Below, piece by piece: positions 1-64,000 of a stretch of DNA of 64,000 bases. The notes beneath the pieces were generated by a model. That model had not been told where the DNA came from, did not search any database, and saw only the letters and a list, made by a program, of their open reading frames with translations. Source of the stretch: Bacteroidales bacterium (GTDB lineage Bacteria; Bacteroidota; Bacteroidia; Bacteroidales; UBA932); the NCBI GenBank assembly GCA_017626555.1, contig JAGAIM010000001.1, positions 55,004-119,003 on the forward strand. The letters are read 5' to 3'. The number at the start of each line of letters is the position of its first letter. Position 1 is the first letter of the stretch. The translations under genes and the position numbers were made by a program.

Positions 1-1178
1 GGATCTTTTCCTGCTCCATAATAACTGTCGCGGTCGATATGCTGCAAGGAAGCGAACACGTTGAGCCTGTGTTTCTGATCAGGTGAAAACCAGTCGAATT
101 TCAGACCTCCCGTATTGATCCCGTGTCTGGTCTGTTCTGCAATCATTGCTTCGTGAGGCGGCAGATCGATATTGTCGCCTCCTCTTCGGAATTCCTGAAG
201 ATGATGATACTCAGCCGTAATCTTGGAATATATGCCGGTCTTGACATATCCTCTCAATCCGGCAGTCTGTCCCGATATCCTCGACAGTTCGGTGAATCCG
301 TCTCCATTGGCATCCCAGGCATCCTTTTCTGTATTCTGCGCAAAGACGGCAAGGCCCAGTCTGTTGTCTTCGGAGACTATCGAGGCATTGATGTCTGTGG
401 TATTGTGAAAAGCGGATGAACCGTTTATGGCTGTGGTCGTGTGTGAAACAGATGCCGAATTGCGGATCGGCTCTTTTGTTATGATGTTAATGGTTCCGGC
501 GATTGCAGCGGAGCCGAAAAGGGCGGATCCGCCTCCTCTCATCACCTCCACCCTGTCTATCATATTGGCCGGCAACTGTTCGATTCCATAGACTCCGGCA
601 AGTGCGCTGAATATGGGGCGTGAGTCTATGAGGATCTGCGTATATTGGCCGTCGAGTCCGTTTATTCTGACCTGCTGGAATCCGCAGTTCTGACAATTGT
701 TCTCGACCCTGACTCCCGGCTGGAATCCAAGTCCTTGTGCAACTGTGGAGCAGTTCCCTCGGGAGTATATATCCATACTCACCACATTTACCAGCGTAGG
801 GGACATCTTTCTCGTGGTCTCGCTCCTTGTTGCAGAGACAATGACTCCATCCAGAAGAACGTGATCCTCTTCGAGTGTGAAATTGACCTCCAATGATATG
901 CCCTTCCTGATTTCCACCTCTTGTGTCCTGGTCTTGTATCCGATGGCGGATACTTCCAGAGTGAACTTTCCTTCCGGAAGGTTTCTCATTACGTAATGTC
1001 CTGTGTTGTCGCTGCTTACTCCTATGGTAGTGCCTTTGAGAATTACTACGATGTGGGGGAGATGTTCTCTTGTTGAGCCATCTATTATGTGGCCGTAGAT
1101 ATGTGCGTCCGTGTCAGCACCTTTGGCGGTCAGCATAATACATAATGCCGCCACCAAAGTTGAAAATATTCTTTTCAT
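1..1178 (-). CDS. TonB-dependent outer-membrane receptor (C-terminus beyond window)
   Basis: The frame runs from the ATG at 1178 off the left edge of the window, giving about 392 residues of the N-terminal part. I read a signal peptide (MKRIFSTLVAALCIMLTAKG), a carboxypeptidase-regulatory-like beta domain (roughly residues 25-110, with GHYVMRNLPEGKFTL and SAIGYKT), then a TonB plug domain with QILIDSRPIF, IDRVEVMRGGGSALFGS and IAGTINIITKEP. The plug carries a two-cysteine motif, NCQNCGF. The barrel is mostly outside the window. It lies 54 nt downstream of a small His-rich protein gene on the same strand, so the pair is probably one operon. Receptors of this type import iron complexes, metals or cobalamin; the substrate is not visible here, though the His-rich partner hints at a metal. 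Confidence 0.93.
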   Translation of the reverse strand, partial: MKRIFSTLVAALCIMLTAKGADTDAHIYGHIIDGSTREHLPHIVVILKGTTIGVSSDNTGHYVMRNLPEGKFTLEVSAIGYKTRTQEVEIRKGISLEVNFTLEEDHVLLDGVIVSATRSETTRKMSPTLVNVVSMDIYSRGNCSTVAQGLGFQPGVRVENNCQNCGFQQVRINGLDGQYTQILIDSRPIFSALAGVYGIEQLPANMIDRVEVMRGGGSALFGSAAIAGTINIITKEPIRNSASVSHTTTAINGSSAFHNTTDINASIVSEDNRLGLAVFAQNTEKDAWDANGDGFTELSRISGQTAGLRGYVKTGIYSKITAEYHHLQEFRRGGDNIDLPPHEAMIAEQTRHGINTGGLKFDWFSPDQKHRLNVFASLQHIDRDSYYGAGKD

Positions 1179-1232
1179 CTTTTGTGTATTTATAGGGGTT
1201 ATTGAATGATATGTCCTGGTCTGTGTTGAATG

Positions 1233-1574
1233 TCAGACCTGAGGAGGACCCCTTAGAATACGGGAAAAGAATAAGTCGGTAAAAAAGTATTGGGAAATGT
1301 AACGGGAATATATATCTTCCTCCGACGGATAAAGCGGAGTTATGGATATGCATACCATATCCGCTGTCTCGGTCTGAAAACTTGACAACAGATCGATAAC
1401 AGTATATTCCGTTTCGTTATGGCCGTGATCCGCTGCACCTCCGAAGTGGGAGTGGACGATCGAATTGCCGTTTACAGTGTGGATATGTGGAAAAAGGTTG
1501 ATACTTGAAAAGTACCAACCGAAGATCAGCAGAAATACCACTGCCATATATTTCCTGACCTTTCCCGTTTTCAT
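1233..1574 (-). CDS. Small His-rich envelope protein upstream of TonB receptor
   Basis: The 113-residue product has one N-terminal membrane segment or signal (KYMAVVFLLIFGWYFSS), then a His-rich stretch with HIH, HSHFGGAADHGHNE, and ends in RILRGPPQV. I chose the ATG at 1574 because the upstream in-frame ATG at 1586 lies inside the -7 promoter element (1584-1591). Small proteins of this shape, with clustered histidines and a conserved-looking C-terminal LRGPP, occur in Bacteroidota beside TonB receptors; no enzymatic domain is visible. A role in binding a transition metal near the membrane is inference from the histidines and from the receptor immediately downstream. Confidence 0.75.
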   Translation of the reverse strand: MKTGKVRKYMAVVFLLIFGWYFSSINLFPHIHTVNGNSIVHSHFGGAADHGHNETEYTVIDLLSSFQTETADMVCISITPLYPSEEDIYSRYISQYFFTDLFFSRILRGPPQV

Positions 1575-1583
1575 AAACCCGGG

Positions 1584-1591
1584 CAAAGATA
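1584..1591 (-). promoter_or_regulatory. -7 promoter element (TATCTTTG) for the His-rich protein/receptor pair
   Basis: The reverse strand reads TATCTTTG, an exact match to the Bacteroidota -7 consensus TAnnTTTG. Its last base lies 9 nt before the ATG at 1574, so the transcript should have almost no leader. Confidence 0.6.
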
Positions 1592-1702
1592 ATCACTTTA
1601 TCCGGAAAAAATGAAAATAATTAATGGCCGCTCCTACCCAGAATATGCCCATAGTCAAATGTTGCGGAATCTGTATTTTGTGCAACGAAGCAGGAAAATA
1701 CT

Positions 1703-1710
1703 TATATTTG
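1703..1710 (+). promoter_or_regulatory. -7 promoter element (TATATTTG) for the patatin-like gene
   Basis: TATATTTG matches TAnnTTTG and a TTTTG tract at 1676-1680 lies about 22 nt upstream, close to the usual -33 spacing. Transcription would start near 1717, which argues against the TTG at 1714 as start codon. Confidence 0.5.
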
Positions 1711-1737
1711 TGATTGCAATGCTCTATGATTCCGGCT

Positions 1738-2610
1738 ATGATGAAGATTGAGGATACAGCACTGGTTCTTGAGGGAGGAGGACTCCGTGGGGTATTTACC
1801 TGTGGGGTGCTCGACTGCTTTATGGATCACGGGATACGTTTCCCGTTTGCCGTCGGTGTCAGTGCAGGCGCCTGCAACGGTCTGTCGTATATGTCCGGTC
1901 AGAGAGGAAGAGCCAAGGCCAGCAATATAGACCTGATGGATGAATATCATTATGTGGGATTCCGATATCTTCTGACCCAGGGCTGCATAATGGATTTCAA
2001 ACTTCTCTTCGAGGATTTTCCTGAAAAGATAATCCCCTATGATTACGATGCGTATTTTTCGAATCCGGACAGATTCGTGATGGTCACGACCAACTGCCTC
2101 ACAGGCCAGGCCGAATATATGGAGGAAAAATCCGATCCGGGCAGGGTTATGGACATAGTCCGTGCATCAAGCAGTCTGCCTTTCGTCTCCAGAATCACGT
2201 ATGTTGACGGCATCCCGATGCTTGACGGAGGAATCGCTGATTCCGTACCGGTGGAATATGCTTTCAGCCAGGGCTATGACAGGATGGTTGTGGTGCTGAC
2301 ACGTAACAGGGGATATAGAAAGAAGGACAGCGCAATGCCCTTATCCAAGATCATCTATAGGAAATACCCCCTGCTTCAGAAGGCTCTGTCTGAGCGTAAT
2401 TCGTTGTATAACAAGACGATGGATATGATAGAGAGTCTGGAGGAGGAAGGCCGTATAATCGTAATCCGTCCGCAGAAGCCTGTAGAGGTAGGCCGTATGG
2501 AAAAGGATACAGCCAGACTGTCTGCACTGTATGACGAGGGATATGCGGTGGCTTCGGCCGTTTTGCCTCAGATCAGGAGGATCGAATGGATCAGGAACAA
2601 TCAGGAATGA
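1738..2610 (+). CDS. Patatin-like phospholipase family protein
   Basis: This is a probable serine acyl hydrolase with the Ser-Asp dyad of patatin-like lipases. Numbered from the ATG at 1738 (290 residues), the oxyanion-hole glycine motif LEGGGLRGVF is at about 11-20, the nucleophile elbow GVSAG at 40-44 with Ser42, and the catalytic DGG at Asp163. The nearest familiar relatives are the YjjU-type bacterial patatins. There is no signal peptide, so it should act in the cytoplasm or on the inner membrane face. An ATG at 1726 is possible; the start at 1738 or 1741 fits the usual short lead before EGGG. The stop codon overlaps the next gene's ATG, implying translational coupling. Natural substrate unknown. 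Confidence 0.9.
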   Translation: MMKIEDTALVLEGGGLRGVFTCGVLDCFMDHGIRFPFAVGVSAGACNGLSYMSGQRGRAKASNIDLMDEYHYVGFRYLLTQGCIMDFKLLFEDFPEKIIPYDYDAYFSNPDRFVMVTTNCLTGQAEYMEEKSDPGRVMDIVRASSSLPFVSRITYVDGIPMLDGGIADSVPVEYAFSQGYDRMVVVLTRNRGYRKKDSAMPLSKIIYRKYPLLQKALSERNSLYNKTMDMIESLEEEGRIIVIRPQKPVEVGRMEKDTARLSALYDEGYAVASAVLPQIRRIEWIRNNQE

Positions 2611-4253
2611 AACAGTGTAGATTTTATTGTATGAAATATATTTGTCAATTTTTTTGTTTGCTTATATTATGCGGTTGCGGAAGCAGTGTGCGCTACTCTT
2701 ATGATGTGGAATCTGCCCTGAAGAGTCTTGATAAGGTCATATCCCACAAGGAGTTGATAGAGGAGCAGAAGGAAAATCGTATTCAGCGGCTCAGGAGCAG
2801 TGTGGACAATGCGATGTCGGACTTTGACAGATATTATATCTACGATAATCTTTTCAATGAGTATTTTCAGTACAATATAGACTCTGCCATTGCGTACGCG
2901 CATAAAAAGATAGAACTGGCGAAAAGATCCGGTGATATAGTTCTGTTCAAGGATGCAGTAATGGATCTGGCAGAAAGATATACTATGTCCGGTCTGTATG
3001 ATGCTACCTTGAATCTTTTTTCCGAATACGAATCAGAGTGGATTGATGATGCCCGTTATCTGGGTATATTCAATACTGTGTATTCCAATCTCGAGAAATC
3101 CTCCACCGATAATGTCCTGTCGGTCAAATATGGCAATAAGAAAGAAGAATATAAAAGAGATTTTCTTTCGAGCCTCGCGAAGGATGACATAAGCCGTCTT
3201 TTTGTCCAGACCGATATTCTTCTGGAAGATGGCAGGAACAGGGAGGTTCTGGATCTGCTTCTGCCGTGGATCGAGAAGAACGATCCTGCATTGGAGGATA
3301 AAGGGGTCATCTATTATACCATCGCACGTGCATACAGTATGCTTGGAGACAAGGATAATGCAATCCTGTGGTATGCAAAGAGTGCTGAAAGCGACCTTCT
3401 TGTCCCGAAATATGAATACAGGTCTCTTTATGAACTGGCAAGTTGCCTGTATGAGAAGAATGATATAGAACGTGCATATACCTATATAACTCGTTCAGTT
3501 GAAGATGCGATACAGTCCAATGCCCAGTTGCATAAACAGTTCTCATATCAGATCCTGCCGATCATTTCAAGTTCTTATAATAGTTTCGTGGCTCAGAAGA
3601 ACAGGGCTATAGTATATGCCTTGCTGATATCATTGATTTCTTTGATCATTCTTGCGATTCTCATAATTGTTCTGATAAGGGAAAGGAATCGTGTGCTGAT
3701 TGCTGAAAAACTGACCAAGGAAAGCAACCAGAGGCTGCAGCAACTTACTGAAGAACTCCAGAGGAATGTCCGTATTCTTAAAGAGACAGACCAGGTCAAG
3801 GATCTTTATCTGGGAAGATATCTGAATATGTGTTCGGAATATATCGATGGACTTGAAAAGTACAGGACATCATTACGTAAGGTGGCAAGGGAAGGAGAGG
3901 ATATCATATCGGCTCTCAAGTCCAAGGATTTCATTGAAAAGGCATTGGAAGATTTCTATAATCAATTTGATGCTACATTCCTTGATCTTTTCCCTGATTT
4001 CATACCTCAATTGAATGAACTTCTCCAGGAAGATAAGAAAGTTACATACCATTCCAAAGAGAGACTTCTAACTACCGAGTTGAGAGTCCTTGCTCTGATA
4101 CGTCTCGGAGTGGATGACTCTGTAAAGATAGCCTCTTTCCTACGTCGTTCTGTTTCTACAGTTTACAACTATCGTGTAAAGATGAGGAATGCCTCTGTCT
4201 GTGACAGAGACGCATTCGAAAAGCGCGTTATGGAGATAGGATCACGGCAGTGA
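2607..4253 (+). CDS. DUF6377-type membrane regulator (TPR, transmembrane, HTH)
   Basis: The 548-residue protein starts with a signal peptide ending in a Cys-rich LILCGCG (possible lipoprotein or anchor). A helical, TPR-like sensor region follows. A single transmembrane segment is at about 333-356 (AIVYALLISLISLIILAILI), then a coiled coil, and a C-terminal helix-turn-helix near 490-525 (TTELRVLALIRLG, FLRRSVSTVYNYR). This layout is that of the DUF6377 proteins often found next to SusC/SusD genes in Bacteroidota. The ATG at 2607 overlaps the patatin stop (ATGA); an ATG at 2631 would also give a good signal peptide. Its position directly upstream of the SusC gene suggests it controls that locus; the signal is unknown. 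Confidence 0.8.
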   Translation: MKQCRFYCMKYICQFFCLLILCGCGSSVRYSYDVESALKSLDKVISHKELIEEQKENRIQRLRSSVDNAMSDFDRYYIYDNLFNEYFQYNIDSAIAYAHKKIELAKRSGDIVLFKDAVMDLAERYTMSGLYDATLNLFSEYESEWIDDARYLGIFNTVYSNLEKSSTDNVLSVKYGNKKEEYKRDFLSSLAKDDISRLFVQTDILLEDGRNREVLDLLLPWIEKNDPALEDKGVIYYTIARAYSMLGDKDNAILWYAKSAESDLLVPKYEYRSLYELASCLYEKNDIERAYTYITRSVEDAIQSNAQLHKQFSYQILPIISSSYNSFVAQKNRAIVYALLISLISLIILAILIIVLIRERNRVLIAEKLTKESNQRLQQLTEELQRNVRILKETDQVKDLYLGRYLNMCSEYIDGLEKYRTSLRKVAREGEDIISALKSKDFIEKALEDFYNQFDATFLDLFPDFIPQLNELLQEDKKVTYHSKERLLTTELRVLALIRLGVDDSVKIASFLRRSVSTVYNYRVKMRNASVCDRDAFEKRVMEIGSRQ

Positions 4254-4255
4254 AC

Positions 4256-4344
4256 CACTACTAATTTTGACCGGTGTAAACGGTTCTAACTTTCTGATAA
4301 TCAGATGTGGTAGCCTTCAGGTAGTCTCTCAGTCACTACTAATT
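4256..4344 (+). repeat. Direct repeat CACTACTAATT upstream of susC-like gene
   Basis: The 11-mer CACTACTAATT occurs at 4256-4266 and again at 4334-4344, 78 bp apart, in the 179-bp gap between the HTH regulator and the SusC gene. The second copy abuts the right arm of an inverted repeat. Two exact copies in so short a gap suggest regulator sites, but binding is unproven. Confidence 0.5.
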
Positions 4345-4357
4345 GGCTACCACATCT
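4303..4357 (+). terminator. 13-bp perfect inverted repeat after the DUF6377-type gene
   Basis: AGATGTGGTAGCC (4303-4315) is the exact reverse complement of GGCTACCACATCT (4345-4357), with a 29-nt loop. No clean T-run follows, so it may be a weak terminator for the upstream gene, an operator, or both. Its right arm touches the -33 box of the SusC promoter. Confidence 0.5.
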
Positions 4358-4388
4358 TTGATTTTGCTGGCACATTTATTTATTTTGC
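4357..4388 (+). promoter_or_regulatory. Probable promoter of the polysaccharide utilisation operon
   Basis: TTTG at 4357-4360 is followed after 20 nt by TATTTTG at 4381-4387, close to the Bacteroidota pattern TTTG-(19-21)-TAnnTTTG but one base short. Transcription would start near 4394, leaving a leader of about 40 nt. Confidence 0.5.
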
Positions 4389-4432
4389 TTGCATAACACT
4401 AACCAAAATCATTAACTAAATCCCAATTCATT

Positions 4433-7400
4433 ATGCTAAAGCAGAACAGGACATTCGGAATCCGAATGTTTGCATTCATTTTAGGAATGTTGCTGCCTTT
4501 GTGCGTATATGCGCAGAATATCAATGTAAAAGGAGTTGTGAGGGACGCGATCGGAAATGTTCCCGGAGCTTCTGTCATTGAAAAAGGTACAACAAACGGA
4601 GCCATCGCAGATGTGGATGGACAGTTTTCTCTTACTGTAGCTCCAGGTGCCGTACTTGAGGTGTCCTGCATAGGCTATGTCACAGTCGAGGTTCCTGCAG
4701 GAGATGGAACTTCCCCAATAGAAATCATCCTCAATGAGGACACTGAACTTCTTGAGGAAGTGCTTGTCATAGGTTACGGTACCATCAGGAAGAGTGACCT
4801 TACCGGAGCAGTTTCAGCAGTCAACAGCAAGGATCTCAAGGATTCTCCGATGCCTAGCGTGGGACAGGCCCTTCAGGGAAAGGTGGCAGGTGTACAGATC
4901 ATCGACTCAGGTTCACCGGGATCGAATGTAAACATCAAGATCCGTGGTCTGGGATCCATCAACAATTGCGACCCTCTCGTGGTTATCGACGGTGTTCCTA
5001 CAGACCTTGGTATCAACGCCATCAATCCTGCAGATATAGAGCGTATCGACGTTCTGAAGGATGCTTCTGCTACTGCTATCTATGGATCGCGTGGAGCCAA
5101 CGGCGTAGTTATGGTTACAACAAAGCGCGGTACATCAGGCGACAGCAAGATCTCAGTCTCTGCAAATGTGTCTTTCCAGAACCCTACAAACGTTCCTCAG
5201 ATGCTCAATGCGGCACAGTATGCCCAACTCAGCAATGAGATGATGGTCAACAGCGGAAGAAACGCAAATCCTGACTGGGTGGATCCATCTGTTCTCGGAG
5301 CAGGTACCGACTGGCTTGGTGAACTTCTCGGAACAGGCGTTATGCAGAACTATTCCGTAAGTTACTCCGGCGGAAACGACAAGTCAAATTATTATGTATC
5401 GGCAGGTTTTGTTGATCAGACAGGTGTCGTGAAGAATACCGGCTACAACAGGTTCACCCTCCAGAGCAACAGCGATACCCAACTCCGCAACTGGCTCAAG
5501 ATTTCAAGCAACATCACATTCAGTACAGATAATAAGAACAATGGAAGTTACAGCATCGGTGATACGATGAAGGCCCTTCCGGTTCTTCCTGTAAAGGATG
5601 AGGACGGCGAGTGGTCAGGTCCTACCGGTAATGCAGAGTGGTTCGGCAGCATTCGCAACCCTATCGGAACCACTTATATGAACAAGTCCCAGACTACAGG
5701 ATACAATATCCTCGCAAACTTCACAGGTGAGATCAAGTTCACCAAGTGGCTCAAGTTCAGAAGCACATTCGGCTATGATGCAAAGTTCTGGTTCACAGAC
5801 AGTTTTACGCCTAAATATGCCTGGAAGCCGATCGCTGTGGAGCAGAGTACACGATACAGGAGCAACGACAAGTCATTCACATATCTCTGGGACAACTACT
5901 TCCTCTTCGACCATACATTTGCCAAGAAGCACAATGTGTCATTGATGGCCGGTACATCTGCTCAGTGGAACAAGTATGACTATATGAGCGGTGAGAAGGC
6001 GGATTTCCTCTTCGACAGTGTAAATCAGATGAACAACGGTCAGACGATGAAGGATATCAGCGGAAGTATGAGCGAGTGGTCGCTGTTCTCGGTAATGGCA
6101 CGTGCAAATTATTCATATAATGACCGTTATCTCATCACTGCTACAGTCCGTCACGATGGTTCAAGCCGTTTCGGAAAGAATAACCGCTGGGGAACATTTC
6201 CTTCAGTTTCTGCTGCCTGGCGTACTTCCAACGAGCCTTGGTTCCCGGAGCATTCAGCAGTGAGTGACCTTAAGATACGTGCCGGATATGGCGTTACAGG
6301 TAGCCAGGCCAGCGTATCAAACTACGGTTATCTTGCAGTATATGATACAGGAGTATATCCATTGGGATCTGCTCTTAACGGTACAGGCCTTCCTACCCTT
6401 TATTCTGCAACTTTAGCCAATCCTTCCATTCACTGGGAAGAGATCGCGCAGACAAACGTAGGTATCGACATAGCATTCCTTGATTCACGCATACAGTTCT
6501 CTGTAGATGGATATATCAAGAATACCAACGATATGCTTGTTAAAGCAGCAGTTCCGATCACTTCAGGATTTGAGGACACTGGTACAACTTACGCAAATGC
6601 CGGCAGCGTACGCAATCAAGGTGTCGAAATGCAACTTCACACTGCAAATTTCGCAGGTGAATTCAACTGGGATACGGACATCTCTGCTACCTATAACACC
6701 AATAAGATCATCGATCTCAACAGCGACGTGCCTTATTACATCAATCAGGTGAACAACTCATACGTGACTATGCTCCAGAAGGGTTATCCTATCAACGTAT
6801 TCTACGGATATGTGACAGACGGGCTCTTCCAGAACGAGACCGAAGTGGAGAACCACGCGTTCCAGCCAGGCGCTGCTCCCGGTGATATCCGCTACCGTGA
6901 CCTGAACAATGACGGAGTCATCAACGAGGAAGACCGTACAGTAATCGGAAATCCAAACCCTACCTGGCTCTTTTCTATGAACAACCGCTTCGAGTGGAAG
7001 GGACTTGAACTCTCTGTATATCTCCAGGGTGTGGCAGGAAACGCCATCTATAATGCCAACGACATCGAGAATACGGGTATGGCAGCGGCTATGAACCAGA
7101 CTACCGCTGTTCTTGGCAGATGGACAGGTGAGGGTACAAGCAACTTCATACCGCGTGCAGTCTATGGTGACCCTAACCAGAACTGCCGAGTGTCAGATCG
7201 CTTCATCGAGAACGGATCATACCTTCGTGTGAAGAACATCACTCTTGCATATTCATTCCCTGCAAGACTTCTCGAGAAGATACATCTACAGGGACTCCGT
7301 CTTGCTTTCGTGTGCGAGAATGTTGCTACCATCTCTAAATATTCAGGATTCGATCCCGAAGTTTCGATCAATGGTATCGATGCATCACGCTATCCTATAC

Positions 7401-7438
7401 CTCGTACATACAGCGTAGGATTGAACATTAACTTCTAA
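4433..7438 (+). CDS. SusC-like TonB-dependent oligosaccharide transporter
   Basis: This is the outer-membrane pore of a glycan uptake system. The 1001-residue protein has a signal peptide ending at VYAQ (about residue 27), a carboxypeptidase-regulatory-like domain (VKGVVRDAIGNVPGASV, then SCIGY), a plug with GYGTIRKSDLTGAVS and DVLKDASATAIYGSRGANG, and a long beta barrel ending in the typical aromatic C-terminus (YSVGLNINF). Length and order are typical of SusC. It is the first gene of the operon and is followed after 14 nt by its SusD partner. The GH66 and GH31 enzymes downstream suggest it imports alpha-1,6-linked gluco-oligosaccharides. Confidence 0.97.
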   Translation: MLKQNRTFGIRMFAFILGMLLPLCVYAQNINVKGVVRDAIGNVPGASVIEKGTTNGAIADVDGQFSLTVAPGAVLEVSCIGYVTVEVPAGDGTSPIEIILNEDTELLEEVLVIGYGTIRKSDLTGAVSAVNSKDLKDSPMPSVGQALQGKVAGVQIIDSGSPGSNVNIKIRGLGSINNCDPLVVIDGVPTDLGINAINPADIERIDVLKDASATAIYGSRGANGVVMVTTKRGTSGDSKISVSANVSFQNPTNVPQMLNAAQYAQLSNEMMVNSGRNANPDWVDPSVLGAGTDWLGELLGTGVMQNYSVSYSGGNDKSNYYVSAGFVDQTGVVKNTGYNRFTLQSNSDTQLRNWLKISSNITFSTDNKNNGSYSIGDTMKALPVLPVKDEDGEWSGPTGNAEWFGSIRNPIGTTYMNKSQTTGYNILANFTGEIKFTKWLKFRSTFGYDAKFWFTDSFTPKYAWKPIAVEQSTRYRSNDKSFTYLWDNYFLFDHTFAKKHNVSLMAGTSAQWNKYDYMSGEKADFLFDSVNQMNNGQTMKDISGSMSEWSLFSVMARANYSYNDRYLITATVRHDGSSRFGKNNRWGTFPSVSAAWRTSNEPWFPEHSAVSDLKIRAGYGVTGSQASVSNYGYLAVYDTGVYPLGSALNGTGLPTLYSATLANPSIHWEEIAQTNVGIDIAFLDSRIQFSVDGYIKNTNDMLVKAAVPITSGFEDTGTTYANAGSVRNQGVEMQLHTANFAGEFNWDTDISATYNTNKIIDLNSDVPYYINQVNNSYVTMLQKGYPINVFYGYVTDGLFQNETEVENHAFQPGAAPGDIRYRDLNNDGVINEEDRTVIGNPNPTWLFSMNNRFEWKGLELSVYLQGVAGNAIYNANDIENTGMAAAMNQTTAVLGRWTGEGTSNFIPRAVYGDPNQNCRVSDRFIENGSYLRVKNITLAYSFPARLLEKIHLQGLRLAFVCENVATISKYSGFDPEVSINGIDASRYPIPRTYSVGLNINF

Positions 7439-7452
7439 CCAGCCGCAGAACA

Positions 7453-8943
7453 ATGAAAAATACAATTAAATATACGATAATCTTGCTCGCAGCCGCTCTG
7501 ATGGCTTCCTGCAGCGATTTTCTTGAGAAGAGACCATACGATGCTGTCGATCCTGATATGGCAGTGACTGAGGACGTGGCTGTCGCTCTGACCAATGCCT
7601 GCTACAGCACCCTGATGTCTTCCAACCTCTACAATATGCGTATGTGGACTCTCGATATCCTTGCCGGTAACTCCAATGTCGGAGCCGGTGGCGGTACCGA
7701 CGGTCTTGAGACCATTCAGGCAGCTGACTTCATCACGCAGTCAGACAATGGTATGGCACTTTATATGTGGCGTTCACCTTGGCCTGGCATAGCACAGTGC
7801 AATATAGTCCTCAACAGCCTTGAGAAAGCAGATATCGACGAATCTGTGAAGGCTCAGTGTCTTGGCGAGGCATACTTCCTCCGTGCACACTATTACTATA
7901 TCCTCGTACGTCTTTACGGAAGCGTTCCTATCCGAACGGAGCCATACGATCCGAGCACATCTGCACATATCGCACGTGCTACCCTCGAAGAAAACTATGA
8001 TCTTATCATAGCAGACTGTCGGAAGGCTATAGAACTTCTTCCTGCAAAAGCAGAATATACAGGTTCAGACCTTGGACGTGCCTGCAAGGAGGCTGCAATG
8101 TGCCAATTAGCAGATGTATATCTCACGCTTGCTCCGAATGACAATGCTCTCTACAGCGAGGTCGTAACCCTTTGTGAGGATATCGCAAGTTATGGCTGGG
8201 ACCTTTCTACCTGTGATTTCGCCGCAAACTTCGATGCTACCGTCAATAACGGTCCGGAGTCACTCTTCGAGGTTCAGTATTCAGGCAGCACTGAGTACGA
8301 TTTCTGGGGAGGAAACTGCCAGAGTTCCTGGGCTTCTACATTTATGGGTCCCCGCAATTCGGACTTCGTTGCAGGATCATACGGATGGAACCAGCCTACA
8401 GAGGAATTTATGAGCCAGTGGGAAGAGGGTGACCTCAGAAAGGATGTTACAGTTTTCTATGAGGGCTGCCCGGATTTTGACGGCAAGGCCTACAAGAAGA
8501 CTTTCTCCAACACAGGTTACAATGTACGTAAATTCTGTGTTCCTAAGTCAGTTTCTCCTGAGTTCAACACCAATCCTGCTAACTGGATCGTTTACCGTTA
8601 TGCTGACGTTCTTCTCAAGAAGGCTGAGGCACTTAACGAGATGGGACAGACAGCAGCAGCCGAGACTCCTCTCAACATCGTGCGCAAGCGTGCAGGCCTT
8701 CCTGCTGTAAGCAGCCTTTCACAGGATGCTATGCGTGAGAAGATCATTCACGAGCGTCGTATGGAACTTGCTTTCGAGGGACACCGCTGGTTCGATATGA
8801 TCCGTATCGGTGACGGACAATATGCAGTCGAGTTCCTCCACTCCATCGGCAAGACCAATGCAAACCTTAACCGTCTGATTTTCCCGATACCTCAGACAGA
8901 GAGGGATGCCAATCCGCTTATCGAGCAGAACCCGGGATACTAA
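7453..8943 (+). CDS. SusD-like surface glycan-binding lipoprotein
   Basis: The 496-residue protein is the lid and binding partner of the SusC transporter. It starts with a lipoprotein signal (LLAAALMASC, Cys20), followed by SDFLEKRPYD typical of SusD/RagB. The helical TPR-like core is visible (GEAYFLRAHYYYILVRLYGSVPI), as are the conserved C-terminal segments IHERRMELAFEGHRWFDMIR and FPIPQTERDANP. It sits between the SusC and SusE/F-like genes with short gaps, so it is co-transcribed. It should sit on the cell surface and capture oligosaccharide released by the dextranase. Confidence 0.97.
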   Translation: MKNTIKYTIILLAAALMASCSDFLEKRPYDAVDPDMAVTEDVAVALTNACYSTLMSSNLYNMRMWTLDILAGNSNVGAGGGTDGLETIQAADFITQSDNGMALYMWRSPWPGIAQCNIVLNSLEKADIDESVKAQCLGEAYFLRAHYYYILVRLYGSVPIRTEPYDPSTSAHIARATLEENYDLIIADCRKAIELLPAKAEYTGSDLGRACKEAAMCQLADVYLTLAPNDNALYSEVVTLCEDIASYGWDLSTCDFAANFDATVNNGPESLFEVQYSGSTEYDFWGGNCQSSWASTFMGPRNSDFVAGSYGWNQPTEEFMSQWEEGDLRKDVTVFYEGCPDFDGKAYKKTFSNTGYNVRKFCVPKSVSPEFNTNPANWIVYRYADVLLKKAEALNEMGQTAAAETPLNIVRKRAGLPAVSSLSQDAMREKIIHERRMELAFEGHRWFDMIRIGDGQYAVEFLHSIGKTNANLNRLIFPIPQTERDANPLIEQNPGY

Positions 8944-8964
8944 TAGTAAAGAAAATATAGAAAT

Positions 8965-10452
8965 ATGAAGAGAAATATATTGAAACTGGCTTCGTTCATC
9001 TTCGGATGCGCTGTTGCAGTGTCTTGCGCAGATGACAATTATATGGAACTTGACAAAGGACACGACGAGTTGACTCTTTCTGTGAATGCCTCTGAGTTCG
9101 TCCTTGATGAGGCAGAGCACGGTGCTGATGCCCTTGCTCTTACCTGGACTACCGGTACCAACTTCGGTACAGGCAACAAGATCTACTATACTCTCGAGAT
9201 CGCAGAAGCGGGAACGGAGTTCGCTGCACCATACGTGGTGATAGATAATCAGATCCAGACATATTCATTCAATGCTACAGTGGAGGAACTCAACAATGCC
9301 GTAAGGGCGTTCTTCGGTGAGTCTGAGGAAACTTTTGCTCTAGAAGCCAGAGTTACTGCGACAGTGCCTGAGACAGATGAACTTCAGGAAAGCGTTGTCT
9401 CATTCAATGTGACAACATACAAGCCTGTGACATCAGTTCTATACATCTTCGGAGACGGCACCAAGACCGGCTGGTCTCTGGATGCTATGGAGGAGATGAA
9501 GAGAGTGGATAACGGTATCTTCACCTGGACAGGAAAACTCTTCGGCGGCAAAGGATTCAAGTTTGCCGTACAGAGAGACTTCATCCCAACATACAACTAT
9601 GCCTCTGAAGGAAAACTCGTCTATCGTGCGACCTACGATGATCCCGATGAGTGCTTCTACGTGGGAGAAACCGGTAACTATCAGGTAGATGTAAACCTTC
9701 TTGACCTTACCATCAGCATCAAGACAAGTGCTGCCGAGACTCCTCTCTTCGAAAGTCTGTATCTGATCGGCAATATGACAGGATGGGGTTTTGAACCGTT
9801 CACAACAGATGCTATCGATCCGTTCCTCTTCCGTCTTGGCAAGTTCTTCGACAAGGGAGGTGAGTTCAAGTTCGCTACTGCAGACGGAAGTTGGGAGAAC
9901 AACTTCAAGGCTCCATACGCAAATGCTCCATATACTGAAAGCAAGACCGTATTTGTCAGCGGATTTGATCCGGATGACAAATGGAATCTCCAGGATTCCG
10001 AGGCAGGCAAGGCATATAAGATCTGCTTCGACATCAGAAAGGACAGGGAGCGTATGCTTATGGCAGAATTTGTTCCTTACGAAATGATATATCTTATCGG
10101 CAGTGCATCTCCGGCAGATTGGGATCTTGGCAATGCCACTGCGATGACAGCAGGAGCAGATGCTTATACATTCACTTGGGAAGGTCATCTCAAAGAAGGT
10201 GAACTGAAGTTCACCTGTGACAGGAAGAGCGACTGGATGGGTGCCTGGTTTATGGCATCAGAAGGCGGTAAGGCTCCTTCAGGTGAGATTGAGCAGATGC
10301 TTTTCATAGATAAGTCAAGTGACTGGTGCAAGAACCAGTATCTGGAGATCGGTATAGGTGACCTTGATTACAAGTGGAATATCACTGAGGCAGGCACGTA
10401 TGTCATCACTCTTGACCAACTGAAGGAAACAGTATCTATCGTTAAGAAATAA
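8965..10452 (+). CDS. SusE/SusF-like surface glycan-binding lipoprotein
   Basis: The 495-residue lipoprotein (signal ending AVAVSC, Cys21) begins with a SusE-type Ig-like domain (LSVNASEFVLDEAEHG, ALTWTTGTNFGTG). Three repeated beta-sandwich modules follow, each opening with a similar phrase: LYIFGDGTKTGWSLDAMEEM, LYLIGNMTGWGFEPF and IYLIGSASPADWDLGNATAM. These resemble the starch-binding modules of SusE and SusF, including the Trp-rich positions. It should hold polysaccharide at the cell surface. It follows the SusD gene by 21 nt and is followed by the GH66 gene after 2 nt. Which glycan each module binds cannot be read from sequence; the operon points to dextran. Confidence 0.88.
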   Translation: MKRNILKLASFIFGCAVAVSCADDNYMELDKGHDELTLSVNASEFVLDEAEHGADALALTWTTGTNFGTGNKIYYTLEIAEAGTEFAAPYVVIDNQIQTYSFNATVEELNNAVRAFFGESEETFALEARVTATVPETDELQESVVSFNVTTYKPVTSVLYIFGDGTKTGWSLDAMEEMKRVDNGIFTWTGKLFGGKGFKFAVQRDFIPTYNYASEGKLVYRATYDDPDECFYVGETGNYQVDVNLLDLTISIKTSAAETPLFESLYLIGNMTGWGFEPFTTDAIDPFLFRLGKFFDKGGEFKFATADGSWENNFKAPYANAPYTESKTVFVSGFDPDDKWNLQDSEAGKAYKICFDIRKDRERMLMAEFVPYEMIYLIGSASPADWDLGNATAMTAGADAYTFTWEGHLKEGELKFTCDRKSDWMGAWFMASEGGKAPSGEIEQMLFIDKSSDWCKNQYLEIGIGDLDYKWNITEAGTYVITLDQLKETVSIVKK

Positions 10453-10454
10453 TT

Positions 10455-12251
10455 GTGAAAAGGTTATTATATCCGATAGCCGTGGTTATTCTCGCTGTGT
10501 CCTGCGGAAAAGATCCGCAGGACGGCGGGATTCCTGGTGTTAAGCCGGGACCTGGCGAAACAAACAGCGTGACTGATGTAATTGCCGTTCAGTCAGACAT
10601 CACAGTAGATCTCAAGACAGACAAGGCCATTTATGCGCCGGGAGAAGAAATTACATTCACTGGTAATATCCCTTCTGACGCAAGGATCAGATACCGTCAT
10701 CTGGGAGAGACCATCCACGAGCACTCCGCCTCCGGGGACCGATGGACCTGGACTGCTCCTTCTGCTGATGGCCAGGGCTATATGGTGGAAGTCTATCGTC
10801 AGAGGGATGAGAAGACCGATCTTGTGCTCGGAACCATCGCAGTGGATGTGTCAAGCGACTGGACAATGTTCCCTCGGTATGGCTTCGTGGGTGATTTCGG
10901 CAAGGACAAGCTCGCAGATGGTGTTATCGAGGCTGAGATGGAGTTCCTGAACCGCTGCCATATCAATGGAGTGCAGTTCTATGACTGGCATAACAAGCAC
11001 CATTGGCCTCTCGGAGGTACAATGGAGAAGTTGGAGGAGGTCTATAAGGATATCGCCAACCGTGATGTCTATAATGCAGCAGTGAAGAAGTATATAGATG
11101 TGCAGCACGGCTATGGAATGAAGGCAATGTTCTATAACCTTGCATTCGGTGCCCTTGATGATGCCCGTGAAGACGGAGTCAAGGAAGAATGGAGCCTGTA
11201 TAAGAAAGCCGGTCGTGAGGATCAGGATGCTCATACGCTTCCAGGCGGATGGAAAAGCAGCATCTATCTCGTGGATCCGGGTAATGCCGAGTGGCAGAAC
11301 TATCTGATCGAAAGAAACAAGGAGGTATATCACCACCTCGACTTCGACGGATTCCACATCGATCAGTTAGGCAGCCGAGGTACCCGTTATGACTGGAACG
11401 GAAAGCAGGTGGATCTTCCTGTGGGATATGCTTCATTCATCAATGCTATGAAGAAGGCACATCCGGACAAGAGGCTGGTATTCAATGCGGTCTCAAGTTA
11501 CGGCTCGAACAGGATCGCCGGAACGGGCAATGTGGATTTCTGCTATAATGAGGTGTGGGGAAGCGAGGATCAGTTCAAGGATCTCTACACCATCATCAAG
11601 ACCAATGATATGAACAGCAATCACAACCTCAAGAGTGTATTGGCTGCTTATATGAACTACGAGTGCAGTGGCGGGGAGTTCAATATCCCTGGAGTGCTTC
11701 TGACCGATGCCGTGATATTTGCCCTTGGCGGAGCTCATCTGGAACTTGGCGACCATATGCTTTGTCGTGAATATTTCCCGAGTCAGGATGTAAAGATGAG
11801 TCCTGCACTGAGGACTCTGATAGTGCGTTATTACGACTTTATGACTGCATACCAGAATCTTCTGCGTGGTGCAAGTTCGAAAGCAGAGATACAGGTGGAA
11901 GTGCTGAGCGAGGCTGCCAGGAAGGTGCCTTTCAACAATTGGCCTCCAAAAGAAGCATCGGTCACTACATATTCCAAGAAGATAGGGGACAGGACGGTAA
12001 TTAATTTCTTGAACTTCAGAACGGTGGACAATCTCAACTGGAGAGATCTCAATGGTACCAGACCTGCTCCTGCCAAAGTGATCAAGTCACCGGTCAGGAT
12101 CAGATATGAAGCAAAGGCGACCAAGGTGTGGGCAGCCTCTCCAGACCAGCACGCAGGTGCGGCGCAAGAACTTGCTTTCACACAGGAGAACGGCTATGTT
12201 TCCGTGGTTCTGCCTTCACTTGAGTATTGGACAATGCTTGTAATTGAATAG
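10455..12251 (+). CDS. GH66 family endo-dextranase-like glycoside hydrolase
   Basis: Enzymes of family GH66 cut alpha-1,6-glucan internally. The 598-residue product is a lipoprotein (AVVILAVSC, Cys17), so it probably sits on the cell surface. An Ig-like domain (about 50-125) precedes a TIM-barrel with GFVGDFG, NGVQFYDWHNKHHWPLGG and FDGFHIDQLG. By family analogy the nucleophile is Asp303 (HIDQLG) and the acid/base Glu366 (CYNEVWG); both are present. The start is a GTG only 2 nt after the preceding stop, with no better ATG in frame before the signal peptide. It is the main evidence that the locus targets dextran-type polysaccharide. Cycloisomaltooligosaccharide-forming relatives exist in the same family and cannot be excluded. 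Confidence 0.9.
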   Translation: MKRLLYPIAVVILAVSCGKDPQDGGIPGVKPGPGETNSVTDVIAVQSDITVDLKTDKAIYAPGEEITFTGNIPSDARIRYRHLGETIHEHSASGDRWTWTAPSADGQGYMVEVYRQRDEKTDLVLGTIAVDVSSDWTMFPRYGFVGDFGKDKLADGVIEAEMEFLNRCHINGVQFYDWHNKHHWPLGGTMEKLEEVYKDIANRDVYNAAVKKYIDVQHGYGMKAMFYNLAFGALDDAREDGVKEEWSLYKKAGREDQDAHTLPGGWKSSIYLVDPGNAEWQNYLIERNKEVYHHLDFDGFHIDQLGSRGTRYDWNGKQVDLPVGYASFINAMKKAHPDKRLVFNAVSSYGSNRIAGTGNVDFCYNEVWGSEDQFKDLYTIIKTNDMNSNHNLKSVLAAYMNYECSGGEFNIPGVLLTDAVIFALGGAHLELGDHMLCREYFPSQDVKMSPALRTLIVRYYDFMTAYQNLLRGASSKAEIQVEVLSEAARKVPFNNWPPKEASVTTYSKKIGDRTVINFLNFRTVDNLNWRDLNGTRPAPAKVIKSPVRIRYEAKATKVWAASPDQHAGAAQELAFTQENGYVSVVLPSLEYWTMLVIE

Positions 12252-12253
12252 AT

Positions 12254-14701
12254 ATGCGAAAGGTCTTTATATTGATTTTCTGTCTCATCGCCCCTATGCT
12301 ATATGCAGGCAATGTAACAGGAAACTGTATTTCATATACGCAGGACGGACGCTGTGTGAACTTCTCTCTTGAAGACGGTCCGGTGATACAGTTGAGGCTT
12401 TGCAGCCCCTCGGTAGTACGTGTGTGGTATTCTCCTGACGGGACATTGACCCGCCGCAACGGATCATTCGCTGTGGTGAATGAAGATCTTGAAGATATAG
12501 GGGAACTAATTGTAAATGAGCAGAATGCCTGCTATGAAATCTTTACGGACAAACTTCGTATCAGGGTGAACAAGGCTCCTTTCAACCTTCAGATCTTCGA
12601 CAAGTGGCAGAAACTGCTTTTCAGCGATCATCTGGACAAGGGACATATAAGCGAGGGAACGAAGAAGATCGAGTATAAGTCACTTCGCCGTGACGAGCAT
12701 TTCTTCGGCCTTGGCGAAAAGACCGGTAAACTTGACAGAAGGGGAGAGAGTTACAAGATGTGGAACAGTGACAAGCCTTGCTACAGCACGGTCGAGGATC
12801 CCCTCTATAAGAGCATACCGTTCTTTATGAGCAGTTATCGTTACGGAATCTTCCTTGACAACACGTATAAGACGGAGTTCAAGTTCGGAACGGAAAGTCG
12901 TGATTATTACAGTTTCGAGGTTCCGGATGGTGAGATGATATATTATTTTATCTTCGGAAAGGATTATAAGGAGATAATGACCCAGTATGTAGGCCTTACC
13001 GGCAAGCCTATTATGCCTCCTCGTTGGGCTATGGGCTTTGCTCAGTGCCGTGGCCTTCTGATCAGTGAGGACCTAACATACGAGATTGCCCGCGGTTATC
13101 GTGAAAGGGGTATTCCTTGCGATGTCATTTATCAGGATATCGGATGGACCCGGCATCTTCAGGATTTCGAGTGGAGGAAGCCTAACTACCGTAATCCCCG
13201 CAAGATGCTTTCCGACCTTGATTCTATGGGATTCAAGGTCATCCTTTCTCAGGATCCGGTGATTTCACAGGCCAACAGGAAGCAGTGGCAAGAGGCGGAC
13301 AGTCTCGGCTATTTCGTGAAGGATGTGACTACGGGAAAGACATACGATATGCCTTGGCCTTGGGGCGGCAACTGCGGAGTGGTCGATTTCACTCTCCCTG
13401 AGGTTGCCGACTGGTGGGGAGAATACCAGCAGAAACCTCTTGATGATGGGGCTGCGGGATTCTGGACCGATATGGGTGAGCCTGCCTGGAGCAATGAGGA
13501 ATCTCCTGAGCGTCTTGTGATGAAGCATCATCTGGGAATGCACGACGAGATCCATAATGTCTATGGCCTTACCTGGGACAAGGTGGTCACGGAACAGTTC
13601 AACAAACGCAACCCGGACAAGCGCATATTTCAGATGACCCGTGCAGCATACGCCGGACTTCAGAGATACACTTTCGGATGGACAGGTGACAGCGGATGTG
13701 CTGATGATGTAAACAAAGGCTGGGCTCAGATGGCTGGGCAGATACCTGTTCTTCTTTCTGCCGGACTGGGAGTGATACCGTTTACAACTACCGATATATC
13801 AGGGTATTGCGGTGATATCAAGGATTATCCTGCAATGGCGGAACTCTATACCCGCTGGCTTCAGTTGGGTGCGTTCAATCCTCTCAGCCGCATCCATCAC
13901 GAGGGTAATAATGCTGTTGAGCCTTGGCTTTTCGGAGCAGAGGCGGAGCAGAATGCCAAGGCAGCGATTGAACTGAAATATACCCTTCTTCCGTATATCT
14001 ATACATACGCTCGTGAAGCCCACGACCTAGGACTTCCTGTTATGCGTCCTATGGTTATGGAATTCCCTATGGATACGGAAACATATAGTCTGGATGCTCA
14101 GTTTATGTTCGGCGAGGAGATTCTTGTGGCTCCGGTAGTGAAAAAGAGTGCCCGTACGAAGAATCTCTATCTTCCGGAAGGATTGTGGATAGACTTCAAT
14201 GACAAGAAGACGGAATACACGGGCGAGCAGTGGCTTACTGTGAATGCTCCTTTGAACATCATACCTATGTTCGTACGCAAGGGAAGCATCATTCCGCGTA
14301 TGCCGGTGATGAATTACACCCGGGAGCATAAGGTATATCCTGTCACATTTGAGGTCTTCCCTGCCATTGAGGGAGAAAAGGCGGAATTCTCATTGTATGA
14401 GGATGATGGTGAGGATCTTGGTTATCTTCGTGGAGAATATCTCCGTACTCCTGTGTCCTGCTCTACTTCGGCTGATGGATATGAACTGGAGATAGGTGAG
14501 AGAGAGGGGAGTGTATATGAAATCGAAGGTGAGAGGAAACTCATCTTCAGGATTTACACTGACAGGCTTCCCAAGACAGTCCTTCTGGATGGTGTGAAGG
14601 CTAAGAAGGGCAAGGTCTGGACCGCAGACAGGAAAACAGGAGTCTGTGAATTCCGTTTGATTGATGATGGAATGAAACATATCATTAAATTTGTATTCTG
14701 A
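12254..14701 (+). CDS. GH31 alpha-glucosidase
   Basis: The 815-residue exo-acting alpha-glucosidase carries the GH31 nucleophile motif WTDMGEP (Asp406) and acid/base motif GWTGDSG (Asp479). Other family landmarks are FFGLGEKTG near residue 152 and PPRWAMGFAQCR before the barrel. The start gives a standard signal peptide (MRKVFILIFCLIAPMLYAG), with no lipobox, so it is probably periplasmic. It starts 2 nt after the GH66 stop. In this setting it would release glucose from imported isomalto-oligosaccharides; a preference for alpha-1,6 over alpha-1,4 linkages is inference from the neighbours. Confidence 0.94.
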   Translation: MRKVFILIFCLIAPMLYAGNVTGNCISYTQDGRCVNFSLEDGPVIQLRLCSPSVVRVWYSPDGTLTRRNGSFAVVNEDLEDIGELIVNEQNACYEIFTDKLRIRVNKAPFNLQIFDKWQKLLFSDHLDKGHISEGTKKIEYKSLRRDEHFFGLGEKTGKLDRRGESYKMWNSDKPCYSTVEDPLYKSIPFFMSSYRYGIFLDNTYKTEFKFGTESRDYYSFEVPDGEMIYYFIFGKDYKEIMTQYVGLTGKPIMPPRWAMGFAQCRGLLISEDLTYEIARGYRERGIPCDVIYQDIGWTRHLQDFEWRKPNYRNPRKMLSDLDSMGFKVILSQDPVISQANRKQWQEADSLGYFVKDVTTGKTYDMPWPWGGNCGVVDFTLPEVADWWGEYQQKPLDDGAAGFWTDMGEPAWSNEESPERLVMKHHLGMHDEIHNVYGLTWDKVVTEQFNKRNPDKRIFQMTRAAYAGLQRYTFGWTGDSGCADDVNKGWAQMAGQIPVLLSAGLGVIPFTTTDISGYCGDIKDYPAMAELYTRWLQLGAFNPLSRIHHEGNNAVEPWLFGAEAEQNAKAAIELKYTLLPYIYTYAREAHDLGLPVMRPMVMEFPMDTETYSLDAQFMFGEEILVAPVVKKSARTKNLYLPEGLWIDFNDKKTEYTGEQWLTVNAPLNIIPMFVRKGSIIPRMPVMNYTREHKVYPVTFEVFPAIEGEKAEFSLYEDDGEDLGYLRGEYLRTPVSCSTSADGYELEIGEREGSVYEIEGERKLIFRIYTDRLPKTVLLDGVKAKKGKVWTADRKTGVCEFRLIDDGMKHIIKFVF

Positions 14702-14716
14702 TAGGAAAACAACACT

Positions 14717-16879
14717 ATGATTATGAAGAAATATCTGTTTTTACTGCCTTTGGCTGTTCTTGTGTCTTGCCAGGAAAAAGCCATCTATGAGAATGATTCC
14801 TACAGTATGTATGCTGACAGGATCGTTCAGGGAGAATATACCGGTGTAGCCGAGTCTCCATACAGAATCGTTTCGAACCTCGACGGAGAAGAGTACATCT
14901 GGGAGAAGAAGAACGATCTGAGTGCCTATCCTGTTCTTGAGACTCCGTACCTGATCGAGGAGACTGCGTATAATATCGGAGTAGATGAGAGTGTGAATGC
15001 TGTCGAGCCTGACGGAACTCTCCGTACCGGAACAGAGTGGGGCGGAGTATGGACAAGAGATGTCAGTTACAGTATCATCCACAGTATGTCTTTCATACAG
15101 ACGGAAGCGGCCAAGACCAGCCTTATGTGCAAGGTGAACTCCAAGGGCGAAATTGTTCAGGATACCGGTACGGGCGGAGCCTGGCCTTGCAGCACCGACC
15201 GTGAGATTTGGGTCGGAGCAGCCTGGGAGATATATAAGGTTACCGGCGATATGGAATGGCTCAAGACGGTGTATCCTATCGCGAAAAGGTCTCTCGAGGT
15301 GGATATGAGGACAGTCTTCGAAAAGGAGACCGGTCTGGTGAGAGGAGAGTCTTCATTCATTGACTGGAGAGAGCAGAGTTATCCTAAGTGGATGGAACCT
15401 GCTGATATTTATGATACCAAGTGCCTGGGTACCAATATGGTATTCTATATCGCCCTTACTTCTGCAGCAGAAATGGGACGTGTCCTCGGTGACGATGCTG
15501 CAGCGCAGTATTTCGAGGAGATGGCAACTGTAATCAAGGAGGGTATCAACGAGCATCTCTGGATGGATGATGCAGGATACTATGCCCAGTATCTTGGCGG
15601 TCGCACAGATGACCTTCTCTATACGAAGAGCGAAACACTCGGTGAGGCTCTGGCCATCCTCTGGGGCGTGGCGGAAGGAGAACGTGCAACCAGGCTCTCA
15701 GAATGTCTCCCTCTCGTGGATTATGGTGCTCCTGTATTCTGGCCTTGGATTGCCGATCAGCCTCCTTATCATAATCAGGCTGTATGGCCTTGGGTCCAGG
15801 CGTATTGGATTCACGCGTGTGCGAAGGCAGGAAACGAGCAGGGTGTGCTCCACGGAGTGGGTGCAGTATGGCGTGCGGTAATGATGTATGCTACAAATAA
15901 GGAGAATTATGTGGCTGATACAGGCAACTGGAGGGGAACCGAGATCAATTCAAGCAATATGCTCTGGTGCCTTGCAGGTAATATCAGCATCACATTCAAG
16001 CTCCTGATGGGTATGAACTTCGAAGCCGACCGTATCGTTTTCGCTCCTGTGGTGCCGGAGAATCTTAAGGCAGAAAGGACAATAAGGAATTTCCGTTACA
16101 GAAACGCCACCCTTGATGTCACTGTGTCCGGCTATGGCGACAGCATCAGGAACTTCAGGCTCGACGGTCAGAAGATGTCGGAAGCGGCAGTACCCGGAAA
16201 TCTTGATGGACATCATACTGTCGAAATAGAGATGTCGAATTCGTTCAGGAAAGATCTCGGTGTGAACTATCAGCCTGCTTGCTGGACTCCTCTTATGCCG
16301 GTGGTGACTATGGCGGATGGCAGACTTTCTTGGGAGCCGGTCGAGGATGCAGTTATCTACAACGTCTATGCTGGCGGTGAACTTGTTGCCGGAGCCACTT
16401 CGACAGAGATCATCATTGAGGACGGCTGGAAGGGCGATATTCAGGTGGTGGCGGTTGCAGCTGACGGTACTCCGTCATTCCCGTCAGAGCCTATCAATAT
16501 AAGCGAAAAGATATACAGGAAATTCCCTGAAACAATGCTTACGAAGAAGAATGGCAAGGAGTTCAGCATTACAGTAGATATTCCTGAGGCAGGAGAATGG
16601 TCACTCAGCTGGAATTATGCCAATGGCACAGGCCCTGTCAATACCGACAACAATTGTGGTATTAGAATGCTTTATGTGGACGGGGAAAGATGCGGAATCA
16701 ATATCTTCCCTCATAGAGGAACTGATGACTGGGATAACTGGGGATGGACCATTCCGGAAAAAATGACTCTTTCCAAGGGCACTCACACATTCACCCTTAA
16801 GTATGAGTCTGATGCGGATAATATGGACTTCCATATCAATGATTTCAAGATCAGGGAACTCTGTCTGATTGCAGGATAA
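14717..16879 (+). CDS. Unassigned (alpha/alpha)6-barrel glycosidase with C-terminal binding-like domain
   Basis: The 720-residue product has a lipoprotein signal (LLPLAVLVSC), an N-terminal catalytic domain to about residue 500, a short Fn3-like segment and a C-terminal beta-sandwich resembling a carbohydrate-binding module (about 600-715). The catalytic part looks like an (alpha/alpha)6 toroid of the GH15/GH63 or MGH1-like kind: EWGGVWTRDVSYS, GAWPCSTDREIWVGAAWE, FIDWREQSYPKW and FWPWIADQPPYHNQAVWPW are rich in paired acids and aromatics. I cannot assign a GH family number. An ATG at 14723 is an alternative start. It starts 15 nt after the GH31 stop and should act on the same glycan, perhaps on a side chain or branch. 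Confidence 0.75.
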   Translation: MIMKKYLFLLPLAVLVSCQEKAIYENDSYSMYADRIVQGEYTGVAESPYRIVSNLDGEEYIWEKKNDLSAYPVLETPYLIEETAYNIGVDESVNAVEPDGTLRTGTEWGGVWTRDVSYSIIHSMSFIQTEAAKTSLMCKVNSKGEIVQDTGTGGAWPCSTDREIWVGAAWEIYKVTGDMEWLKTVYPIAKRSLEVDMRTVFEKETGLVRGESSFIDWREQSYPKWMEPADIYDTKCLGTNMVFYIALTSAAEMGRVLGDDAAAQYFEEMATVIKEGINEHLWMDDAGYYAQYLGGRTDDLLYTKSETLGEALAILWGVAEGERATRLSECLPLVDYGAPVFWPWIADQPPYHNQAVWPWVQAYWIHACAKAGNEQGVLHGVGAVWRAVMMYATNKENYVADTGNWRGTEINSSNMLWCLAGNISITFKLLMGMNFEADRIVFAPVVPENLKAERTIRNFRYRNATLDVTVSGYGDSIRNFRLDGQKMSEAAVPGNLDGHHTVEIEMSNSFRKDLGVNYQPACWTPLMPVVTMADGRLSWEPVEDAVIYNVYAGGELVAGATSTEIIIEDGWKGDIQVVAVAADGTPSFPSEPINISEKIYRKFPETMLTKKNGKEFSITVDIPEAGEWSLSWNYANGTGPVNTDNNCGIRMLYVDGERCGINIFPHRGTDDWDNWGWTIPEKMTLSKGTHTFTLKYESDADNMDFHINDFKIRELCLIAG

Positions 16880-16905
16880 TCCTTTTCTGATAGAAGTATA
16901 TTTTT

Positions 16906-16913
16906 TATATTTG
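16906..16913 (+). promoter_or_regulatory. -7 promoter element (TATATTTG) for the GH125 gene
   Basis: TATATTTG lies in the 74-nt gap before the GH125 start, so GH125 and the PHP gene may be transcribed separately from the main operon. No clear -33 box is seen. Confidence 0.45.
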
Positions 16914-16953
16914 TCCCATAATCAATATGATTGTGGGACATTTTCTATATTCT

Positions 16954-18357
16954 ATGAAGCATTTATTTACACTCCTTGCCTTGATTCTGTCGTTTTCGGC
17001 AGTCGATGCTCAGACAGCAGGATACGAGTCACGGCGCCCTGCCCCTCAGGAGAGGCTTTTTGTCTCCCCGGCGGTCGAGGCCAAGATCGATGAAGTCACC
17101 GCTCTGCTGACGAATGACAGACTGAGATTGATGTTTGCCAACTGTTTTCCGAATACACTGGACACGACGGTACATCCGGCAGGTGAATATGACACATTTG
17201 TCTATACGGGTGATATCGCGGCTATGTGGCTGAGGGATTCGGGTGCTCAGGTCTGGCCATATCTTTCTTTGGTCAATGAGGATGAGGCCCTGCGCAAGAT
17301 GATTGCCGGGGTGATTGTCCGTCAGTTCAGATGCATCTGCCTTGATCCATACGCCAATGCATTCTACAAGGAGCCTGACAAGGAAGGGTACTGGAAGTCG
17401 GACTATACTGATATGAAGCCTGGCATCCACGAGAGGAAATGGGAGATAGATTCGCATTGCTATCCTATAAGGCTTGCATACGAATATTGGAAGATCACCG
17501 GGGATGATTCCGTCTTTTCCGAAATCTGGCTTGAGTCCATTCAATTGACCCTTCAGACTTTCCGTGAGCAGCAGCGCAAGAATGGTGTCGGCCCTTATAC
17601 ATTTATGCGCCAGACACACGCCGCATACGATACCCTTCCGAACTACGGCAAGGGCACACCTGTCAATCCTGTGGGACTGATAGTATCCTCGTTCCGCCCT
17701 TCCGATGATGCCACCACTTTCCAGTTTCTGGTTCCTTCGAACTTCTTTGCTGTGACTTCGCTCAGGAAGGCGGCTGAAATCCTTGAGACTGTCAATGGAC
17801 GCAAAGACCTTGCAGACCAATGCATTGAACTTGCCGCTGAGGTCGAGGAAGCATTGAAGAAGTATGCGACATACGATCATCCGGAATTCGGAACCATCTA
17901 TGCATACGAGGTGGACGGCTTCGGCAACCGTATGCTTATGGATGATGCCAATGTTCCGAGCCTTCTGGCTATGCCTTATCTTGGTGATGTGGACTTAAAC
18001 GATCCTATATATCAGAACACACGCCGCTTCGTGTGGAGCGGAAGCAATCCGTATTTCTTCAGGGGAACGGCCGGAGAGGGCATAGGCGGTCCTCACGTAG
18101 GTTATGATATGGCCTGGCCTATGAGCATTATGATGAAGGCATTCACAAGTCAGGATGATGCCGAGATCAAATGGTGCATAGAACTCCTTATGACTACAGA
18201 TGCCGGTACCGGATTTATGCACGAGTCTTTCGATGTGAATGATCCTCAGCACTTTACACGCGAATGGTTCGCTTGGCAGAACGGCCTTTTCGGAGAACTG
18301 ATCCTGAAGATCATTGCTGATGGCAGACTTGAATTGTTGAACAGTATAAATATATGA
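16954..18357 (+). CDS. GH125 family exo-alpha-1,6-mannosidase
   Basis: GH125 enzymes remove non-reducing alpha-1,6-linked mannose with inversion. The 467-residue product has a signal peptide (MKHLFTLLALILSFSAVDAQ) and family landmarks TGDIAAMWLRDSGAQVWPY, SSFRPSDDATTFQFLVPSNF, SNPYFFRGTAGEGIGGPH and FTREWFAWQNGLFGEL. The likely acid is in the Asp251-Asp252 pair and the likely base is Glu437, by analogy with characterised members. An ATG at 16927 exists but would leave almost no leader from the promoter at 16906 and would spoil the signal peptide. It lies downstream of the dextran-type genes; its presence implies that an alpha-mannoside is also handled, or that the mannosidase is simply adjacent. 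Confidence 0.92.
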   Translation: MKHLFTLLALILSFSAVDAQTAGYESRRPAPQERLFVSPAVEAKIDEVTALLTNDRLRLMFANCFPNTLDTTVHPAGEYDTFVYTGDIAAMWLRDSGAQVWPYLSLVNEDEALRKMIAGVIVRQFRCICLDPYANAFYKEPDKEGYWKSDYTDMKPGIHERKWEIDSHCYPIRLAYEYWKITGDDSVFSEIWLESIQLTLQTFREQQRKNGVGPYTFMRQTHAAYDTLPNYGKGTPVNPVGLIVSSFRPSDDATTFQFLVPSNFFAVTSLRKAAEILETVNGRKDLADQCIELAAEVEEALKKYATYDHPEFGTIYAYEVDGFGNRMLMDDANVPSLLAMPYLGDVDLNDPIYQNTRRFVWSGSNPYFFRGTAGEGIGGPHVGYDMAWPMSIMMKAFTSQDDAEIKWCIELLMTTDAGTGFMHESFDVNDPQHFTREWFAWQNGLFGELILKIIADGRLELLNSINI

Positions 18358-19412
18358 ATATGAAAAGAATTCTAGTACTTCTTATGCTGGCGGCTCCTCT
18401 GGCAGCAAACGCCCAACTTTCCAACGATGATGTTCATAAATATGACCATCTCAATCAGTCGCAATACCGTACCGAGATCAATATCCCGGGTTTCGACGGC
18501 TACCAGACCCTCAAATGCGATTTTCATATCCACACTGTCTTTTCGGACGGTTCAGTATGGCCTTCGGTGAGGGTGCAGGAGGCCTGGACAGAAGGTCTGG
18601 ATGCCATTGCCATAACCGATCACATCGAATACCGTCCTTTCAAAGATATAGTGCAGGCCGATCTTAACGAGTCTTACAATATTGCGCGTAGAGAAGGTGA
18701 CAGATGCGGTCTCATAGTAATAAAAGGCACAGAAATCACGCGTAGCAAGCCTTTGGGGCACCTTAATGCTCTTTTCATCACTGATGCAAATGTAATGGAT
18801 GTCGAGGATCCGCTTCAGGCGGTCGATATTGCAGATGCCCAGGGGGCATATATAATATGGAACCATCCCGGCTGGCCTGACAATAAATCCACTTTCTATC
18901 CTGTTCACGGTGAACTCATCAAGGCCGGAAAGATAGATGCATACGAAGCATATAATTATATGGAATCATATCCGCTTACCTTCGACTGGTATGCTGAGTA
19001 CGGGATTGCACCTATGGCCAACACCGACATACACGGTCTCATTGCTATGGACTATGACTGTGGCGACGGATGGATGCGCCCGATGACCCTCGTCTTTGCA
19101 ACCGGACGTACCGAGGCTGCCTTGAGGGAAGCCCTTGAAGCGAAGCGTACCCTTGCATTCTTCCAGGGCAATCTTGTCGGTGACAAGGAATATCTTTCAA
19201 AACTTGTCGGTGCATCTCTCAAGACCCGCACCGTAGGAGACAGACTTGAAGTGACCAATGTTTCGGACATAACATATAGTATGACCCAGGGAGATGCACT
19301 TTATGTTTTTCCTGCCGGCAAGACCGTCCTCATCAAGACTCCTCAGGGTGAATTCACTGTCCAGAACTGCCTCTGGGGCAACGGAAAACATCTTACATAT
19401 ATGTTCCAGTAA
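18354..19412 (+). CDS. Secreted PHP-domain phosphoesterase
   Basis: The 352-residue protein has a signal peptide (LVLLMLAAPLAANAQ) and a PHP metal-dependent phosphoesterase domain: DFHIHTVFSDG (about 60-70), AITDHIEY, KGTEIT, IWNHPGWP and NTDIHG supply the expected His, Asp and Glu metal ligands. Similar periplasmic PHP proteins are annotated in Bacteroidota as Sb-PDE-type phosphodiesterases. Its ATG overlaps the GH125 stop by 4 nt (ATGA), so the two are translationally coupled. Coupling to a mannosidase suggests removal of phosphate from a phosphorylated glycan, for example a mannose-phosphate diester, but this is inference. Confidence 0.82.
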   Translation: MNMKRILVLLMLAAPLAANAQLSNDDVHKYDHLNQSQYRTEINIPGFDGYQTLKCDFHIHTVFSDGSVWPSVRVQEAWTEGLDAIAITDHIEYRPFKDIVQADLNESYNIARREGDRCGLIVIKGTEITRSKPLGHLNALFITDANVMDVEDPLQAVDIADAQGAYIIWNHPGWPDNKSTFYPVHGELIKAGKIDAYEAYNYMESYPLTFDWYAEYGIAPMANTDIHGLIAMDYDCGDGWMRPMTLVFATGRTEAALREALEAKRTLAFFQGNLVGDKEYLSKLVGASLKTRTVGDRLEVTNVSDITYSMTQGDALYVFPAGKTVLIKTPQGEFTVQNCLWGNGKHLTYMFQ

Positions 19413-19427
19413 CCGTTTGAACTTCAG

Positions 19428-19481
19428 TGATTTACTAATTATGCCTGCTGCATTTGTGCAGCAGGCATAATTAGTAAATCA
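19428..19481. terminator. Bidirectional hairpin terminator, GCCTGCTG repeat copy 1
   Basis: Arms of 25 nt (19428-19452 and 19457-19481) are perfect reverse complements around a TTTG loop. The element lies between convergent genes (PHP protein on plus, ybaK on minus). The inner stem ATGCCTGCTGCA is shared with two other intergenic hairpins in this window (20081 and 43004). Confidence 0.85.
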
Positions 19482-19508
19482 TTGATATACAGCCGGATGC
19501 GTGGCATC

Positions 19509-20000
19509 TCAATTATCGGATGCGGCTACATCTGCAACGGTTCCTCCGACGAAACGAATCAGGTCGGCAGGAGAGATTTCCAATTGAAGACCGCGGACTC
19601 CGGCGCTGACATATATGGTCTCGAAATCCAGGGCTGTGGAATGAAAGAAAGTAGGGAAATGCTTCTTCATTCCGATGGGGGAGCACCCGCCTCTGATATA
19701 TCCAGTGACTCCGAGAAGTTCTTTCATAGCGATCATCTCCACTTTTTTGTTGCCGGAGGCTTTTGCCAGAGACTTCAGATTGACCTCGGCATCTCCAGGG
19801 ACGACGCAGACAATATGTCCGGTCTTGTCTCCGTGCAGAACAAGAGTTTTGAATACCCGGGCTATGTCTTGCCCGAGGCTGTCAGCAACGTGATGCGCCG
19901 CCAGATCATTTTCGTCAAATTCGTACGGAATGAGTTTATATGCAATGCCCGCCTTGTCCAGCAGCCGGGCCGCGTTCGTCTTTTCTATTTTCTTTGCCAT
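19509..20000 (-). CDS. ybaK: YbaK/EbsC family Cys-tRNA(Pro) deacylase
   Basis: The 163-residue trans-editing enzyme hydrolyses Cys mischarged on tRNA-Pro in the cytoplasm. Family features include KTNAARLLDKAGIAYKL at the start, VFKTLVLHGD, the conserved lysine region AEVNLKSLAKASG, and GYIRGGCSPIGMKKHFPTF. The start is the ATG at 20000 (MAKKIEKTNA), because upstream in-frame codons run through the promoter element at 20009-20016. It is a single-gene unit flanked on both sides by related hairpin repeats (19428-19481 and 20081-20113), which is unusual. Confidence 0.92.
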   Translation of the reverse strand: MAKKIEKTNAARLLDKAGIAYKLIPYEFDENDLAAHHVADSLGQDIARVFKTLVLHGDKTGHIVCVVPGDAEVNLKSLAKASGNKKVEMIAMKELLGVTGYIRGGCSPIGMKKHFPTFFHSTALDFETIYVSAGVRGLQLEISPADLIRFVGGTVADVAASDN

Positions 20001-20008
20001 AACGGGGG

Positions 20009-20016
20009 CAAAGATA
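20009..20016 (-). promoter_or_regulatory. -7 promoter element (TATCTTTG) for ybaK
   Basis: The reverse strand reads TATCTTTG, then 8 nt (CCCCCGTT) to the ATG at 20000. The transcript should be leaderless or have only a few leader bases. Confidence 0.6.
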
Positions 20017-20080
20017 GATAGAAATTCCCTAACATAAAACCTGCTGACGCGTAAGTTGTTGACTGATAGCATCTTATTGG

Positions 20081-20113
20081 AAATGCCTGCTGCATAGATG
20101 TAGCAGGCATTTT
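20081..20113. repeat. GCCTGCTG hairpin repeat copy 2
   Basis: AAATGCCTGCTGCAT (20081-20095) pairs with ATGTAGCAGGCATTT (20098-20112) with one G-U. It sits between divergent genes, so it is not a terminator for either. Flanking tails resemble those of copies 1 and 3. Confidence 0.75.
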
Positions 20114-20282
20114 AAGTAATGCATTGATTGATAGTGCTTTGCGTGCCACTGTTTGTCTGATTTCCAGGATATGGATCACATCTGAGTCCATATAGGGAAA
20201 ATAATCAGATAATATAATAAAAAGCGATTGTATATATAGAAACAAACGTATGTAGGAGTTTTACTGGTGCGGTTACAGATAA

Positions 20283-20290
20283 TACCTTTG
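20283..20290 (+). promoter_or_regulatory. -7 promoter element (TACCTTTG) for the 51-residue membrane protein
   Basis: TACCTTTG matches TAnnTTTG and sits in a 14-nt block AATACCTTTGCGCC that recurs exactly at the DASS transporter promoter (21520-21533). Confidence 0.55.
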
Positions 20291-20316
20291 CGCCCGGTTT
20301 TAAAAAAAGGATATTT

Positions 20317-20472
20317 ATGACAAACTGGTTATTAATCGGCGGTATGATGCTTCTTGTTTTTATCGCCAAATGCATCAAGGAACTTATTGATGTGCGTGCA
20401 ATGGGAAGAATGGTACCCCAGGAAAGAAAGACTGTAATTGAAAAGAGAAATTTCTATGATAATCACGCTTGA
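20317..20472 (+). CDS. 51-residue single-pass membrane protein
   Basis: A short frame reads MTNWLLIGGMMLLVFIAKCI, then a charged tail KELIDVRAMGRMVPQE and KRNFYDNHA. The first 20 residues form one transmembrane helix; the rest should be cytoplasmic. Support for translation comes from a TAnnTTTG promoter at 20283, an AAAGG stretch 6 nt before the ATG, and the same promoter block being used by the nearby DASS transporter. The stop is 20 nt from the convergent lysR stop. No family is recognised. A role as a small regulator or accessory subunit of the transporter is a guess from the shared promoter. Confidence 0.65.
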   Translation: MTNWLLIGGMMLLVFIAKCIKELIDVRAMGRMVPQERKTVIEKRNFYDNHA

Positions 20473-20492
20473 TCCTCTGCGGATCAGGGATT

Positions 20493-21392
20493 TTAGAGCC
20501 ACAGACGGCTTCTTCTCAGTGCTTTAGTATCGCTCAGCAGACGGATGAATTCCTCGGTTGAGCGTTTTCTGTATCTGTTGGCACAGAAATGGAGACAGCC
20601 TTCCATATTACACTCTGCGTCATCTATTTCTATGGTTACCAGCCCGTTATGTTCCAGGATGACAGTTTCGGAGAGCACTGTCACATAGTTGCTTCTGCCC
20701 AGCAGGTTCAGGATAGTGTTCACCTCATTTGCTTCCATTGCAACTTTGAGGTTGAGATTTCTTTCAGCGATGATGCTGTCGAATGTACTCCTTGCCTGAA
20801 GTCCTATGCTTGGAAGCACCAGATCATATTCTTCAAGGTCTGCGAGTCTCACGAATTCCTTGCGTGTAAGAGGATGATCCTCACGTACTATGATACAGAG
20901 TTTGTTATCGAAAAGGATGTGAGATTCTACATTGTCATACTTCTCTGAAGAACGGAAGGATAAGGCAAAATCAAGTTCGCCGTCAGACACGAGTTCCATC
21001 AGTTCCATTACGTTCTTGTAGCAGATATTGATAGTGACATCGGGGAACTCTTTCTTGAATGCCAGCACGCTTTCAGTCAGTATGGATCCGAAACTATATG
21101 TCACTCCTATGTTCAGCACACCTCTGCAACCTTGCGCCAGATCCATAATCTTGGCTTTGTTGTCGTCAGCCTCGGCTAGTGTCTTCTTTGCTCCTTCGAG
21201 GAAGGTCTCGCCTGCTTCTGTGAGTGAGACTTTATGATTGTTTCTGAAGAAAAGAGCCATATCCAATTCATCCTCAAGTTGCTTAATCTGCTGAGACAAA
21301 GTACTTTGAGTTATGAACAACGCTTTCGCAGCCTTGGAAAAACTGAGCAGTTCGGCTGTTTTGACGAAATATTTCAACTGACGCAATTCCAT
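20493..21392 (-). CDS. LysR family transcriptional regulator
   Basis: The 299-residue regulator has the N-terminal winged helix-turn-helix of the family (LRQLKYFVKTAELLSFSKAA, TQSTLSQQIKQLEDELD, residues 3-45) and an effector-binding domain with two lobes (from GVLNIGVTYSFG near 90). It is divergent from the DASS transporter gene at 21556, the usual arrangement when a LysR protein controls its neighbour. A -7 element, TATTTTTG on the minus strand (21413-21420), lies upstream. The effector is unknown; a dicarboxylate or sulfate-like anion is plausible from the transporter. Confidence 0.93.
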   Translation of the reverse strand: MELRQLKYFVKTAELLSFSKAAKALFITQSTLSQQIKQLEDELDMALFFRNNHKVSLTEAGETFLEGAKKTLAEADDNKAKIMDLAQGCRGVLNIGVTYSFGSILTESVLAFKKEFPDVTINICYKNVMELMELVSDGELDFALSFRSSEKYDNVESHILFDNKLCIIVREDHPLTRKEFVRLADLEEYDLVLPSIGLQARSTFDSIIAERNLNLKVAMEANEVNTILNLLGRSNYVTVLSETVILEHNGLVTIEIDDAECNMEGCLHFCANRYRKRSTEEFIRLLSDTKALRRSRLWL

Positions 21393-21412
21393 ACCACTAT
21401 CAATTTCGGATG

Positions 21413-21420
21413 CAAAAATA
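21413..21420 (-). promoter_or_regulatory. -7 promoter element (TATTTTTG) for lysR
   Basis: The reverse strand reads TATTTTTG, an exact TAnnTTTG match 20 nt before the lysR ATG at 21392. Confidence 0.5.
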
Positions 21421-21519
21421 GGATTATTTAATACAAAAAAGCCCTTTCTGATATTGATTTATCCTATCGCGACAATCGGAAATAACAATCATAACGGTTT
21501 CGCTTCCTTTTCAAGCGGC

Positions 21520-21533
21520 AATACCTTTGCGCC
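21520..21533 (+). promoter_or_regulatory. Promoter block AATACCTTTGCGCC for the DASS transporter
   Basis: The -7 element TACCTTTG is at 21522-21529. The 14-nt block is identical to that at 20281-20294 in front of the 51-residue membrane protein, suggesting co-regulation by the LysR protein encoded between them. Confidence 0.55.
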
Positions 21534-21555
21534 GATTTTTAAATCTGATTAGGAT

Positions 21556-23058
21556 ATGTTCAAGATTTTCAACGGTATCCATCTTGTGGAAGCCTATCAC
21601 GAGTGGAAAAAGCAAAGGCGTGACGATAAGATAATGTCGCGTATGATCAAACTGGCGATAGCGGTCGCTGTTCTTATATTATTATGGTGTCTGCCATCTT
21701 CAGTCTATGGAATCGACGGACTGGGAGTCATCCAACAGAGAGTCATTGCTATCTTCGGTTTTGCCATCCTTATGTGGGTGTTCGAGGCAATCCCGGCCTG
21801 GACCACTTCAATGGCAGTTGTCGGACTGCTTCTGTTCGCTACCTCAAACAGCAGTTTCTGGTTTTTTGAGAGCGGACTGAGTGAGGCTGATCTTGCTACG
21901 CAGGTTTCGTACAAGGATATCCTTCATTGCTTCGCTGACCCTATAATTATGCTCTTCATCGGAGGATTCATCCTCGCGATTGCAGCGACAAAAAGCGGTC
22001 TGGACGTGACTCTGGCGAGGATTCTCCTCAAACCTTTCGGAAAGCAGTCCCGTTTTGTGCTTCTGGGATTCATTCTGGTGACAGCCGTATTCTCAATGTT
22101 CCTCAGCAACACTGCAACGGCGGCAATGATGCTTACATTCCTCACTCCGGTTCTCAGGTCTCTTCCAGCAGACGGTAAGGGAAAGATTGCTCTGGCACTC
22201 TCTATTCCGATTGCTGCGAATGTCGGAGGTATGGCTACCCCTATCGGAACACCTCCGAATGCCATCGCCCTGAAGTATCTCAACGAGGTGCTCGGTATGG
22301 AGATCGGATTCGGTCAGTGGACCTCATTTATGCTTCCATACGTCATCGTGATTATGGTGATTGCGTGGCTTCTTCTCCTGAAGATGTTCCCGTTCAAGCA
22401 GAAGACAATCGAACTCAAGATCGAAGGCGAGACGAAGAAGGATTGGAAATCCATCGTCGTATATGTGACTTTTGCCCTGACCATCCTTATGTGGATGCTT
22501 GACAAGGTGACAGGAGTGAACTCCAATGTGGTGGCAATGTTCCCTGTGGTCATCTTCTGTGTGACAGGAATCATCACCAAGAAGGATCTTGAGGAAATCA
22601 GTTGGAGCGTTCTCTGGATGGTTGCCGGTGGTTTTGCCCTCGGTGTGGCTCTTCAGAATACAGGTCTCGCACAGCAACTCATCGCAGCAATCCCATTCGG
22701 ATCCTGGTCGCCTGCAGTTGTAATCATAGGCTCAGGTCTGATCTGCTACGTGATGGCAAACTTCATTTCGCACACGGCTACAGCCAACCTCCTTGTGCCA
22801 ATCCTTGCACTTGCTGGAGGAGCGATGAAGGATCTGCTTGCTCCAATGGGTGGTGTATCGACCCTTCTTATCGGAGTTGCTATCGCATCATCACTTGCAA
22901 TGGTACTCCCAATCAGTACACCTCCTAATGCCATCGCTCACGCTACAGGTATGATCGAGCAGAAGGATATGGTGAAGACCGGTGTCATAATGGGAGTGAT
23001 AGGACTCGTCCTGGGATATTCTATGCTGATGTTCCTTGGAATGAACGGACTCATTTAA
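21556..23058 (+). CDS. DASS (SLC13) family sodium/anion symporter
   Basis: The 500-residue inner-membrane transporter is of the divalent anion:sodium symporter family (dicarboxylate, sulfate or related anions). The duplicated signature is clear: SNTATAAMMLTFLTPVL with VGGMATPIGTPPNAIAL in the first half, and SHTATANLLVPIL with PISTPPNAIAHATGM in the second. Many hydrophobic helices fill the rest. A hydrophilic N-terminal tail of about 30 residues precedes the first helix. It is divergent from the LysR gene, ends in a good hairpin terminator (23118) and appears monocistronic. The exact substrate cannot be told from sequence. Confidence 0.93.
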   Translation: MFKIFNGIHLVEAYHEWKKQRRDDKIMSRMIKLAIAVAVLILLWCLPSSVYGIDGLGVIQQRVIAIFGFAILMWVFEAIPAWTTSMAVVGLLLFATSNSSFWFFESGLSEADLATQVSYKDILHCFADPIIMLFIGGFILAIAATKSGLDVTLARILLKPFGKQSRFVLLGFILVTAVFSMFLSNTATAAMMLTFLTPVLRSLPADGKGKIALALSIPIAANVGGMATPIGTPPNAIALKYLNEVLGMEIGFGQWTSFMLPYVIVIMVIAWLLLLKMFPFKQKTIELKIEGETKKDWKSIVVYVTFALTILMWMLDKVTGVNSNVVAMFPVVIFCVTGIITKKDLEEISWSVLWMVAGGFALGVALQNTGLAQQLIAAIPFGSWSPAVVIIGSGLICYVMANFISHTATANLLVPILALAGGAMKDLLAPMGGVSTLLIGVAIASSLAMVLPISTPPNAIAHATGMIEQKDMVKTGVIMGVIGLVLGYSMLMFLGMNGLI

Positions 23059-23117
23059 TCTGAACCGAATATATAGCAAAACAATGTTGTGAAACATTGT
23101 AAGTACCCAAATTGTTT

Positions 23118-23150
23118 GAGGCTGACCCGATCGGGCCAGCCTCATTTTTA
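23118..23150 (+). terminator. Rho-independent terminator after the DASS gene
   Basis: GAGGCTG-A-CCCGATCGGG-C-CAGCCTC (23118-23143) forms a strong stem, followed by ATTTTTATT. It lies between the convergent transporter and DUF4143 ATPase genes. Confidence 0.85.
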
Positions 23151-23188
23151 TTCCCTGTCTCCACCATCTCCTCAGGGAATTGCCAGTC

Positions 23189-24553
23189 CTAAAGATTGTA
23201 AAGGTCAAATCTGAATATCTGTTCAGCAGGAGCCGGAGATTTCTGAATGAACATCAGCATATATATAGGCATATATATGCGCTTGTCGTCTATGTGGAGA
23301 TTGTCGTTAGTCAGAATGTATGCGAAGTCTATATTATAGTCACGGTTGCCCAGGACATTGGTCAGTGCACTGTGCCTTTCATAATCCTTTCCGGACTTGA
23401 CCTCGATAGGAATGACTTTCCCGTTCTGAGCGATGACAAAATCCAGTTCACCCTGTTTCTTGCTGTTGAAGTAATGCAACTCGTGGTCATCTCCTCCGAA
23501 ACCGTGGCAATGCAACTCCTGGGCGACGAGGTTTTCATATATGGCACCGTAATTCTGCTTTATCTCTCCCTGAAGCAGTTGCAACTGGATTCCGGAAGCA
23601 TACTGACAAGTCAGGAGTCCTACGTCATTCTGGAACAGTTTGAACAGATTCCTCAGTTCATTCAGTTTGAATGAAAAGGTCGGTTCCTGAATGTTCAGCG
23701 CCGGAATCGCAGCACCTGCGTTCTTAAGCCATATAAAACTGTTTTCATATCGTGAGAAACGAGCGTGTTCATTGAGGTTCTTCAGAATGAAGCGCTTGTT
23801 CTTGGCATCGAGTTCAGATGGTATCAGATTGAATATTTCATTTATCTCAAGTTTTCTGTCTTTATCATACTGACTTATGTCCCACTTATACATATCCAGT
23901 ATTTCCTTCTGTTTCTCTTCCACGACATTCAGGTCATTCGTGTCAACGTATGCCTGAACCGCTGCCGGCATACCTCCCACAACGAGATACAGATGGATCA
24001 TTCTTATCAAGGCCGCGTGGATTATTTCGTCCACAGGAATTCTCTTCTCAAACGACTCTGCTACCCTTGCGATGACCTCATCGGAAAGCCCCAGGCATCG
24101 TGAGAACTCCTCAATATCCAGCGGGAAGACCTCTTTGACAGCCATATATCCGACAGGGACACTTTCAATTCCCTTCATCTCAACACCGAGCAGGCTGCCG
24201 CTCAATGCATATCTGCAACTTCCTTCATCTACGAGAAACTTTATCCAGGTGATGACCTCAGGACATTTCTGAACCTCGTCGAAGAATATCATTGTGTCTG
24301 GCAATGATGTCTTCTTCTTGGTATGAGCAGAAATGCGCAACAATACATCCTTGGCATTCTGTGAACCTTTGAAGATGCCCCGTGCCGAGTCATCTTCATA
24401 GAAGTTTATCTCGATCAGATTCATCTTCTTTTTTCTTGCATATTCCCTTATGGCAGAAGTCTTACCGACCTGTCTTGCACCTTTGAGAAGCAATGCCGAC
24501 TTATTGTTTGCGTAATGCCTTTCAATATATTTGTCAAGTTTTCTCGCTAGCAT
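23189..24553 (-). CDS. AAA_14/DUF4143 ATPase
   Basis: The 454-residue protein has an N-terminal AAA+ domain with Walker A KGARQVGKT (Lys31) and Walker B MIFFDEVQKCPE (about 88), and a C-terminal DUF4143 domain that ends in a PD-(D/E)xK nuclease-like motif (QGELDFVIAQNG, IPIEVKSGKD). Such genes occur in many copies in Bacteroidales; their function is not established, with suggestions around mobile elements, defence or stress. It is a lone gene. Four repeats of a 32-33 bp unit directly upstream (24560-24667) look like operator sites. Confidence 0.92.
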   Translation of the reverse strand: MLARKLDKYIERHYANNKSALLLKGARQVGKTSAIREYARKKKMNLIEINFYEDDSARGIFKGSQNAKDVLLRISAHTKKKTSLPDTMIFFDEVQKCPEVITWIKFLVDEGSCRYALSGSLLGVEMKGIESVPVGYMAVKEVFPLDIEEFSRCLGLSDEVIARVAESFEKRIPVDEIIHAALIRMIHLYLVVGGMPAAVQAYVDTNDLNVVEEKQKEILDMYKWDISQYDKDRKLEINEIFNLIPSELDAKNKRFILKNLNEHARFSRYENSFIWLKNAGAAIPALNIQEPTFSFKLNELRNLFKLFQNDVGLLTCQYASGIQLQLLQGEIKQNYGAIYENLVAQELHCHGFGGDDHELHYFNSKKQGELDFVIAQNGKVIPIEVKSGKDYERHSALTNVLGNRDYNIDFAYILTNDNLHIDDKRIYMPIYMLMFIQKSPAPAEQIFRFDLYNL

Positions 24554-24559
24554 AGTATT

Positions 24560-24667
24560 ACATTTTCACATCAGTCAGCATAAAGGATTTTACATTTTTC
24601 CAGTGCGATATCCCAATAAAACTGACATTTTTCCAATGCAAATTTAGAAAGAATTTACATTTTTCCA
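24560..24667 (-). repeat. Four phased repeats (ACATTTTTCCA) upstream of the DUF4143 ATPase
   Basis: ACATTTTTCCA occurs at 24592-24602, 24625-24635 and 24657-24667, and a weaker form ACATTTTCACA starts at 24560. Steps are 32, 33 and 32 bp, about three helical turns. The array starts 7 bp upstream of the ATPase start and ends 10 bp short of the rmuC stop. On the gene's strand the unit reads TGGAAAAATGT. Confidence 0.8.
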
Positions 24668-24676
24668 AGAAAAGTA

Positions 24677-25906
24677 TCATTCCCCGATCTCCACCATTTC
24701 CTCGGGGACATTGAATTCCTTGCCTTTGCTGCGGCGGACGCCGATGCTTATGACCTGGCGTGCCGAGGTGGTGATGCTCTGGCCGTTGTCCTGGAGTTTG
24801 GTGATGCCTTTGTTGTATTCCACACTGACAGCCTTGAGTTTGCGTCCGAGTTCGGCATACGAATCATAGAAGGAAGCCACGCGGTCGATCATATTCTGGG
24901 CTGCGGCAGTGATCTTCTGAGTGTTTGTGTCGTGCTGGAACTTGTTCCAGGTCAACTGCATAATCTTCAGGAAAGGCATAATCGTCTGTTCGGTAGCGAT
25001 GAGCACTCCCTTCTTATATGCCTCCTGCCAAAGCATCGGGTCGGCCTCCAGAGCCACCCGGAAAGCCATATCGCGCGGCATAAACATAAGCACATAGTCG
25101 GCGAATGAACGGGCGATCTTCTTTGCATATTCCTTTCTTGCCAGTTCGTCAATATGCTTGCGGACGCTTCTTATATGCCTGTCAAGGGCAGAGGCCTTTT
25201 CCTCTTCGGACGAGGCGTTCATATAATCGACAAATGCTGTGAGCGAAACCTTGGAATCCACTATAAGGTCCTTCTGCTCAAGTCCTTCCTTGAAGTGGAA
25301 CACGAAGTCAGGGCGGCTCAGATCATCATTTGCCGCTTCCCTTGAATAATGCTTTCCGGACTCCAAGCCTTCTCCGGCGAGGATCGCCTCAAGAAAATTC
25401 TCCCCGAAGCATCCCTGCACCTTAGGCCTGCCGGTCAGAGCCTCCGAAAGAGTATCTGCCTTCCTGCCCACGTCACTGGTCTTTTCCTGCATATCCTTTA
25501 CAGCCTGCTTCAGTTGTTCCGAGAGTTTTGCAGTGGTCTCTATATGTGAAGATGCATTATCCTTCATCGCCTTTTCCATAGCCGTGATGCTCTCCTTCAG
25601 AGGTTTCAGGATACCGTCCATCGAACTCTGGTTCTCGTCTGAAAGTTCCTTCTCCCTTTTGCGCAGGAGTTTCTCTGTCTCTGCCGTCATACTGGCCACG
25701 ACCGTTTCCTTCATCTGAGCAAGGGCTTTTTCATAATTGTTCTGTGCCTGAAGTGTCATTTTTCCCATATCGGTGATGCGCCTTAGATGCAGTTCTTCCT
25801 GCGCCTGCATACGTGTCTTGAAATGTCCTCTTGTGATGAACCAGGTGCATAATGCCGTGATCAAGGCCACCACGGCCGCCGTTATGATGATTGTCTCCAT
25901 ATCCAT
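24677..25906 (-). CDS. rmuC: DNA recombination protein RmuC
   Basis: The 409-residue protein has an N-terminal membrane anchor (ETIIITAAVVALITALCTWF), a long coiled coil (about 35-165), and the RmuC core: RPKVQGCFGENFLEAIL, RPDFVFHFKEG, LIVDSKVSLTAFVDYM and YVLMFMPRDMAFRVA, a nuclease-like fold. RmuC restrains inversion of short inverted repeats in E. coli and has been linked to limiting foreign DNA. An ATG two codons on (25900) is an equally good start. It is separated from the DUF4143 ATPase only by the repeat array. Cytoplasmic face of the inner membrane. Confidence 0.94.
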   Translation of the reverse strand: MDMETIIITAAVVALITALCTWFITRGHFKTRMQAQEELHLRRITDMGKMTLQAQNNYEKALAQMKETVVASMTAETEKLLRKREKELSDENQSSMDGILKPLKESITAMEKAMKDNASSHIETTAKLSEQLKQAVKDMQEKTSDVGRKADTLSEALTGRPKVQGCFGENFLEAILAGEGLESGKHYSREAANDDLSRPDFVFHFKEGLEQKDLIVDSKVSLTAFVDYMNASSEEEKASALDRHIRSVRKHIDELARKEYAKKIARSFADYVLMFMPRDMAFRVALEADPMLWQEAYKKGVLIATEQTIMPFLKIMQLTWNKFQHDTNTQKITAAAQNMIDRVASFYDSYAELGRKLKAVSVEYNKGITKLQDNGQSITTSARQVISIGVRRSKGKEFNVPEEMVEIGE

Positions 25907-25994
25907 AAACCTTCGTATAAACTCTTACGAAATTATAAAATGTTACGGAATACAGCAAAATTTCTTACCTTTACATCTTGAACTTACATATACT

Positions 25995-26195
25995 ATGGGT
26001 AACAATGCTTTGAAAATATTCTATGCGGTGTTTATGGCGCTGATGCTGGTAGCGCTCACCGTGTTTATGATAATACATATACGCGCCGGACTTGACGGGC
26101 AGAATGCCAAGATTCTGCTTGCCGGTTATATTCTCCTGATAATCTGGGCTGCAGGTCGTCTCTTCACTCTGATAAAGAATATTTTGCGTAAATAA
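25995..26195 (+). CDS. 66-residue membrane protein coupled to an ECF sigma factor
   Basis: The frame encodes two hydrophobic helices (IFYAVFMALMLVALTVFMII and ILLAGYILLIIWAAGRLFTL) joined by HIRAGLDGQNAK. The gene's stop shares one base with the sigma factor's ATG (TAATG), so the sigma factor is translated by coupling to it. A TACCTTTA near-consensus -7 element is at 25966-25973. An in-frame extension upstream exists but runs through rmuC's start and the promoter. No known domain is recognised. Its position suggests the first gene of the sigma/FecR operon. Confidence 0.75.
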   Translation: MGNNALKIFYAVFMALMLVALTVFMIIHIRAGLDGQNAKILLAGYILLIIWAAGRLFTLIKNILRK

Positions 26196-26728
26196 TGCCG
26201 GTTGTCTCCCCCCATACCAGACTTGCGACGATAGAGGACCTGTTCCGCTTGAACTACAGGCCCTTGTGTATGTTTGCCCTGCACTATCTCCAGGATGCGG
26301 ATCTTGTGGAGGATGTGGTGCAGGAGTGCTTTACCGTGCTGTGGGAGAAACTGGAGCAGGGAGCAGATGTTGCCAATAGAAAAGCCTATCTTTATATGGC
26401 TGTGCGCAACAGATGTCTTGACCATCTGCGCCGCAAGGGCTTGCCGACAGAGTCTCTGAAGCCATACGATACGTACGGAATCATTGACGACGATGATGCT
26501 GAGGAGCGTTCCGTAATGGAGGCAAAACTCTGGACAGCAATAGATTCGCTCCCTGAGAAATGCCGTCAGGTCTTTCTGATGAGCAAGCGTGACGGACTTA
26601 AATATGAAGAGATAGCCGAAGAACTCGGCTTGTCCGTCAATACGGTGAGGAATCAGATAAGCAAGGCTCTGAATGTGCTGAAGAACGGAGCCGCGAAACT
26701 TTATTCATTTATTTTGGGATTTTTTTAG
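26195..26728 (+). CDS. ECF-type RNA polymerase sigma factor (FecI-like)
   Basis: The 177-residue protein has sigma region 2 (LFRLNYRPLCMFALHYL, LVEDVVQECFTVLWEKL) and region 4 (LPEKCRQVFLMSKRDGLKYE, LGLSVNTVRNQISKALNVLK). It is the sigma half of a FecI/FecR-type surface-signalling system: the FecR anti-sigma gene starts 69 nt downstream and a TonB receptor with an STN signalling domain follows. It should direct transcription of the receptor cassettes at 27631-36054. Its ATG overlaps the stop of the 66-residue membrane protein. Confidence 0.95.
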   Translation: MPVVSPHTRLATIEDLFRLNYRPLCMFALHYLQDADLVEDVVQECFTVLWEKLEQGADVANRKAYLYMAVRNRCLDHLRRKGLPTESLKPYDTYGIIDDDDAEERSVMEAKLWTAIDSLPEKCRQVFLMSKRDGLKYEEIAEELGLSVNTVRNQISKALNVLKNGAAKLYSFILGFF

Positions 26729-26797
26729 AAACAGAATAGTACTATTTTTCCGGTGGGTCGTCTTAAAGATGAAAAACCTGAATCTTGATCGATTGTT

Positions 26798-27610
26798 ATG
26801 TCACATTCAGAAGACAGACATCTTGACTTTGTGCTGAAACATTATCAGCCCGGCAAGTTCGATACGCAGAAGGCGATCGGACGCTTCAAGGATGCAAACG
26901 GTATCAGGCCTCTGCCTCGCAGACGATGGAATACCGTCATCTGGGGTATGTCTGCTGTGGCTGTGCTCCTGCTGGGAGTATTTCTGTTTATGCACAGCGA
27001 TTACAGAAGATGGACAGAGGTCACTGCAGACACATCGGTGCAGACATATACATTGCCTGACAGTACTGTCGTGACTCTCGCCCCGGGAGCCGTCTTGAGT
27101 TATCGCAGCGACAGCCGCAAGGTTAAGATGAGCGGAAAGGTCTTTTTCGATGTCACCAGAGATGAGAACAGACCGTTCGAGGTAGAGGCCGGAGATGCTT
27201 TTGTAAGGGTGCTCGGAACAGAATTTATGGTTAATGACATCGATGGGCCACAGGGAGAAAAGCCCGTAAAGGTCTATGTCGCAGAGGGCAAGGTGCTGTT
27301 TGCCAAAGACTCTGAATCGGAGGGACTGATCCTTACTCAGGGAATGGGTGCGACCCTCGAAGAAGGAGCAGCCGTGCCTGTATTTGACGAGAAGGCCGAC
27401 ATCAATGACATTGCCTGGCAGAGGGGGACGTTTATCTTCGATGATACACCTCTGAAAGAAGTTCTTACCTGTCTGTCCGAGTATTACAAGGTTTCATTCG
27501 TTGCTGATGATCTTTCAAAAAGACTCAGCGGCGAGTTCTATACCGATGATCTTGACCTTATCATCACCCTTATCGAGGCGGCTCTGGATGTGAACATAAT
27601 CAAGCGATAG
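26798..27610 (+). CDS. FecR family anti-sigma regulator
   Basis: The 270-residue protein has a cytoplasmic N-terminal sigma-binding region, one transmembrane helix (TVIWGMSAVAVLLLGVFLFM, about 46-66), a periplasmic FecR domain (YTLPDSTVVTLAPGAVLSYR, RPFEVEAGDAFVRVLGTEF) and a C-terminal DUF4974-like domain (FDDTPLKEVLTCLSEYY). It transmits substrate-bound receptor status to the sigma factor. Gene order sigma-FecR-receptor is the standard Bacteroidota arrangement. Confidence 0.95.
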   Translation: MSHSEDRHLDFVLKHYQPGKFDTQKAIGRFKDANGIRPLPRRRWNTVIWGMSAVAVLLLGVFLFMHSDYRRWTEVTADTSVQTYTLPDSTVVTLAPGAVLSYRSDSRKVKMSGKVFFDVTRDENRPFEVEAGDAFVRVLGTEFMVNDIDGPQGEKPVKVYVAEGKVLFAKDSESEGLILTQGMGATLEEGAAVPVFDEKADINDIAWQRGTFIFDDTPLKEVLTCLSEYYKVSFVADDLSKRLSGEFYTDDLDLIITLIEAALDVNIIKR

Positions 27611-27630
27611 GATTCCCCAAACACTTGACA

Positions 27631-30093
27631 ATGCGACACGTACTATCAATATTGGCAACCATCATCCTGATGGCCGTTCAGACTGTTGCGGAGCCTGTTT
27701 CCCTGCAGGCGCGTTCATCCCGTGACGGGACAATGACTGTCAGAAGCCAGATGGAAATCCTTCACGATATTTTCGGAGTGAACTTCGTTTATGACTCGTC
27801 CCTCGACCTCGATATCCCCTATAGAGGCGAGCCGATGAAGGTTCTGGCTGACCATTCCGACGGTCGGGAATCCCTGGAATCCTGTCTGGAATTCCTCTTC
27901 AAGGACACCGGCATCAGTTATGAAATCAACCGTAAGTACATAGTCCTGACAAAGATAGATTCGAAGAAGAAGCCGAAGGACTACACGATCTTCATACAAG
28001 AGCAGAAGGATACTCTGGACGAATCACGTATCACGGCTTATATAGACCGCCGCCACAATGCGACCCAGACCGGCCTGCAGAGAATTGACGGCAGCCGTTT
28101 CAAGAAAGGATTTGCATTTCTCGGGTCGCCTGACCTGATCAAGGAGGTCCAGAGTCTTTCGGGAGTATCCGGCGGTAATGAACTTCTTTCCGGAATGTAT
28201 GTCCACGGCGGTGACGGTACCGACAACCTCTTCCTTCTCGATGGAGTTCCCCTTTATCAGGTTAGTCATCTTGCCGGACTGATATCTTCCTTCAATACGG
28301 AAGTTGTTGACAATCTGGACTTTTACAAGAGCGGTTTCCCTGCGCGTTATGGTGGCAAGACATCTTCTGTAGTTGACATCACCACCAAGCCCGGCGATAT
28401 GAACGAGTACCGCGGCTCATTCAATATAGGCCTTCTCAACGGAGGACTTCAGTTCGAAGGTCCCATCGTCAAGGGAAAGACTTCGTTCAACCTGGCTGTA
28501 AGGCGCAGTTGGTTCGATGTCCTGACAGTTCCATACAATATCATAGCAAATCTTATGCTTCCGTACGGTGAGTCCGGAAAGGTTCAATATGCTATGACCG
28601 ACTTCAATGCATCTGTCACCCATCTTTTCGACAAGGACAGCCGACTGTCGCTAAATGTATATGCCGGCTCGGACTATCTGAGGTACAAATGGACCGATCT
28701 GCAGGTGAAATATTGGGAAGGAGTGCGTCATACGGGAGATACCGGATTCGATGTCAATGTCCGTTGGGGCAATATGCTGACAAGTCTCAATTGGAAGAAG
28801 AAGTTCTCGGATGACCTGCACCTGAATACGGTGCTTTATTATGTGCGTTCCAATACGGATGTAGGGATCTTCAATGATATGTGGGAGGTGAGCGGATATA
28901 ACTCCCTGTATATCGAAGACGTGGATATTTCGGAAAGGAATTATTCGAGACTTCACGATCTAGGTGCAAAGGCTGAACTGGACTGGATTCCTTCCGGATA
29001 TCATCATATCAATACCGGTGTATCATACGTGGGGCATCTGTTCCGTCCGGTGAGGGAAATAAGAATGGTTACAAAGCAGAATGATGAGGTTGTTTTTTGG
29101 GATGATGATTCATACTCAGTGAGTTACAACGCTTCCGAGGCCTCTGTGTATGCAGCAGACGAGATAAGCCTGTCAAACTGGTTCAAGGCAAACATCGGTT
29201 TGAGATATACCTTTTTCGGGCAGGGTGACTTCGTCAATCATTCGATCGAACCGCGTGCGGCGTTCCGCTTCCAACTAGGTCAGAGAACGGCTCTGAAAAT
29301 GTCATATACGGAAATGAATCAGGCGGTTCATCTTCTCCGTGCACATTATCTTGATATCCCTATGACATCCTGGATGCCTTCTACAGACTATGTGCCCCCA
29401 ATGAAGTCGAGGCAGGCCGCCCTGGGATTATATGTCGATCTTCCCCACAATATAAACCTGAATGTGGAGGGCTACTACAAGACTATGCATAATATGTACG
29501 AATACAGTGGCACAGACGGAATATATCCGGATCTTGAGAACTGGGAGATTGAGGTGATGCGAGGAAAGGGGCGTTCGTATGGAGCAGAGGTGGAATTGAG
29601 ATGGAGGACAGATAAGATGGATGTCGCGGCATATTATACATTGTCTTGGACGGAGCGTTTCTTCGAGGGAATATGGCACGACTGGTATCCGGCCCGTAAT
29701 GACAACCGTCACAAGTTCACCATCAATGCTACCCGCCGTTTCAGCGACAGGTTCGAGATGTATGCGTGCTGGAACTATCATACGGGTGACAGGATGACCG
29801 TACCTACCCAGATCGTCGGTGGACAAGTGTATTATACCAGCCCGTACAATTATAAGATGGCTGATTATCATCGTCTTGATATCGGGTTCAATTTCCGCAA
29901 GACCACAAAGCGCGGCAACGAAAGTGTCTGGAACCTGAGCCTTTACAATGCCTACTGCAGGATGAATCCTATGTTCACTATGCTGGATCATTACAGGACG
30001 GACTATAAGGAACCGGCCAGGTACGAGACAGTTTTCAAGGAACTGGCGGCGATTCCTATCATTCCATCATTCAATTACACCCTCAGATTTTAG
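27631..30093 (+). CDS. STN-domain TonB-dependent receptor, cassette 1
   Basis: The 820-residue receptor begins with a signal peptide (ILATIILMAVQTVAEP) and an STN signalling domain (TVRSQMEILHDIFGVNFVYD, SSLDLDIPYRGEP). The plug follows with GMYVHGGDGTDNLFLLDGVP and FYKSGFPARYGGKTSSVVDI, then the barrel ending FNYTLRF. The STN domain would contact the upstream FecR. Start is the ATG at 27631, 20 nt after fecR; a TTG two codons upstream is less likely. It is clearly a paralogue of the receptor at 31685. It lacks an N-terminal carboxypeptidase-regulatory domain. Substrate unknown. Confidence 0.94.
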   Translation: MRHVLSILATIILMAVQTVAEPVSLQARSSRDGTMTVRSQMEILHDIFGVNFVYDSSLDLDIPYRGEPMKVLADHSDGRESLESCLEFLFKDTGISYEINRKYIVLTKIDSKKKPKDYTIFIQEQKDTLDESRITAYIDRRHNATQTGLQRIDGSRFKKGFAFLGSPDLIKEVQSLSGVSGGNELLSGMYVHGGDGTDNLFLLDGVPLYQVSHLAGLISSFNTEVVDNLDFYKSGFPARYGGKTSSVVDITTKPGDMNEYRGSFNIGLLNGGLQFEGPIVKGKTSFNLAVRRSWFDVLTVPYNIIANLMLPYGESGKVQYAMTDFNASVTHLFDKDSRLSLNVYAGSDYLRYKWTDLQVKYWEGVRHTGDTGFDVNVRWGNMLTSLNWKKKFSDDLHLNTVLYYVRSNTDVGIFNDMWEVSGYNSLYIEDVDISERNYSRLHDLGAKAELDWIPSGYHHINTGVSYVGHLFRPVREIRMVTKQNDEVVFWDDDSYSVSYNASEASVYAADEISLSNWFKANIGLRYTFFGQGDFVNHSIEPRAAFRFQLGQRTALKMSYTEMNQAVHLLRAHYLDIPMTSWMPSTDYVPPMKSRQAALGLYVDLPHNINLNVEGYYKTMHNMYEYSGTDGIYPDLENWEIEVMRGKGRSYGAEVELRWRTDKMDVAAYYTLSWTERFFEGIWHDWYPARNDNRHKFTINATRRFSDRFEMYACWNYHTGDRMTVPTQIVGGQVYYTSPYNYKMADYHRLDIGFNFRKTTKRGNESVWNLSLYNAYCRMNPMFTMLDHYRTDYKEPARYETVFKELAAIPIIPSFNYTLRF

Positions 30094-30096
30094 ACT

Positions 30097-31149
30097 ATGA
30101 AAAGATACATTTATATCGCAGCAGTCCTCCTTGCAGTTTCCTGCGAAAAGGAGGTTGACTTTCCGGCTGATGAGACCGGAAGGATATATGTGGAAGCCAT
30201 ATTGGGGGAGAATGCAGGAAACAGGATCAATCTGATCGTAAGCCAGCCGGCTTTTGGGTCAGAAGATACTTCTGCAGAGGATATTGCACTGAATCTCAAG
30301 GCAGATGGAGAGACTGTGGCCATTGTCAGGGATTTGGATTATGTTCCGGATGTCGAGGGAGGAATATCATATCTTGTGCAGGAAGGTTTTCAACCCGGAC
30401 AGACACTCGAACTTGAAGCGCAATCAAGTGATTTGCCATCTGTGCGGGCTGTTACTACGGTTCCTGCTCCTATCCCGGAGGTGAAACTTACGCATAGGGA
30501 AGTCCTCACATACAAGGATAATGAACCCGGACAGACGATGAACAGCCTGGTGACACTTCTTGAGTTTCATCTTTTGATTGATGAAAAACCGGATAAGGAT
30601 GAGTATTTCGGCATACAGATATGCAGAAGGACAGTCTATGATACTGTGGGCACTGTTCCTGGGCTGGTATGGAAATCATATAAGGACAGGTCGGGAATAG
30701 AAGAGTATGATGATCTTTATGCTGATGCTGGCCGCGGGGAAGGTAACGCAATATCATCGGAAAAGAAGGAGATGTTTGTCTTATATGACGGGGGAGAAAT
30801 GATGGTGATTCCCGCAGAGGCGGAGGGTGAAGGTGCTGCAGTCAATGCATACGTATATCCGACGAAGAACAGACTGGTAAATGCCAGTTATGGAGGAAAG
30901 GATAATTACGAGATATATGAAGTGTATGAGTATAATGTACGTCTGTACAGATTGTCTCCTGAAATGTTCCGTTGTCTGAAGGGCAGATACATAATCAATA
31001 ATTCGAGGGTACCGATCCATCTGGGTTTCAGCCCTGTTACATATACATATACAAACGTCAAAGGCGGGCTCGGAATATTCGGGGCAGTCTCAGAATATGA
31101 GTCCGGCTGGTTTAGAATAAGGGGTTATGAGGAAAAGTGGAATATATAG
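30097..31149 (+). CDS. DUF4249 lipoprotein, cassette 1
   Basis: The 350-residue lipoprotein (YIAAVLLAVSC, Cys16) has the DUF4249 layout: EKEVDFPADETGRIYVEAIL, ending in a segment around GGLGIFGAVSEYES. DUF4249 proteins are paired with STN-type TonB receptors across Bacteroidota and are thought to be outer-membrane accessory proteins; their ligand is unknown. It begins 3 nt after the receptor stop and overlaps the next gene by 23 nt, so it is co-translated. Confidence 0.88.
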   Translation: MKRYIYIAAVLLAVSCEKEVDFPADETGRIYVEAILGENAGNRINLIVSQPAFGSEDTSAEDIALNLKADGETVAIVRDLDYVPDVEGGISYLVQEGFQPGQTLELEAQSSDLPSVRAVTTVPAPIPEVKLTHREVLTYKDNEPGQTMNSLVTLLEFHLLIDEKPDKDEYFGIQICRRTVYDTVGTVPGLVWKSYKDRSGIEEYDDLYADAGRGEGNAISSEKKEMFVLYDGGEMMVIPAEAEGEGAAVNAYVYPTKNRLVNASYGGKDNYEIYEVYEYNVRLYRLSPEMFRCLKGRYIINNSRVPIHLGFSPVTYTYTNVKGGLGIFGAVSEYESGWFRIRGYEEKWNI

Positions 31150-31681
31150 TGTCTTTATATGTCTTGTGGTTCTCTCATCCTGCGAAAAGGTGTGGGTGGA
31201 GGATCTTCAGGAGAAGGCATTGGATACAATCAGGGGAATATATGAGATTGAGTCGGCCGTATGGGAAGGTGCGGATCCCATCGATATCGACGGAGATGGA
31301 AACGCTTCTTATGATTACAAGGAAGAATGTGACAGGATAACTGTGGGCTGGTGTCCGGAGCATATTGTCAGCAACAAGTCAGGCCGTCTGTATATTCCTT
31401 ACATAGTAGATGAGGGTGATGACTGGGAAGGCTATCCTTTGCTAGGTATGCATACCCGTGAATACCGGTTCAAGTTAGAGGCTGTGGTAGAAAATGGTGA
31501 ATCACGTCTTGAGTTTGTGCTTCCAGAGCAGAACAGCGTATTCGTTCATTCTGGCTATGGGGAGATTACTCTCAGGACAGAGGTTACATTCACGACACTG
31601 ATCAGCCCGGATCAGACAAAGGAATTCACCGGCCCCGTACTATTTAAATTCATAAGGACTGAATACACATCTGGAGAATAA
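31127..31681 (+). CDS. Hypothetical lipoprotein, cassette 1
   Basis: The 184-residue product has a lipoprotein signal (FICLVVLSSC, Cys19) and a predicted beta-rich acidic body (VWEGADPIDIDGDGNASYD, then YIVDEGDDWEGYPLLGMHTR). I recognise no family. The phrase DIDGDGNASYDYKEECD resembles a calcium-binding-like Asp cluster, only weakly. It overlaps the DUF4249 gene by 23 nt and is followed after 3 nt by the second receptor, so it belongs to the operon. Confidence 0.75.
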   Translation: MRKSGIYSVFICLVVLSSCEKVWVEDLQEKALDTIRGIYEIESAVWEGADPIDIDGDGNASYDYKEECDRITVGWCPEHIVSNKSGRLYIPYIVDEGDDWEGYPLLGMHTREYRFKLEAVVENGESRLEFVLPEQNSVFVHSGYGEITLRTEVTFTTLISPDQTKEFTGPVLFKFIRTEYTSGE

Positions 31682-31684
31682 ATT

Positions 31685-34105
31685 ATGAAACGAACTTTGC
31701 AATATGCTTTTATTCTGCTTCTTGCTTTTGTGCTCCCGTCTCTTGCGCATACGCAGGCGGCGGTGAGGACGGACGGGGATATGACCCTGAAATCGCAGAT
31801 GGAAGTGCTCCACAAGCACTTCGGAATCAACTTTGTCTATGATTCGTCGCTTGACCTCGACATCCCCTACAGAGGCGAGCCGATGAGTCAGGTACTTAAA
31901 AAGTCTTCACTTGAAGAATGCCTTGCAATGCTGTTCCTTGGCACGGAGATCAGGTTTGAAATCAATCGTAAATATATAGTCCTGACCAAAGGGAAAAAGA
32001 AGCCCAGGGACTATACCATCTTCATCGAAGAACAGCGTGACACCATCAATGAGTCGGTCGTAACGGCTCTTAGAGATCCTCAGAGAAATGCTACGCAGAC
32101 TGGACTCAAAAGGCTTGACAGCAGGAAACTTAATTCGGGTTTTGCTCTGTTCAGCACTCCAGATGTGATAAAGACCCTCCAGATGATGCCCGGAGTGGCT
32201 TCCGGTACGGAACTTCTTTCCGGGATGTACGTCCACGGTGGTGATGGTACGGACAATCTTTTTCTTCTTGATGGGGTGCCCATATATCAGGTCAGCCATC
32301 TTCTGGGACTGTTCTCGTCTTTCAATACCGATGTGATCAGAAACATCGATTTCTACAAGAGTGGTTTTCCTGCCCGTTTCGGCTCGAAACTTTCTTCTGT
32401 TGTGGATGTGACCACTAAAGACGGTGATTTCAACGATTTCCACGGTACGTTCGCCATCGGCCTCATTGACGGAAGAATGCAGTTGGAGGGGCCTTTATGG
32501 AAGGGTAAGACCTCATTCAATGTGGGACTCAGGAGGACCTGGACAGAGACTTTGACCATACCGATCCTGGCCATATTGAACAAAGCCAACAGGCCGGATA
32601 AGACGAACCTCAGATATGCTTTTTCTGACCTGAACGCCAGAATTACGCATAAGTTCAGCGAGACAAACAGGCTTTCGGCCAATTTCTACACAGGAAGGGA
32701 TGTTTTTCAATATCTTGGTGACAGTGTGAATGATTACACTGATCAGGAGGGCATTTATCATAAGGAGAGAAGCATAATCGATATGGGTATCGCCTGGGGC
32801 AATGTCCTTGGTTCGCTGAACTGGGATTATAAAATGAATGACCGCATCCGGATGAGGAACATAGCATATTACAGCGGATCTCTTTCCAACCTGCATTTCT
32901 TTGTCCAGGATGTAAAGCAGGATGAGGAAAGCATTAAAGTCGGAGAATACAATAATTCAAATGTCCACAACATAGGCATAAAATCCGACTTTCTGCACAA
33001 TCTGCATCCCGGACACAGACTCAGATACGGCGCAACCGTGCAATATCATCTCTATCTGCCCAATTCCACGGCCAAGACTGAGGCAGTGATCGACAATATT
33101 TCCTATTCACGGATCGCATACGCTGATTCCTTGAGATATGGTACTGTCGAGGCTGCTGTATATGCCGAAGATGAGATGACTCTTACAGATGCCTTTTCCT
33201 TGAATGCAGGTCTCCGCTACACTCTGAATGCTACGGGAGGAAAGGTCTGGCATTCGCTGGAGCCTCGTCTGGCAATGAAATATTCCTTCAATGACAAGAT
33301 GACGGTAAAGGCTTCTTATACAGAGATGAGCCAGCCTTCTCATCTGATATCGTCTCTGTATCTTGATCTTCCGACAAACGCCTGGCTGCCATCGACGGCA
33401 AATGTGCGTCCGTCGCGTTCCAGAGAGGTTGCAGCCGGAATATATACCGATCTTGCTCACAACCTTCATCTCAATGTGGAAGGATGGTACAAGCATCTGT
33501 ATCATCTCCTGGAATATGCCGGAGCATACAATATATTTCCTCCTCTGACGGGATGGGAGAGTTGTTACAAGGCAGGTTCCGGACGTTCCTGGGGTGCTGA
33601 ATTGGATTTCGGCTATGATGATGGAAGGACAGAGGCCAATATATATTATACCCTTTCCTGGAGCCAGAGGAAGTTCGACGACTTCTATCACGGATGGTAT
33701 CGTGACAGAAACGACAATCGTCATAAACTCACCATAATGGCAAAGCATAGATTCGGAAAGCGTTTTGAAATCTATGGAGCCTGGAACTGGCATAGCGGCA
33801 ACAGGGTGACGATGGCTACACATAATTTCGAAGATGACAGGTTTTCATACGTCTATACTGAGCCGAATAATGTGAAACTTCCTGATTATCATAGACTTGA
33901 TGTGGGTATGAACTTCGTGAAGAATACAAAGCGCGGCAATACAAGCATCTGGAACCTCAGCATATATAATGCATATTGCAGAACCAATCCGATCACTGCC
34001 ACGGATTACAGTCCTATGCTTGACGGAAAGGTCATAGCCCATTATGGCGAGGCTGTGGGAATCATCCCGATCGTGCCTACTTTCAGTTACACCCTTAAAT
34101 TCTGA
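31685..34105 (+). CDS. STN-domain TonB-dependent receptor, cassette 2
   Basis: The 806-residue receptor is a close paralogue of the one at 27631. It shares FVYDSSLDLDIPYRGEPM in the STN domain, INRKYIVLTK after it, and GMYVHGGDGTDNLFLLDGVP in the plug, and ends in FSYTLKF. It has a signal peptide (FILLLAFVLPSLAHTQ). Both receptors should answer to the single upstream sigma/FecR pair. Sequence divergence in the barrel suggests different ligands or a mate pair. It starts 3 nt after the preceding gene. Confidence 0.94.
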   Translation: MKRTLQYAFILLLAFVLPSLAHTQAAVRTDGDMTLKSQMEVLHKHFGINFVYDSSLDLDIPYRGEPMSQVLKKSSLEECLAMLFLGTEIRFEINRKYIVLTKGKKKPRDYTIFIEEQRDTINESVVTALRDPQRNATQTGLKRLDSRKLNSGFALFSTPDVIKTLQMMPGVASGTELLSGMYVHGGDGTDNLFLLDGVPIYQVSHLLGLFSSFNTDVIRNIDFYKSGFPARFGSKLSSVVDVTTKDGDFNDFHGTFAIGLIDGRMQLEGPLWKGKTSFNVGLRRTWTETLTIPILAILNKANRPDKTNLRYAFSDLNARITHKFSETNRLSANFYTGRDVFQYLGDSVNDYTDQEGIYHKERSIIDMGIAWGNVLGSLNWDYKMNDRIRMRNIAYYSGSLSNLHFFVQDVKQDEESIKVGEYNNSNVHNIGIKSDFLHNLHPGHRLRYGATVQYHLYLPNSTAKTEAVIDNISYSRIAYADSLRYGTVEAAVYAEDEMTLTDAFSLNAGLRYTLNATGGKVWHSLEPRLAMKYSFNDKMTVKASYTEMSQPSHLISSLYLDLPTNAWLPSTANVRPSRSREVAAGIYTDLAHNLHLNVEGWYKHLYHLLEYAGAYNIFPPLTGWESCYKAGSGRSWGAELDFGYDDGRTEANIYYTLSWSQRKFDDFYHGWYRDRNDNRHKLTIMAKHRFGKRFEIYGAWNWHSGNRVTMATHNFEDDRFSYVYTEPNNVKLPDYHRLDVGMNFVKNTKRGNTSIWNLSIYNAYCRTNPITATDYSPMLDGKVIAHYGEAVGIIPIVPTFSYTLKF

Positions 34106-34108
34106 GAA

Positions 34109-35152
34109 ATGATGAAAAAATATATATTGATGCTTTTCTCGTCGGTCTGCGTATCCTGTATGTCGGTCTTTGATCTGAAACTGGATGATGAGCCTGTTAT
34201 CTGTCTCGAGTCTTTCCCTGGAGTCGAGGACGTGGTGGTGTTTTCGCTCAGGCCTGCCTATTCGATGTCCAATAGTCCGACAAAGCCGGAATTCAGGCCG
34301 GAAATCGTCTTTACCGTCAACGGGGAGACCGTGCCGGTGGTTCAGAATACTGATTTCTGTGTCCGTGGAGAATATCCTGAAGATTGTTATATCGCTGATT
34401 ACAAGCCCGTTCCTGGTGACAGAATGAGCATACGGGTCTCATCAGAAGGTTTCAGACCGATAAGTGCCCGGACAAGTATTCCTGAGCCGTTCCCCGACAG
34501 GAAGATAGATTACAGGTCGGAAGTGGTGGGTGAAAGAGAGTATTGCATTCTTTATGTGACCTTTGAAGATGATGCAGACACGGACTTTACGTACGGGATG
34601 CAGGTGCATAATGAACTGCTGACACACTTTTCTGAAGGTAAGAAAGAAATCACTTACGTCCGGTATGCCGGCGAGCAGATTGCTGATGATTACAACATCG
34701 CTCCTATGTCTCTTGACGGTATCAGACTATGTTTTGACGGGTGGAGAATGTCAGATTATGCAAATGTAGCCTGCTGGAGCGACGATAATTTCAATGGCAG
34801 GCAAAAGACCATCTCGATGACGGTAAGGGCATATCAGTATGACGAGATTTCTGCTTATGATTCATTTTTCGTCCGTGAATATGAAAGAGAACTGTATGAT
34901 GAGGAGTACAATGTGGTCGGGAAATGCAATGTGCAGGAAAGAAACAAACTAATCCTTTATACGATGACCGATGAATTCTACAAATACTCGTTGGCCAAGG
35001 AAAGTGCCAGAGAAAATGCCGGTTTCTTCGCAGGTATTGCACCTTCCAATTTCTGCTATTCCAACGTCGAAGGCGGATACGGAGTCTTTGCCGGAGTATA
35101 TTGTGAGCATACGGATTGGATCACCCCGGAATTCATTGAAAACAACAGATGA
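34109..35152 (+). CDS. DUF4249 lipoprotein, cassette 2
   Basis: The 347-residue lipoprotein (LFSSVCVSC, Cys17) shares the DUF4249 form of its counterpart at 30097: SLRPAYSMSNSPTKPEF near the start, a central beta domain, and a C-terminus with YSNVEGGYGVFAGVYCEHTD. It starts 3 nt after receptor 2, matching the gene order of cassette 1. An ATG at 34112 is an equally good start. Confidence 0.85.
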   Translation: MMKKYILMLFSSVCVSCMSVFDLKLDDEPVICLESFPGVEDVVVFSLRPAYSMSNSPTKPEFRPEIVFTVNGETVPVVQNTDFCVRGEYPEDCYIADYKPVPGDRMSIRVSSEGFRPISARTSIPEPFPDRKIDYRSEVVGEREYCILYVTFEDDADTDFTYGMQVHNELLTHFSEGKKEITYVRYAGEQIADDYNIAPMSLDGIRLCFDGWRMSDYANVACWSDDNFNGRQKTISMTVRAYQYDEISAYDSFFVREYERELYDEEYNVVGKCNVQERNKLILYTMTDEFYKYSLAKESARENAGFFAGIAPSNFCYSNVEGGYGVFAGVYCEHTDWITPEFIENNR

Positions 35153-36054
35153 ATATGAAAAGAACGCTTTTTGTCGTGTTTGCGGCACTTTACATATTGA
35201 GCGGATGTGAGTATCATCCCTATTACGACGGTCAGAAATTTCGCCTTTACAGCAGCGAATACGGCCTTTTCGAGACTGATGGTGCGCATATATATGTGCC
35301 TCTGTACAGTGAAGAAGCCTACGTTTTCGAGTGTTATGGAGGAAAGGGTCAGCATCATACCGTAGAAATTGCGGATCCGGATATTCTTGGATATTCATAT
35401 ATTGAGAGTGCCGTGGATCAGCGACCTTTCGAGAGTCCGGGCATAGTTCCGGCCGGTATTTCGCTTCAACCTCAGAAATATGGTGACACGTCAATGACGA
35501 TTGCCGATGAGGATACAGGAGAATCTATTATGATCAATGTACATATCTGCGAGGCAGCCAAAGCAATACAGGTCTATGAAGGGTGCAACACGTTCGAGAC
35601 CAATACCGTCCTGTCATTCAGGTATGCTGCCCAGGATGATATAGTGCATTTCTGCCGCGGGAACGTCAGCAGAAGGGAACTGGAGTATATTGCAGAGGGG
35701 AAATATGAATTTGTGGATATAGATGGCCTTCTTCATCTGCAACTGACCTATCCGGCCGACGAGGAAGGTAAATTGTCTGCATCAGGGAAGGACACCGTGA
35801 AACTATATCAGATCCAATATAGAGATGGCTATTCCTATGCCCCGGAGTCTATGATGATTATGCTCAATATGCAGGCCTATCCTATTCAGACGCGCTCAGC
35901 GTATAATATAGTCGAGCCTGGAAATTATCATACGAGATTCCGGTTCGTCGATGTCACGGATATCGATCCTTCTACCCTGGATCAAATAGACGGGGATATG
36001 GAGATTTTCTATGCCTACAGTGCCGAAATGATACCCTGGATTCTTGAACAATAA
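35149..36054 (+). CDS. Hypothetical lipoprotein, cassette 2
   Basis: The 301-residue product has a lipoprotein signal (VFAALYILSGC, Cys20) and a beta-rich body with no recognised domain. It overlaps the DUF4249 stop by 4 nt (ATGA) and takes the same third position as the lipoprotein at 31127, though the two do not look alike. Its stop codon overlaps the left arm of the structured repeat at 36053. It ends the operon that starts at 25995. Confidence 0.75.
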   Translation: MNMKRTLFVVFAALYILSGCEYHPYYDGQKFRLYSSEYGLFETDGAHIYVPLYSEEAYVFECYGGKGQHHTVEIADPDILGYSYIESAVDQRPFESPGIVPAGISLQPQKYGDTSMTIADEDTGESIMINVHICEAAKAIQVYEGCNTFETNTVLSFRYAAQDDIVHFCRGNVSRRELEYIAEGKYEFVDIDGLLHLQLTYPADEEGKLSASGKDTVKLYQIQYRDGYSYAPESMMIMLNMQAYPIQTRSAYNIVEPGNYHTRFRFVDVTDIDPSTLDQIDGDMEIFYAYSAEMIPWILEQ

Positions 36055-36153
36055 AAGATCCAAGGCTGTACAGTAAGGCGGCATTGGCTCCCGAAAAGGG
36101 AGGGCACCCACGATAGTGGGGAGGACCGCCGGCTGTACAGCCTTGGATCTTTT
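36053..36153. repeat. Structured multi-hairpin repeat, copy A (bidirectional terminator)
   Basis: Perfect 21-nt arms (36053-36073 and 36133-36153) start with AAAAGATCC and end with GGATCTTTT. Inside is a GGCGG/CCGCC stem and two hairpins: CTCCC-GAAAA-GGGAG and CCCAC-GATA-GTGGG. The stretch 36075-36146 is identical to 54229-54300. It separates convergent genes and ends in T on either strand, so it can terminate in both directions. Confidence 0.9.
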
Positions 36154-36169
36154 ATGTATTTGATGGATA

Positions 36170-37804
36170 TTATCTGTACTGAGCGAACTCGATATCCTTA
36201 GCAGCCCTTGCAGCAAGTTTCTCGCAAGCCTTTACAGCCTCGAGGTTAGTTGCAACAGCAGATGCATTGCCCTGACGTGCAGCAGCAACAGCGCGGAGAT
36301 ATGCAGCCTGAGGGCACTCGCACTTGAGAGCGGCAGCAGGAGCGTTGTTTCCGTTGAGGAGAGCAACGAGAGCGGCATTGTAACCATCCTTGCCTGCAAG
36401 TTTTGCAGCAGCATCCTTGTAGTTTCCATTAAGAACATCGATCACAGCCATATTCTCCTTTGCAGTCTCAGTGCCTGCAGCAGCGAAATATCTGTTAGCC
36501 TGAGCATACTCACCCTCACGGAGAGCGATTACACCCATTGCGTTGTTCCAGTCAGCATCCTGCTCGCACTTGTCAAGAGCCCTCTTAGCCTTTCCGTTCT
36601 CGTCCATATTGAGATAAACGACTGCGAGGTTGTACTGTGCAGCGTTGCTGTTGAACTTGTCAGCAGCCTTCTTATAGAGTTCAGCCTTCTGCTCGTTCTC
36701 CTTTACGAGAGTAGCGGCACGGAGGAGTGCAGTCTCGTCAAGAACGTCGATGTTCTCCTCGATGAGTTGGAGAAGTTCTGCGTTGGTGTAGTTCTGATAC
36801 TCTACGTTAGCGATGAATCTTGCACGACGGAGTTCAGGAAGAACCTCTTTTGCAAGAGTCTTGAAGATAGATGACATATTCTTGATCTCCTTCTCGCGGA
36901 CAGCAGGATCGCTGTACATAGAAAGAACGCGGATGATGAGTTCCTTGTCCTCGATGTCAGAAGCAGCAACAAGTTCCTGGAAGCCTTCCCAGTCCTCAGC
37001 GATGCTTGATACATTTACCGGACCCTCAACCTCGTGCTTCTTTGTCACCTTGCCGAAAGCCTTCTCTGCAGAAGCAGAACGCTTGTCTGAAAGTTTTGCA
37101 TTCTCGTCTTCCTTACCGTCTGGTGAAGCGTATGCAACGATGTCAGTACCTACGAGAGTCTTGCGCTCGTTAGCCTTGATCTCGTCGAGAGCAGCCTGGA
37201 AGTCCTTGATTGACTGTGACTTGAGTTGGCTGTTTCTTACATTTGCACTGTTGATCTGATAAAGGATCTGACCCTCTGCAGTCTGCTTGATGATCTCCTG
37301 GTAGCCGTCAGCCTTAAGATCCAACTTACCCTTCTGGCAAACGAGCATATAAGTGGTGTTTGCTCCGTCAGCAACCTTTCTTGTAGGGAGGTCGGCATAC
37401 TTTGCCTTGTGGCTTACTGTACCGCGAAGTTCGAGGTAGCACTTCTCCATACCTGGAACATACTGGAACTTCACTTTCTTGGTAACGGTTGCGCCCTCTG
37501 AAGGAACTACTTCGAAGTTGTCCTTTACCTTCTCGCCCTGGAACATAAATGACTCCATAGCAACTTCTCCACCTTCGTAAACGATGACAGGGACTACCTC
37601 GAGGATAGCCTTAGGATGGAAATAATCCTCAGGATAAGTAACGGTAACGTCAGCATTGATTTCTCCGCCGACAACCTCAAGGACAGCCGGATTGCACTTT
37701 ACAATGACATTCTCAGCCATCTTTGCCATCTTTTCTGGTGAGCCGCAGGAAACGGCTGCGATGCCGAGAACGGCAACAGACAGTAATTTAGCGATTTTCT
37801 TCAT
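36170..37804 (-). CDS. TPR/OmpA-like envelope lipoprotein
   Basis: The 544-residue lipoprotein has signal KLLSVAVLGIAAVSC, a beta domain (VKCNPAVLEVVGGEINADV), an OmpA-like segment (VGTDIVAYASPDGKEDENAK, LSDKRSASA) and a C-terminal array of TPR-like helices (AAQYNLAVVYLNMDENGKAK and following). I chose the ATG at 37804 to give a proper signal; an earlier in-frame ATG at 37858 would add a non-signal-like leader. The OmpA-like part may contact peptidoglycan. Codon use looks optimised, so it is probably abundant. A -7 element (37875-37882) lies upstream. Exact role unknown. Confidence 0.85.
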   Translation of the reverse strand: MKKIAKLLSVAVLGIAAVSCGSPEKMAKMAENVIVKCNPAVLEVVGGEINADVTVTYPEDYFHPKAILEVVPVIVYEGGEVAMESFMFQGEKVKDNFEVVPSEGATVTKKVKFQYVPGMEKCYLELRGTVSHKAKYADLPTRKVADGANTTYMLVCQKGKLDLKADGYQEIIKQTAEGQILYQINSANVRNSQLKSQSIKDFQAALDEIKANERKTLVGTDIVAYASPDGKEDENAKLSDKRSASAEKAFGKVTKKHEVEGPVNVSSIAEDWEGFQELVAASDIEDKELIIRVLSMYSDPAVREKEIKNMSSIFKTLAKEVLPELRRARFIANVEYQNYTNAELLQLIEENIDVLDETALLRAATLVKENEQKAELYKKAADKFNSNAAQYNLAVVYLNMDENGKAKRALDKCEQDADWNNAMGVIALREGEYAQANRYFAAAGTETAKENMAVIDVLNGNYKDAAAKLAGKDGYNAALVALLNGNNAPAAALKCECPQAAYLRAVAAARQGNASAVATNLEAVKACEKLAARAAKDIEFAQYR

Positions 37805-37874
37805 TTCTATTGTTTTTATTTGGTTTTGGTTTGCATAATGATTCTTTTGCTTACACAAAAGGGCATAATCCTCG

Positions 37875-37882
37875 CAAAGATA
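37875..37882 (-). promoter_or_regulatory. -7 promoter element (TATCTTTG) for the TPR/OmpA-like gene
   Basis: The reverse strand reads TATCTTTG; a start near 37868 would leave a leader of about 64 nt. It is back to back with the promoter at 37936. Confidence 0.5.
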
Positions 37883-37935
37883 ATCATATTTTTATATTTT
37901 TGTGAGAAGCAGTAACATATTTTCAACCCTTTTCG

Positions 37936-37943
37936 TAACTTTG
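37936..37943 (+). promoter_or_regulatory. -7 promoter element (TAACTTTG) for the sigma-54-type regulator operon
   Basis: TAACTTTG is followed by TCCCGTT and the ATG at 37951, only 7 nt away, so the mRNA should be leaderless or nearly so. Confidence 0.6.
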
Positions 37944-37950
37944 TCCCGTT

Positions 37951-39171
37951 ATGACGAATCAGGAACTTCAAAGTTTAAAGAATAAATATGATATAATCGG
38001 CAACGACCCGGCTCTCAACCGTGCGCTTGAAGTGGCTGTCGCTGTTGCTCCGACCGATATCACTGTGCTTGTTACAGGAGAAAGCGGTGTCGGTAAGGAA
38101 AACATACCTCGCATAATTCATCAGAACAGTCCACGCAGGAGAGGAAAATATTTCGCTATAAATTGCGGAGCCATTCCGGAAGGAACGATCGACTCGGAAC
38201 TCTTCGGACACGAGAAGGGTTCGTTTACCGGTGCCCACGAGATGCGTCGTGGCTATTTTGAAGAGGCAGACGGAGGTACCATATTCCTTGATGAGATCGG
38301 TGAACTTCCGATGGCATCGCAGGCCAAACTTCTCAGGGTGCTTCAGTCCGGAGAATTCATAAGGGTGGGTTCTTCCAAAGTGCTCAAGACTGATGTAAGG
38401 GTCATTGCGGCGACAAATGTGAACCTTTTCCACGCTGTGTCCAAGGGAAAATTCCGCGAAGACCTCTATTACAGACTTAATGCTGTCAATATAATTATGC
38501 CGTCGCTGCGGGAACGTCCGGGTGATATCAATCTGCTTTTCCGTAAATTTGCATCTGACTTTTCTGCCAGATATGGATTCAGCAAGGTGTCTCTTACTGA
38601 AGATGCTTCCATTCTTCTCAGAAAATACAGGTGGCCGGGCAATATCAGGCAACTCAAGAATGTAGCCGAGACCATTTCCGCCCTTGAATCCGGAAGAATG
38701 TCGCCAGGTTCCGACAAATGCGTGATTGATGTGGATGTGCTTGCGCGCTATATCCCGAGGGAAGAGCCGAACCTCCTGCCTGCCGCTCCGTCCCATCAGG
38801 AATCGCCGGAGAGTTCTGCGGAAAGAGAGGCTATAATACGTTCCATTTTCCAACTCAAGCAGGATGTGGAATATCTTAAGGATATAGTGACGAAGGCAGG
38901 ACTGACCAGAAGTTCGGCTCCCGCTATCGCACCTCCTGAATCATCTCAGATGTCAGTGCATCAGGAGGCTCCGAAGGATGTGTATGAATATGATGATCCC
39001 GAGGATCAGGAATACGATGTCCAGGAGCCGGAGGATATGTCCATAAAGACATCGAATATGGAACTCATAGCCAAGGTTCTTGAAAAGCACGGGGGGAACC
39101 GCAAGGCGGCTGCTGCTGAACTTGGCATTTCGGAAAGGACTCTGTACAGAAAGATAAAGAATTTGAAATGA
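37951..39171 (+). CDS. Sigma-54-dependent transcriptional activator without receiver domain
   Basis: The 406-residue protein has an AAA+ sigma-54 interaction domain from the start (Walker A GESGVGKE with Lys49; GSFTGA loop at 90-95; Walker B GGTIFLDEI at 108-116), a Pro/Glu-rich acidic linker (about 270-350) and a Fis-type helix-turn-helix at the C-terminus (NRKAAAAELGISERTLYRKI). There is no receiver or sensor domain, and the loop is GSFTGA rather than GAFTGA. It is the first gene of an operon with lptE, a TPR gene and secG, an arrangement I recall from other Bacteroidales. It may be controlled by a partner protein; targets unknown. Confidence 0.9.
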   Translation: MTNQELQSLKNKYDIIGNDPALNRALEVAVAVAPTDITVLVTGESGVGKENIPRIIHQNSPRRRGKYFAINCGAIPEGTIDSELFGHEKGSFTGAHEMRRGYFEEADGGTIFLDEIGELPMASQAKLLRVLQSGEFIRVGSSKVLKTDVRVIAATNVNLFHAVSKGKFREDLYYRLNAVNIIMPSLRERPGDINLLFRKFASDFSARYGFSKVSLTEDASILLRKYRWPGNIRQLKNVAETISALESGRMSPGSDKCVIDVDVLARYIPREEPNLLPAAPSHQESPESSAEREAIIRSIFQLKQDVEYLKDIVTKAGLTRSSAPAIAPPESSQMSVHQEAPKDVYEYDDPEDQEYDVQEPEDMSIKTSNMELIAKVLEKHGGNRKAAAAELGISERTLYRKIKNLK

Positions 39172-39701
39172 TGACAACAAAAAGAACAATATGGGCAAGC
39201 ATCTGTGCGGCGCTTGCATTGGTGGCTGCGATGCCTCTGCTTCAGTCCTGCGGTATATATTCGTTCACAGGAACATCGATTCAGCCAGATGTCAAGACCG
39301 TGACAGTCAATTACTTCGAGTACCTGGCTCCGAAGGTGAATCCGTCTCTCAGCAATATGCTTACAGAGGCTATGCAGGAGAAATTCATCAAACTCACGAA
39401 ACTCGAACTCGTGGATATTGACGGAGACCTTGAAATCATAGGCGCGGTGACCGGATATGATGTCAAGGCTACAGCCATCACAGCCAATGAACAGGCTGCG
39501 CAGAACCGCCTGACAGTGACGGTTAAGATTGAATTCATAAACAGGAAATATCCTGAGGAAAGCCAACAGAACAAGTCTTTCTCGGCATATCAGGATTTCG
39601 ATGCGTCACAGTCTCTTGATGCGGTTGAGGCTACTCTCTGCGAGGATATCGTGGAGCAGTTGTGCGAGGATATTTTCAACGGTACGGTTGCTAACTGGTA
39701 A
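39168..39701 (+). CDS. lptE: LptE-family LPS-assembly lipoprotein
   Basis: The 177-residue lipoprotein (ALVAAMPLLQSC, then GIYSFTGTSIQPDVKTVTVN) resembles LptE, the plug of the LptD outer-membrane LPS translocon. Family-like features are the early GIYSFTG and the beta/alpha body (NMLTEAMQEKFIKLTKLELV). Its ATG overlaps the regulator stop by 4 nt. In the outer membrane it should help insert lipopolysaccharide. Confidence 0.87.
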   Translation: MMTTKRTIWASICAALALVAAMPLLQSCGIYSFTGTSIQPDVKTVTVNYFEYLAPKVNPSLSNMLTEAMQEKFIKLTKLELVDIDGDLEIIGAVTGYDVKATAITANEQAAQNRLTVTVKIEFINRKYPEESQQNKSFSAYQDFDASQSLDAVEATLCEDIVEQLCEDIFNGTVANW

Positions 39702-39702
39702 T

Positions 39703-40302
39703 ATGAGCGGATATATTGACATAAAGAAACTTACGCTTGACGAACTTACAGGTGTGGTCAATCTGTACCCTTGGTTCGGAGGTGCGAGGAAGGAACTTTG
39801 CGAAAGGATGAGCAGAATGGGCAGTTGGGGGGAATCCCAGTATGCCGATGCCGCTCTGTATATCGGAGCAAGGGGCAAACTCTCGGATATGATGCGCTCT
39901 TCGCGTAAAGAGGACTGGACGGATGCCGATGTTGAAGAACTCCTGAAGTCCTATATTGTGGAGCAGGAGGCGGCGACACCTGCAGTCTCCGGTGCAAAGC
40001 GCAAAGTGTATGCCGGGGTGGGTGACTATTTCTCACAGGATGAGTATGAGAAGGTGCGCAGGACAGATGATAATGTGTTCTCACGTTATGCAGCCAAGGC
40101 AAGGCAGGGAAAGACTTCGGCGGAGGAAGGAACGGAGGTCGAATTTGACATATATACCGAAACTCTGGCCCGGATTTATCTCGAACAAGGCTATCCGGAG
40201 CAGGCAAAAAGCATTTATTCCAAACTAATTTTGGCATATCCAGAAAAAAATGCTTACTTTGCAGCCCTTATTCAAAAAATTGACGAATTAAATCAGTATT
40301 AA
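39703..40302 (+). CDS. Small TPR-like protein between lptE and secG
   Basis: The 199-residue product begins MSGYIDIKKLTLDELTGVVN. A charged middle (EYEKVRRTDDNVFSRY) precedes a C-terminal TPR-like pair of helices (TETLARIYLEQGYPEQAKSI, LILAYPEKNAYFAALIQKI). There is no signal peptide. The ATG at 39703 lies 1 nt after the lptE stop. Function unknown; proteins of this kind are found at this position in related genomes, from memory of the gene order. Confidence 0.78.
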   Translation: MSGYIDIKKLTLDELTGVVNLYPWFGGARKELCERMSRMGSWGESQYADAALYIGARGKLSDMMRSSRKEDWTDADVEELLKSYIVEQEAATPAVSGAKRKVYAGVGDYFSQDEYEKVRRTDDNVFSRYAAKARQGKTSAEEGTEVEFDIYTETLARIYLEQGYPEQAKSIYSKLILAYPEKNAYFAALIQKIDELNQY

Positions 40303-40306
40303 CGAT

Positions 40307-40663
40307 ATGAACGTACTTTTTACAGTTTTGACAGTGCTTGTGCTTATCGCAAGCGTTCTCATTACACTCATCGTGCTTCTCCAGAACGGAAAGGGAGGCG
40401 GACTCGCAAGCAACTTCACAGCAGGTAACCAGACTTTCGGTGTACGCCAGACAGCCGATATCCTTGAGAAGATCACTTGGGGACTTGTAATCTTCATCTT
40501 CGTGCTTTCAGTGGCTACAACATTCTCTCTCGGCAACAAGGGAGCAGAGGTTGATTATACTGAAAAACTCGAGACTGAGGCTGCTGCTCCTGTATTCCCA
40601 GAGGCAGTTCAGGAGGCTCCTGCAGTATCTGCAGAGACTCCGGCAGAGACTCCTGCTGAGTAA
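40307..40663 (+). CDS. secG: Preprotein translocase subunit SecG
   Basis: The 118-residue protein has two transmembrane helices (VLFTVLTVLVLIASVLITLI and WGLVIFIFVLSVATTF) with the conserved SecG loop LLQNGKGGGLASNF between them. A Pro/Ala/Glu-rich tail with repeats (SAETPAETPAE) follows. It is part of the SecYEG channel in the inner membrane and the last gene of the operon begun at 37951. Confidence 0.95.
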   Translation: MNVLFTVLTVLVLIASVLITLIVLLQNGKGGGLASNFTAGNQTFGVRQTADILEKITWGLVIFIFVLSVATTFSLGNKGAEVDYTEKLETEAAAPVFPEAVQEAPAVSAETPAETPAE

Positions 40664-40679
40664 TTGAGCCGCTTGTCCG

Positions 40680-40754
40680 GCTGACATTTTGTCAGCAGTA
40701 CAGGATTGGAATACATTTTGACCTATAGCCGTCTGTTCTTCGGATCAGACGGCT
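40680..40754 (+). terminator. Two hairpins after secG
   Basis: GCTGACA-TTT-TGTCAGC (40680-40696) and AGCCGTCTG...CAGACGGCT (40727-40754, 10-nt loop) lie in the 147-nt gap between secG and clpB. Neither has a clear T-run, but the second is followed by TATTG. Likely termination of the secG operon. Confidence 0.5.
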
Positions 40755-40810
40755 TATTGTGCATTCTGCAGTCCGGAGAAGTATGAAAGAAAATTTTAAA
40801 ACGGACAAAT

Positions 40811-42985
40811 ATGGCAGAAAACAAGTTTGAAAACCTCAGCAGGTTTGCTGTCAATCTTAATGAAAGGGCAGCGCAAGGAAAACTCGACCCTGTGATCGGC
40901 AGGGATGAGGAAATCAGAAGAGTCCTTCAGATCCTCAGCAGAAGGACCAAGAACAATCCGATATTGGTGGGTGAACCGGGAGTGGGCAAGACTGCGATAT
41001 CGGAAGGAATCGCACAGAAGATTGTTGATGGAGATGTTCCGGAGAATCTCAAAAGCAGGAAAATATACTCTCTTGATCTGGGAGCCCTTATTGCAGGAGC
41101 GAAATATCAAGGTGAGTTTGAGGAAAGGCTCAAAGGTGTCGTCAAAGAAGTGGTTGACAGTGAGGGAGAAGTGATCCTTTTCATTGACGAGATCCATACT
41201 CTTGTCGGTGCCGGAAGAACATCTGGGGCGATGGATGCTTCCAATATCCTCAAACCTGCTCTTGCGCGAGGTGAACTCAGGACAATCGGCTCCACCACCC
41301 TCGATGAGTATCAGAAATATTTCGAGGCGGACAAGGCTCTTGAACGCCGTTTCCAGATGGTGATGGTGGATGAGCCGTCCCCGGCCGCTTCCATTTCCAT
41401 AATGCGAGGACTCAAGGAAAGATATGAGAACCATCATAAGGTGCGTATAGAGGACGATGCCCTCATAGCAGCCGTGGAACTTTCTCACAGATACATCACG
41501 AACCGTTTCCTTCCGGACAAGGCCATAGACCTTGTGGATGAAGCAGCATCCAAACTACGTCTGGAGATGAATTCCGTGCCGGAGCCTATTGCGGAACTTG
41601 ACAGCCGCATCCGTCAGTTGGAGATAGAAAGAGAGGCTATCAAGCGCGAAGGCGTGTCTCTGAAAATGGATAAGATAAAGGAAGAACTGAAGTCGCTTAA
41701 TGCCGAAAGGGATGATCTGCGTCGCCGTTGGGATGAGGAGAAGGGCATTCTGTCCGAACTTCAGATCCAGCGTCAGAAGATGGAAGACTATAAGATAGAG
41801 GCACATAATGCGGAGCGTGCAGGAGATTATGGCAAGGTGGCAGAGATCCGCTACGGCAAGATGGCCGAGGCTCAGAAGAAGATAGATGAACTTACTGTCC
41901 GTCAGGCTTCCATAAAGAATCCTATCATCACAGAGGCTGTCACTCCGGAGGACATCGCGGAGGTTGTTGCGAAATGGACGGGTATTCCGGTACGCAGGAT
42001 GCTTGAGAGCGAGAGGGAAAAACTGCTTCGTATGGAGGCCGAACTTCACAAGAGGGTTGTAGGGCAGAATATGGCCATCGAGGCCGTCGCTGATGCAGTC
42101 CGTCGTTCCCGTGCAGGACTGCAGAATGAGAAACGTCCGATCGGATCCTTCCTCTTTATGGGTACGACCGGAGTAGGAAAGACAGAACTGGCCAAGGCTT
42201 TGGCTGAGTTCCTTTTCAATGACGAGAATATGATGACCCGTATCGATATGAGCGAATATCAGGAGCGTCATTCGGTAAGTCGTCTTGTAGGAGCGCCTCC
42301 GGGATATGTAGGCTATGATGAGGGAGGACAATTGACCGAAGCCGTACGTCGCAAGCCTTATTCGGTGGTGCTTCTGGACGAGATAGAGAAGGCTCATCCT
42401 GATGTGTTCAACACCCTTCTGCAGGTACTGGACGATGGCCGTCTGACCGACAATAAAGGCCGCACCGTGGATTTCAAGAATACAATCCTCATTATGACCT
42501 CCAATGTCGGTGCCGACATCATCCAGAGTTATATGGAACGACTCCCCGTGGAATCTGTCATTCCGAGCGAGAGAAGCGAGTCGAGTGAATCTCTTCGCCA
42601 GAGTATGCTTGCAGAATGTCGTTCCGAAGTTCTCGAGGTACTCAAGAGGACAGTCCGTCCGGAGTTCCTCAACAGAATAGATGAGGTGATAATGTTCGAG
42701 CCTCTCTCCCAGACCGATATCCGTGACATCCTCAGGATGCAGATGCGCGATCTTCAGGAGAAACTCTCTGAAAACGGAGTCTCCGTCGAGTTCACATCCG
42801 GCTTCGAGGAATATATGAGCACCAAGGGATATGAGCCGGCATACGGAGCCCGTCCGATCAAAAGACTTATGCAGAAGGAACTCATCAATATCCTCGCAAA
42901 GTCCATCCTCGACGGCCGTGTCCACCGCGACTCCACCATCCTCATCGATGTCCTCGACGGGCAGATCGTTGTGAGTGACAAGTAA
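40811..42985 (+). CDS. clpB: ClpB disaggregase lacking the N-terminal domain
   Basis: The 724-residue AAA+ disaggregase has both nucleotide-binding domains (Walker A GEPGVGKT and GTTGVGKT) and the coiled-coil middle domain ([20 protein letters not shown] to about residue 375). It starts at the end of the usual N-terminal linker, [20 protein letters not shown], so the roughly 140-160-residue Clp_N domain of typical 860-residue ClpB is absent. The upstream gap of 147 nt holds hairpins and no remnant of it. Residues 583-597 ([15 protein letters not shown]) derive from a dispersed repeat at 42557. Cytoplasmic; works with the DnaK system. Confidence 0.93.
42557..42593 (+). repeat. Dispersed GTCATYCYGAGCG repeat inside clpB
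   Basis: The coding stretch opens GTCATTCCGAGCGAGAGAAG and ends GTGAATCTC, the same pattern as the intergenic repeats at 52582 and (inverted) 47385. It is read in frame as clpB residues 583-595. Confidence 0.75.
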
Positions 42986-43003
42986 TCCCCTGTGCGTCAG
43001 CGT

Positions 43004-43051
43004 CTTACGTAAAATGCCTGCTGTAAATCTACAGCAGGCATTTTACGTAAG
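43004..43051. terminator. Bidirectional hairpin terminator, GCCTGCTG repeat copy 3
   Basis: Perfect 22-nt arms (43004-43025 and 43030-43051) enclose an AATC loop. The stem core AAAATGCCTGCTGTA matches the other two copies. It lies between the convergent clpB and fimbrillin/FISUMP genes and is followed by a GTAAGTCTATGAGTGATAG tail as in copy 2. Confidence 0.85.
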
Positions 43052-43069
43052 TCTATGAGTGATAGGCGG

Positions 43070-44638
43070 TTACTTGTTTTTCACGCAGCGTACTGATGCT
43101 CCGGAGAGGAAGTTACCGTAGGCAACTGAAACCTTCTCGTTGGAAGCATTGTAAAGAGGCATAAAATAGTGATACTGGACATTTTTGAGACTGCCGTCTT
43201 CATTGGTTGTAGCCTGATGCAATGACGAGCCGATTACGTATGACATTACGCCATATATGTCATTGTAGTTGGTCACCATATACGAGCCCTTGGCTGTAGT
43301 GTTGGTCTTGTTTCTTGCACTAGCGAATTGCCAAGGCCAGCCAGCCTCAGTGAGGGCTGCGATGCTTGCACCTTTGATTGTTGCGTCGTAGTATGGTGCA
43401 GCAGTATTGACCAATGCGCTGTTCGAACTATGTCCGACAAGACCTGTCATCTCTGCAACGGTAGGGATATGCCAACCGGTAGGGCAGATACCCTGGCAGC
43501 CTTCGAATGTGCCGGCATTTTCTGCAGTGATCGACTCTACGCCGAATGCTGTTGCTGCATCATAAAGAAGTCCGAGAGTCTCGGCGAGTGCAGGATCTGC
43601 AACCTTCTCTGCATTTGCTGCAGGGTACCAGATGCCGGCATCCTCTACAGGATCGCTTGACACTGTACGACCGCGTGGGATGAAACGCAGGTTCTCTGCC
43701 ATCCAGGTATTTCCGTCTGCGAGTTTTACAGTCTTGTACTCAACTCCATCATACACGAAATATCCTTCATATTCTGTGAACTCTACAGGAAGTTCCTCAA
43801 TTGTGCCTTCACCGTCGAATCCTATCTCACCCTCGTCAGTCCAGTTCTCGATCTCTCCCGATGCGCTTACAATCATATTGTCCTGAATCAGACGCGCGTT
43901 GATGCTGTACTGACCGCCAGACTTGAGGGTCATTTCTGCGAGTGGCTGGGTGATCTTCTTGCCGTTGGAGAGATTAACAATGATTTCGAGTTTTGCTTTG
44001 TCAGGAATGACGATGGCCTGCCATACCTTTCCTGCTGTGGCTTCGTATGCCTTGATCAGAGGCTCGGCTTCAATTACAATGTCAGTATATTTAGTCAATG
44101 CCATTTCTGAAATGTCAAGTCCGGTAACCAGACGGCATCCTCCGATTTCAACTCCTGTCACCTCTGCGCCAGACTGATTGTCAATATTTATCACAAGTTT
44201 GGTCATCAGATGCTTGAAGACCATTGTGATGGCATTTGGAGTAGGGAGAACTCCCTTCTTGACTGCAGCCATAAGATCGGCTTTTGCTATGCCGTCAGTC
44301 TGGTCTTCAACAACGAAATATGCTGTCGGAGTACCATTTGCATTATACGGATAATATGCATATACATCAGCCTCGGAATAAGCGTCAGCATACCATTTGA
44401 GGTCGCCTGAGAATACTGTTCCGTCGAAAGTTAGGGCTGCATTGTCTGCGTATGCCTCTGCTCCGTTCACTTTGGTCATTGTGAATCCGATCTTGTCACC
44501 GTTTTCAAAGTTGACTTCAGTGGCCTTTGTGATGACAGGCTCCACCTGCACCTTTCCCGGAGTCGAAACAGGCTCTGCAGTCTTGTGGCAGGCTGAGATG
44601 GCGAGTGCTGCTAGTGCTAATGTGATGTAACGTTTCAT
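43070..44638 (-). CDS. Fimbrillin-like and FISUMP-domain surface lipoprotein
   Basis: The 522-residue lipoprotein (LAALAISAC) has an N-terminal fimbrillin-family domain (NGDKIGFTMTKVNGAEAY, AYYPYNANG, FKHLMTKLVINI) and a C-terminal FISUMP (Fibrobacter major paralogous) domain (YKTVKLADGNTWMAENLRF, ICPTGWHIPTVAEMTGL, ASVRCVKN). The fusion of the two implies a surface-exposed adhesin or stalk-tip-like role. It is the last gene of the operon with a DUF6850 barrel, a DUF4876 lipoprotein and a TonB receptor (44651-50275), starting 12 nt after the DUF6850 stop. Confidence 0.85.
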   Translation of the reverse strand: MKRYITLALAALAISACHKTAEPVSTPGKVQVEPVITKATEVNFENGDKIGFTMTKVNGAEAYADNAALTFDGTVFSGDLKWYADAYSEADVYAYYPYNANGTPTAYFVVEDQTDGIAKADLMAAVKKGVLPTPNAITMVFKHLMTKLVINIDNQSGAEVTGVEIGGCRLVTGLDISEMALTKYTDIVIEAEPLIKAYEATAGKVWQAIVIPDKAKLEIIVNLSNGKKITQPLAEMTLKSGGQYSINARLIQDNMIVSASGEIENWTDEGEIGFDGEGTIEELPVEFTEYEGYFVYDGVEYKTVKLADGNTWMAENLRFIPRGRTVSSDPVEDAGIWYPAANAEKVADPALAETLGLLYDAATAFGVESITAENAGTFEGCQGICPTGWHIPTVAEMTGLVGHSSNSALVNTAAPYYDATIKGASIAALTEAGWPWQFASARNKTNTTAKGSYMVTNYNDIYGVMSYVIGSSLHQATTNEDGSLKNVQYHYFMPLYNASNEKVSVAYGNFLSGASVRCVKNK

Positions 44639-44650
44639 AATATTGTATTT

Positions 44651-46156
44651 TTAAAATTCATATCCTATTCCTAATGCTGCTGTAAAGCGATTCTTTCCGG
44701 TGATACTGATGAGATTGAATCCTCTGACCCATTCACCTTCCGCTCTGAAATAGATCCCGTTGCGGAGATTATTCCTGACTGACAGTCCCGTTTCCAGATA
44801 AGATGCGGTGCGGAATTCCATCTGACGCTCGTACCATTCCTGCAGTCTGAAAGGGGTGGTCTGCACACCGCTCTGCTCGTTGACAATCCTTTCTGATTCC
44901 TTCACCGATCCGTCTCCGTAAGCGATTTCCACTCCGATATCGAACCGGCCTGTATGTACGGTGGCATCTGCGTATGCCTTCCAGTTCAATATATTTTGGC
45001 TATACAGATATGGATACATCTGAGATGAAAGACTTCTTTCCCATCTGAAATCAGCCCCGGCTCTTAATTCAATGATATCTGTAACGTATTCATATTCAGG
45101 AGATATGGCTGAGTATGCCTTGGAAAGTATTCTGTTGCTTCCGTGATAATGAACTGTTGTTACTCCGTTTTCGGACACTTTCTCAAGAATACTTTCGTCC
45201 ATTCCCAGAGTCTTGTGTGAGAGTTTGATTCTTGCATAGTGTGTGGAACGGATTCCTTTATGTCTGTAGCCGATCTGTCCGTTCACTTCCTGTCCGGGGA
45301 ATCGGAACCATAGGTATTCCTTTTCTCCGACAGTTCCCTGTGTATGGAGATATTCCGCTTCTGCGAAAAGACCCTTGTACTGTATCTGCAGAGCCGCTCC
45401 ATTGTTGAAATCTTTTACAGGGAACCCGTTCACGCCTGGTTCGGAAAGATGGAGTCCGCTACCGCTCCAAACTGAATACACACCGTACATCATACCCTTA
45501 TCGAGAAATGCATAATATGATGATTCGGCCGTACCCACCTGTTCTGCCTTTACGTTTTCGCTTGTCTTGCGGAAGATATAATTTGCTCCGAAAGCGAAAT
45601 CACCGGAATGATACATAAATCCCGGAGCAATGGTCATATCCAGTTTCCAGTTGGTGTGTCTGAGGTCTTTTCTCTTCGACATATTGGCTGACTTGAAGTC
45701 CATAGATGCCCCTATCCTCCAATTATCGGACAGGTCGAATGAAAGGCCTCCGTCGAACGAATATGTCTGAAGAGTCTTGCGTCCTGGGGTGAATTCCAGC
45801 ACATCCACCGGATAGAAGCCCGGGTCGATGAACATAGATCCGCACATTCCGTATCCTTCTGTCTGGTCGAATGAGAATGATCCTTTCAGTGAAATCCTCT
45901 CAAGATGTCTGATGCTGGCCGTGGCTGCTCCTGCGCTCCATCCTTTCTCCGCCTGCCAGGTGTCACGGAACTCCCCGGTCTCGTATTTTCCGTAAGCCTC
46001 TGCGTATGAACGCGATACGCTATCCTGGCGTATGCCGGTGACATTACGTGACTCATTCCAGAAATTATCTCTGACGATTCTTTCGTATCTCTGACCGTAA
46101 GCAGTCAGCCCGAAGAGCGTCAGGCATAGAGCGAATATGTATCCTGCCTTATTCAT
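44651..46156 (-). CDS. DUF6850-like outer-membrane beta-barrel protein
   Basis: The 501-residue protein has a signal peptide (AGYIFALCLTLFGLTAYGQ) and then alternating beta strands with frequent aromatics, ending FTAALGIGYEF, a typical outer-membrane barrel C-terminus. I chose the ATG at 46156, giving an 8-nt overlap with the DUF4876 stop; an upstream ATG at 46189 would mask the signal. It resembles the DUF6850 family seen with DUF4876 proteins. Role unknown; a secretion or assembly pore for the neighbouring surface protein is possible. Confidence 0.75.
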   Translation of the reverse strand: MNKAGYIFALCLTLFGLTAYGQRYERIVRDNFWNESRNVTGIRQDSVSRSYAEAYGKYETGEFRDTWQAEKGWSAGAATASIRHLERISLKGSFSFDQTEGYGMCGSMFIDPGFYPVDVLEFTPGRKTLQTYSFDGGLSFDLSDNWRIGASMDFKSANMSKRKDLRHTNWKLDMTIAPGFMYHSGDFAFGANYIFRKTSENVKAEQVGTAESSYYAFLDKGMMYGVYSVWSGSGLHLSEPGVNGFPVKDFNNGAALQIQYKGLFAEAEYLHTQGTVGEKEYLWFRFPGQEVNGQIGYRHKGIRSTHYARIKLSHKTLGMDESILEKVSENGVTTVHYHGSNRILSKAYSAISPEYEYVTDIIELRAGADFRWERSLSSQMYPYLYSQNILNWKAYADATVHTGRFDIGVEIAYGDGSVKESERIVNEQSGVQTTPFRLQEWYERQMEFRTASYLETGLSVRNNLRNGIYFRAEGEWVRGFNLISITGKNRFTAALGIGYEF

Positions 46157-47372
46157 TGAGCGACTGTTTTTCGGTTTCATAGAAATCATTGAGGGAATTG
46201 TTGGTGTCTGTCAGCACTTCATATCCCGCGGCGGCACTTGCCGTCTCGTCCCGGTGTCTCATCAGACTCCTGCCCATATATATATCGGTCTGAAGCACAT
46301 AGCCTGCATCCAGAGAAGGAGGAAGCCTCTTGGAATTGTTTGCCGATCGTGCATCGAACACCTCCATTGCGTCATAAACCCATTCGTATGGGATTTTTAC
46401 CACATTGTCTATGCTGCTTCCGGGAACAGGGGTTATGTTGTCAGGTATATTGACGAATTCCTGCATAGCAATACCGCGGGCCTTCCATATCACAAGGGTC
46501 GGAGAACTTATGGATAATGTATATGCATTCGCCTTTCCGGTCTTTATCACGACATCGATGATCCTGTCGTCGGAGATGAGGTCTCCAGGAGCAGGGTGGT
46601 ACATCGTGTTCCAGAAATATGTCTGGTTGTAGCAAACGAAATAATCAGGTTTGTTGAGGTTCACTGATAACGGGAACTGCGCCTTGTGGTCTATGGCACC
46701 TCTCAGGCAGATAACGGCATCCTCTCCTGGCTGGAGAGGGAAGTCGTCACCGTCCCCAGGGAACTGCCATACGGCTTGGATAACAGGGAGGAAATCAGGG
46801 AAAAGGCTTTCTCCTGTCGCAGGATCCTTCGATACCCAAGGGTTTGCTCCCGTGGCATTGTTCGGTGACAGGGTTCCGAAGCACAGGCTGTCGAGATACT
46901 GCACGTTGTAGTCGTTGTTGTGCAGGATGAAATACTGGTCACCTTGGTAATCTCCTTCCAGAGGCAGTTTCTTGCATCCTCCGCAGTATAGTTCCTTAAT
47001 GACGATAGAGCCGGCTTTCGAGTATGATAGAGGCAGTCTGAGACTTAGGTCGGTGCCGGAAAGCACCACTTTGTCAGCAGCACCGTTGAATACGTCGGAT
47101 CCGTTGCGGCCACTTAAGTTGATTCTGTACAGACCGTCCGGAAGAAGCAGGGTGAAACTTCCTGAAGCGTCGGTACTGGCAGCATATTTATGGCCGGTAT
47201 TGACCTCCTCTACAAGAGCATCCGAGCCTTCAAGATTGAATCCCTCATATCCTTCCGGATATTGGGCGATGACAATGAGATTGTGCAGAGAGCCCTTGTA
47301 CGGATCGGAATCTCTGATGTCTGCACAGGATGCTGCTGTCAATAAAACCAATATGTATAATATTCTCTTCAT
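46149..47372 (-). CDS. DUF4876 lipoprotein
   Basis: The 407-residue lipoprotein (YILVLLTAASC) begins with an Ig-like domain (LIVIAQYPEGYEGFNLEG, GSFTLLLPDGLYRINLSG) followed by a lamin-tail-like beta region (SIVIKELYCGGCKKLPLEGD, YFILHNND, DSLCFGT). This matches DUF4876. It contains a CGGC pair. It overlaps the barrel gene and lies downstream of the TonB receptor across an 86-nt gap filled with repeat DNA. Confidence 0.82.
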   Translation of the reverse strand: MKRILYILVLLTAASCADIRDSDPYKGSLHNLIVIAQYPEGYEGFNLEGSDALVEEVNTGHKYAASTDASGSFTLLLPDGLYRINLSGRNGSDVFNGAADKVVLSGTDLSLRLPLSYSKAGSIVIKELYCGGCKKLPLEGDYQGDQYFILHNNDYNVQYLDSLCFGTLSPNNATGANPWVSKDPATGESLFPDFLPVIQAVWQFPGDGDDFPLQPGEDAVICLRGAIDHKAQFPLSVNLNKPDYFVCYNQTYFWNTMYHPAPGDLISDDRIIDVVIKTGKANAYTLSISSPTLVIWKARGIAMQEFVNIPDNITPVPGSSIDNVVKIPYEWVYDAMEVFDARSANNSKRLPPSLDAGYVLQTDIYMGRSLMRHRDETASAAAGYEVLTDTNNSLNDFYETEKQSLNE

Positions 47373-47384
47373 TTCTTATTATTT

Positions 47385-47454
47385 AGATATCCCGACTCTC
47401 TTCGTTCGCTCGAGATGACAAACTGTCGAGATCCCCGATCAGGTCGGGGATGAC
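47385..47454. repeat. Two dispersed-repeat units inside the TonB receptor operon
   Basis: On the reverse strand the gap reads GTCATCCCCGACCTGATCGG then GGATCTC, followed by TGTCATCTCGAGCGAACGAA, two related GTCATC units. ATCCCCGA/TCGGGGAT (47431-47438 and 47444-47451) forms a hairpin that may tune expression between the receptor and DUF4876 genes. Confidence 0.7.
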
Positions 47455-47458
47455 GCTG

Positions 47459-50275
47459 TTAAAATTTCAGTCTGCAGGTCAGTCCGTAGTAGAATGTCGG
47501 GGTAAAGATTGCTCCTACTCCAGTCGCCATTGATACGACGTATGGCCTTGAATTGGTGAAGTTGTTTGCAAAGAACGATAGTGAGACGTGATCTCCTATC
47601 TCCTTGGTAATGCTTAGGTTAGCGGACATATATGCTCCGTATCCATCCTGTGCGAAAGTATATGCATTGGCAGATTTGAGGATGAGATTGGCGAAAGCCG
47701 GATCGGCAGCCTCGGCATCGGTGAACGGATGTACATTCCCATCCAGATCCATATATGATACAGGGCGGATGGCCGTATAGGAATTGTCCTGATATATGTT
47801 TCCTCCCGTAGGAGTCTTGTCTGTTTCGCTGACTGTATATGCGTAGTCTTTACCGTTGTACTGCGAAAGATTGCGGCTACGGCGCAGGAGAGTCATTTCC
47901 AGGCGGCAGGTGATGATGAGACGCACTTGCGGTATATGCGTTATGGCCGTGAGGTTGGCGTCGAGATTATGTGTCACTTTTCCGTTGGAAACGGAGTTGT
48001 TGCCAGTGCCGTTTGCGTATATTCCGACAAATTGATAAGAGCGGTTGGCCAATGATGTGTGGGACCATCCGTTCAGATAATATGCCGCCAATTGCTCGTT
48101 GATGTATCGGGTGAATGTATAGGAAGCATCCAGACGGAAGCGGGTTCTTATCGGCTTTATTTCAGGGAAATCTGCGACCAATTCCACTCCGCCTCTCTTC
48201 ACGTCGGCACCGTTGTTCTGCTTCGGCGATCTGGCAAAGGTCCTGTCTGTCACCTTCACGTCCATCTGCGTCCAGTAGTCATCGTCGCTTCCTCGCAGAT
48301 ACAGGAGGCCTGTCTGATTATCTATCTTTATCTGAGGATCGGATGGCATAACGAAGCCTTCAGGACGTTGGAGTATATTGTATGAATATGGTTCATATAC
48401 GTCGATGAAGTTGTACGGATCCTTGGTCACATTGTAGAATCCTGTGAGGGAAAGTTTGGTTCCGAGGATATCCATTTCGACGGCAATTTCGGAATTGCTC
48501 TGTCTCTGCCAACGCAAAGAAGGATTATATGCCATCGTATATGGCTGAGTATAATATATATACGTAGTCTGGTCTCCGTGAGGAAATCCGAAAGTCTGTA
48601 TGTCGCGGTACTCCTGTTTAGGATATAGGATGTAATATGAAGGAAGTTTTTCGGTGATGCCCCATCCTCCTCTGATAGCAAAGCCATCGGCCAGTTCCCA
48701 CCTTGCGTTGAATCTTGGGGAAAGGGTGGTTTTGTTATTGTACAGCGAGTTCCTGATGAATACATTCTCCATTCTCAGACCGGCTGTGAGTTCAAGTTTT
48801 GTCGAAGCGACAGGCACAGTAAGATGCTCCTCAGCATAAACTGAAAGATTGTGCATAAACGGATAATCGGTATATGGTCTTGGCCTGTATCCGTTGGCAG
48901 CAAGGGCAGGATCCTGATAATATTCGCCTTTTCCCACATTTCCGCTTGCCTTCCATTGTACTCCTGCCTTCAGTGAACTTTTTACTTTATCCCATCGCTT
49001 GTGCCAATTGTATTTCAGCGATGCTGCCGCATCCAGTTCCTTGGAATCAACGATTTTGTCAGAGAAGAAGGTTAGCGGCAGCCTGTCGGCGATGAAATAT
49101 CCCTCCAGTTCGGAATGCACTGCCGGCTGATTGGATGCGTAAGATTCGTATTTGTGATGATGGTGCAGATTGTCGTTGAAGTTGACCGAAGCGTCGAATT
49201 CCATATTCGTGATCCAGGATCTGTTCAGGAGCCAGGTGAGGGATGCATTGCCTCGGAATGCATTGGCACGCTCCTTTTCGTATTCGCCTGTGAATGCATC
49301 AGGATCGTCCTTGGAGTTCATTCCACCAATGTTTCCTGTCAGTCCGGCCTCGAATCTCAAGACTTTTGCAAAGGTGTTGCTGTAGCCGGCGGTTATGCCT
49401 GTCCTGGTGTATGATTCGTATGGAGACACCAGTCTGCTTACAGCACGAGCCCATTCAGCACTGATGTTCAGCACTCCGTTATCTTCCTTGAGATTGATGC
49501 CTTTTGATACGGATGTCTGGTATGTGCGCGGATTCACTGAAAAAGTCAGATTCACAGGGGTTCGGCCTTTTCTTGTGTTTATCTTCACAATTCCGCTGCC
49601 CAGATCTCCATATTCTGCCGAAGGCACTCCTGTTATTACTTCAATGGATTCGATGTTTTCGACGGCTACGCTCCTTGTGTCGATACCTTGCATTTCTCCG
49701 AAAGAAGCATTGTTCCCGATTCGCACTCCATCCACTTCCACGGCTGTTCCGAATGAGGCATTGCCGTTGGCCAGGCCACCGTCACGGATAGAGAACGTGT
49801 TTTCGGAAGTAAGGTCGGGATTGACAGTCTTGCCTCCGGGTAGAAGAGCGGCCACATCAGTCATATTCGACAACTGAAGGTGGTTGAGTGCATCTCGTCC
49901 GAGGCTATGCGTGGTTCCGAGTCCATCCTTTGCCTTTTGTGCTGTCACCACCACTTCATCCAATGCAAGCGAGTTCTCGTAAAGTCTGATTTCCAGTCCT
50001 TCAATATCCTTGTTCACATCGATTTCGACGGTAATGCTCATATATCCCAGACAAGATGCTTCCAAGTCATATTTCCCTTGCTGGACATTCTCAAATGAGA
50101 ACTCTCCCTCTGCATCAGCAACGGCCCAAAGATAGTCATCTCCTATCCTGACTACGGCACCGATGACCGGATTGTCGGATCCGGCCTCCATAATTCTGCC
50201 ACTGATCGACCGGTTCTGCGCCTGAGCACAGATGGCAGCAAGTAACAAAACGGATGTTGTCAGGAATTTACGCAT
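47459..50275 (-). CDS. TonB-dependent receptor of the DUF4876/DUF6850 operon
   Basis: The 938-residue receptor has a signal peptide (LLLAAICAQAQ), a carboxypeptidase-regulatory-like domain (ISGRIMEAGSDNPVIGAVV, FENVQQGKYDLEASCLGYM), a plug (DEVVVTAQKA, EVDGVRIGNNASFGEMQGID, EVITGVPSAEYGDLGSGIV) and a barrel ending YYGLTCRLKF. It contains a His cluster, LHHHHK, in the barrel region (about residue 375). It is the first gene of the operon, with no SusD partner, so substrate import is probably not of the SusCD glycan kind. A TAACTTTG promoter overlaps an inverted repeat upstream. Confidence 0.92.
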   Translation of the reverse strand: MRKFLTTSVLLLAAICAQAQNRSISGRIMEAGSDNPVIGAVVRIGDDYLWAVADAEGEFSFENVQQGKYDLEASCLGYMSITVEIDVNKDIEGLEIRLYENSLALDEVVVTAQKAKDGLGTTHSLGRDALNHLQLSNMTDVAALLPGGKTVNPDLTSENTFSIRDGGLANGNASFGTAVEVDGVRIGNNASFGEMQGIDTRSVAVENIESIEVITGVPSAEYGDLGSGIVKINTRKGRTPVNLTFSVNPRTYQTSVSKGINLKEDNGVLNISAEWARAVSRLVSPYESYTRTGITAGYSNTFAKVLRFEAGLTGNIGGMNSKDDPDAFTGEYEKERANAFRGNASLTWLLNRSWITNMEFDASVNFNDNLHHHHKYESYASNQPAVHSELEGYFIADRLPLTFFSDKIVDSKELDAAASLKYNWHKRWDKVKSSLKAGVQWKASGNVGKGEYYQDPALAANGYRPRPYTDYPFMHNLSVYAEEHLTVPVASTKLELTAGLRMENVFIRNSLYNNKTTLSPRFNARWELADGFAIRGGWGITEKLPSYYILYPKQEYRDIQTFGFPHGDQTTYIYYTQPYTMAYNPSLRWQRQSNSEIAVEMDILGTKLSLTGFYNVTKDPYNFIDVYEPYSYNILQRPEGFVMPSDPQIKIDNQTGLLYLRGSDDDYWTQMDVKVTDRTFARSPKQNNGADVKRGGVELVADFPEIKPIRTRFRLDASYTFTRYINEQLAAYYLNGWSHTSLANRSYQFVGIYANGTGNNSVSNGKVTHNLDANLTAITHIPQVRLIITCRLEMTLLRRSRNLSQYNGKDYAYTVSETDKTPTGGNIYQDNSYTAIRPVSYMDLDGNVHPFTDAEAADPAFANLILKSANAYTFAQDGYGAYMSANLSITKEIGDHVSLSFFANNFTNSRPYVVSMATGVGAIFTPTFYYGLTCRLKF

Positions 50276-50292
50276 ATTCTGAATAAGATTAC

Positions 50293-50322
50293 AGCCTGCA
50301 AAGTTATAGTACTCTGCAGGCT
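50293..50322 (-). promoter_or_regulatory. Promoter (-7) within an inverted repeat upstream of the TonB receptor
   Basis: The reverse strand reads TAACTTTG (50299-50306), 23 nt before the ATG at 50275. It lies between 8-nt arms AGCCTGCA (50293-50300) and TGCAGGCT (50315-50322). The repeat may be an operator or may be the terminator of the dipeptidase gene, whose stop is at 50343. Confidence 0.5.
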
Positions 50323-50342
50323 TGATAAATACCTATTTGTGG

Positions 50343-52103
50343 CTATTTTTCTTCGATAGTCTTACCGTGATCTGCAGCAACGGCAGCCTTCCATTTGTCG
50401 GTGTAGCCAGGTTGGGTTATCTTGTCAGGAATGCAGTCGGTGTGTCCGTTGGTCACAAAACTTCCGTCTTCATTCTGAGCCTTCACATTACCGTCGATAT
50501 ACTTTATGAGAAGGAGTTGCTCCAATGCTACCCATTTGTCGAATATCTTCTGAGCATTGTCAACAGAGAATGCTGTAAGATATGCGCGCACGTCGGTATA
50601 TGGATCGACAACAATTCTTTTCCTGTCGTTGCGACGTATCATTCTGCGCGGCTTGATACGGGCTTCTTCGTAAAGTTTCAGGGCTTCTTCATCGGCCTTT
50701 GCTACCGCTTCTGTCATAGATGCTTCCCAAGCGTCTATTTCTGCATCCACTGTCGGGAACATTATGTTGTATGCCTTGTAGCAGGCATTTGCAACGCGGT
50801 TGGTCATCCAGAATGCCGATGTAGGGGAATATGTTATCATATTTCCGTTGCCAACGCGGAAACTCTCAGGAATCTCTGTCGTGCAGGTATAAACGGGGGT
50901 GAGGTATGATGTTGCGGCATCGTCACAACCGAACCAGATAACGCCGCCTATCACGTCAGGGAGCCATCCTCTAGACTGTCCTACGAACCAGAATCCGGTC
51001 TGCTGTGTAGCAATGGCTCTTTCGTTGATATATTTCTTGCCTTCATATTCGAAGCCCATAGGTCTCCAACGGTATGGGAGAGCATTTCCGCCCGCTCCGA
51101 TATCCTTAGTCATATCCATAGGAGTGCCCTCATAATGGTCGCGCATAACGTCGGCTACATTTTTCATAGATATCTTGCGTGCAGGCTTTACGAAAAGAGG
51201 GAATCTCTTGGTCTTGTCCCATCCCATAGCATAGTCGATAAAGTCGTATGCATCCTGAGTCACCTCATTGCCGTTTTCGTCCAGATAGGTGAACTTTCCG
51301 TCACAGAGGATATTGAATGCCGACCACGCACGTGCCTCGCATCCTCTCATTCCGCTGAAATCAAGTGGTGCGTATGCGTCGCAGAAACTGAAATCCTTGT
51401 CTTCACCGCAGAAATATCCTTTTTCACGTGCGAATGTGATTACGTCCGGAGCATAAAGACAGTTTTCCGGATCATCAAGAGGGAATGTGCTGATGCGCGC
51501 CTGATTGGCGTGAGCGCAGATGTATCCGTCCGGAACCCTGCGTGCAACCCATACGATACCTTTGTTGTCCGGTCCTTTTCCGATAAGATCCATCACCCAC
51601 ACCTCTTCCTTGTCGGCGATCGAGAATGATTCTCCGCTTGAATAATAACCGTAGGTGTTTGCAAGATCGACTATCACCTTTATAGCCTCACGGGCTGTCC
51701 TTGCCCTTTCAAGAGCAACATATATAAGTGATCCGTAGTCCATTATTCCTGTCGAGTCCCAGAGTTCGCTGCGTCCTCCGTATGTGGTCTCCGCAATGAT
51801 CAACTGACACTCGTTCATATTGCCTACTCTCTGGTAAGTCCTTGCGATCTGAGGTATTTCACCGAGATATTTACCTGTATCCCATTCATTTATCTTCCTC
51901 ATATCACCTTCATTCCATACTCCTGCCGGAGCATAGTATAGTTCTCCGTAGAGTTGGTGGGAGTCCGCTGCGTATGATACCATATTCGATCCGTCCACGC
52001 TTGCTCCTTTTGTCACGAGGACATTGGTGCAGGCGTCACTTTCGATGCCGGCCGAAAGGGCTGCGGCAATCATAATGATGATTGCTGTTGAAAGTCTTCT
52101 CAT
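50343..52103 (-). CDS. C69 family secreted dipeptidase
   Basis: The 586-residue protein is a peptidase family C69 (PepD-like) N-terminal nucleophile hydrolase. After the signal peptide (TAIIIMIAAALSAGIESDA) the mature protein starts at the catalytic Cys25 in ACTNVLVTKGASVDGSN. Family blocks NMNECQLIIAETTYGG, SFSIADKEEVWVMDLIG and GYICAHANQARIS are present. Release of the new N-terminal cysteine is required for activity in this family. It is expected in the periplasm or outside and cleaves dipeptides. Single gene; no partner is evident. Confidence 0.94.
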   Translation of the reverse strand: MRRLSTAIIIMIAAALSAGIESDACTNVLVTKGASVDGSNMVSYAADSHQLYGELYYAPAGVWNEGDMRKINEWDTGKYLGEIPQIARTYQRVGNMNECQLIIAETTYGGRSELWDSTGIMDYGSLIYVALERARTAREAIKVIVDLANTYGYYSSGESFSIADKEEVWVMDLIGKGPDNKGIVWVARRVPDGYICAHANQARISTFPLDDPENCLYAPDVITFAREKGYFCGEDKDFSFCDAYAPLDFSGMRGCEARAWSAFNILCDGKFTYLDENGNEVTQDAYDFIDYAMGWDKTKRFPLFVKPARKISMKNVADVMRDHYEGTPMDMTKDIGAGGNALPYRWRPMGFEYEGKKYINERAIATQQTGFWFVGQSRGWLPDVIGGVIWFGCDDAATSYLTPVYTCTTEIPESFRVGNGNMITYSPTSAFWMTNRVANACYKAYNIMFPTVDAEIDAWEASMTEAVAKADEEALKLYEEARIKPRRMIRRNDRKRIVVDPYTDVRAYLTAFSVDNAQKIFDKWVALEQLLLIKYIDGNVKAQNEDGSFVTNGHTDCIPDKITQPGYTDKWKAAVAADHGKTIEEK

Positions 52104-52126
52104 TTTGTACTTTTATTATAATTAAC

Positions 52127-52134
52127 TACTTTTG
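52127..52134 (+). promoter_or_regulatory. -7 promoter element (TACTTTTG) for the small periplasmic protein gene
   Basis: TACTTTTG matches TAnnTTTG and lies 41 nt before the ATG at 52176. Confidence 0.45.
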
Positions 52135-52175
52135 TGACGTTTTTCTATTGCAAAACTATAAAATTTTCATCAGAT

Positions 52176-52580
52176 ATGAAATTGAAAATCTGCCTGCTTG
52201 CAGTTTTTACCGCTCTTTTCGTAGTGATCCCTGCTTCCGCTCAGCAGAAGCAGGAACAGCCTGATATTTTCGAACAGGCTGAGATGGAGGCGGACAGACT
52301 TCAGAGAATCCTCGATCTGGAGGACTGGCAGGCGTTTTATGTGGATTCCACCCTCAAGCACGATTTCCCTGCAATGATGGCCGATTATGAGGAACTCAGG
52401 AATTCGAAGGTGTCCAACACATCTATGTATATAGCAGTGCAGGACAAGTGGATGGAGCAGATAGATGCCACCTATAAGAAGATATTCACTGAAGAACAGT
52501 GGGCTGCTTACCTGAAGCAGGGTGCAGGAAAGGCTCAGAAGGCTCGTGCAAAGCGCAGAGCCAAGGCTGAGGGAAAATAA
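52176..52580 (+). CDS. Small helical periplasmic protein
   Basis: The 134-residue product has a signal peptide (LAVFTALFVVIPASAQ), then an all-helical body (IFEQAEMEADRLQRILDLED, MEQIDATYKKIFTEEQWAAY) and a very basic C-terminus (KAQKARAKRRAKAEGK). Length and helical character recall Spy/CpxP-like periplasmic proteins, but I see no LTxxQ motif and do not claim that identity. Start is the ATG at 52176, which gives the signal peptide. Confidence 0.75.
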   Translation: MKLKICLLAVFTALFVVIPASAQQKQEQPDIFEQAEMEADRLQRILDLEDWQAFYVDSTLKHDFPAMMADYEELRNSKVSNTSMYIAVQDKWMEQIDATYKKIFTEEQWAAYLKQGAGKAQKARAKRRAKAEGK

Positions 52581-52581
52581 T

Positions 52582-52608
52582 TGTCATCCTGAGCGAAGCG
52601 AAGGATCT
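52582..52608 (+). repeat. Dispersed GTCATCCTGAGCG repeat
   Basis: TGTCATCCTGAGCGAAGCGA then AGGATCT directly follows the stop codon at 52580. It can form a short hairpin (ATCCT with AGGAT) and is the same family as the copies at 42557 and 47385. Confidence 0.75.
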
Positions 52609-52620
52609 AAATCAGATATA

Positions 52621-53100
52621 ATGGATTTTTTAGAAGTTATAGAGAAAAGGCATAGTGTCAGGAAGTATGCTGACAGGCCTGTAGAAAAGGAAGTACTGGA
52701 TGCCATAGTGAGAGTGGCTCAGACTGCTCCTTCGTCGAGGAACAGCAAGAGTTCGGCTTTTATGATTGTGGAAGACAGGGATACTCTTGATGCTCTGGCA
52801 CAGATGAGGGACTATGGTTCTGCGCTTCTGAATGGTGCCCAGGCGGCGATAGTGGTGCTCGGAGATGAGACCAAGACCGATCTTTGGGTGGATAATTGCG
52901 CGATTTCCGCTACATTTGTGCAATTGGCTGTGACTGCTATGGATCTGGTGAGTTGTTGGGTGCATTGCAACGGCCGCCCGCGTCTGAAGGCTGAACCTGA
53001 TGGTGCCAAGGCTGAGGACTATGTACGCGAACTTCTCGGCATCAAAGAGGGTTTGTGTCCTTATTGTGTCATTGCCATCGGATATCCGGTAGAGGAATAG
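52621..53100 (+). CDS. Nitroreductase family protein
   Basis: The 159-residue FMN-binding nitroreductase fold is short for the family. It has IEKRHSVRKYADRPVEKEVL near the start (the RxSxRxY flavin site), QTAPSSRNSKSSAFMIV in the middle, and CAISATFVQLAVTAMDL, GLCPYCVIAIGYP at the end. NAD(P)H-dependent reduction is the family activity; the physiological substrate is unknown. It starts 12 nt after the repeat at 52582, which lies between it and the small periplasmic gene. Confidence 0.88.
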   Translation: MDFLEVIEKRHSVRKYADRPVEKEVLDAIVRVAQTAPSSRNSKSSAFMIVEDRDTLDALAQMRDYGSALLNGAQAAIVVLGDETKTDLWVDNCAISATFVQLAVTAMDLVSCWVHCNGRPRLKAEPDGAKAEDYVRELLGIKEGLCPYCVIAIGYPVEE

Positions 53101-53179
53101 TGTACATATTTTTTATGTGCGCCCTTGGACAATGTGAATAGTTAATTGATATTGATATAGAAGTATAAAGTTAAAAAAT

Positions 53180-54205
53180 ATGAGAGAAAAAATTGAGGCC
53201 TTGATGGCCGAAATTGCGACTTTGTCCTGCAAGAGCGAGCAGGAGATCGAGCAGGCGCGTGTGCGTCTCCTTGGAAAGAAAGGAGAAATTACTGCCCTTT
53301 TTGATGAATTCAGGACAGTGGCACCTGAACTCAAGAGAGAATTCGGACAGAAACTGAACGTACTTAAGAATACAGCGGCAGCCAAGATAGAGGAACTTAA
53401 GGAGGCGGCAGCAGAAGCACCAGAAGCAGGGGCGGCTTCATTTGACTATACAATGCCTGGAGACCCTGTACAATTGGGTTCTCGTCATCCGGTGTCTATT
53501 GCGCGTGAGGAGATTGTGAGCATCTTCCGCAAATTCGGCTACGATGTGGCCGAAGGCCCTGAAGTTGAGGATGACTGGCACGTATTCGAAGCCTTGAACT
53601 TCCCTCCGGAGCACCCGGCACGCGAGATGCAGGATACATTCTTCATCAGTGACAGTGACAATCCGGTTCTTCTCCGCACCCACACTTCTTCTGTGCAGGT
53701 ACGTGCGATGGAGAAGATGCCTCTCCCGATACGTATCGTATGTCCGGGTCGTGTGTTCAGAAATGAAGCGATTTCTGCTCGTGCACATTGCATTTTCCAT
53801 CAGGTTGAGGGACTGTATATCGATGAGAATGTGACATTTGCGGATATGAAGCAGGCTATCCTCCTCTTTGCACGCGAAATGTTCGGTGCTCAGAGCCAGA
53901 TCCGTATGCGCCCTTCATATTTTCCGTTCACAGAGCCTTCTGCCGAGATCGATGTGAGTTGTAATATCTGCGGCGGAAAGGGATGCAATGTCTGCAAGGG
54001 AACAGGCTGGCTCGAGATTATGGGTTGCGGAATGGTGGATCCGAATGTTCTTGAGGCATCCGGCATCGACAGCAAGAAATACAGCGGTTTCGCATTCGGA
54101 ATGGGTGTGGAGCGTATCGCGATGCTTAAATGGCAGGTCCGTGACCTTCGCAACTACTTCGAAAACGACCTCCGTTTCCTGAAAGAGTTCGAGACATCAC
54201 TCTAG
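53180..54205 (+). CDS. pheS: Phenylalanine-tRNA ligase alpha subunit
   Basis: The 341-residue protein has the N-terminal coiled coil (ARVRLLGKKGEITALFDEFR) and the class II catalytic core: HPVSIAREEIVSIFRKFGY, FQAL-type EALNFPPEHPARE, LLRTHTSSVQVRAME, VFRNEAISARAHCIFHQVEG and FGMGVERIAMLKW. A CNICGGKGCNVCKGTGW zinc-ribbon-like insert, present in many PheS proteins, is seen near residue 260. It charges tRNA-Phe in the cytoplasm with PheT, which is not adjacent here. A structured repeat starts directly after its stop. Confidence 0.97.
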   Translation: MREKIEALMAEIATLSCKSEQEIEQARVRLLGKKGEITALFDEFRTVAPELKREFGQKLNVLKNTAAAKIEELKEAAAEAPEAGAASFDYTMPGDPVQLGSRHPVSIAREEIVSIFRKFGYDVAEGPEVEDDWHVFEALNFPPEHPAREMQDTFFISDSDNPVLLRTHTSSVQVRAMEKMPLPIRIVCPGRVFRNEAISARAHCIFHQVEGLYIDENVTFADMKQAILLFAREMFGAQSQIRMRPSYFPFTEPSAEIDVSCNICGGKGCNVCKGTGWLEIMGCGMVDPNVLEASGIDSKKYSGFAFGMGVERIAMLKWQVRDLRNYFENDLRFLKEFETSL

Positions 54206-54206
54206 A

Positions 54207-54307
54207 AAAAACTCCAAGGCTGTACTGCAAGGCGGCATTGGCTCCCGAAAAGGGAGGGCACCCACGATAGTGGGGAGGACCGCCGGCTGTACAGCCTTGG
54301 AGTTTTT
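54207..54307. repeat. Structured multi-hairpin repeat, copy B (bidirectional terminator)
   Basis: Outer arms (54207-54225 and 54289-54307) pair over 19 nt. The part 54229-54300 is identical to 36075-36146; the only internal difference is TGC for AGT at 54226-54228, which makes one mismatched pair. The same two inner hairpins are present. It lies between convergent pheS and yqeY. Confidence 0.9.
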
Positions 54308-54318
54308 CTGTATAGGTG

Positions 54319-54768
54319 TTATGCAAGAAGTTTCTTTACGAGGGTGGATATCAGACGTCCTTCTGCAAGTCCTGCAAGTTTCTTTGTCGCCACACCCATC
54401 ACCTTACCCATATCCGATGGTTTTGTTGCTCCGACCTCTGCAATGATGGCCTTGAGTTGTTCCTCGACTTCTGATTCTGAAAGTTGCTTTGGAAGATATA
54501 CCTCCATTGCAGATGCTTCAGCAAGTTCATTCTCAGCAAGTTCAGGACGGCCGGCATCATTATATTGCTGGGCGCTTTCCTTACGTTGTTTCACGAGTTT
54601 CTGGATCAGTTTGACGATTCCTGCATCATCTATTTCTCCGGTTGCGCCTTCTGCTGTCTTGGCAAGCATAATTGCGGCCTTGATGGCTCTGAGTGAGGCC
54701 AGACGCACGGTTTCTTTCGCTTTCATTGCCGATACCATATCGGCTTGTATTCTTTTCTCGAGTTCCAT
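54319..54768 (-). CDS. yqeY: GatB/YqeY domain protein
   Basis: The 149-residue protein has the typical start LEKRIQADMVSAMKAKETVR, LASLRAIKAAIMLAKT, and the end ISTLVKKLLA. It resembles the tRNA-binding tail domain of GatB; its own role is not established. It starts 11 nt after the manC stop (same strand) and ends the minus-strand housekeeping operon, followed by the structured repeat. Confidence 0.92.
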   Translation of the reverse strand: MELEKRIQADMVSAMKAKETVRLASLRAIKAAIMLAKTAEGATGEIDDAGIVKLIQKLVKQRKESAQQYNDAGRPELAENELAEASAMEVYLPKQLSESEVEEQLKAIIAEVGATKPSDMGKVMGVATKKLAGLAEGRLISTLVKKLLA

Positions 54769-54779
54769 AATAAATCTGT

Positions 54780-55874
54780 TTATCGGTATTTTTCGTATTC
54801 CGGCATAGCGATGCCTGAGATGAAATCCTTGAATTTCTTATCGTCCTTAGGACATATCACCAAAGCATCTTCGGTGTCTATGACCATAAAGTCGGAAAGT
54901 CCCTTTACGGCGATGAGTTTTTTCTTGCCAGGCGAGACGATCAGGTTGCCCCTCGCATTTTCCAGCAGCGTCTTTTCGGCGCTTATGGCATTATCTGATA
55001 TATCCTTCGGTATGTAGTTGTATAGCGATTCCCAGGTGCCGATGTCCTGCCATCCGAATTTCGCCGGGTATATCCACGCCCTGTCGGTCTTTTCCATAAC
55101 TCCGTATCCCAGAGAAATGTTAGGGCATCCTGTATATGCTCTCTGAATGAATTCGGCTTCGATTCGGGAGCCGATGGCAGCCTCCCATCCGGCGAACTGC
55201 GCGGTGATTGCCGGAGTATGCCTTTCCATTTCTTTGCAGATGGTCTGTGCCCTCCATAGGAATATTCCTGCATTCCATAGGAATTCTCCGGTGCCGATGA
55301 ACACTTCTGCAAGATTCCTGTCGGGCTTTTCCGTGAATGTCTTGATCTGAAGCGGTTCGTTCGACCTGTATGCCTCCCTGCCTCCGTATGCCTGTACATA
55401 ACCATAATTGGTGTCCGGTCTGGTCGGGATGATTCCGAGAGTCATAAGTACGTCATTTTCGCTTATGTATCTGAATGCATTGCAGATTGTCTCGGAAAAC
55501 AGGTCGTCGTTATCTATGATGTGGTCTGACGGAAGGATTGCCACCAGGGCGTCGGGATTCCTCTTAAGGAGGACGTATGTCGAATATGCCACTGCAGGTG
55601 CGGTGTTCCTGCTGTAAGGCTCGAGAACAAGATTTTCCGGAGCGAGTTCCGGGATCTGCTCTCTTACCAGTTCCTTATACTTGTCTGCTGTGACGATGAG
55701 GATGTTGTCAGAAGGCACAATCTTCAGACATCTTTCGTATGTTTGTCGGATAAATGTCTTACCGGTCTCTGCCACGTCCAGAAACTGCTTCGGATGGGCA
55801 GTCTTGCTGATGGGCCAGAATCTTGTACCGGCTCCACCGGCCATAATCACGCAATATCGGTTGTCTGTGTTCAT
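54780..55874 (-). CDS. manC: Mannose-1-phosphate guanylyltransferase
   Basis: The 364-residue nucleotidyltransferase makes GDP-mannose from GTP and mannose-1-phosphate. Signature GGAGTRFWPISKTAHPKQFL is near the start, with ILPSDHII, FTEKPDRNLAEVF and GYGVMEKTDRAWIYPAKFGW further on. It has no C-terminal isomerase domain. I chose ATG 55874 (MNTDNRYCVIMAGG); two upstream in-frame ATGs would add an odd Tyr-rich tail. It is in the operon with yraN and yqeY. The product feeds GDP-sugar synthesis for LPS, capsule or glycoproteins. Confidence 0.93.
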   Translation of the reverse strand: MNTDNRYCVIMAGGAGTRFWPISKTAHPKQFLDVAETGKTFIRQTYERCLKIVPSDNILIVTADKYKELVREQIPELAPENLVLEPYSRNTAPAVAYSTYVLLKRNPDALVAILPSDHIIDNDDLFSETICNAFRYISENDVLMTLGIIPTRPDTNYGYVQAYGGREAYRSNEPLQIKTFTEKPDRNLAEVFIGTGEFLWNAGIFLWRAQTICKEMERHTPAITAQFAGWEAAIGSRIEAEFIQRAYTGCPNISLGYGVMEKTDRAWIYPAKFGWQDIGTWESLYNYIPKDISDNAISAEKTLLENARGNLIVSPGKKKLIAVKGLSDFMVIDTEDALVICPKDDKKFKDFISGIAMPEYEKYR

Positions 55875-55887
55875 ATAATGTGGTTTT

Positions 55888-56277
55888 TTATACATATATA
55901 GGTATATAGGCCTGCGGAAACCATTCTGTTGTGAAATTCTCACCTTTGAATGTCACTGCAACTATGTCAAAATGGCATTCGTGGTTTCCGTAAGGAAGGC
56001 CTTTCCTGCTGTTGAGAAAGCCCAGGGCAGCCCTGGTTATGCGTTTCTGCTTGCCTTTGTCCACATTGCACTGTGGCGGTGCCTGTATGCTGTCTCTGCG
56101 GGTCTTTACTTCCACAAAATGTATTCCAGAGGGGTCGAGAGATATTATATCGATCTCAAGATGACTTGCCCTCCAGTTCCTTTCCAGTATTATGTGTCCC
56201 ATATCCTGCAGAAGTCTGCAGGCAATATCTTCTCCTGTACGTCCTAAATTTCGTCTGTGATTTCCTTCACTCTCCAT
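55888..56277 (-). CDS. yraN: YraN family protein (UPF0102, endonuclease-like fold)
   Basis: The 129-residue protein has the family pattern NLGRTGEDIACRLLQDMGH, ERNWRASHLEIDIISLD, IHFVEVKTR, with the PD-(D/E)xK-type acids and Lys visible (LEID...VEVK). Function is not established; Holliday-junction-resolvase-like activity is suggested for relatives. It overlaps the 3' end of the upstream lipoprotein gene by 34 nt, indicating coupled translation. Confidence 0.9.
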   Translation of the reverse strand: MESEGNHRRNLGRTGEDIACRLLQDMGHIILERNWRASHLEIDIISLDPSGIHFVEVKTRRDSIQAPPQCNVDKGKQKRITRAALGFLNSRKGLPYGNHECHFDIVAVTFKGENFTTEWFPQAYIPIYV

Positions 56278-56690
56278 TCTCCCTCCTCCTTTTGTACAGC
56301 AGCCTTTCTTTTCAGGATATTTCCTTCTGCCTCAATCGTGTAATACACTGTCCTTGCCTCACCTTCCTTGCCGGTCTTTTCAATATTTATGGCCGATCCG
56401 GAAAGAAGCGAGGATGCAATGGCAAGTGCGCTGCTGTCCTGCCTCTGCAATGTCTCCCAGGTCCGTATGTAATTTTCTATATATTCCTTCATCGATGTGG
56501 TGTCGCAGAGGCTCCTTGCTTTATCGAAATCGCCTCCTGCAATGGCTCTGTTGAATGCTTCTACGACTTCTGACGGTCCCATTTCCACACTATCTCCTTC
56601 TTTGCATCCGGTTCCTATGAGAAATGCGAAGGCTGCAGATGCTCCCAGGAATATTCCTGCGATGAATGCTTTTTTATATATCGTTTTCAT
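56244..56690 (-). CDS. DUF4878-like small lipoprotein
   Basis: The 148-residue product has a hydrophobic leader (FIAGIFLGASAAFAFLIG) then TGC, a possible lipidation site, and a cystatin/NTF2-like body (PSEVVEAFNRAIAGGDFDKA, TVYYTIEAEGNILKR, EGEWRVKEI). This is the pattern of DUF4878-like proteins. The ATG at 56690 is just downstream of the mutS2 stop. It overlaps the yraN start by 34 nt. Confidence 0.78.
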   Translation of the reverse strand: MKTIYKKAFIAGIFLGASAAFAFLIGTGCKEGDSVEMGPSEVVEAFNRAIAGGDFDKARSLCDTTSMKEYIENYIRTWETLQRQDSSALAIASSLLSGSAINIEKTGKEGEARTVYYTIEAEGNILKRKAAVQKEEGEWRVKEITDEI

Positions 56691-56691
56691 T

Positions 56692-59241
56692 TCATTCGAA
56701 ATTGACAATTGTTACTCCCGTTCCGCCGAACTGTATATGTTCGTCTCTTACGCTTGCCACTCCGGGCATAGTCCTTATCAGTTTCTGGAGTTCGTCACGC
56801 AGCACTCCTGTGCCTTTGCCGTGTATGATCCTGACACTTGACACTCCGAGCATAATCGCATCATCGACATATCTCGTCACTTTTTCCACGGCATCGTTGA
56901 GCCTTTCGCCTCTGACATCCATTTCTGTGCTGAAATTGAGTTTCCTTTCACTTATCGAAGAGTCATATCTTACTGCGGCAACAGGTCTGGCGGTTTCTTT
57001 TACTGCGCTCTTGAACTCGTTCGATGTGATTCTTTCCACTTTATCCAGAGGCATTTTGCTGCTGATGTTGCCTATTACCACGACAACAGCCTTCGAAGAT
57101 ACCTTGGCCACTTCTCCGACCATACCGTTCTCCTTCACGCGTACTTTTTCTCCCGCTTTAAGCGGCGCGGAACGGAAAGCCTCTATCCTTTCTTTCTCAG
57201 CCTGCTGCTCCATCATTTCCTGCACGACCTTGTCATCGGCTTTCTTTGCCTTCCTTTGTTTCTGTCGTTCCTTGCGGGCATCCAACTGCTTGATCTTGCG
57301 CTCTATGTAATCGTCCTTCTCCTTCTGTTCCTTCTCTTTCTTTGCCGCCAGAATGGACATAAAGTCCTGAAGTTCCTTTCTCGCTTCCTGGGTTTCTTCC
57401 TTTGATGCCTGGGATTCTCTGATGGTCCTGATGGTGTTCTCCACCTGTTTGTTGGCACCTTTTATGATTTCTTCCGCTTCTTTCTTTGCCTCATCCAGAA
57501 TGTCCTTCTTCAGTTGCTTGATCTGCTGGAGTTCCTTCTGGTACTTGTCGGTGATATTCTCAAGCGTTTTGTCTGTATGCTTGATACGCTCGAGTTTCTC
57601 ATCCAGAGCCTTCCTGTTGCGCGCAATCTTGCGCAGGTTTCTCTCGATGCCCACGAACTCTTCACCTGCACGGCTTTCCGCATCCTTTATGATGTTTTCG
57701 GGAAGTCCCATCTTGCGTGCAAGTTCGAATGCGAATGAATTGCCGGGCAGTCCCATTTCAAGTTTGAAGAGCGGTGCTATGTTCTTTACATCGAACATCA
57801 TTGCTCCGTTGAGCACTCCGGTGTCAGGCGAGGCGTATAGTTTCAGATTGGTATAGTGAGTGGTGATCACACCGTATGTTCCTCTTTGATCCAATTCGCT
57901 CAAAATAGCCTCGGCGATGGCTCCTCCGGCGGCAGGCTCTGTACCTGAACCGAATTCGTCGATCAGCACAAGGGTCTTTTCGTCTGCCTTTGCAAGCATA
58001 TCCTTCATATTGCCGAGGAATGAACTGTAGGTGCTGAGGTCATTGTCGATGGACTGGTCATCTCCTATGTCAACCATTATTCTGTCGAATACAAGCATTT
58101 CCGATGTCTCTGATGTCGGAATGAGCATTCCCCACTGGAACATATACTGGAGAAGTCCGACGGTCTTCAGACATACAGACTTTCCACCGGCATTAGGACC
58201 CGAAATAAGCAGGATATGCTTTTCTGGAGTGAGACTCGCCGTCAGAGGTACTATTTCCTTCTTTTCCTTCCGAAGGGCTCTTTCCAGAAGAGGATGCCTT
58301 GCTTTCCGGAGATTCATCTGGCCGTCTTCGGATATGACAGGCATTCCGGCGATGAGGTCAAGGGCTATCTGAGCCTTGGCCATAATGAAATCTATCTCAC
58401 CGAGATATTTTGCGGCATTGAGCAGATCTGGGATGTACGGTCGCAGAAAGTCAGTGAATTCCAGCAGGATGCGCAGGATTTCCCTTTGTTCGGAAAATTT
58501 GAGTTCCTTGATCTGATTGTCCAGTTCCACCACTTCGGCAGGCTCGATGAATGCCGTCTTTCCTGTGGCTGACTCGTCATAAATGAATCCTGGAATCCTC
58601 TTTTTGTTGGCTGCACTGACTGGTATGAGCATCTTCCCGTCGCGGATGGATACTCCTGCATCGCTATCGACTATGCCCTCTTCCTGTGCCTTCTTCAAAA
58701 TGGCGTTCATACGACGGGATATGGTTCCTTCCTTTTCCCGAAGCGTCTTCCTTATCTCGTAGAGTGCGTCCGATGCTGTATCCTTCACGTCTCCGTAACG
58801 GTCCAGAATCAGATCTATCCTTCTCTGCACTTCCGGGAAATTGAGGATGCGCGAACTCATCCTCTTGAGGTTGGGATATACTCCGTCCTTTATCCCATCG
58901 AAAAATGATGTGACCTTCCGGAGAGTATCCAGCATAGTCTTGAGTTTGCGTAGCGAGAGGAGGTCTATTGCTGCGGAACTTGTCTCAAGAGGTTTGAGGA
59001 AATCTATGCAGTCTATGAAGCCTCCTGACGGGAAACTATCCTCAAACATCATAATGAGGCGCATTTCATCAGTCAGGAGAAGTCTCTTGCGGATATGCGA
59101 CGGGTTGGTGGAAAAGGTTTCTGTTGCGGTCCTTTCCACAGCGTATGATGTGGAGCATCTGTCAGAAATGAGATTCCTTATCCTGTCGAATCCTATCTTC
59201 TGCTCCAGTCTTCTGTCTATTGTTCTCTTTTTCTCTTCCAA
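56692..59241 (-). CDS. mutS2: Endonuclease MutS2
   Basis: The 849-residue protein has the MutS core and ATPase (ISGPNAGGKSVCLKTVG Walker A, then LVLIDEFGSGTEPAAGGAIA Walker B, and THYTNLKLYA), a long coiled coil (about 560-680) and a C-terminal Smr nuclease domain (MDVRGERLNDAVEKV, RIIHGKGTGVLRDEL). It has no mismatch-recognition domain. MutS2 acts in suppression of recombination and in ribosome rescue in some bacteria. It sits in a run with cdaA upstream and small genes downstream. Confidence 0.96.
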   Translation of the reverse strand: MEEKKRTIDRRLEQKIGFDRIRNLISDRCSTSYAVERTATETFSTNPSHIRKRLLLTDEMRLIMMFEDSFPSGGFIDCIDFLKPLETSSAAIDLLSLRKLKTMLDTLRKVTSFFDGIKDGVYPNLKRMSSRILNFPEVQRRIDLILDRYGDVKDTASDALYEIRKTLREKEGTISRRMNAILKKAQEEGIVDSDAGVSIRDGKMLIPVSAANKKRIPGFIYDESATGKTAFIEPAEVVELDNQIKELKFSEQREILRILLEFTDFLRPYIPDLLNAAKYLGEIDFIMAKAQIALDLIAGMPVISEDGQMNLRKARHPLLERALRKEKKEIVPLTASLTPEKHILLISGPNAGGKSVCLKTVGLLQYMFQWGMLIPTSETSEMLVFDRIMVDIGDDQSIDNDLSTYSSFLGNMKDMLAKADEKTLVLIDEFGSGTEPAAGGAIAEAILSELDQRGTYGVITTHYTNLKLYASPDTGVLNGAMMFDVKNIAPLFKLEMGLPGNSFAFELARKMGLPENIIKDAESRAGEEFVGIERNLRKIARNRKALDEKLERIKHTDKTLENITDKYQKELQQIKQLKKDILDEAKKEAEEIIKGANKQVENTIRTIRESQASKEETQEARKELQDFMSILAAKKEKEQKEKDDYIERKIKQLDARKERQKQRKAKKADDKVVQEMMEQQAEKERIEAFRSAPLKAGEKVRVKENGMVGEVAKVSSKAVVVVIGNISSKMPLDKVERITSNEFKSAVKETARPVAAVRYDSSISERKLNFSTEMDVRGERLNDAVEKVTRYVDDAIMLGVSSVRIIHGKGTGVLRDELQKLIRTMPGVASVRDEHIQFGGTGVTIVNFE

Positions 59242-59260
59242 GTCTTTCTCTCCTATATGA

Positions 59261-59287
59261 CGTCACAACCCTCGCGGGCCTGTGACG
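59261..59287 (-). terminator. Hairpin between cdaA and mutS2
   Basis: CGTCACA (59261-59267) pairs with TGTGACG (59281-59287), with CCC/GGG inside. It begins 1 nt after the cdaA stop in the reading direction and has no T-run, so it may attenuate rather than end transcription. Confidence 0.4.
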
Positions 59288-59288
59288 G

Positions 59289-60098
59289 CTATTCCTCTCC
59301 TAAAGCAGTGTTCAGGAGAAGTTTCAATTCGTTGATGTTGCGGATAGGAGTTACTGTGCCTCCCTTTACAAAAGATATCTGACCTGTCTCTTCCGATACT
59401 ACTATCGCGTCGGCATCTGTCTCTTCGGTCACACCGATGGCTGCTTTATGTCTCATTCCGTAGTTGGCCGGGATGTTGCTCCTTTCTGTTATAGGCAGCG
59501 TACATCTTGCGGCTGCAATGCGTCCTCCTGAAATGACAAGTGCTCCGTCGTGAAGAGGAGAATTCTTGAAGAAAAGATTCATTATCAGGCGACGGTGGAT
59601 AGCAGCGTCAATACGGTCGCCGGTACTGATGATTTCTTCAAGTGATGCCTTGTGTGCTATTACGATCAAGGCTCCTGTCTTGTCCTCCGACATACGGCGG
59701 CAGGCTTCGGTCAGGTCGTTCACGGCATTGCTTCCGGTAATGTTGGCACTCTTGCGGTTCTTTCCGAGAATCTTGTCCAGTATGGCTTTCCCTTGTCTGC
59801 TGTTCATATATCTGCTTCCGAGTCTCATAAGGAATTTCCTGATCTCGGGCTGGAATATCACGATGACAGCGATAAGTCCCACATCCAGAACAGTTTCCAT
59901 AATGTTGGTCATCAGTCTCATATTGAAGGCTGAAACGATGACCCTGATCACGTAGAGTGATATTATGGCCACAAATATGCTCATTGCGGAAGTGCCTCTG
60001 ATCCACCTGAATACGATGTAGATCAGAAGGGCGAGGAGCAGGATGTCCAGGATGTCGGCAAGCGACAGTTGAAGGAAACCGAAAATAGCCAGTATCAT
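59289..60098 (-). CDS. cdaA: Diadenylate cyclase CdaA
   Basis: The 269-residue membrane enzyme makes c-di-AMP from two ATP. Three N-terminal transmembrane helices (ILDILLLALLIYIVFRW, MSIFVAIISLYVIRVIV, TVLDVGLIAVIVIF) precede the DAC domain with the DGA motif (SPLHDGALVISGG) and the second motif GMRHKAAIGV, where the usual RHR is RHK. It is divergent from the phosphoesterase at 60212. c-di-AMP controls potassium and cell-wall homeostasis in other bacteria. Confidence 0.94.
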   Translation of the reverse strand: MILAIFGFLQLSLADILDILLLALLIYIVFRWIRGTSAMSIFVAIISLYVIRVIVSAFNMRLMTNIMETVLDVGLIAVIVIFQPEIRKFLMRLGSRYMNSRQGKAILDKILGKNRKSANITGSNAVNDLTEACRRMSEDKTGALIVIAHKASLEEIISTGDRIDAAIHRRLIMNLFFKNSPLHDGALVISGGRIAAARCTLPITERSNIPANYGMRHKAAIGVTEETDADAIVVSEETGQISFVKGGTVTPIRNINELKLLLNTALGEE

Positions 60099-60119
60099 AT
60101 ACCTTTATATATATCCGCG

Positions 60120-60127
60120 CAAAGATA
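60120..60127 (-). promoter_or_regulatory. -7 promoter element (TATCTTTG) for cdaA
   Basis: The reverse strand reads TATCTTTG, 21 nt from the cdaA ATG at 60098. Confidence 0.55.
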
Positions 60128-60181
60128 CTCATAATTTGTATTTGTTGCTCCGTTATTGAGAAATATCTTGGAAACAGTTTC

Positions 60182-60189
60182 TATATTTG
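60182..60189 (+). promoter_or_regulatory. -7 promoter element (TATATTTG) for the metallophosphoesterase
   Basis: TATATTTG lies 22 nt before the ATG at 60212 and is back to back with the cdaA promoter. Confidence 0.5.
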
Positions 60190-60211
60190 CGTCAATTAAA
60201 ACTACCGGAAG

Positions 60212-61399
60212 ATGAAAAAGATATTTGCAGTTATTGTTGTCCTTGTTTCGATGATGTTCGAGGCAGGGGCGGTCCTCAGACCTGACATTAAGTACGGTCC
60301 GTGGGTACAGAATGTCGGTGAGACTGAATTTACTGTTTTGTGGACTTCCCAGGAGAAGGTTTTTGCCTGGGTGGAGGTGGCTCCTGATGATGGTACCGCA
60401 TTTGAAAGTTGCGTTCGTCCGAGATTTTATCAGACAGTTGCGGGAAGGCGTGTGGCAGGGAAGGATCATTGTGTGAGGGTGTCCGGACTGGAGCCTGGAA
60501 AAGGCTACAGATACCGTATTTACGGCAAGGTGGTCGAGGATGACGGTGATGCATACGCTACGCGTTTCGGTCCGACAGGCAGAATCTCCATAAAAGGGAA
60601 TGGTGTCATCAGAACCTTTGACCACAATGCGTCCCGATGCAGATTTGTAATGGTGAATGACATACACGGAGATGATGAACGTTATCGTACTCTGACTGAG
60701 GGCGTCAATGCTGATGATGTCGATTTCCTTCTTATGAACGGAGATATGGTTTCTTATATCACCGACATAGATACTACGCTTGCACACGTGTTCGGTGCCA
60801 TCCCGGATCTTATTTCTGACGTGCCCTCTGTGTGGGTGAGAGGCAATCACGAGACAAGAGGCCGTGAATTCTTCCTGCTGCAGAAGTATGTTCCGACTCC
60901 GACAGGCGAACCGTATTACCTTTTCCGTCAGGGACCTGTGGCCTTCCTTGTTCTTGATGCCGGCGAAGACAAGCCTGATGCAAGTGTGGAGTATTCAGGG
61001 ACGGCCGATTATGATACCTATCGTCAGTGTGAACTCGACTGGCTGAAGCAGGCTGTGAAGGATCCTCTGTTTGCCGAGGCTCCTGTAAAGGTGGCTCTGA
61101 TGCATATTCCGGCCATTTTGAGGACTGACAGTTGGTATGGGCAGAAATGGGTGAATACGCATTTTGTTCCTGTGCTCAATGAGGCCGGTGTGGATATTCT
61201 TCTTAGCGGACATCATCATACGCATATCTATGTCGAGGCAGGAGAGTGCGGGAATGAGTTTCCTATCCTTGCGAACGACGATACGGACCGTCTTGAATTC
61301 GAAGCGGACACAAACGGTTATGTGATACGTACATACAATGTTGATGGCAAGGAAACCTCCGCTTATGCATTTCCGTCAGGTGGCGAAAAAAGTTATTAA
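60212..61399 (+). CDS. Purple-acid-phosphatase-like metallophosphoesterase
   Basis: The 395-residue secreted protein has a signal peptide (IFAVIVVLVSMMFEAGA), an N-terminal Fn3-like domain (YGPWVQNVGETEFTVLWTS) and a calcineurin-type phosphoesterase domain. Metal-binding motifs are NDIHGDD, MNGDMV, GNHE, LMHIP and SGHHHTHI. The typical purple acid phosphatase tyrosine was not confirmed. Probably periplasmic, hydrolysing phosphomonoesters. Single gene, with the ribosomal promoter starting 22 nt after its stop. Confidence 0.88.
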   Translation: MKKIFAVIVVLVSMMFEAGAVLRPDIKYGPWVQNVGETEFTVLWTSQEKVFAWVEVAPDDGTAFESCVRPRFYQTVAGRRVAGKDHCVRVSGLEPGKGYRYRIYGKVVEDDGDAYATRFGPTGRISIKGNGVIRTFDHNASRCRFVMVNDIHGDDERYRTLTEGVNADDVDFLLMNGDMVSYITDIDTTLAHVFGAIPDLISDVPSVWVRGNHETRGREFFLLQKYVPTPTGEPYYLFRQGPVAFLVLDAGEDKPDASVEYSGTADYDTYRQCELDWLKQAVKDPLFAEAPVKVALMHIPAILRTDSWYGQKWVNTHFVPVLNEAGVDILLSGHHHTHIYVEAGECGNEFPILANDDTDRLEFEADTNGYVIRTYNVDGKETSAYAFPSGGEKSY

Positions 61400-61419
61400 C
61401 AATTTTTTCGCGTAAAATA

Positions 61420-61449
61420 TTGAAAATAAAGATATTATTCGTATATTTG
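61420..61449 (+). promoter_or_regulatory. Strong promoter of the rplC operon
   Basis: TTG (61420-61422), 19 nt, then TATATTTG (61442-61449) is a near-perfect Bacteroidota promoter. Transcription should start near 61456, giving a leader of about 55 nt with a CCCGC/GCGGG hairpin at 61453-61473. Confidence 0.7.
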
Positions 61450-61510
61450 CAGCCCGCAAAAATGTAAAGCGGGATGTAAAGTATTTATAATCAATTAATT
61501 AAACAAACCA

Positions 61511-62134
61511 ATGCCTGGATTAATTGGAAAGAAAATCGGAATGACTTCCGTTTTCGGTGCCGACGGTAAGAATATACCGTGCACCGTTATTGAGGCTGGT
61601 CCGTGTGTTGTTACGCAGATTCGTACAGTAGAGAAAGATGGTTATGCCGCTGTACAGCTTGCCTATGACGAAATTTCGGAAAAGCACGCCAGCAAGGCTC
61701 TCAAGGGTCACTTTGAAAAGGCAGGAACCACTCCTAAGCGCAAACTTGTCGAGTTCAAGGCAGATTTCGCTCAGGATCTCAAACTCGGCGACACTCTTAC
61801 AGTGGCTGACATCTTCGAGGGTGTTCAGTTCGTGGATGTTGTCGGAACATCAAAAGGTAAGGGTTTCCAGGGTGTTGTAAAGCGTCACGGCTTTGCCGGT
61901 GTAGGCGGACAGACTCACGGTCAGCACAACCGTCTCCGTCACCCGGGTTCACTCGGTGCATCTTCTTGGCCTTCACGCGTATTCAAGGGAATGCGTATGG
62001 CCGGTCATATGGGCAACGCTCGTGTGACTGTGTTCAACCTCGAGGTTATCAAGGTTATGCCAGAGAACAACCTTATCGTAGTAAAGGGCTCTGTACCAGG
62101 AGCCAAGGGTTCATATGTAATCGTGGAGGACTAA
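61511..62134 (+). CDS. rplC: 50S ribosomal protein L3
   Basis: The 207-residue protein opens [20 protein letters not shown] and carries the signature [20 protein letters not shown] with the Gln that is methylated in some species. It is the first gene of this operon copy; rpsJ, which usually precedes it in Bacteroidota, is not upstream. Length is normal. Confidence 0.98.
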
Positions 62135-62137
62135 GTT

Positions 62138-62764
62138 ATGGAGTTGTCAGTTTACAAAATCGACGGTACTGTTGCAAAGACAGTGACTCTCAACGAGGAG
62201 ATTTTCGGTATCACACCGAACGACCACGCTATCTATCTTGACGTAAAGCAGTATCTTGCAAACCAGCGTCAGGGAACAGCAAAGTCAAAAGACCGCAGCG
62301 AGATTGCGTACAGCACTAAGAAACTTATCCGCCAGAAGGGTTCAGGTGGCGCACGTCACGGTTCTCTCAAGGCTGGTATTTATGTAGGTGGTGGACGCGT
62401 ATTCGGTCCTCAGCCACGTTGCTACCGCAAGAAACTCAATAAGAAACTCAAGCAACTTGCAAGATTCTCTGCTCTTTCTTACAAGGCACAGGAGAATGCA
62501 ATCACAATGGTTGAGCCATTTGTAATGGAAGCACCAAAGACCAAGGAGTTCATCCAGATCCTTAAGAACATCAAGGCTGGAAGCAGAAAGGTTCTTTTCG
62601 TTCTTCCTGAGAATTCTTCAAATATTTACCTTTCGTCTCGTAACCTTCCTGAGGTTAAGGTGATCACTGTTGACGAAATCAACACTTACGCGATTATGAA
62701 TTCTAATTCACTCGTACTTGTTGACGGCGTTCAGGAAATCCTTGCATCAAGAATCAGACGATAA
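62138..62764 (+). CDS. rplD: 50S ribosomal protein L4
   Basis: The 208-residue protein has the long basic loop ([40 protein letters not shown]) that reaches into the ribosome exit tunnel. It starts 3 nt after rplC. In other bacteria L4 can repress its own operon; no leader site was tested here. Confidence 0.98.
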
Positions 62765-62776
62765 ACCGATTGAGAG

Positions 62777-63067
62777 ATGGGAATTATAATTAAGCCAATA
62801 GTAACTGAGAAGTTGACGGTTCAGGGCGAAAAGTTGAACCGTTACGGATTTATTGTTGACCGCGAGGCCAACAAACTTCAGATCAAGGCTGCGGTTGAGC
62901 AGTTGTATAATGTGACAGTTGCAGATGTTAACACTGTCAACTATCACGGAAAGAGAAAGGCTCGTTATACCAAGGCTGGTATGCTCAAGGGTCGCACAAA
63001 CCACTTCAAGAAGGCGTATGTGACACTTGCTGGCGAGGATAAGATTGATTTTTACGCAAACATTTAA
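62777..63067 (+). CDS. rplW: 50S ribosomal protein L23
   Basis: The 96-residue protein begins MGIIIKPIVTEKLTVQGEKL and has AVEQLYNVTVADVNTVNYHG, as in L23. It forms part of the exit-tunnel docking site for trigger factor and SRP. Starts 12 nt after rplD. Confidence 0.98.
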   Translation: MGIIIKPIVTEKLTVQGEKLNRYGFIVDREANKLQIKAAVEQLYNVTVADVNTVNYHGKRKARYTKAGMLKGRTNHFKKAYVTLAGEDKIDFYANI

Positions 63068-63079
63068 GGTAATTGAGCA

Positions 63080-63904
63080 ATGGCAGTAAGAAAATTCAAA
63101 CCGGTAACTCCCGGACAGAGAAATAAGGTAATCAGTGCTTTTGACGACATTACCGCAAAGAGACCTGAGAAGTCACTCCTCGAGCCACTCAAGAAGTCAG
63201 GCGGACGTAACAATCAGGGTAAGATGACAATGCGTTATATCGGTGGCGGTCACAAGAGAATGTATCGCGTGATCGACTTCCTTCGCGACAAGGATGAGTG
63301 CACTGCAAAGGTTATGACGATCGAGTACGATCCAAACCGTAGCGCCCGTATCGCATTGGTACAATATACAGATGGTGAAAAGAGATACATCATCGCTCCT
63401 AACGGACTGAAGGTAGGACAGGAAATCGCTTCAGGTGCAGGTGTTGCTCCTGAGGTTGGTAACACTCTTCCTCTTGCAGAGATTCCGCTCGGTACACTTG
63501 TTCACAATATTGAACTTCGTCCTGGTCAGGGCGCTGCTATGGCACGTTCTGCAGGAACATACGCTCAACTCGCTGCTCGTGAGGGCAACCACGCTATCCT
63601 CCGTCTCCCTTCAGGTGAGACCAGAATGGTGCTCGTGACTTGCCGCGCGACAGTAGGAACAGTATCGAATCCAGATCACAATTTGGAGTCACACGGAAAG
63701 GCTGGACGCAGAAGATGGCTTGGTCGCAGACCTCGCAACCGTGGTGTTGTTATGAACCCGGTAGATCACCCTATGGGTGGTGGTGAAGGTCGTGCATCAG
63801 GAGGACATCCACGTTCACGCAAGGGTCTGCCTGCTAAGGGCTATAAGACTCGTAATCCAAAGGCGACTTCAAACAAGTTTATCATTGAAAGAAGGAAAAA
63901 ATAA
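63080..63904 (+). CDS. rplB: 50S ribosomal protein L2
   Basis: The 274-residue protein has the conserved core [20 protein letters not shown] and [20 protein letters not shown] near the C-terminus, including the His needed in the peptidyl-transferase region. Length is normal. Starts 12 nt after rplW. Confidence 0.98.
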
Positions 63905-63923
63905 CGGAATAAATTAAGAGATT

Positions 63924-64000
63924 ATGAGTCGTTCATTAAGAAAAGGTCCTTATATTCAGGAAGCCCTTGAAAAAAGAATTCTTGCTATGAATGAGGGTAG
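63924..64000 (+). CDS. rpsS: 30S ribosomal protein S19 (5' part; continues past window)
   Basis: The ATG at 63924 gives MSRSLRKGPYIQEALEKRIL, the typical S19 start, running off the right edge after 25 complete codons. It follows rplB by 19 nt in the usual L3-L4-L23-L2-S19 order. Confidence 0.95.
   Translation, partial: MSRSLRKGPYIQEALEKRILAMNEG

Follow-up and report, generated by a model that had tools for sequence, protein, structure and literature searches.

Two structured sites in the 64,000-nt stretch of Bacteroidales DNA analysed here (the window) belong to a dispersed family whose copies share a conserved core of ~44 nt, folded as a three-way junction. In our judgement, with a probability of about 0.6, the family is a mobile palindromic element resembling the Rickettsia palindromic elements (RPEs), with mobility machinery that recognises the fold and with outer arms that are rewritten from the host flank by template switching.

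Both window copies lie where the first-pass annotation had placed them (Table 1), and they are identical at 95 of 101 positions. The uninterrupted identical run, given earlier as 72 nt, is present but measures 73 nt (36075-36147). RNA folding of the + strand reproduced every part that had been described, namely the long outer stem (22 bp in copy 1; 21 bp and one mismatch in copy 2), the GGCGG/CCGCC stem (P1), separated from the outer stem by an AA/G loop, and two inner hairpins, which read CTCCC-GAAAA-GGGAG (P2) and CCCAC-GATA-GTGGG (P3) in both copies. The fold energies were -65.2 kcal/mol (z -10.8) for copy 1 and -61.9 kcal/mol (z -8.5) for copy 2, and none of 200 shuffles was equally stable; the minus strand of both copies also folds, far more stably than shuffles. 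As the annotation had said, the outermost bases are unlike between the copies and yet paired. No third copy was found in the 64-kb window with two covariance models.

The open reading frames bear out that convergent genes flank both copies; in copy 1 the opening A's are also part of the TAA stop codon of its left gene. By eye, the T-runs reported earlier are there: on both strands of both copies the stem is followed by a T-run at the gene end. From these features, the window copies look able to work as bidirectional terminators; the terminator scanner, which accepts loops of 3-8 nt only and cannot judge such a structure, made no call at either copy. The right neighbour of copy 2 is presumably YqeY-like. 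Elsewhere in the window, the start region of an ORF at 52522-53100 reads CHPERSEGS, which we take to resemble a common dispersed repeat peptide, and the true start of that gene probably lies further in.

Table 1. Window copies of the element, their parts and their neighbouring genes.
Feature	Position	Strand	Basis
Copy 1, core on +	36053..36153	+	model R1, 77 bits; fold
Copy 1 outer-stem left arm, 22 nt, start overlaps stop codon of left gene	36053..36074	+	fold
Copy 1 P1 left, GGCGG, partner 36126-36130	36077..36081	+	fold, covariation
Copy 1 conserved core	36082..36125	+	fold, alignment
Copy 1 core, junction CATTGG	start of 36082..36125, before P2	+	fold
Copy 1 core, P2, loop GAAAA at 36093-36097	36088-36102	+	fold
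Copy 1 core, linker between P2 and P3	36103-36106	+	fold
Copy 1 core, P3, loop GATA at 36112-36115	36107-36120	+	fold
Copy 1 core, linker GAGGA	36121-36125	+	fold
Copy 1 P1 right, CCGCC	36126..36130	+	fold
Copy 1 outer-stem right arm, end TCTTTT	36132..36153	+	fold
Copy 2, orientation as copy 1	54207..54307	+	model R1, 76.2 bits; fold
Copy 2 outer-stem left arm, one mismatch	54207..54228	+	fold
Copy 2 conserved core	54236..54279	+	fold
Copy 2 outer-stem right arm, end TTTTT	54286..54307	+	fold
Copy 1 left neighbour, 301 aa, no Pfam family at 1e-5	35149..36054	+	ORF, profile search
Copy 1 right neighbour, convergent ORF, 562 aa	36170..37858	-	ORF
Copy 2 left neighbour, pheS (tRNA-synt_2d)	53180..54205	+	ORF, profile search
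Copy 2 right neighbour, convergent ORF, 149 aa	54319..54768	-	ORF

The fetched loci together yielded 199 copies with different 100-nt contexts. The count takes copies that agree over all 100 nt as one and still includes near-duplicates, and some genomes are present twice. The genome from which the window comes carries four near-identical copies, which occupy four different gene pairs, and a fifth with unrelated but paired outer arms. A DNA search gave matches in 11 of 61 genomes, all of one genus. An exact 26-base core pattern occurred in at least 118 genome-contig stretches; all titles among the matches listed were Bacteroidota, and nearly all of these matches were labelled 'Bacteroidales bacterium' or Candidatus Cryptobacteroides, Cacconaster or Coprenecus. 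Viral contigs gave no match to this strict exact pattern, and the idea of a phage-borne repeat was dropped on that ground.

A covariance model built from 91 copies (R1) matched 44 of 101 genomes of the genus, the window's own included, with 0 to 26 matches per genome and the weakest at only E 9e-4. Across the order, R1 matched 7 of 247 sampled genomes, again including our own. Four of these seven matches were weak (22-25 bits; L183-L186) and were treated as chance, paired arms being absent by eye; the other three came from the window's own genome, from a congener (27 bits) and from a genome in a different genus of the same family. The exact pattern and R1 favour one subfamily. A wider model (R2) was run against the window, its genome and 25 loci; in the own genome it found 10 copies at E <=1.8e-4, four of them in argC, hutI, aroE and metH. 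Two R2 matches in genome G000 at E 0.04-0.05 were left uncounted: one (L387) looks like chance coding sequence, and the other (L388) is palindromic but uncertain. Genome G100 (L194-L205) holds 26 matches of a diverged core subfamily, many of them embedded in a larger repeated block whose flanks are conserved, and often close to the end of a contig, which looks like a recent expansion.

Rfam gave no match at E up to 1 on five loci and none at gathering on nine sources, and a known RNA family was rejected for this reason. No description of the element was found in the openly licensed part of the literature, which is the part that was searched. The annotation had named, as grounds for doubt, a solitary pair of copies with no covariation, or a known Rfam terminator family; there are many copies beyond the two, covariation is present and no known Rfam family matches.

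Its word 'structured' is supported by covariation both within and across subfamilies. Among the 91 copies, 98.4% of 1274 cells were paired and 7 of 14 pairs showed double changes, compared with 32.5-57.1% paired when the partner was slid by 1-3 columns. P1 and P3 covary in this set and P2 is invariant, most of the 91 having come from a pattern that fixes P2. Across subfamilies, in a hand-chosen set of 31 sequences, 88.8% of cells were paired (slid controls 41.2-55.3%), double changes occurred at 10 of 14 pairs, and P2 covaries. In the main subfamilies the P2 loop follows G-N-R-N-A; exceptions are the L178/L211/L230 and L179/L231 groups, L176 and the hutI/aroE type. The P3 loops were mostly short: 91 of 154 distinct cases were triloops (63 of them GNA) and 46 were tetraloops (20 GNNA, 12 CTTG), and four copies had no detected P3. 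In DNA hairpins, loops of the GNA and GNNA types are highly stable, so the type of P3 loop cannot separate DNA from RNA. By eye, the junction shows linked changes, from G,A,G to A,G,A at columns 29, 33 and 52 of A3 and from TTGG..GGA to TTGA..GGG at columns 14 and 56, which suggests non-canonical contacts within the core fold.

The outer arms scored at least 12 against their own partner in 153 of 191 copies, compared with 8 of 1000 mismatched pairings; this test took 191 of the 199 copies, the rest being dropped for an edge or an N. Stems are unlike between loci, and between species at one locus, yet each pairs with its own partner. At orthologous intergenic loci (L146 and L149 not among them), own-partner scores were 15-28 for 31 copies and 28 of 50 cross scores were <=9. 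The higher cross scores belonged to loci that keep or partly share a stem and to flipped pairs, whose scores are inflated since the same genomic flank is compared. Within an unchanged stem, the core was inverted between the orthologues L097/L119 and L018/L157; with other stems, it was inverted in aroE of G026 and hutI of G090.

At the efp locus, the close relatives L233, L236, L239 and L243 carry core-less hairpin terminators with unrelated stems. The long stems at L233, L236, L237, L239 and L243 are unrelated between species at 93-98% EF-P identity. Since core-less stems at efp are unrelated between species, stem turnover is not limited to copies with the core. In the loci examined, no core-less hairpin shared its stem with a core copy, and the only six matches were element copies.

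With a hexamer-based gene caller, 101 of 186 copies lay between convergent genes, with medians of 46 and 38 nt between copy and flanking gene. Between tandem genes, 18 copies were same-sense and 22 antisense; 7 were divergent, 14 lay inside an ORF and 24 had no called gene on one side. The count left out 13 of the 199 copies, in loci under 2500 nt. Comparison gaps of 80-400 nt in the same loci were convergent in 102 of 266 cases, and since these include element-bearing gaps, the convergent preference is understated if anything.

In-frame copies were found inside argC, aroE, hutI, metH, miaA and truB, and in-gene copies occur on either strand of unrelated genes. Profile searches named argC, truB, hutI, aroE (Pfam above cut-off, NCBIfam below) and miaA (Pfam above, NCBIfam just under), as well as a homocysteine S-methyltransferase and BacA/uppP. 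All 89 measured sites (29 of 30 argC loci, 23 of 30 for miaA, 8 of 30 for aroE and 29 of 30 for hutI) were multiples of 3 long; a first look had covered 15 argC, 23 miaA (plus L126), 15 aroE (10 unplaced) and 17 hutI loci. The 61 short sites (12-48 nt) gave inverted-arm scores of 4-9, and the 16 core-bearing sites gave 7-27, at least 10 in 15 of them. R2, to which 13 of the 16 sites called filled were given, recognised the core at 7; among the others, six were accepted through a shared 24-mer or by eye and two, in miaA, through R1.

The argC site measured 21-24 nt at 20 of the 29 placed loci and 57-69 nt, with no recognisable core, at four; five were filled, at 114-171 nt in G021, G000, G090 and G080 and at 126 nt in the distant G118, whose core is of another type and whose arms score 25. 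In G000 the argC frame stays open through the insert, for 380 aa. Among 23 miaA loci, 17 had 12-39 nt, three had 81 nt and one had 156 nt with no core, and G023 and G071 had 120 nt with the same core in opposite orientations. Two tandem element copies stand in one open frame in the miaA of L126 (777-928). For hutI, 21 of 29 placed loci had 33-48 nt; the element is present, at 114-156 nt, in G000, G026, G080 and G090; palindromes with no such core occupy the site in G024 (165 nt) and G072 (108 nt), and two others had 81-84 nt. The hutI position also holds a palindrome of the CTGTCATT... type, alone in G024 (L420) and beside the core in G026 (L421); the core-less palindrome of G072 (L447) likewise sits at the element position, which looks like a hot spot for several palindrome kinds. 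In the hutI locus of G021, a core-like R2 match of 24.9 bits (L425:1192-1256) lies off the hutI site, which is empty there. The eight placed aroE sites were filled in G000, G007, G026, G032 and G090 and not in G021 and G083, and G080 had only a piece resembling the inner left arm. Filled and short sites of the four genes were compared for a target-site duplication, and arm rewriting hides the ends.

Around P2, a 24-nt stretch was identical in 8 of the 9 aroE and hutI copies, aroE of G090 being the exception, while arms and P3 change. Among in-gene orthologues of the four genes, the own-partner score exceeded the cross-species scores in 12 of 13 rows; in the remaining row (L353) it was 7 against one cross score of 8. 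Whole-arm own scores were 30, 16 and 26 in three of the five aroE species (cross-species <=13), 27, 21, 20 and 20 in hutI (<=10), 14, 7, 10 and 10 in argC (<=8), where the 7 belongs to the decayed arms of G000, and 10 and 9 in miaA (<=6).

In aroE the pairing reaches the host gene itself. The paired left arm of G000 is 30 nt long, and 14 of these nt belong to host codons that end in W-L-S-E-V; the host codons of G007 differ (W-L-C-E-V), and its far arm differs correspondingly. Host codons scored against far arms at 14 in G000, 14 in G007, 11 in G026, 9 in G032 and 7 in G090, the highest score in every row being that with the own species, and the background maximum over 1652 windows was 9. Given that maximum, the far arm clearly mirrors its own host codons in three of the five species (G000, G007 and G026); G032 is marginal and G090 not significant.

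The annotation had taken the paired changes in the outermost bases as a sign that selection maintains the stem. The pairs are real, but copies within coding sequence, where termination would do harm, have paired arms too, and in aroE these reach host codons, so that paired changes alone are no proof of selection. This bears on an alternative that we consider unlikely, namely a cis-acting structured RNA of the 3' untranslated region, a protein-binding or ligand-sensing three-way junction fused to a terminator, with its stem under selection. The covarying helices, the GNRNA-type P2 loop of the main subfamilies with the linked junction changes, the convergent setting close to gene ends and the T-runs at both ends of the window copies would all suit such an RNA. 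However, copies between tandem genes show no orientation preference (18 versus 22), which led us to reject a purely cis-acting RNA tied to gene orientation and argues against a sense-strand RNA regulator at the window sites; moreover, cores are inverted at orthologous loci, copies sit on either strand within unrelated coding genes, and an Rfam match is absent. The same indifference to orientation, with the preference for convergent gaps and the sequence-specific P2, would fit a DNA site, protein-bound or related to replication, that is kept between convergent genes to avoid transcription. We regard this as improbable, since in-gene copies exist, copy number is low and very uneven among genomes, and 57 of the 101 genus genomes had no match under stricter filters.

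Two further readings concern how the core reached its sites. A short core might insert into the loop of an ordinary bidirectional terminator, the arms being pre-existing stems. The efp relatives offer just such core-less terminators, with stems that turn over in the absence of the core; nevertheless, the loci examined gave no core-less hairpin with the stem of a core copy, and the low scores of the short in-gene sites (4-9) indicate that arms come with or after insertion, so we find this quite unlikely. The least probable reading of all, a very remote one, is that of a REP-type element mobilised by a Y1 (REP-associated) transposase. Y1 proteins are present in 78 of 101 genus genomes and, by eye, hairpin repeats adjoin several Y1 genes, but the best R1 match at 30 Y1 loci of the longer list reached 10.1 bits (E 0.47), and G100 with its 26 core-like matches has no Y1 match, nor have G013, G030 and G065. 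With no cores at those 30 loci and a core-rich genome lacking Y1, the partnership was disfavoured. The flanks of the Y1 genes in L321, L319 and L315 show another repeat by eye, a motif like TGATTATCAGCCACTTA and a hairpin of varying stem; this TGATTATCAGCCACTTA-type repeat by Y1 genes is a separate REP-like system that lacks the core.

Of the three possibilities offered by the annotation, a mobile element, a structured RNA or a protein-binding site, the mobile element is best supported, by the many copies, their patchy distribution, the same-arm copies and the in-frame copies in genes. On sequence grounds, spread is supported by the four same-arm copies of the own genome and the many near-identical copies of G100. 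Occupied orthologous sites may be old vertical insertions, so the case for recent movement rests mainly on those four copies. With one genome compared per species, no insertion polymorphism within a species was seen. Among the genomes compared, no transposase or other partner of the element was found, and Y1 transposases do not fit.

For the mobile palindrome with rewritten arms, we propose that the identity of the element lies in a conserved single-strand fold, the ~44-nt three-way junction with its fixed P2 and variable P3; the arms are specific to the locus. Putative machinery recognising the fold would spread it, possibly as single-stranded DNA. After insertion, template switching during replication at the palindrome may copy one arm onto the other, lengthen the pairing into the host flank and flip the core. 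At gene ends the outcome would be a bidirectional intrinsic terminator, and copies may be tolerated or useful there; within genes, only in-frame copies at tolerant positions would survive. Template switching between inverted-repeat arms is described as homogenising arms and inverting the spacer, also in coding genes, in the accessible part of one source (PMC8604942), and as creating or restoring hairpin stems in that of another (PMC8794818). Both signatures, arm homogenisation at orthologous sites and spacer inversion, are present here, and the process can yield arms that reach host codons and also explains the inverted cores. A core that was a neutral spacer should drift like the arms, yet the 24 nt are identical in 8 of 9 copies, so something further, selection or re-supply, maintains it; template switching does not account for this constancy of the P2 half. 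We infer that the mobility machinery may recognise the core, or that other copies may renew it. We entertain more tentatively, as a doubtful though possible variant, that only the folded core is mobile, that the arms form at the target as inverted copies of host sequence and that P2 is the recognised single-strand hairpin. If true, a transposable element would here build its ends in a new way, as host-templated, site-specific terminal repeats.

Among known systems, RPEs come closest. They are described as palindromes of 105-146 bp that occur in intergenic DNA and in frame within conserved protein genes, in the accessible part of that account (PMC2229807). The present element is alike in size (the window copies have 101 nt, and the distance between anchors is 96-105 nt at three aroE sites and 114-171 nt at four argC sites) and in its in-frame insertion, here in argC, miaA, hutI and aroE. 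According to the portion available of another paper, the arms of RPEs become less alike with age; the coding palindromes in Nematomorpha mitochondria that it describes offer a parallel to template switching at inverted repeats (PMC6649704). Here, in contrast, arms stay paired with their own partner and differ by locus, argC of G000 (score 7) excepted; what the family conserves is the three-way junction at its centre, and the arms do not belong to the family sequence; cores also occur in both orientations at one site, and the aroE arms mirror codons of the host. Compared by description, the element works like RPEs but fails the expectation of family-wide arms.

MITE families are defined by shared terminal inverted repeats. 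Our element shares with them a size of ~100 nt, paired ends and copies within ORFs, whereas its terminal repeats vary by locus and its centre is shared, although the four copies of the own genome share arms. Correia/NEMIS, ERIC and RUP are likewise portrayed, in the part of the source available, as non-autonomous elements of ~100-200 nt with paired ends, some of them fused to ORFs (PMC2229807). REP units, given as 20-40 bp with a GTAG or CGTC tag, include families with alternative complementary stem bases, according to the accessible text (PMC3733652); REP/REPIN elements are small intergenic palindromes too, but the present one showed no association with Y1 genes at the 30 loci searched. The window copies resemble intrinsic terminators in their GC-rich stem and T-runs at gene ends on both strands, and differ in a structured, conserved interior of ~44 nt in place of a short loop; copies of the family also lie within genes. 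Template switching, for its part, is a mutational process and not an element; in the present family it would operate at many sites, each time around the conserved dispersed core.

It is common to read paired stem changes as proof of a selected RNA structure; here the paired arms differ between sister species and those in aroE reach host codons. The aroE, hutI and argC sites let selection and template switching be told apart by strain sequencing, and the fixed P2 hairpin with its junction gives a handle for finding the mobility enzyme. As a group of small mobile elements in Bacteroidales, the family would be a new lineage. It would also show in what way core enzyme genes can house hairpins while their frame stays open, and by what route bidirectional terminators may originate and turn over.
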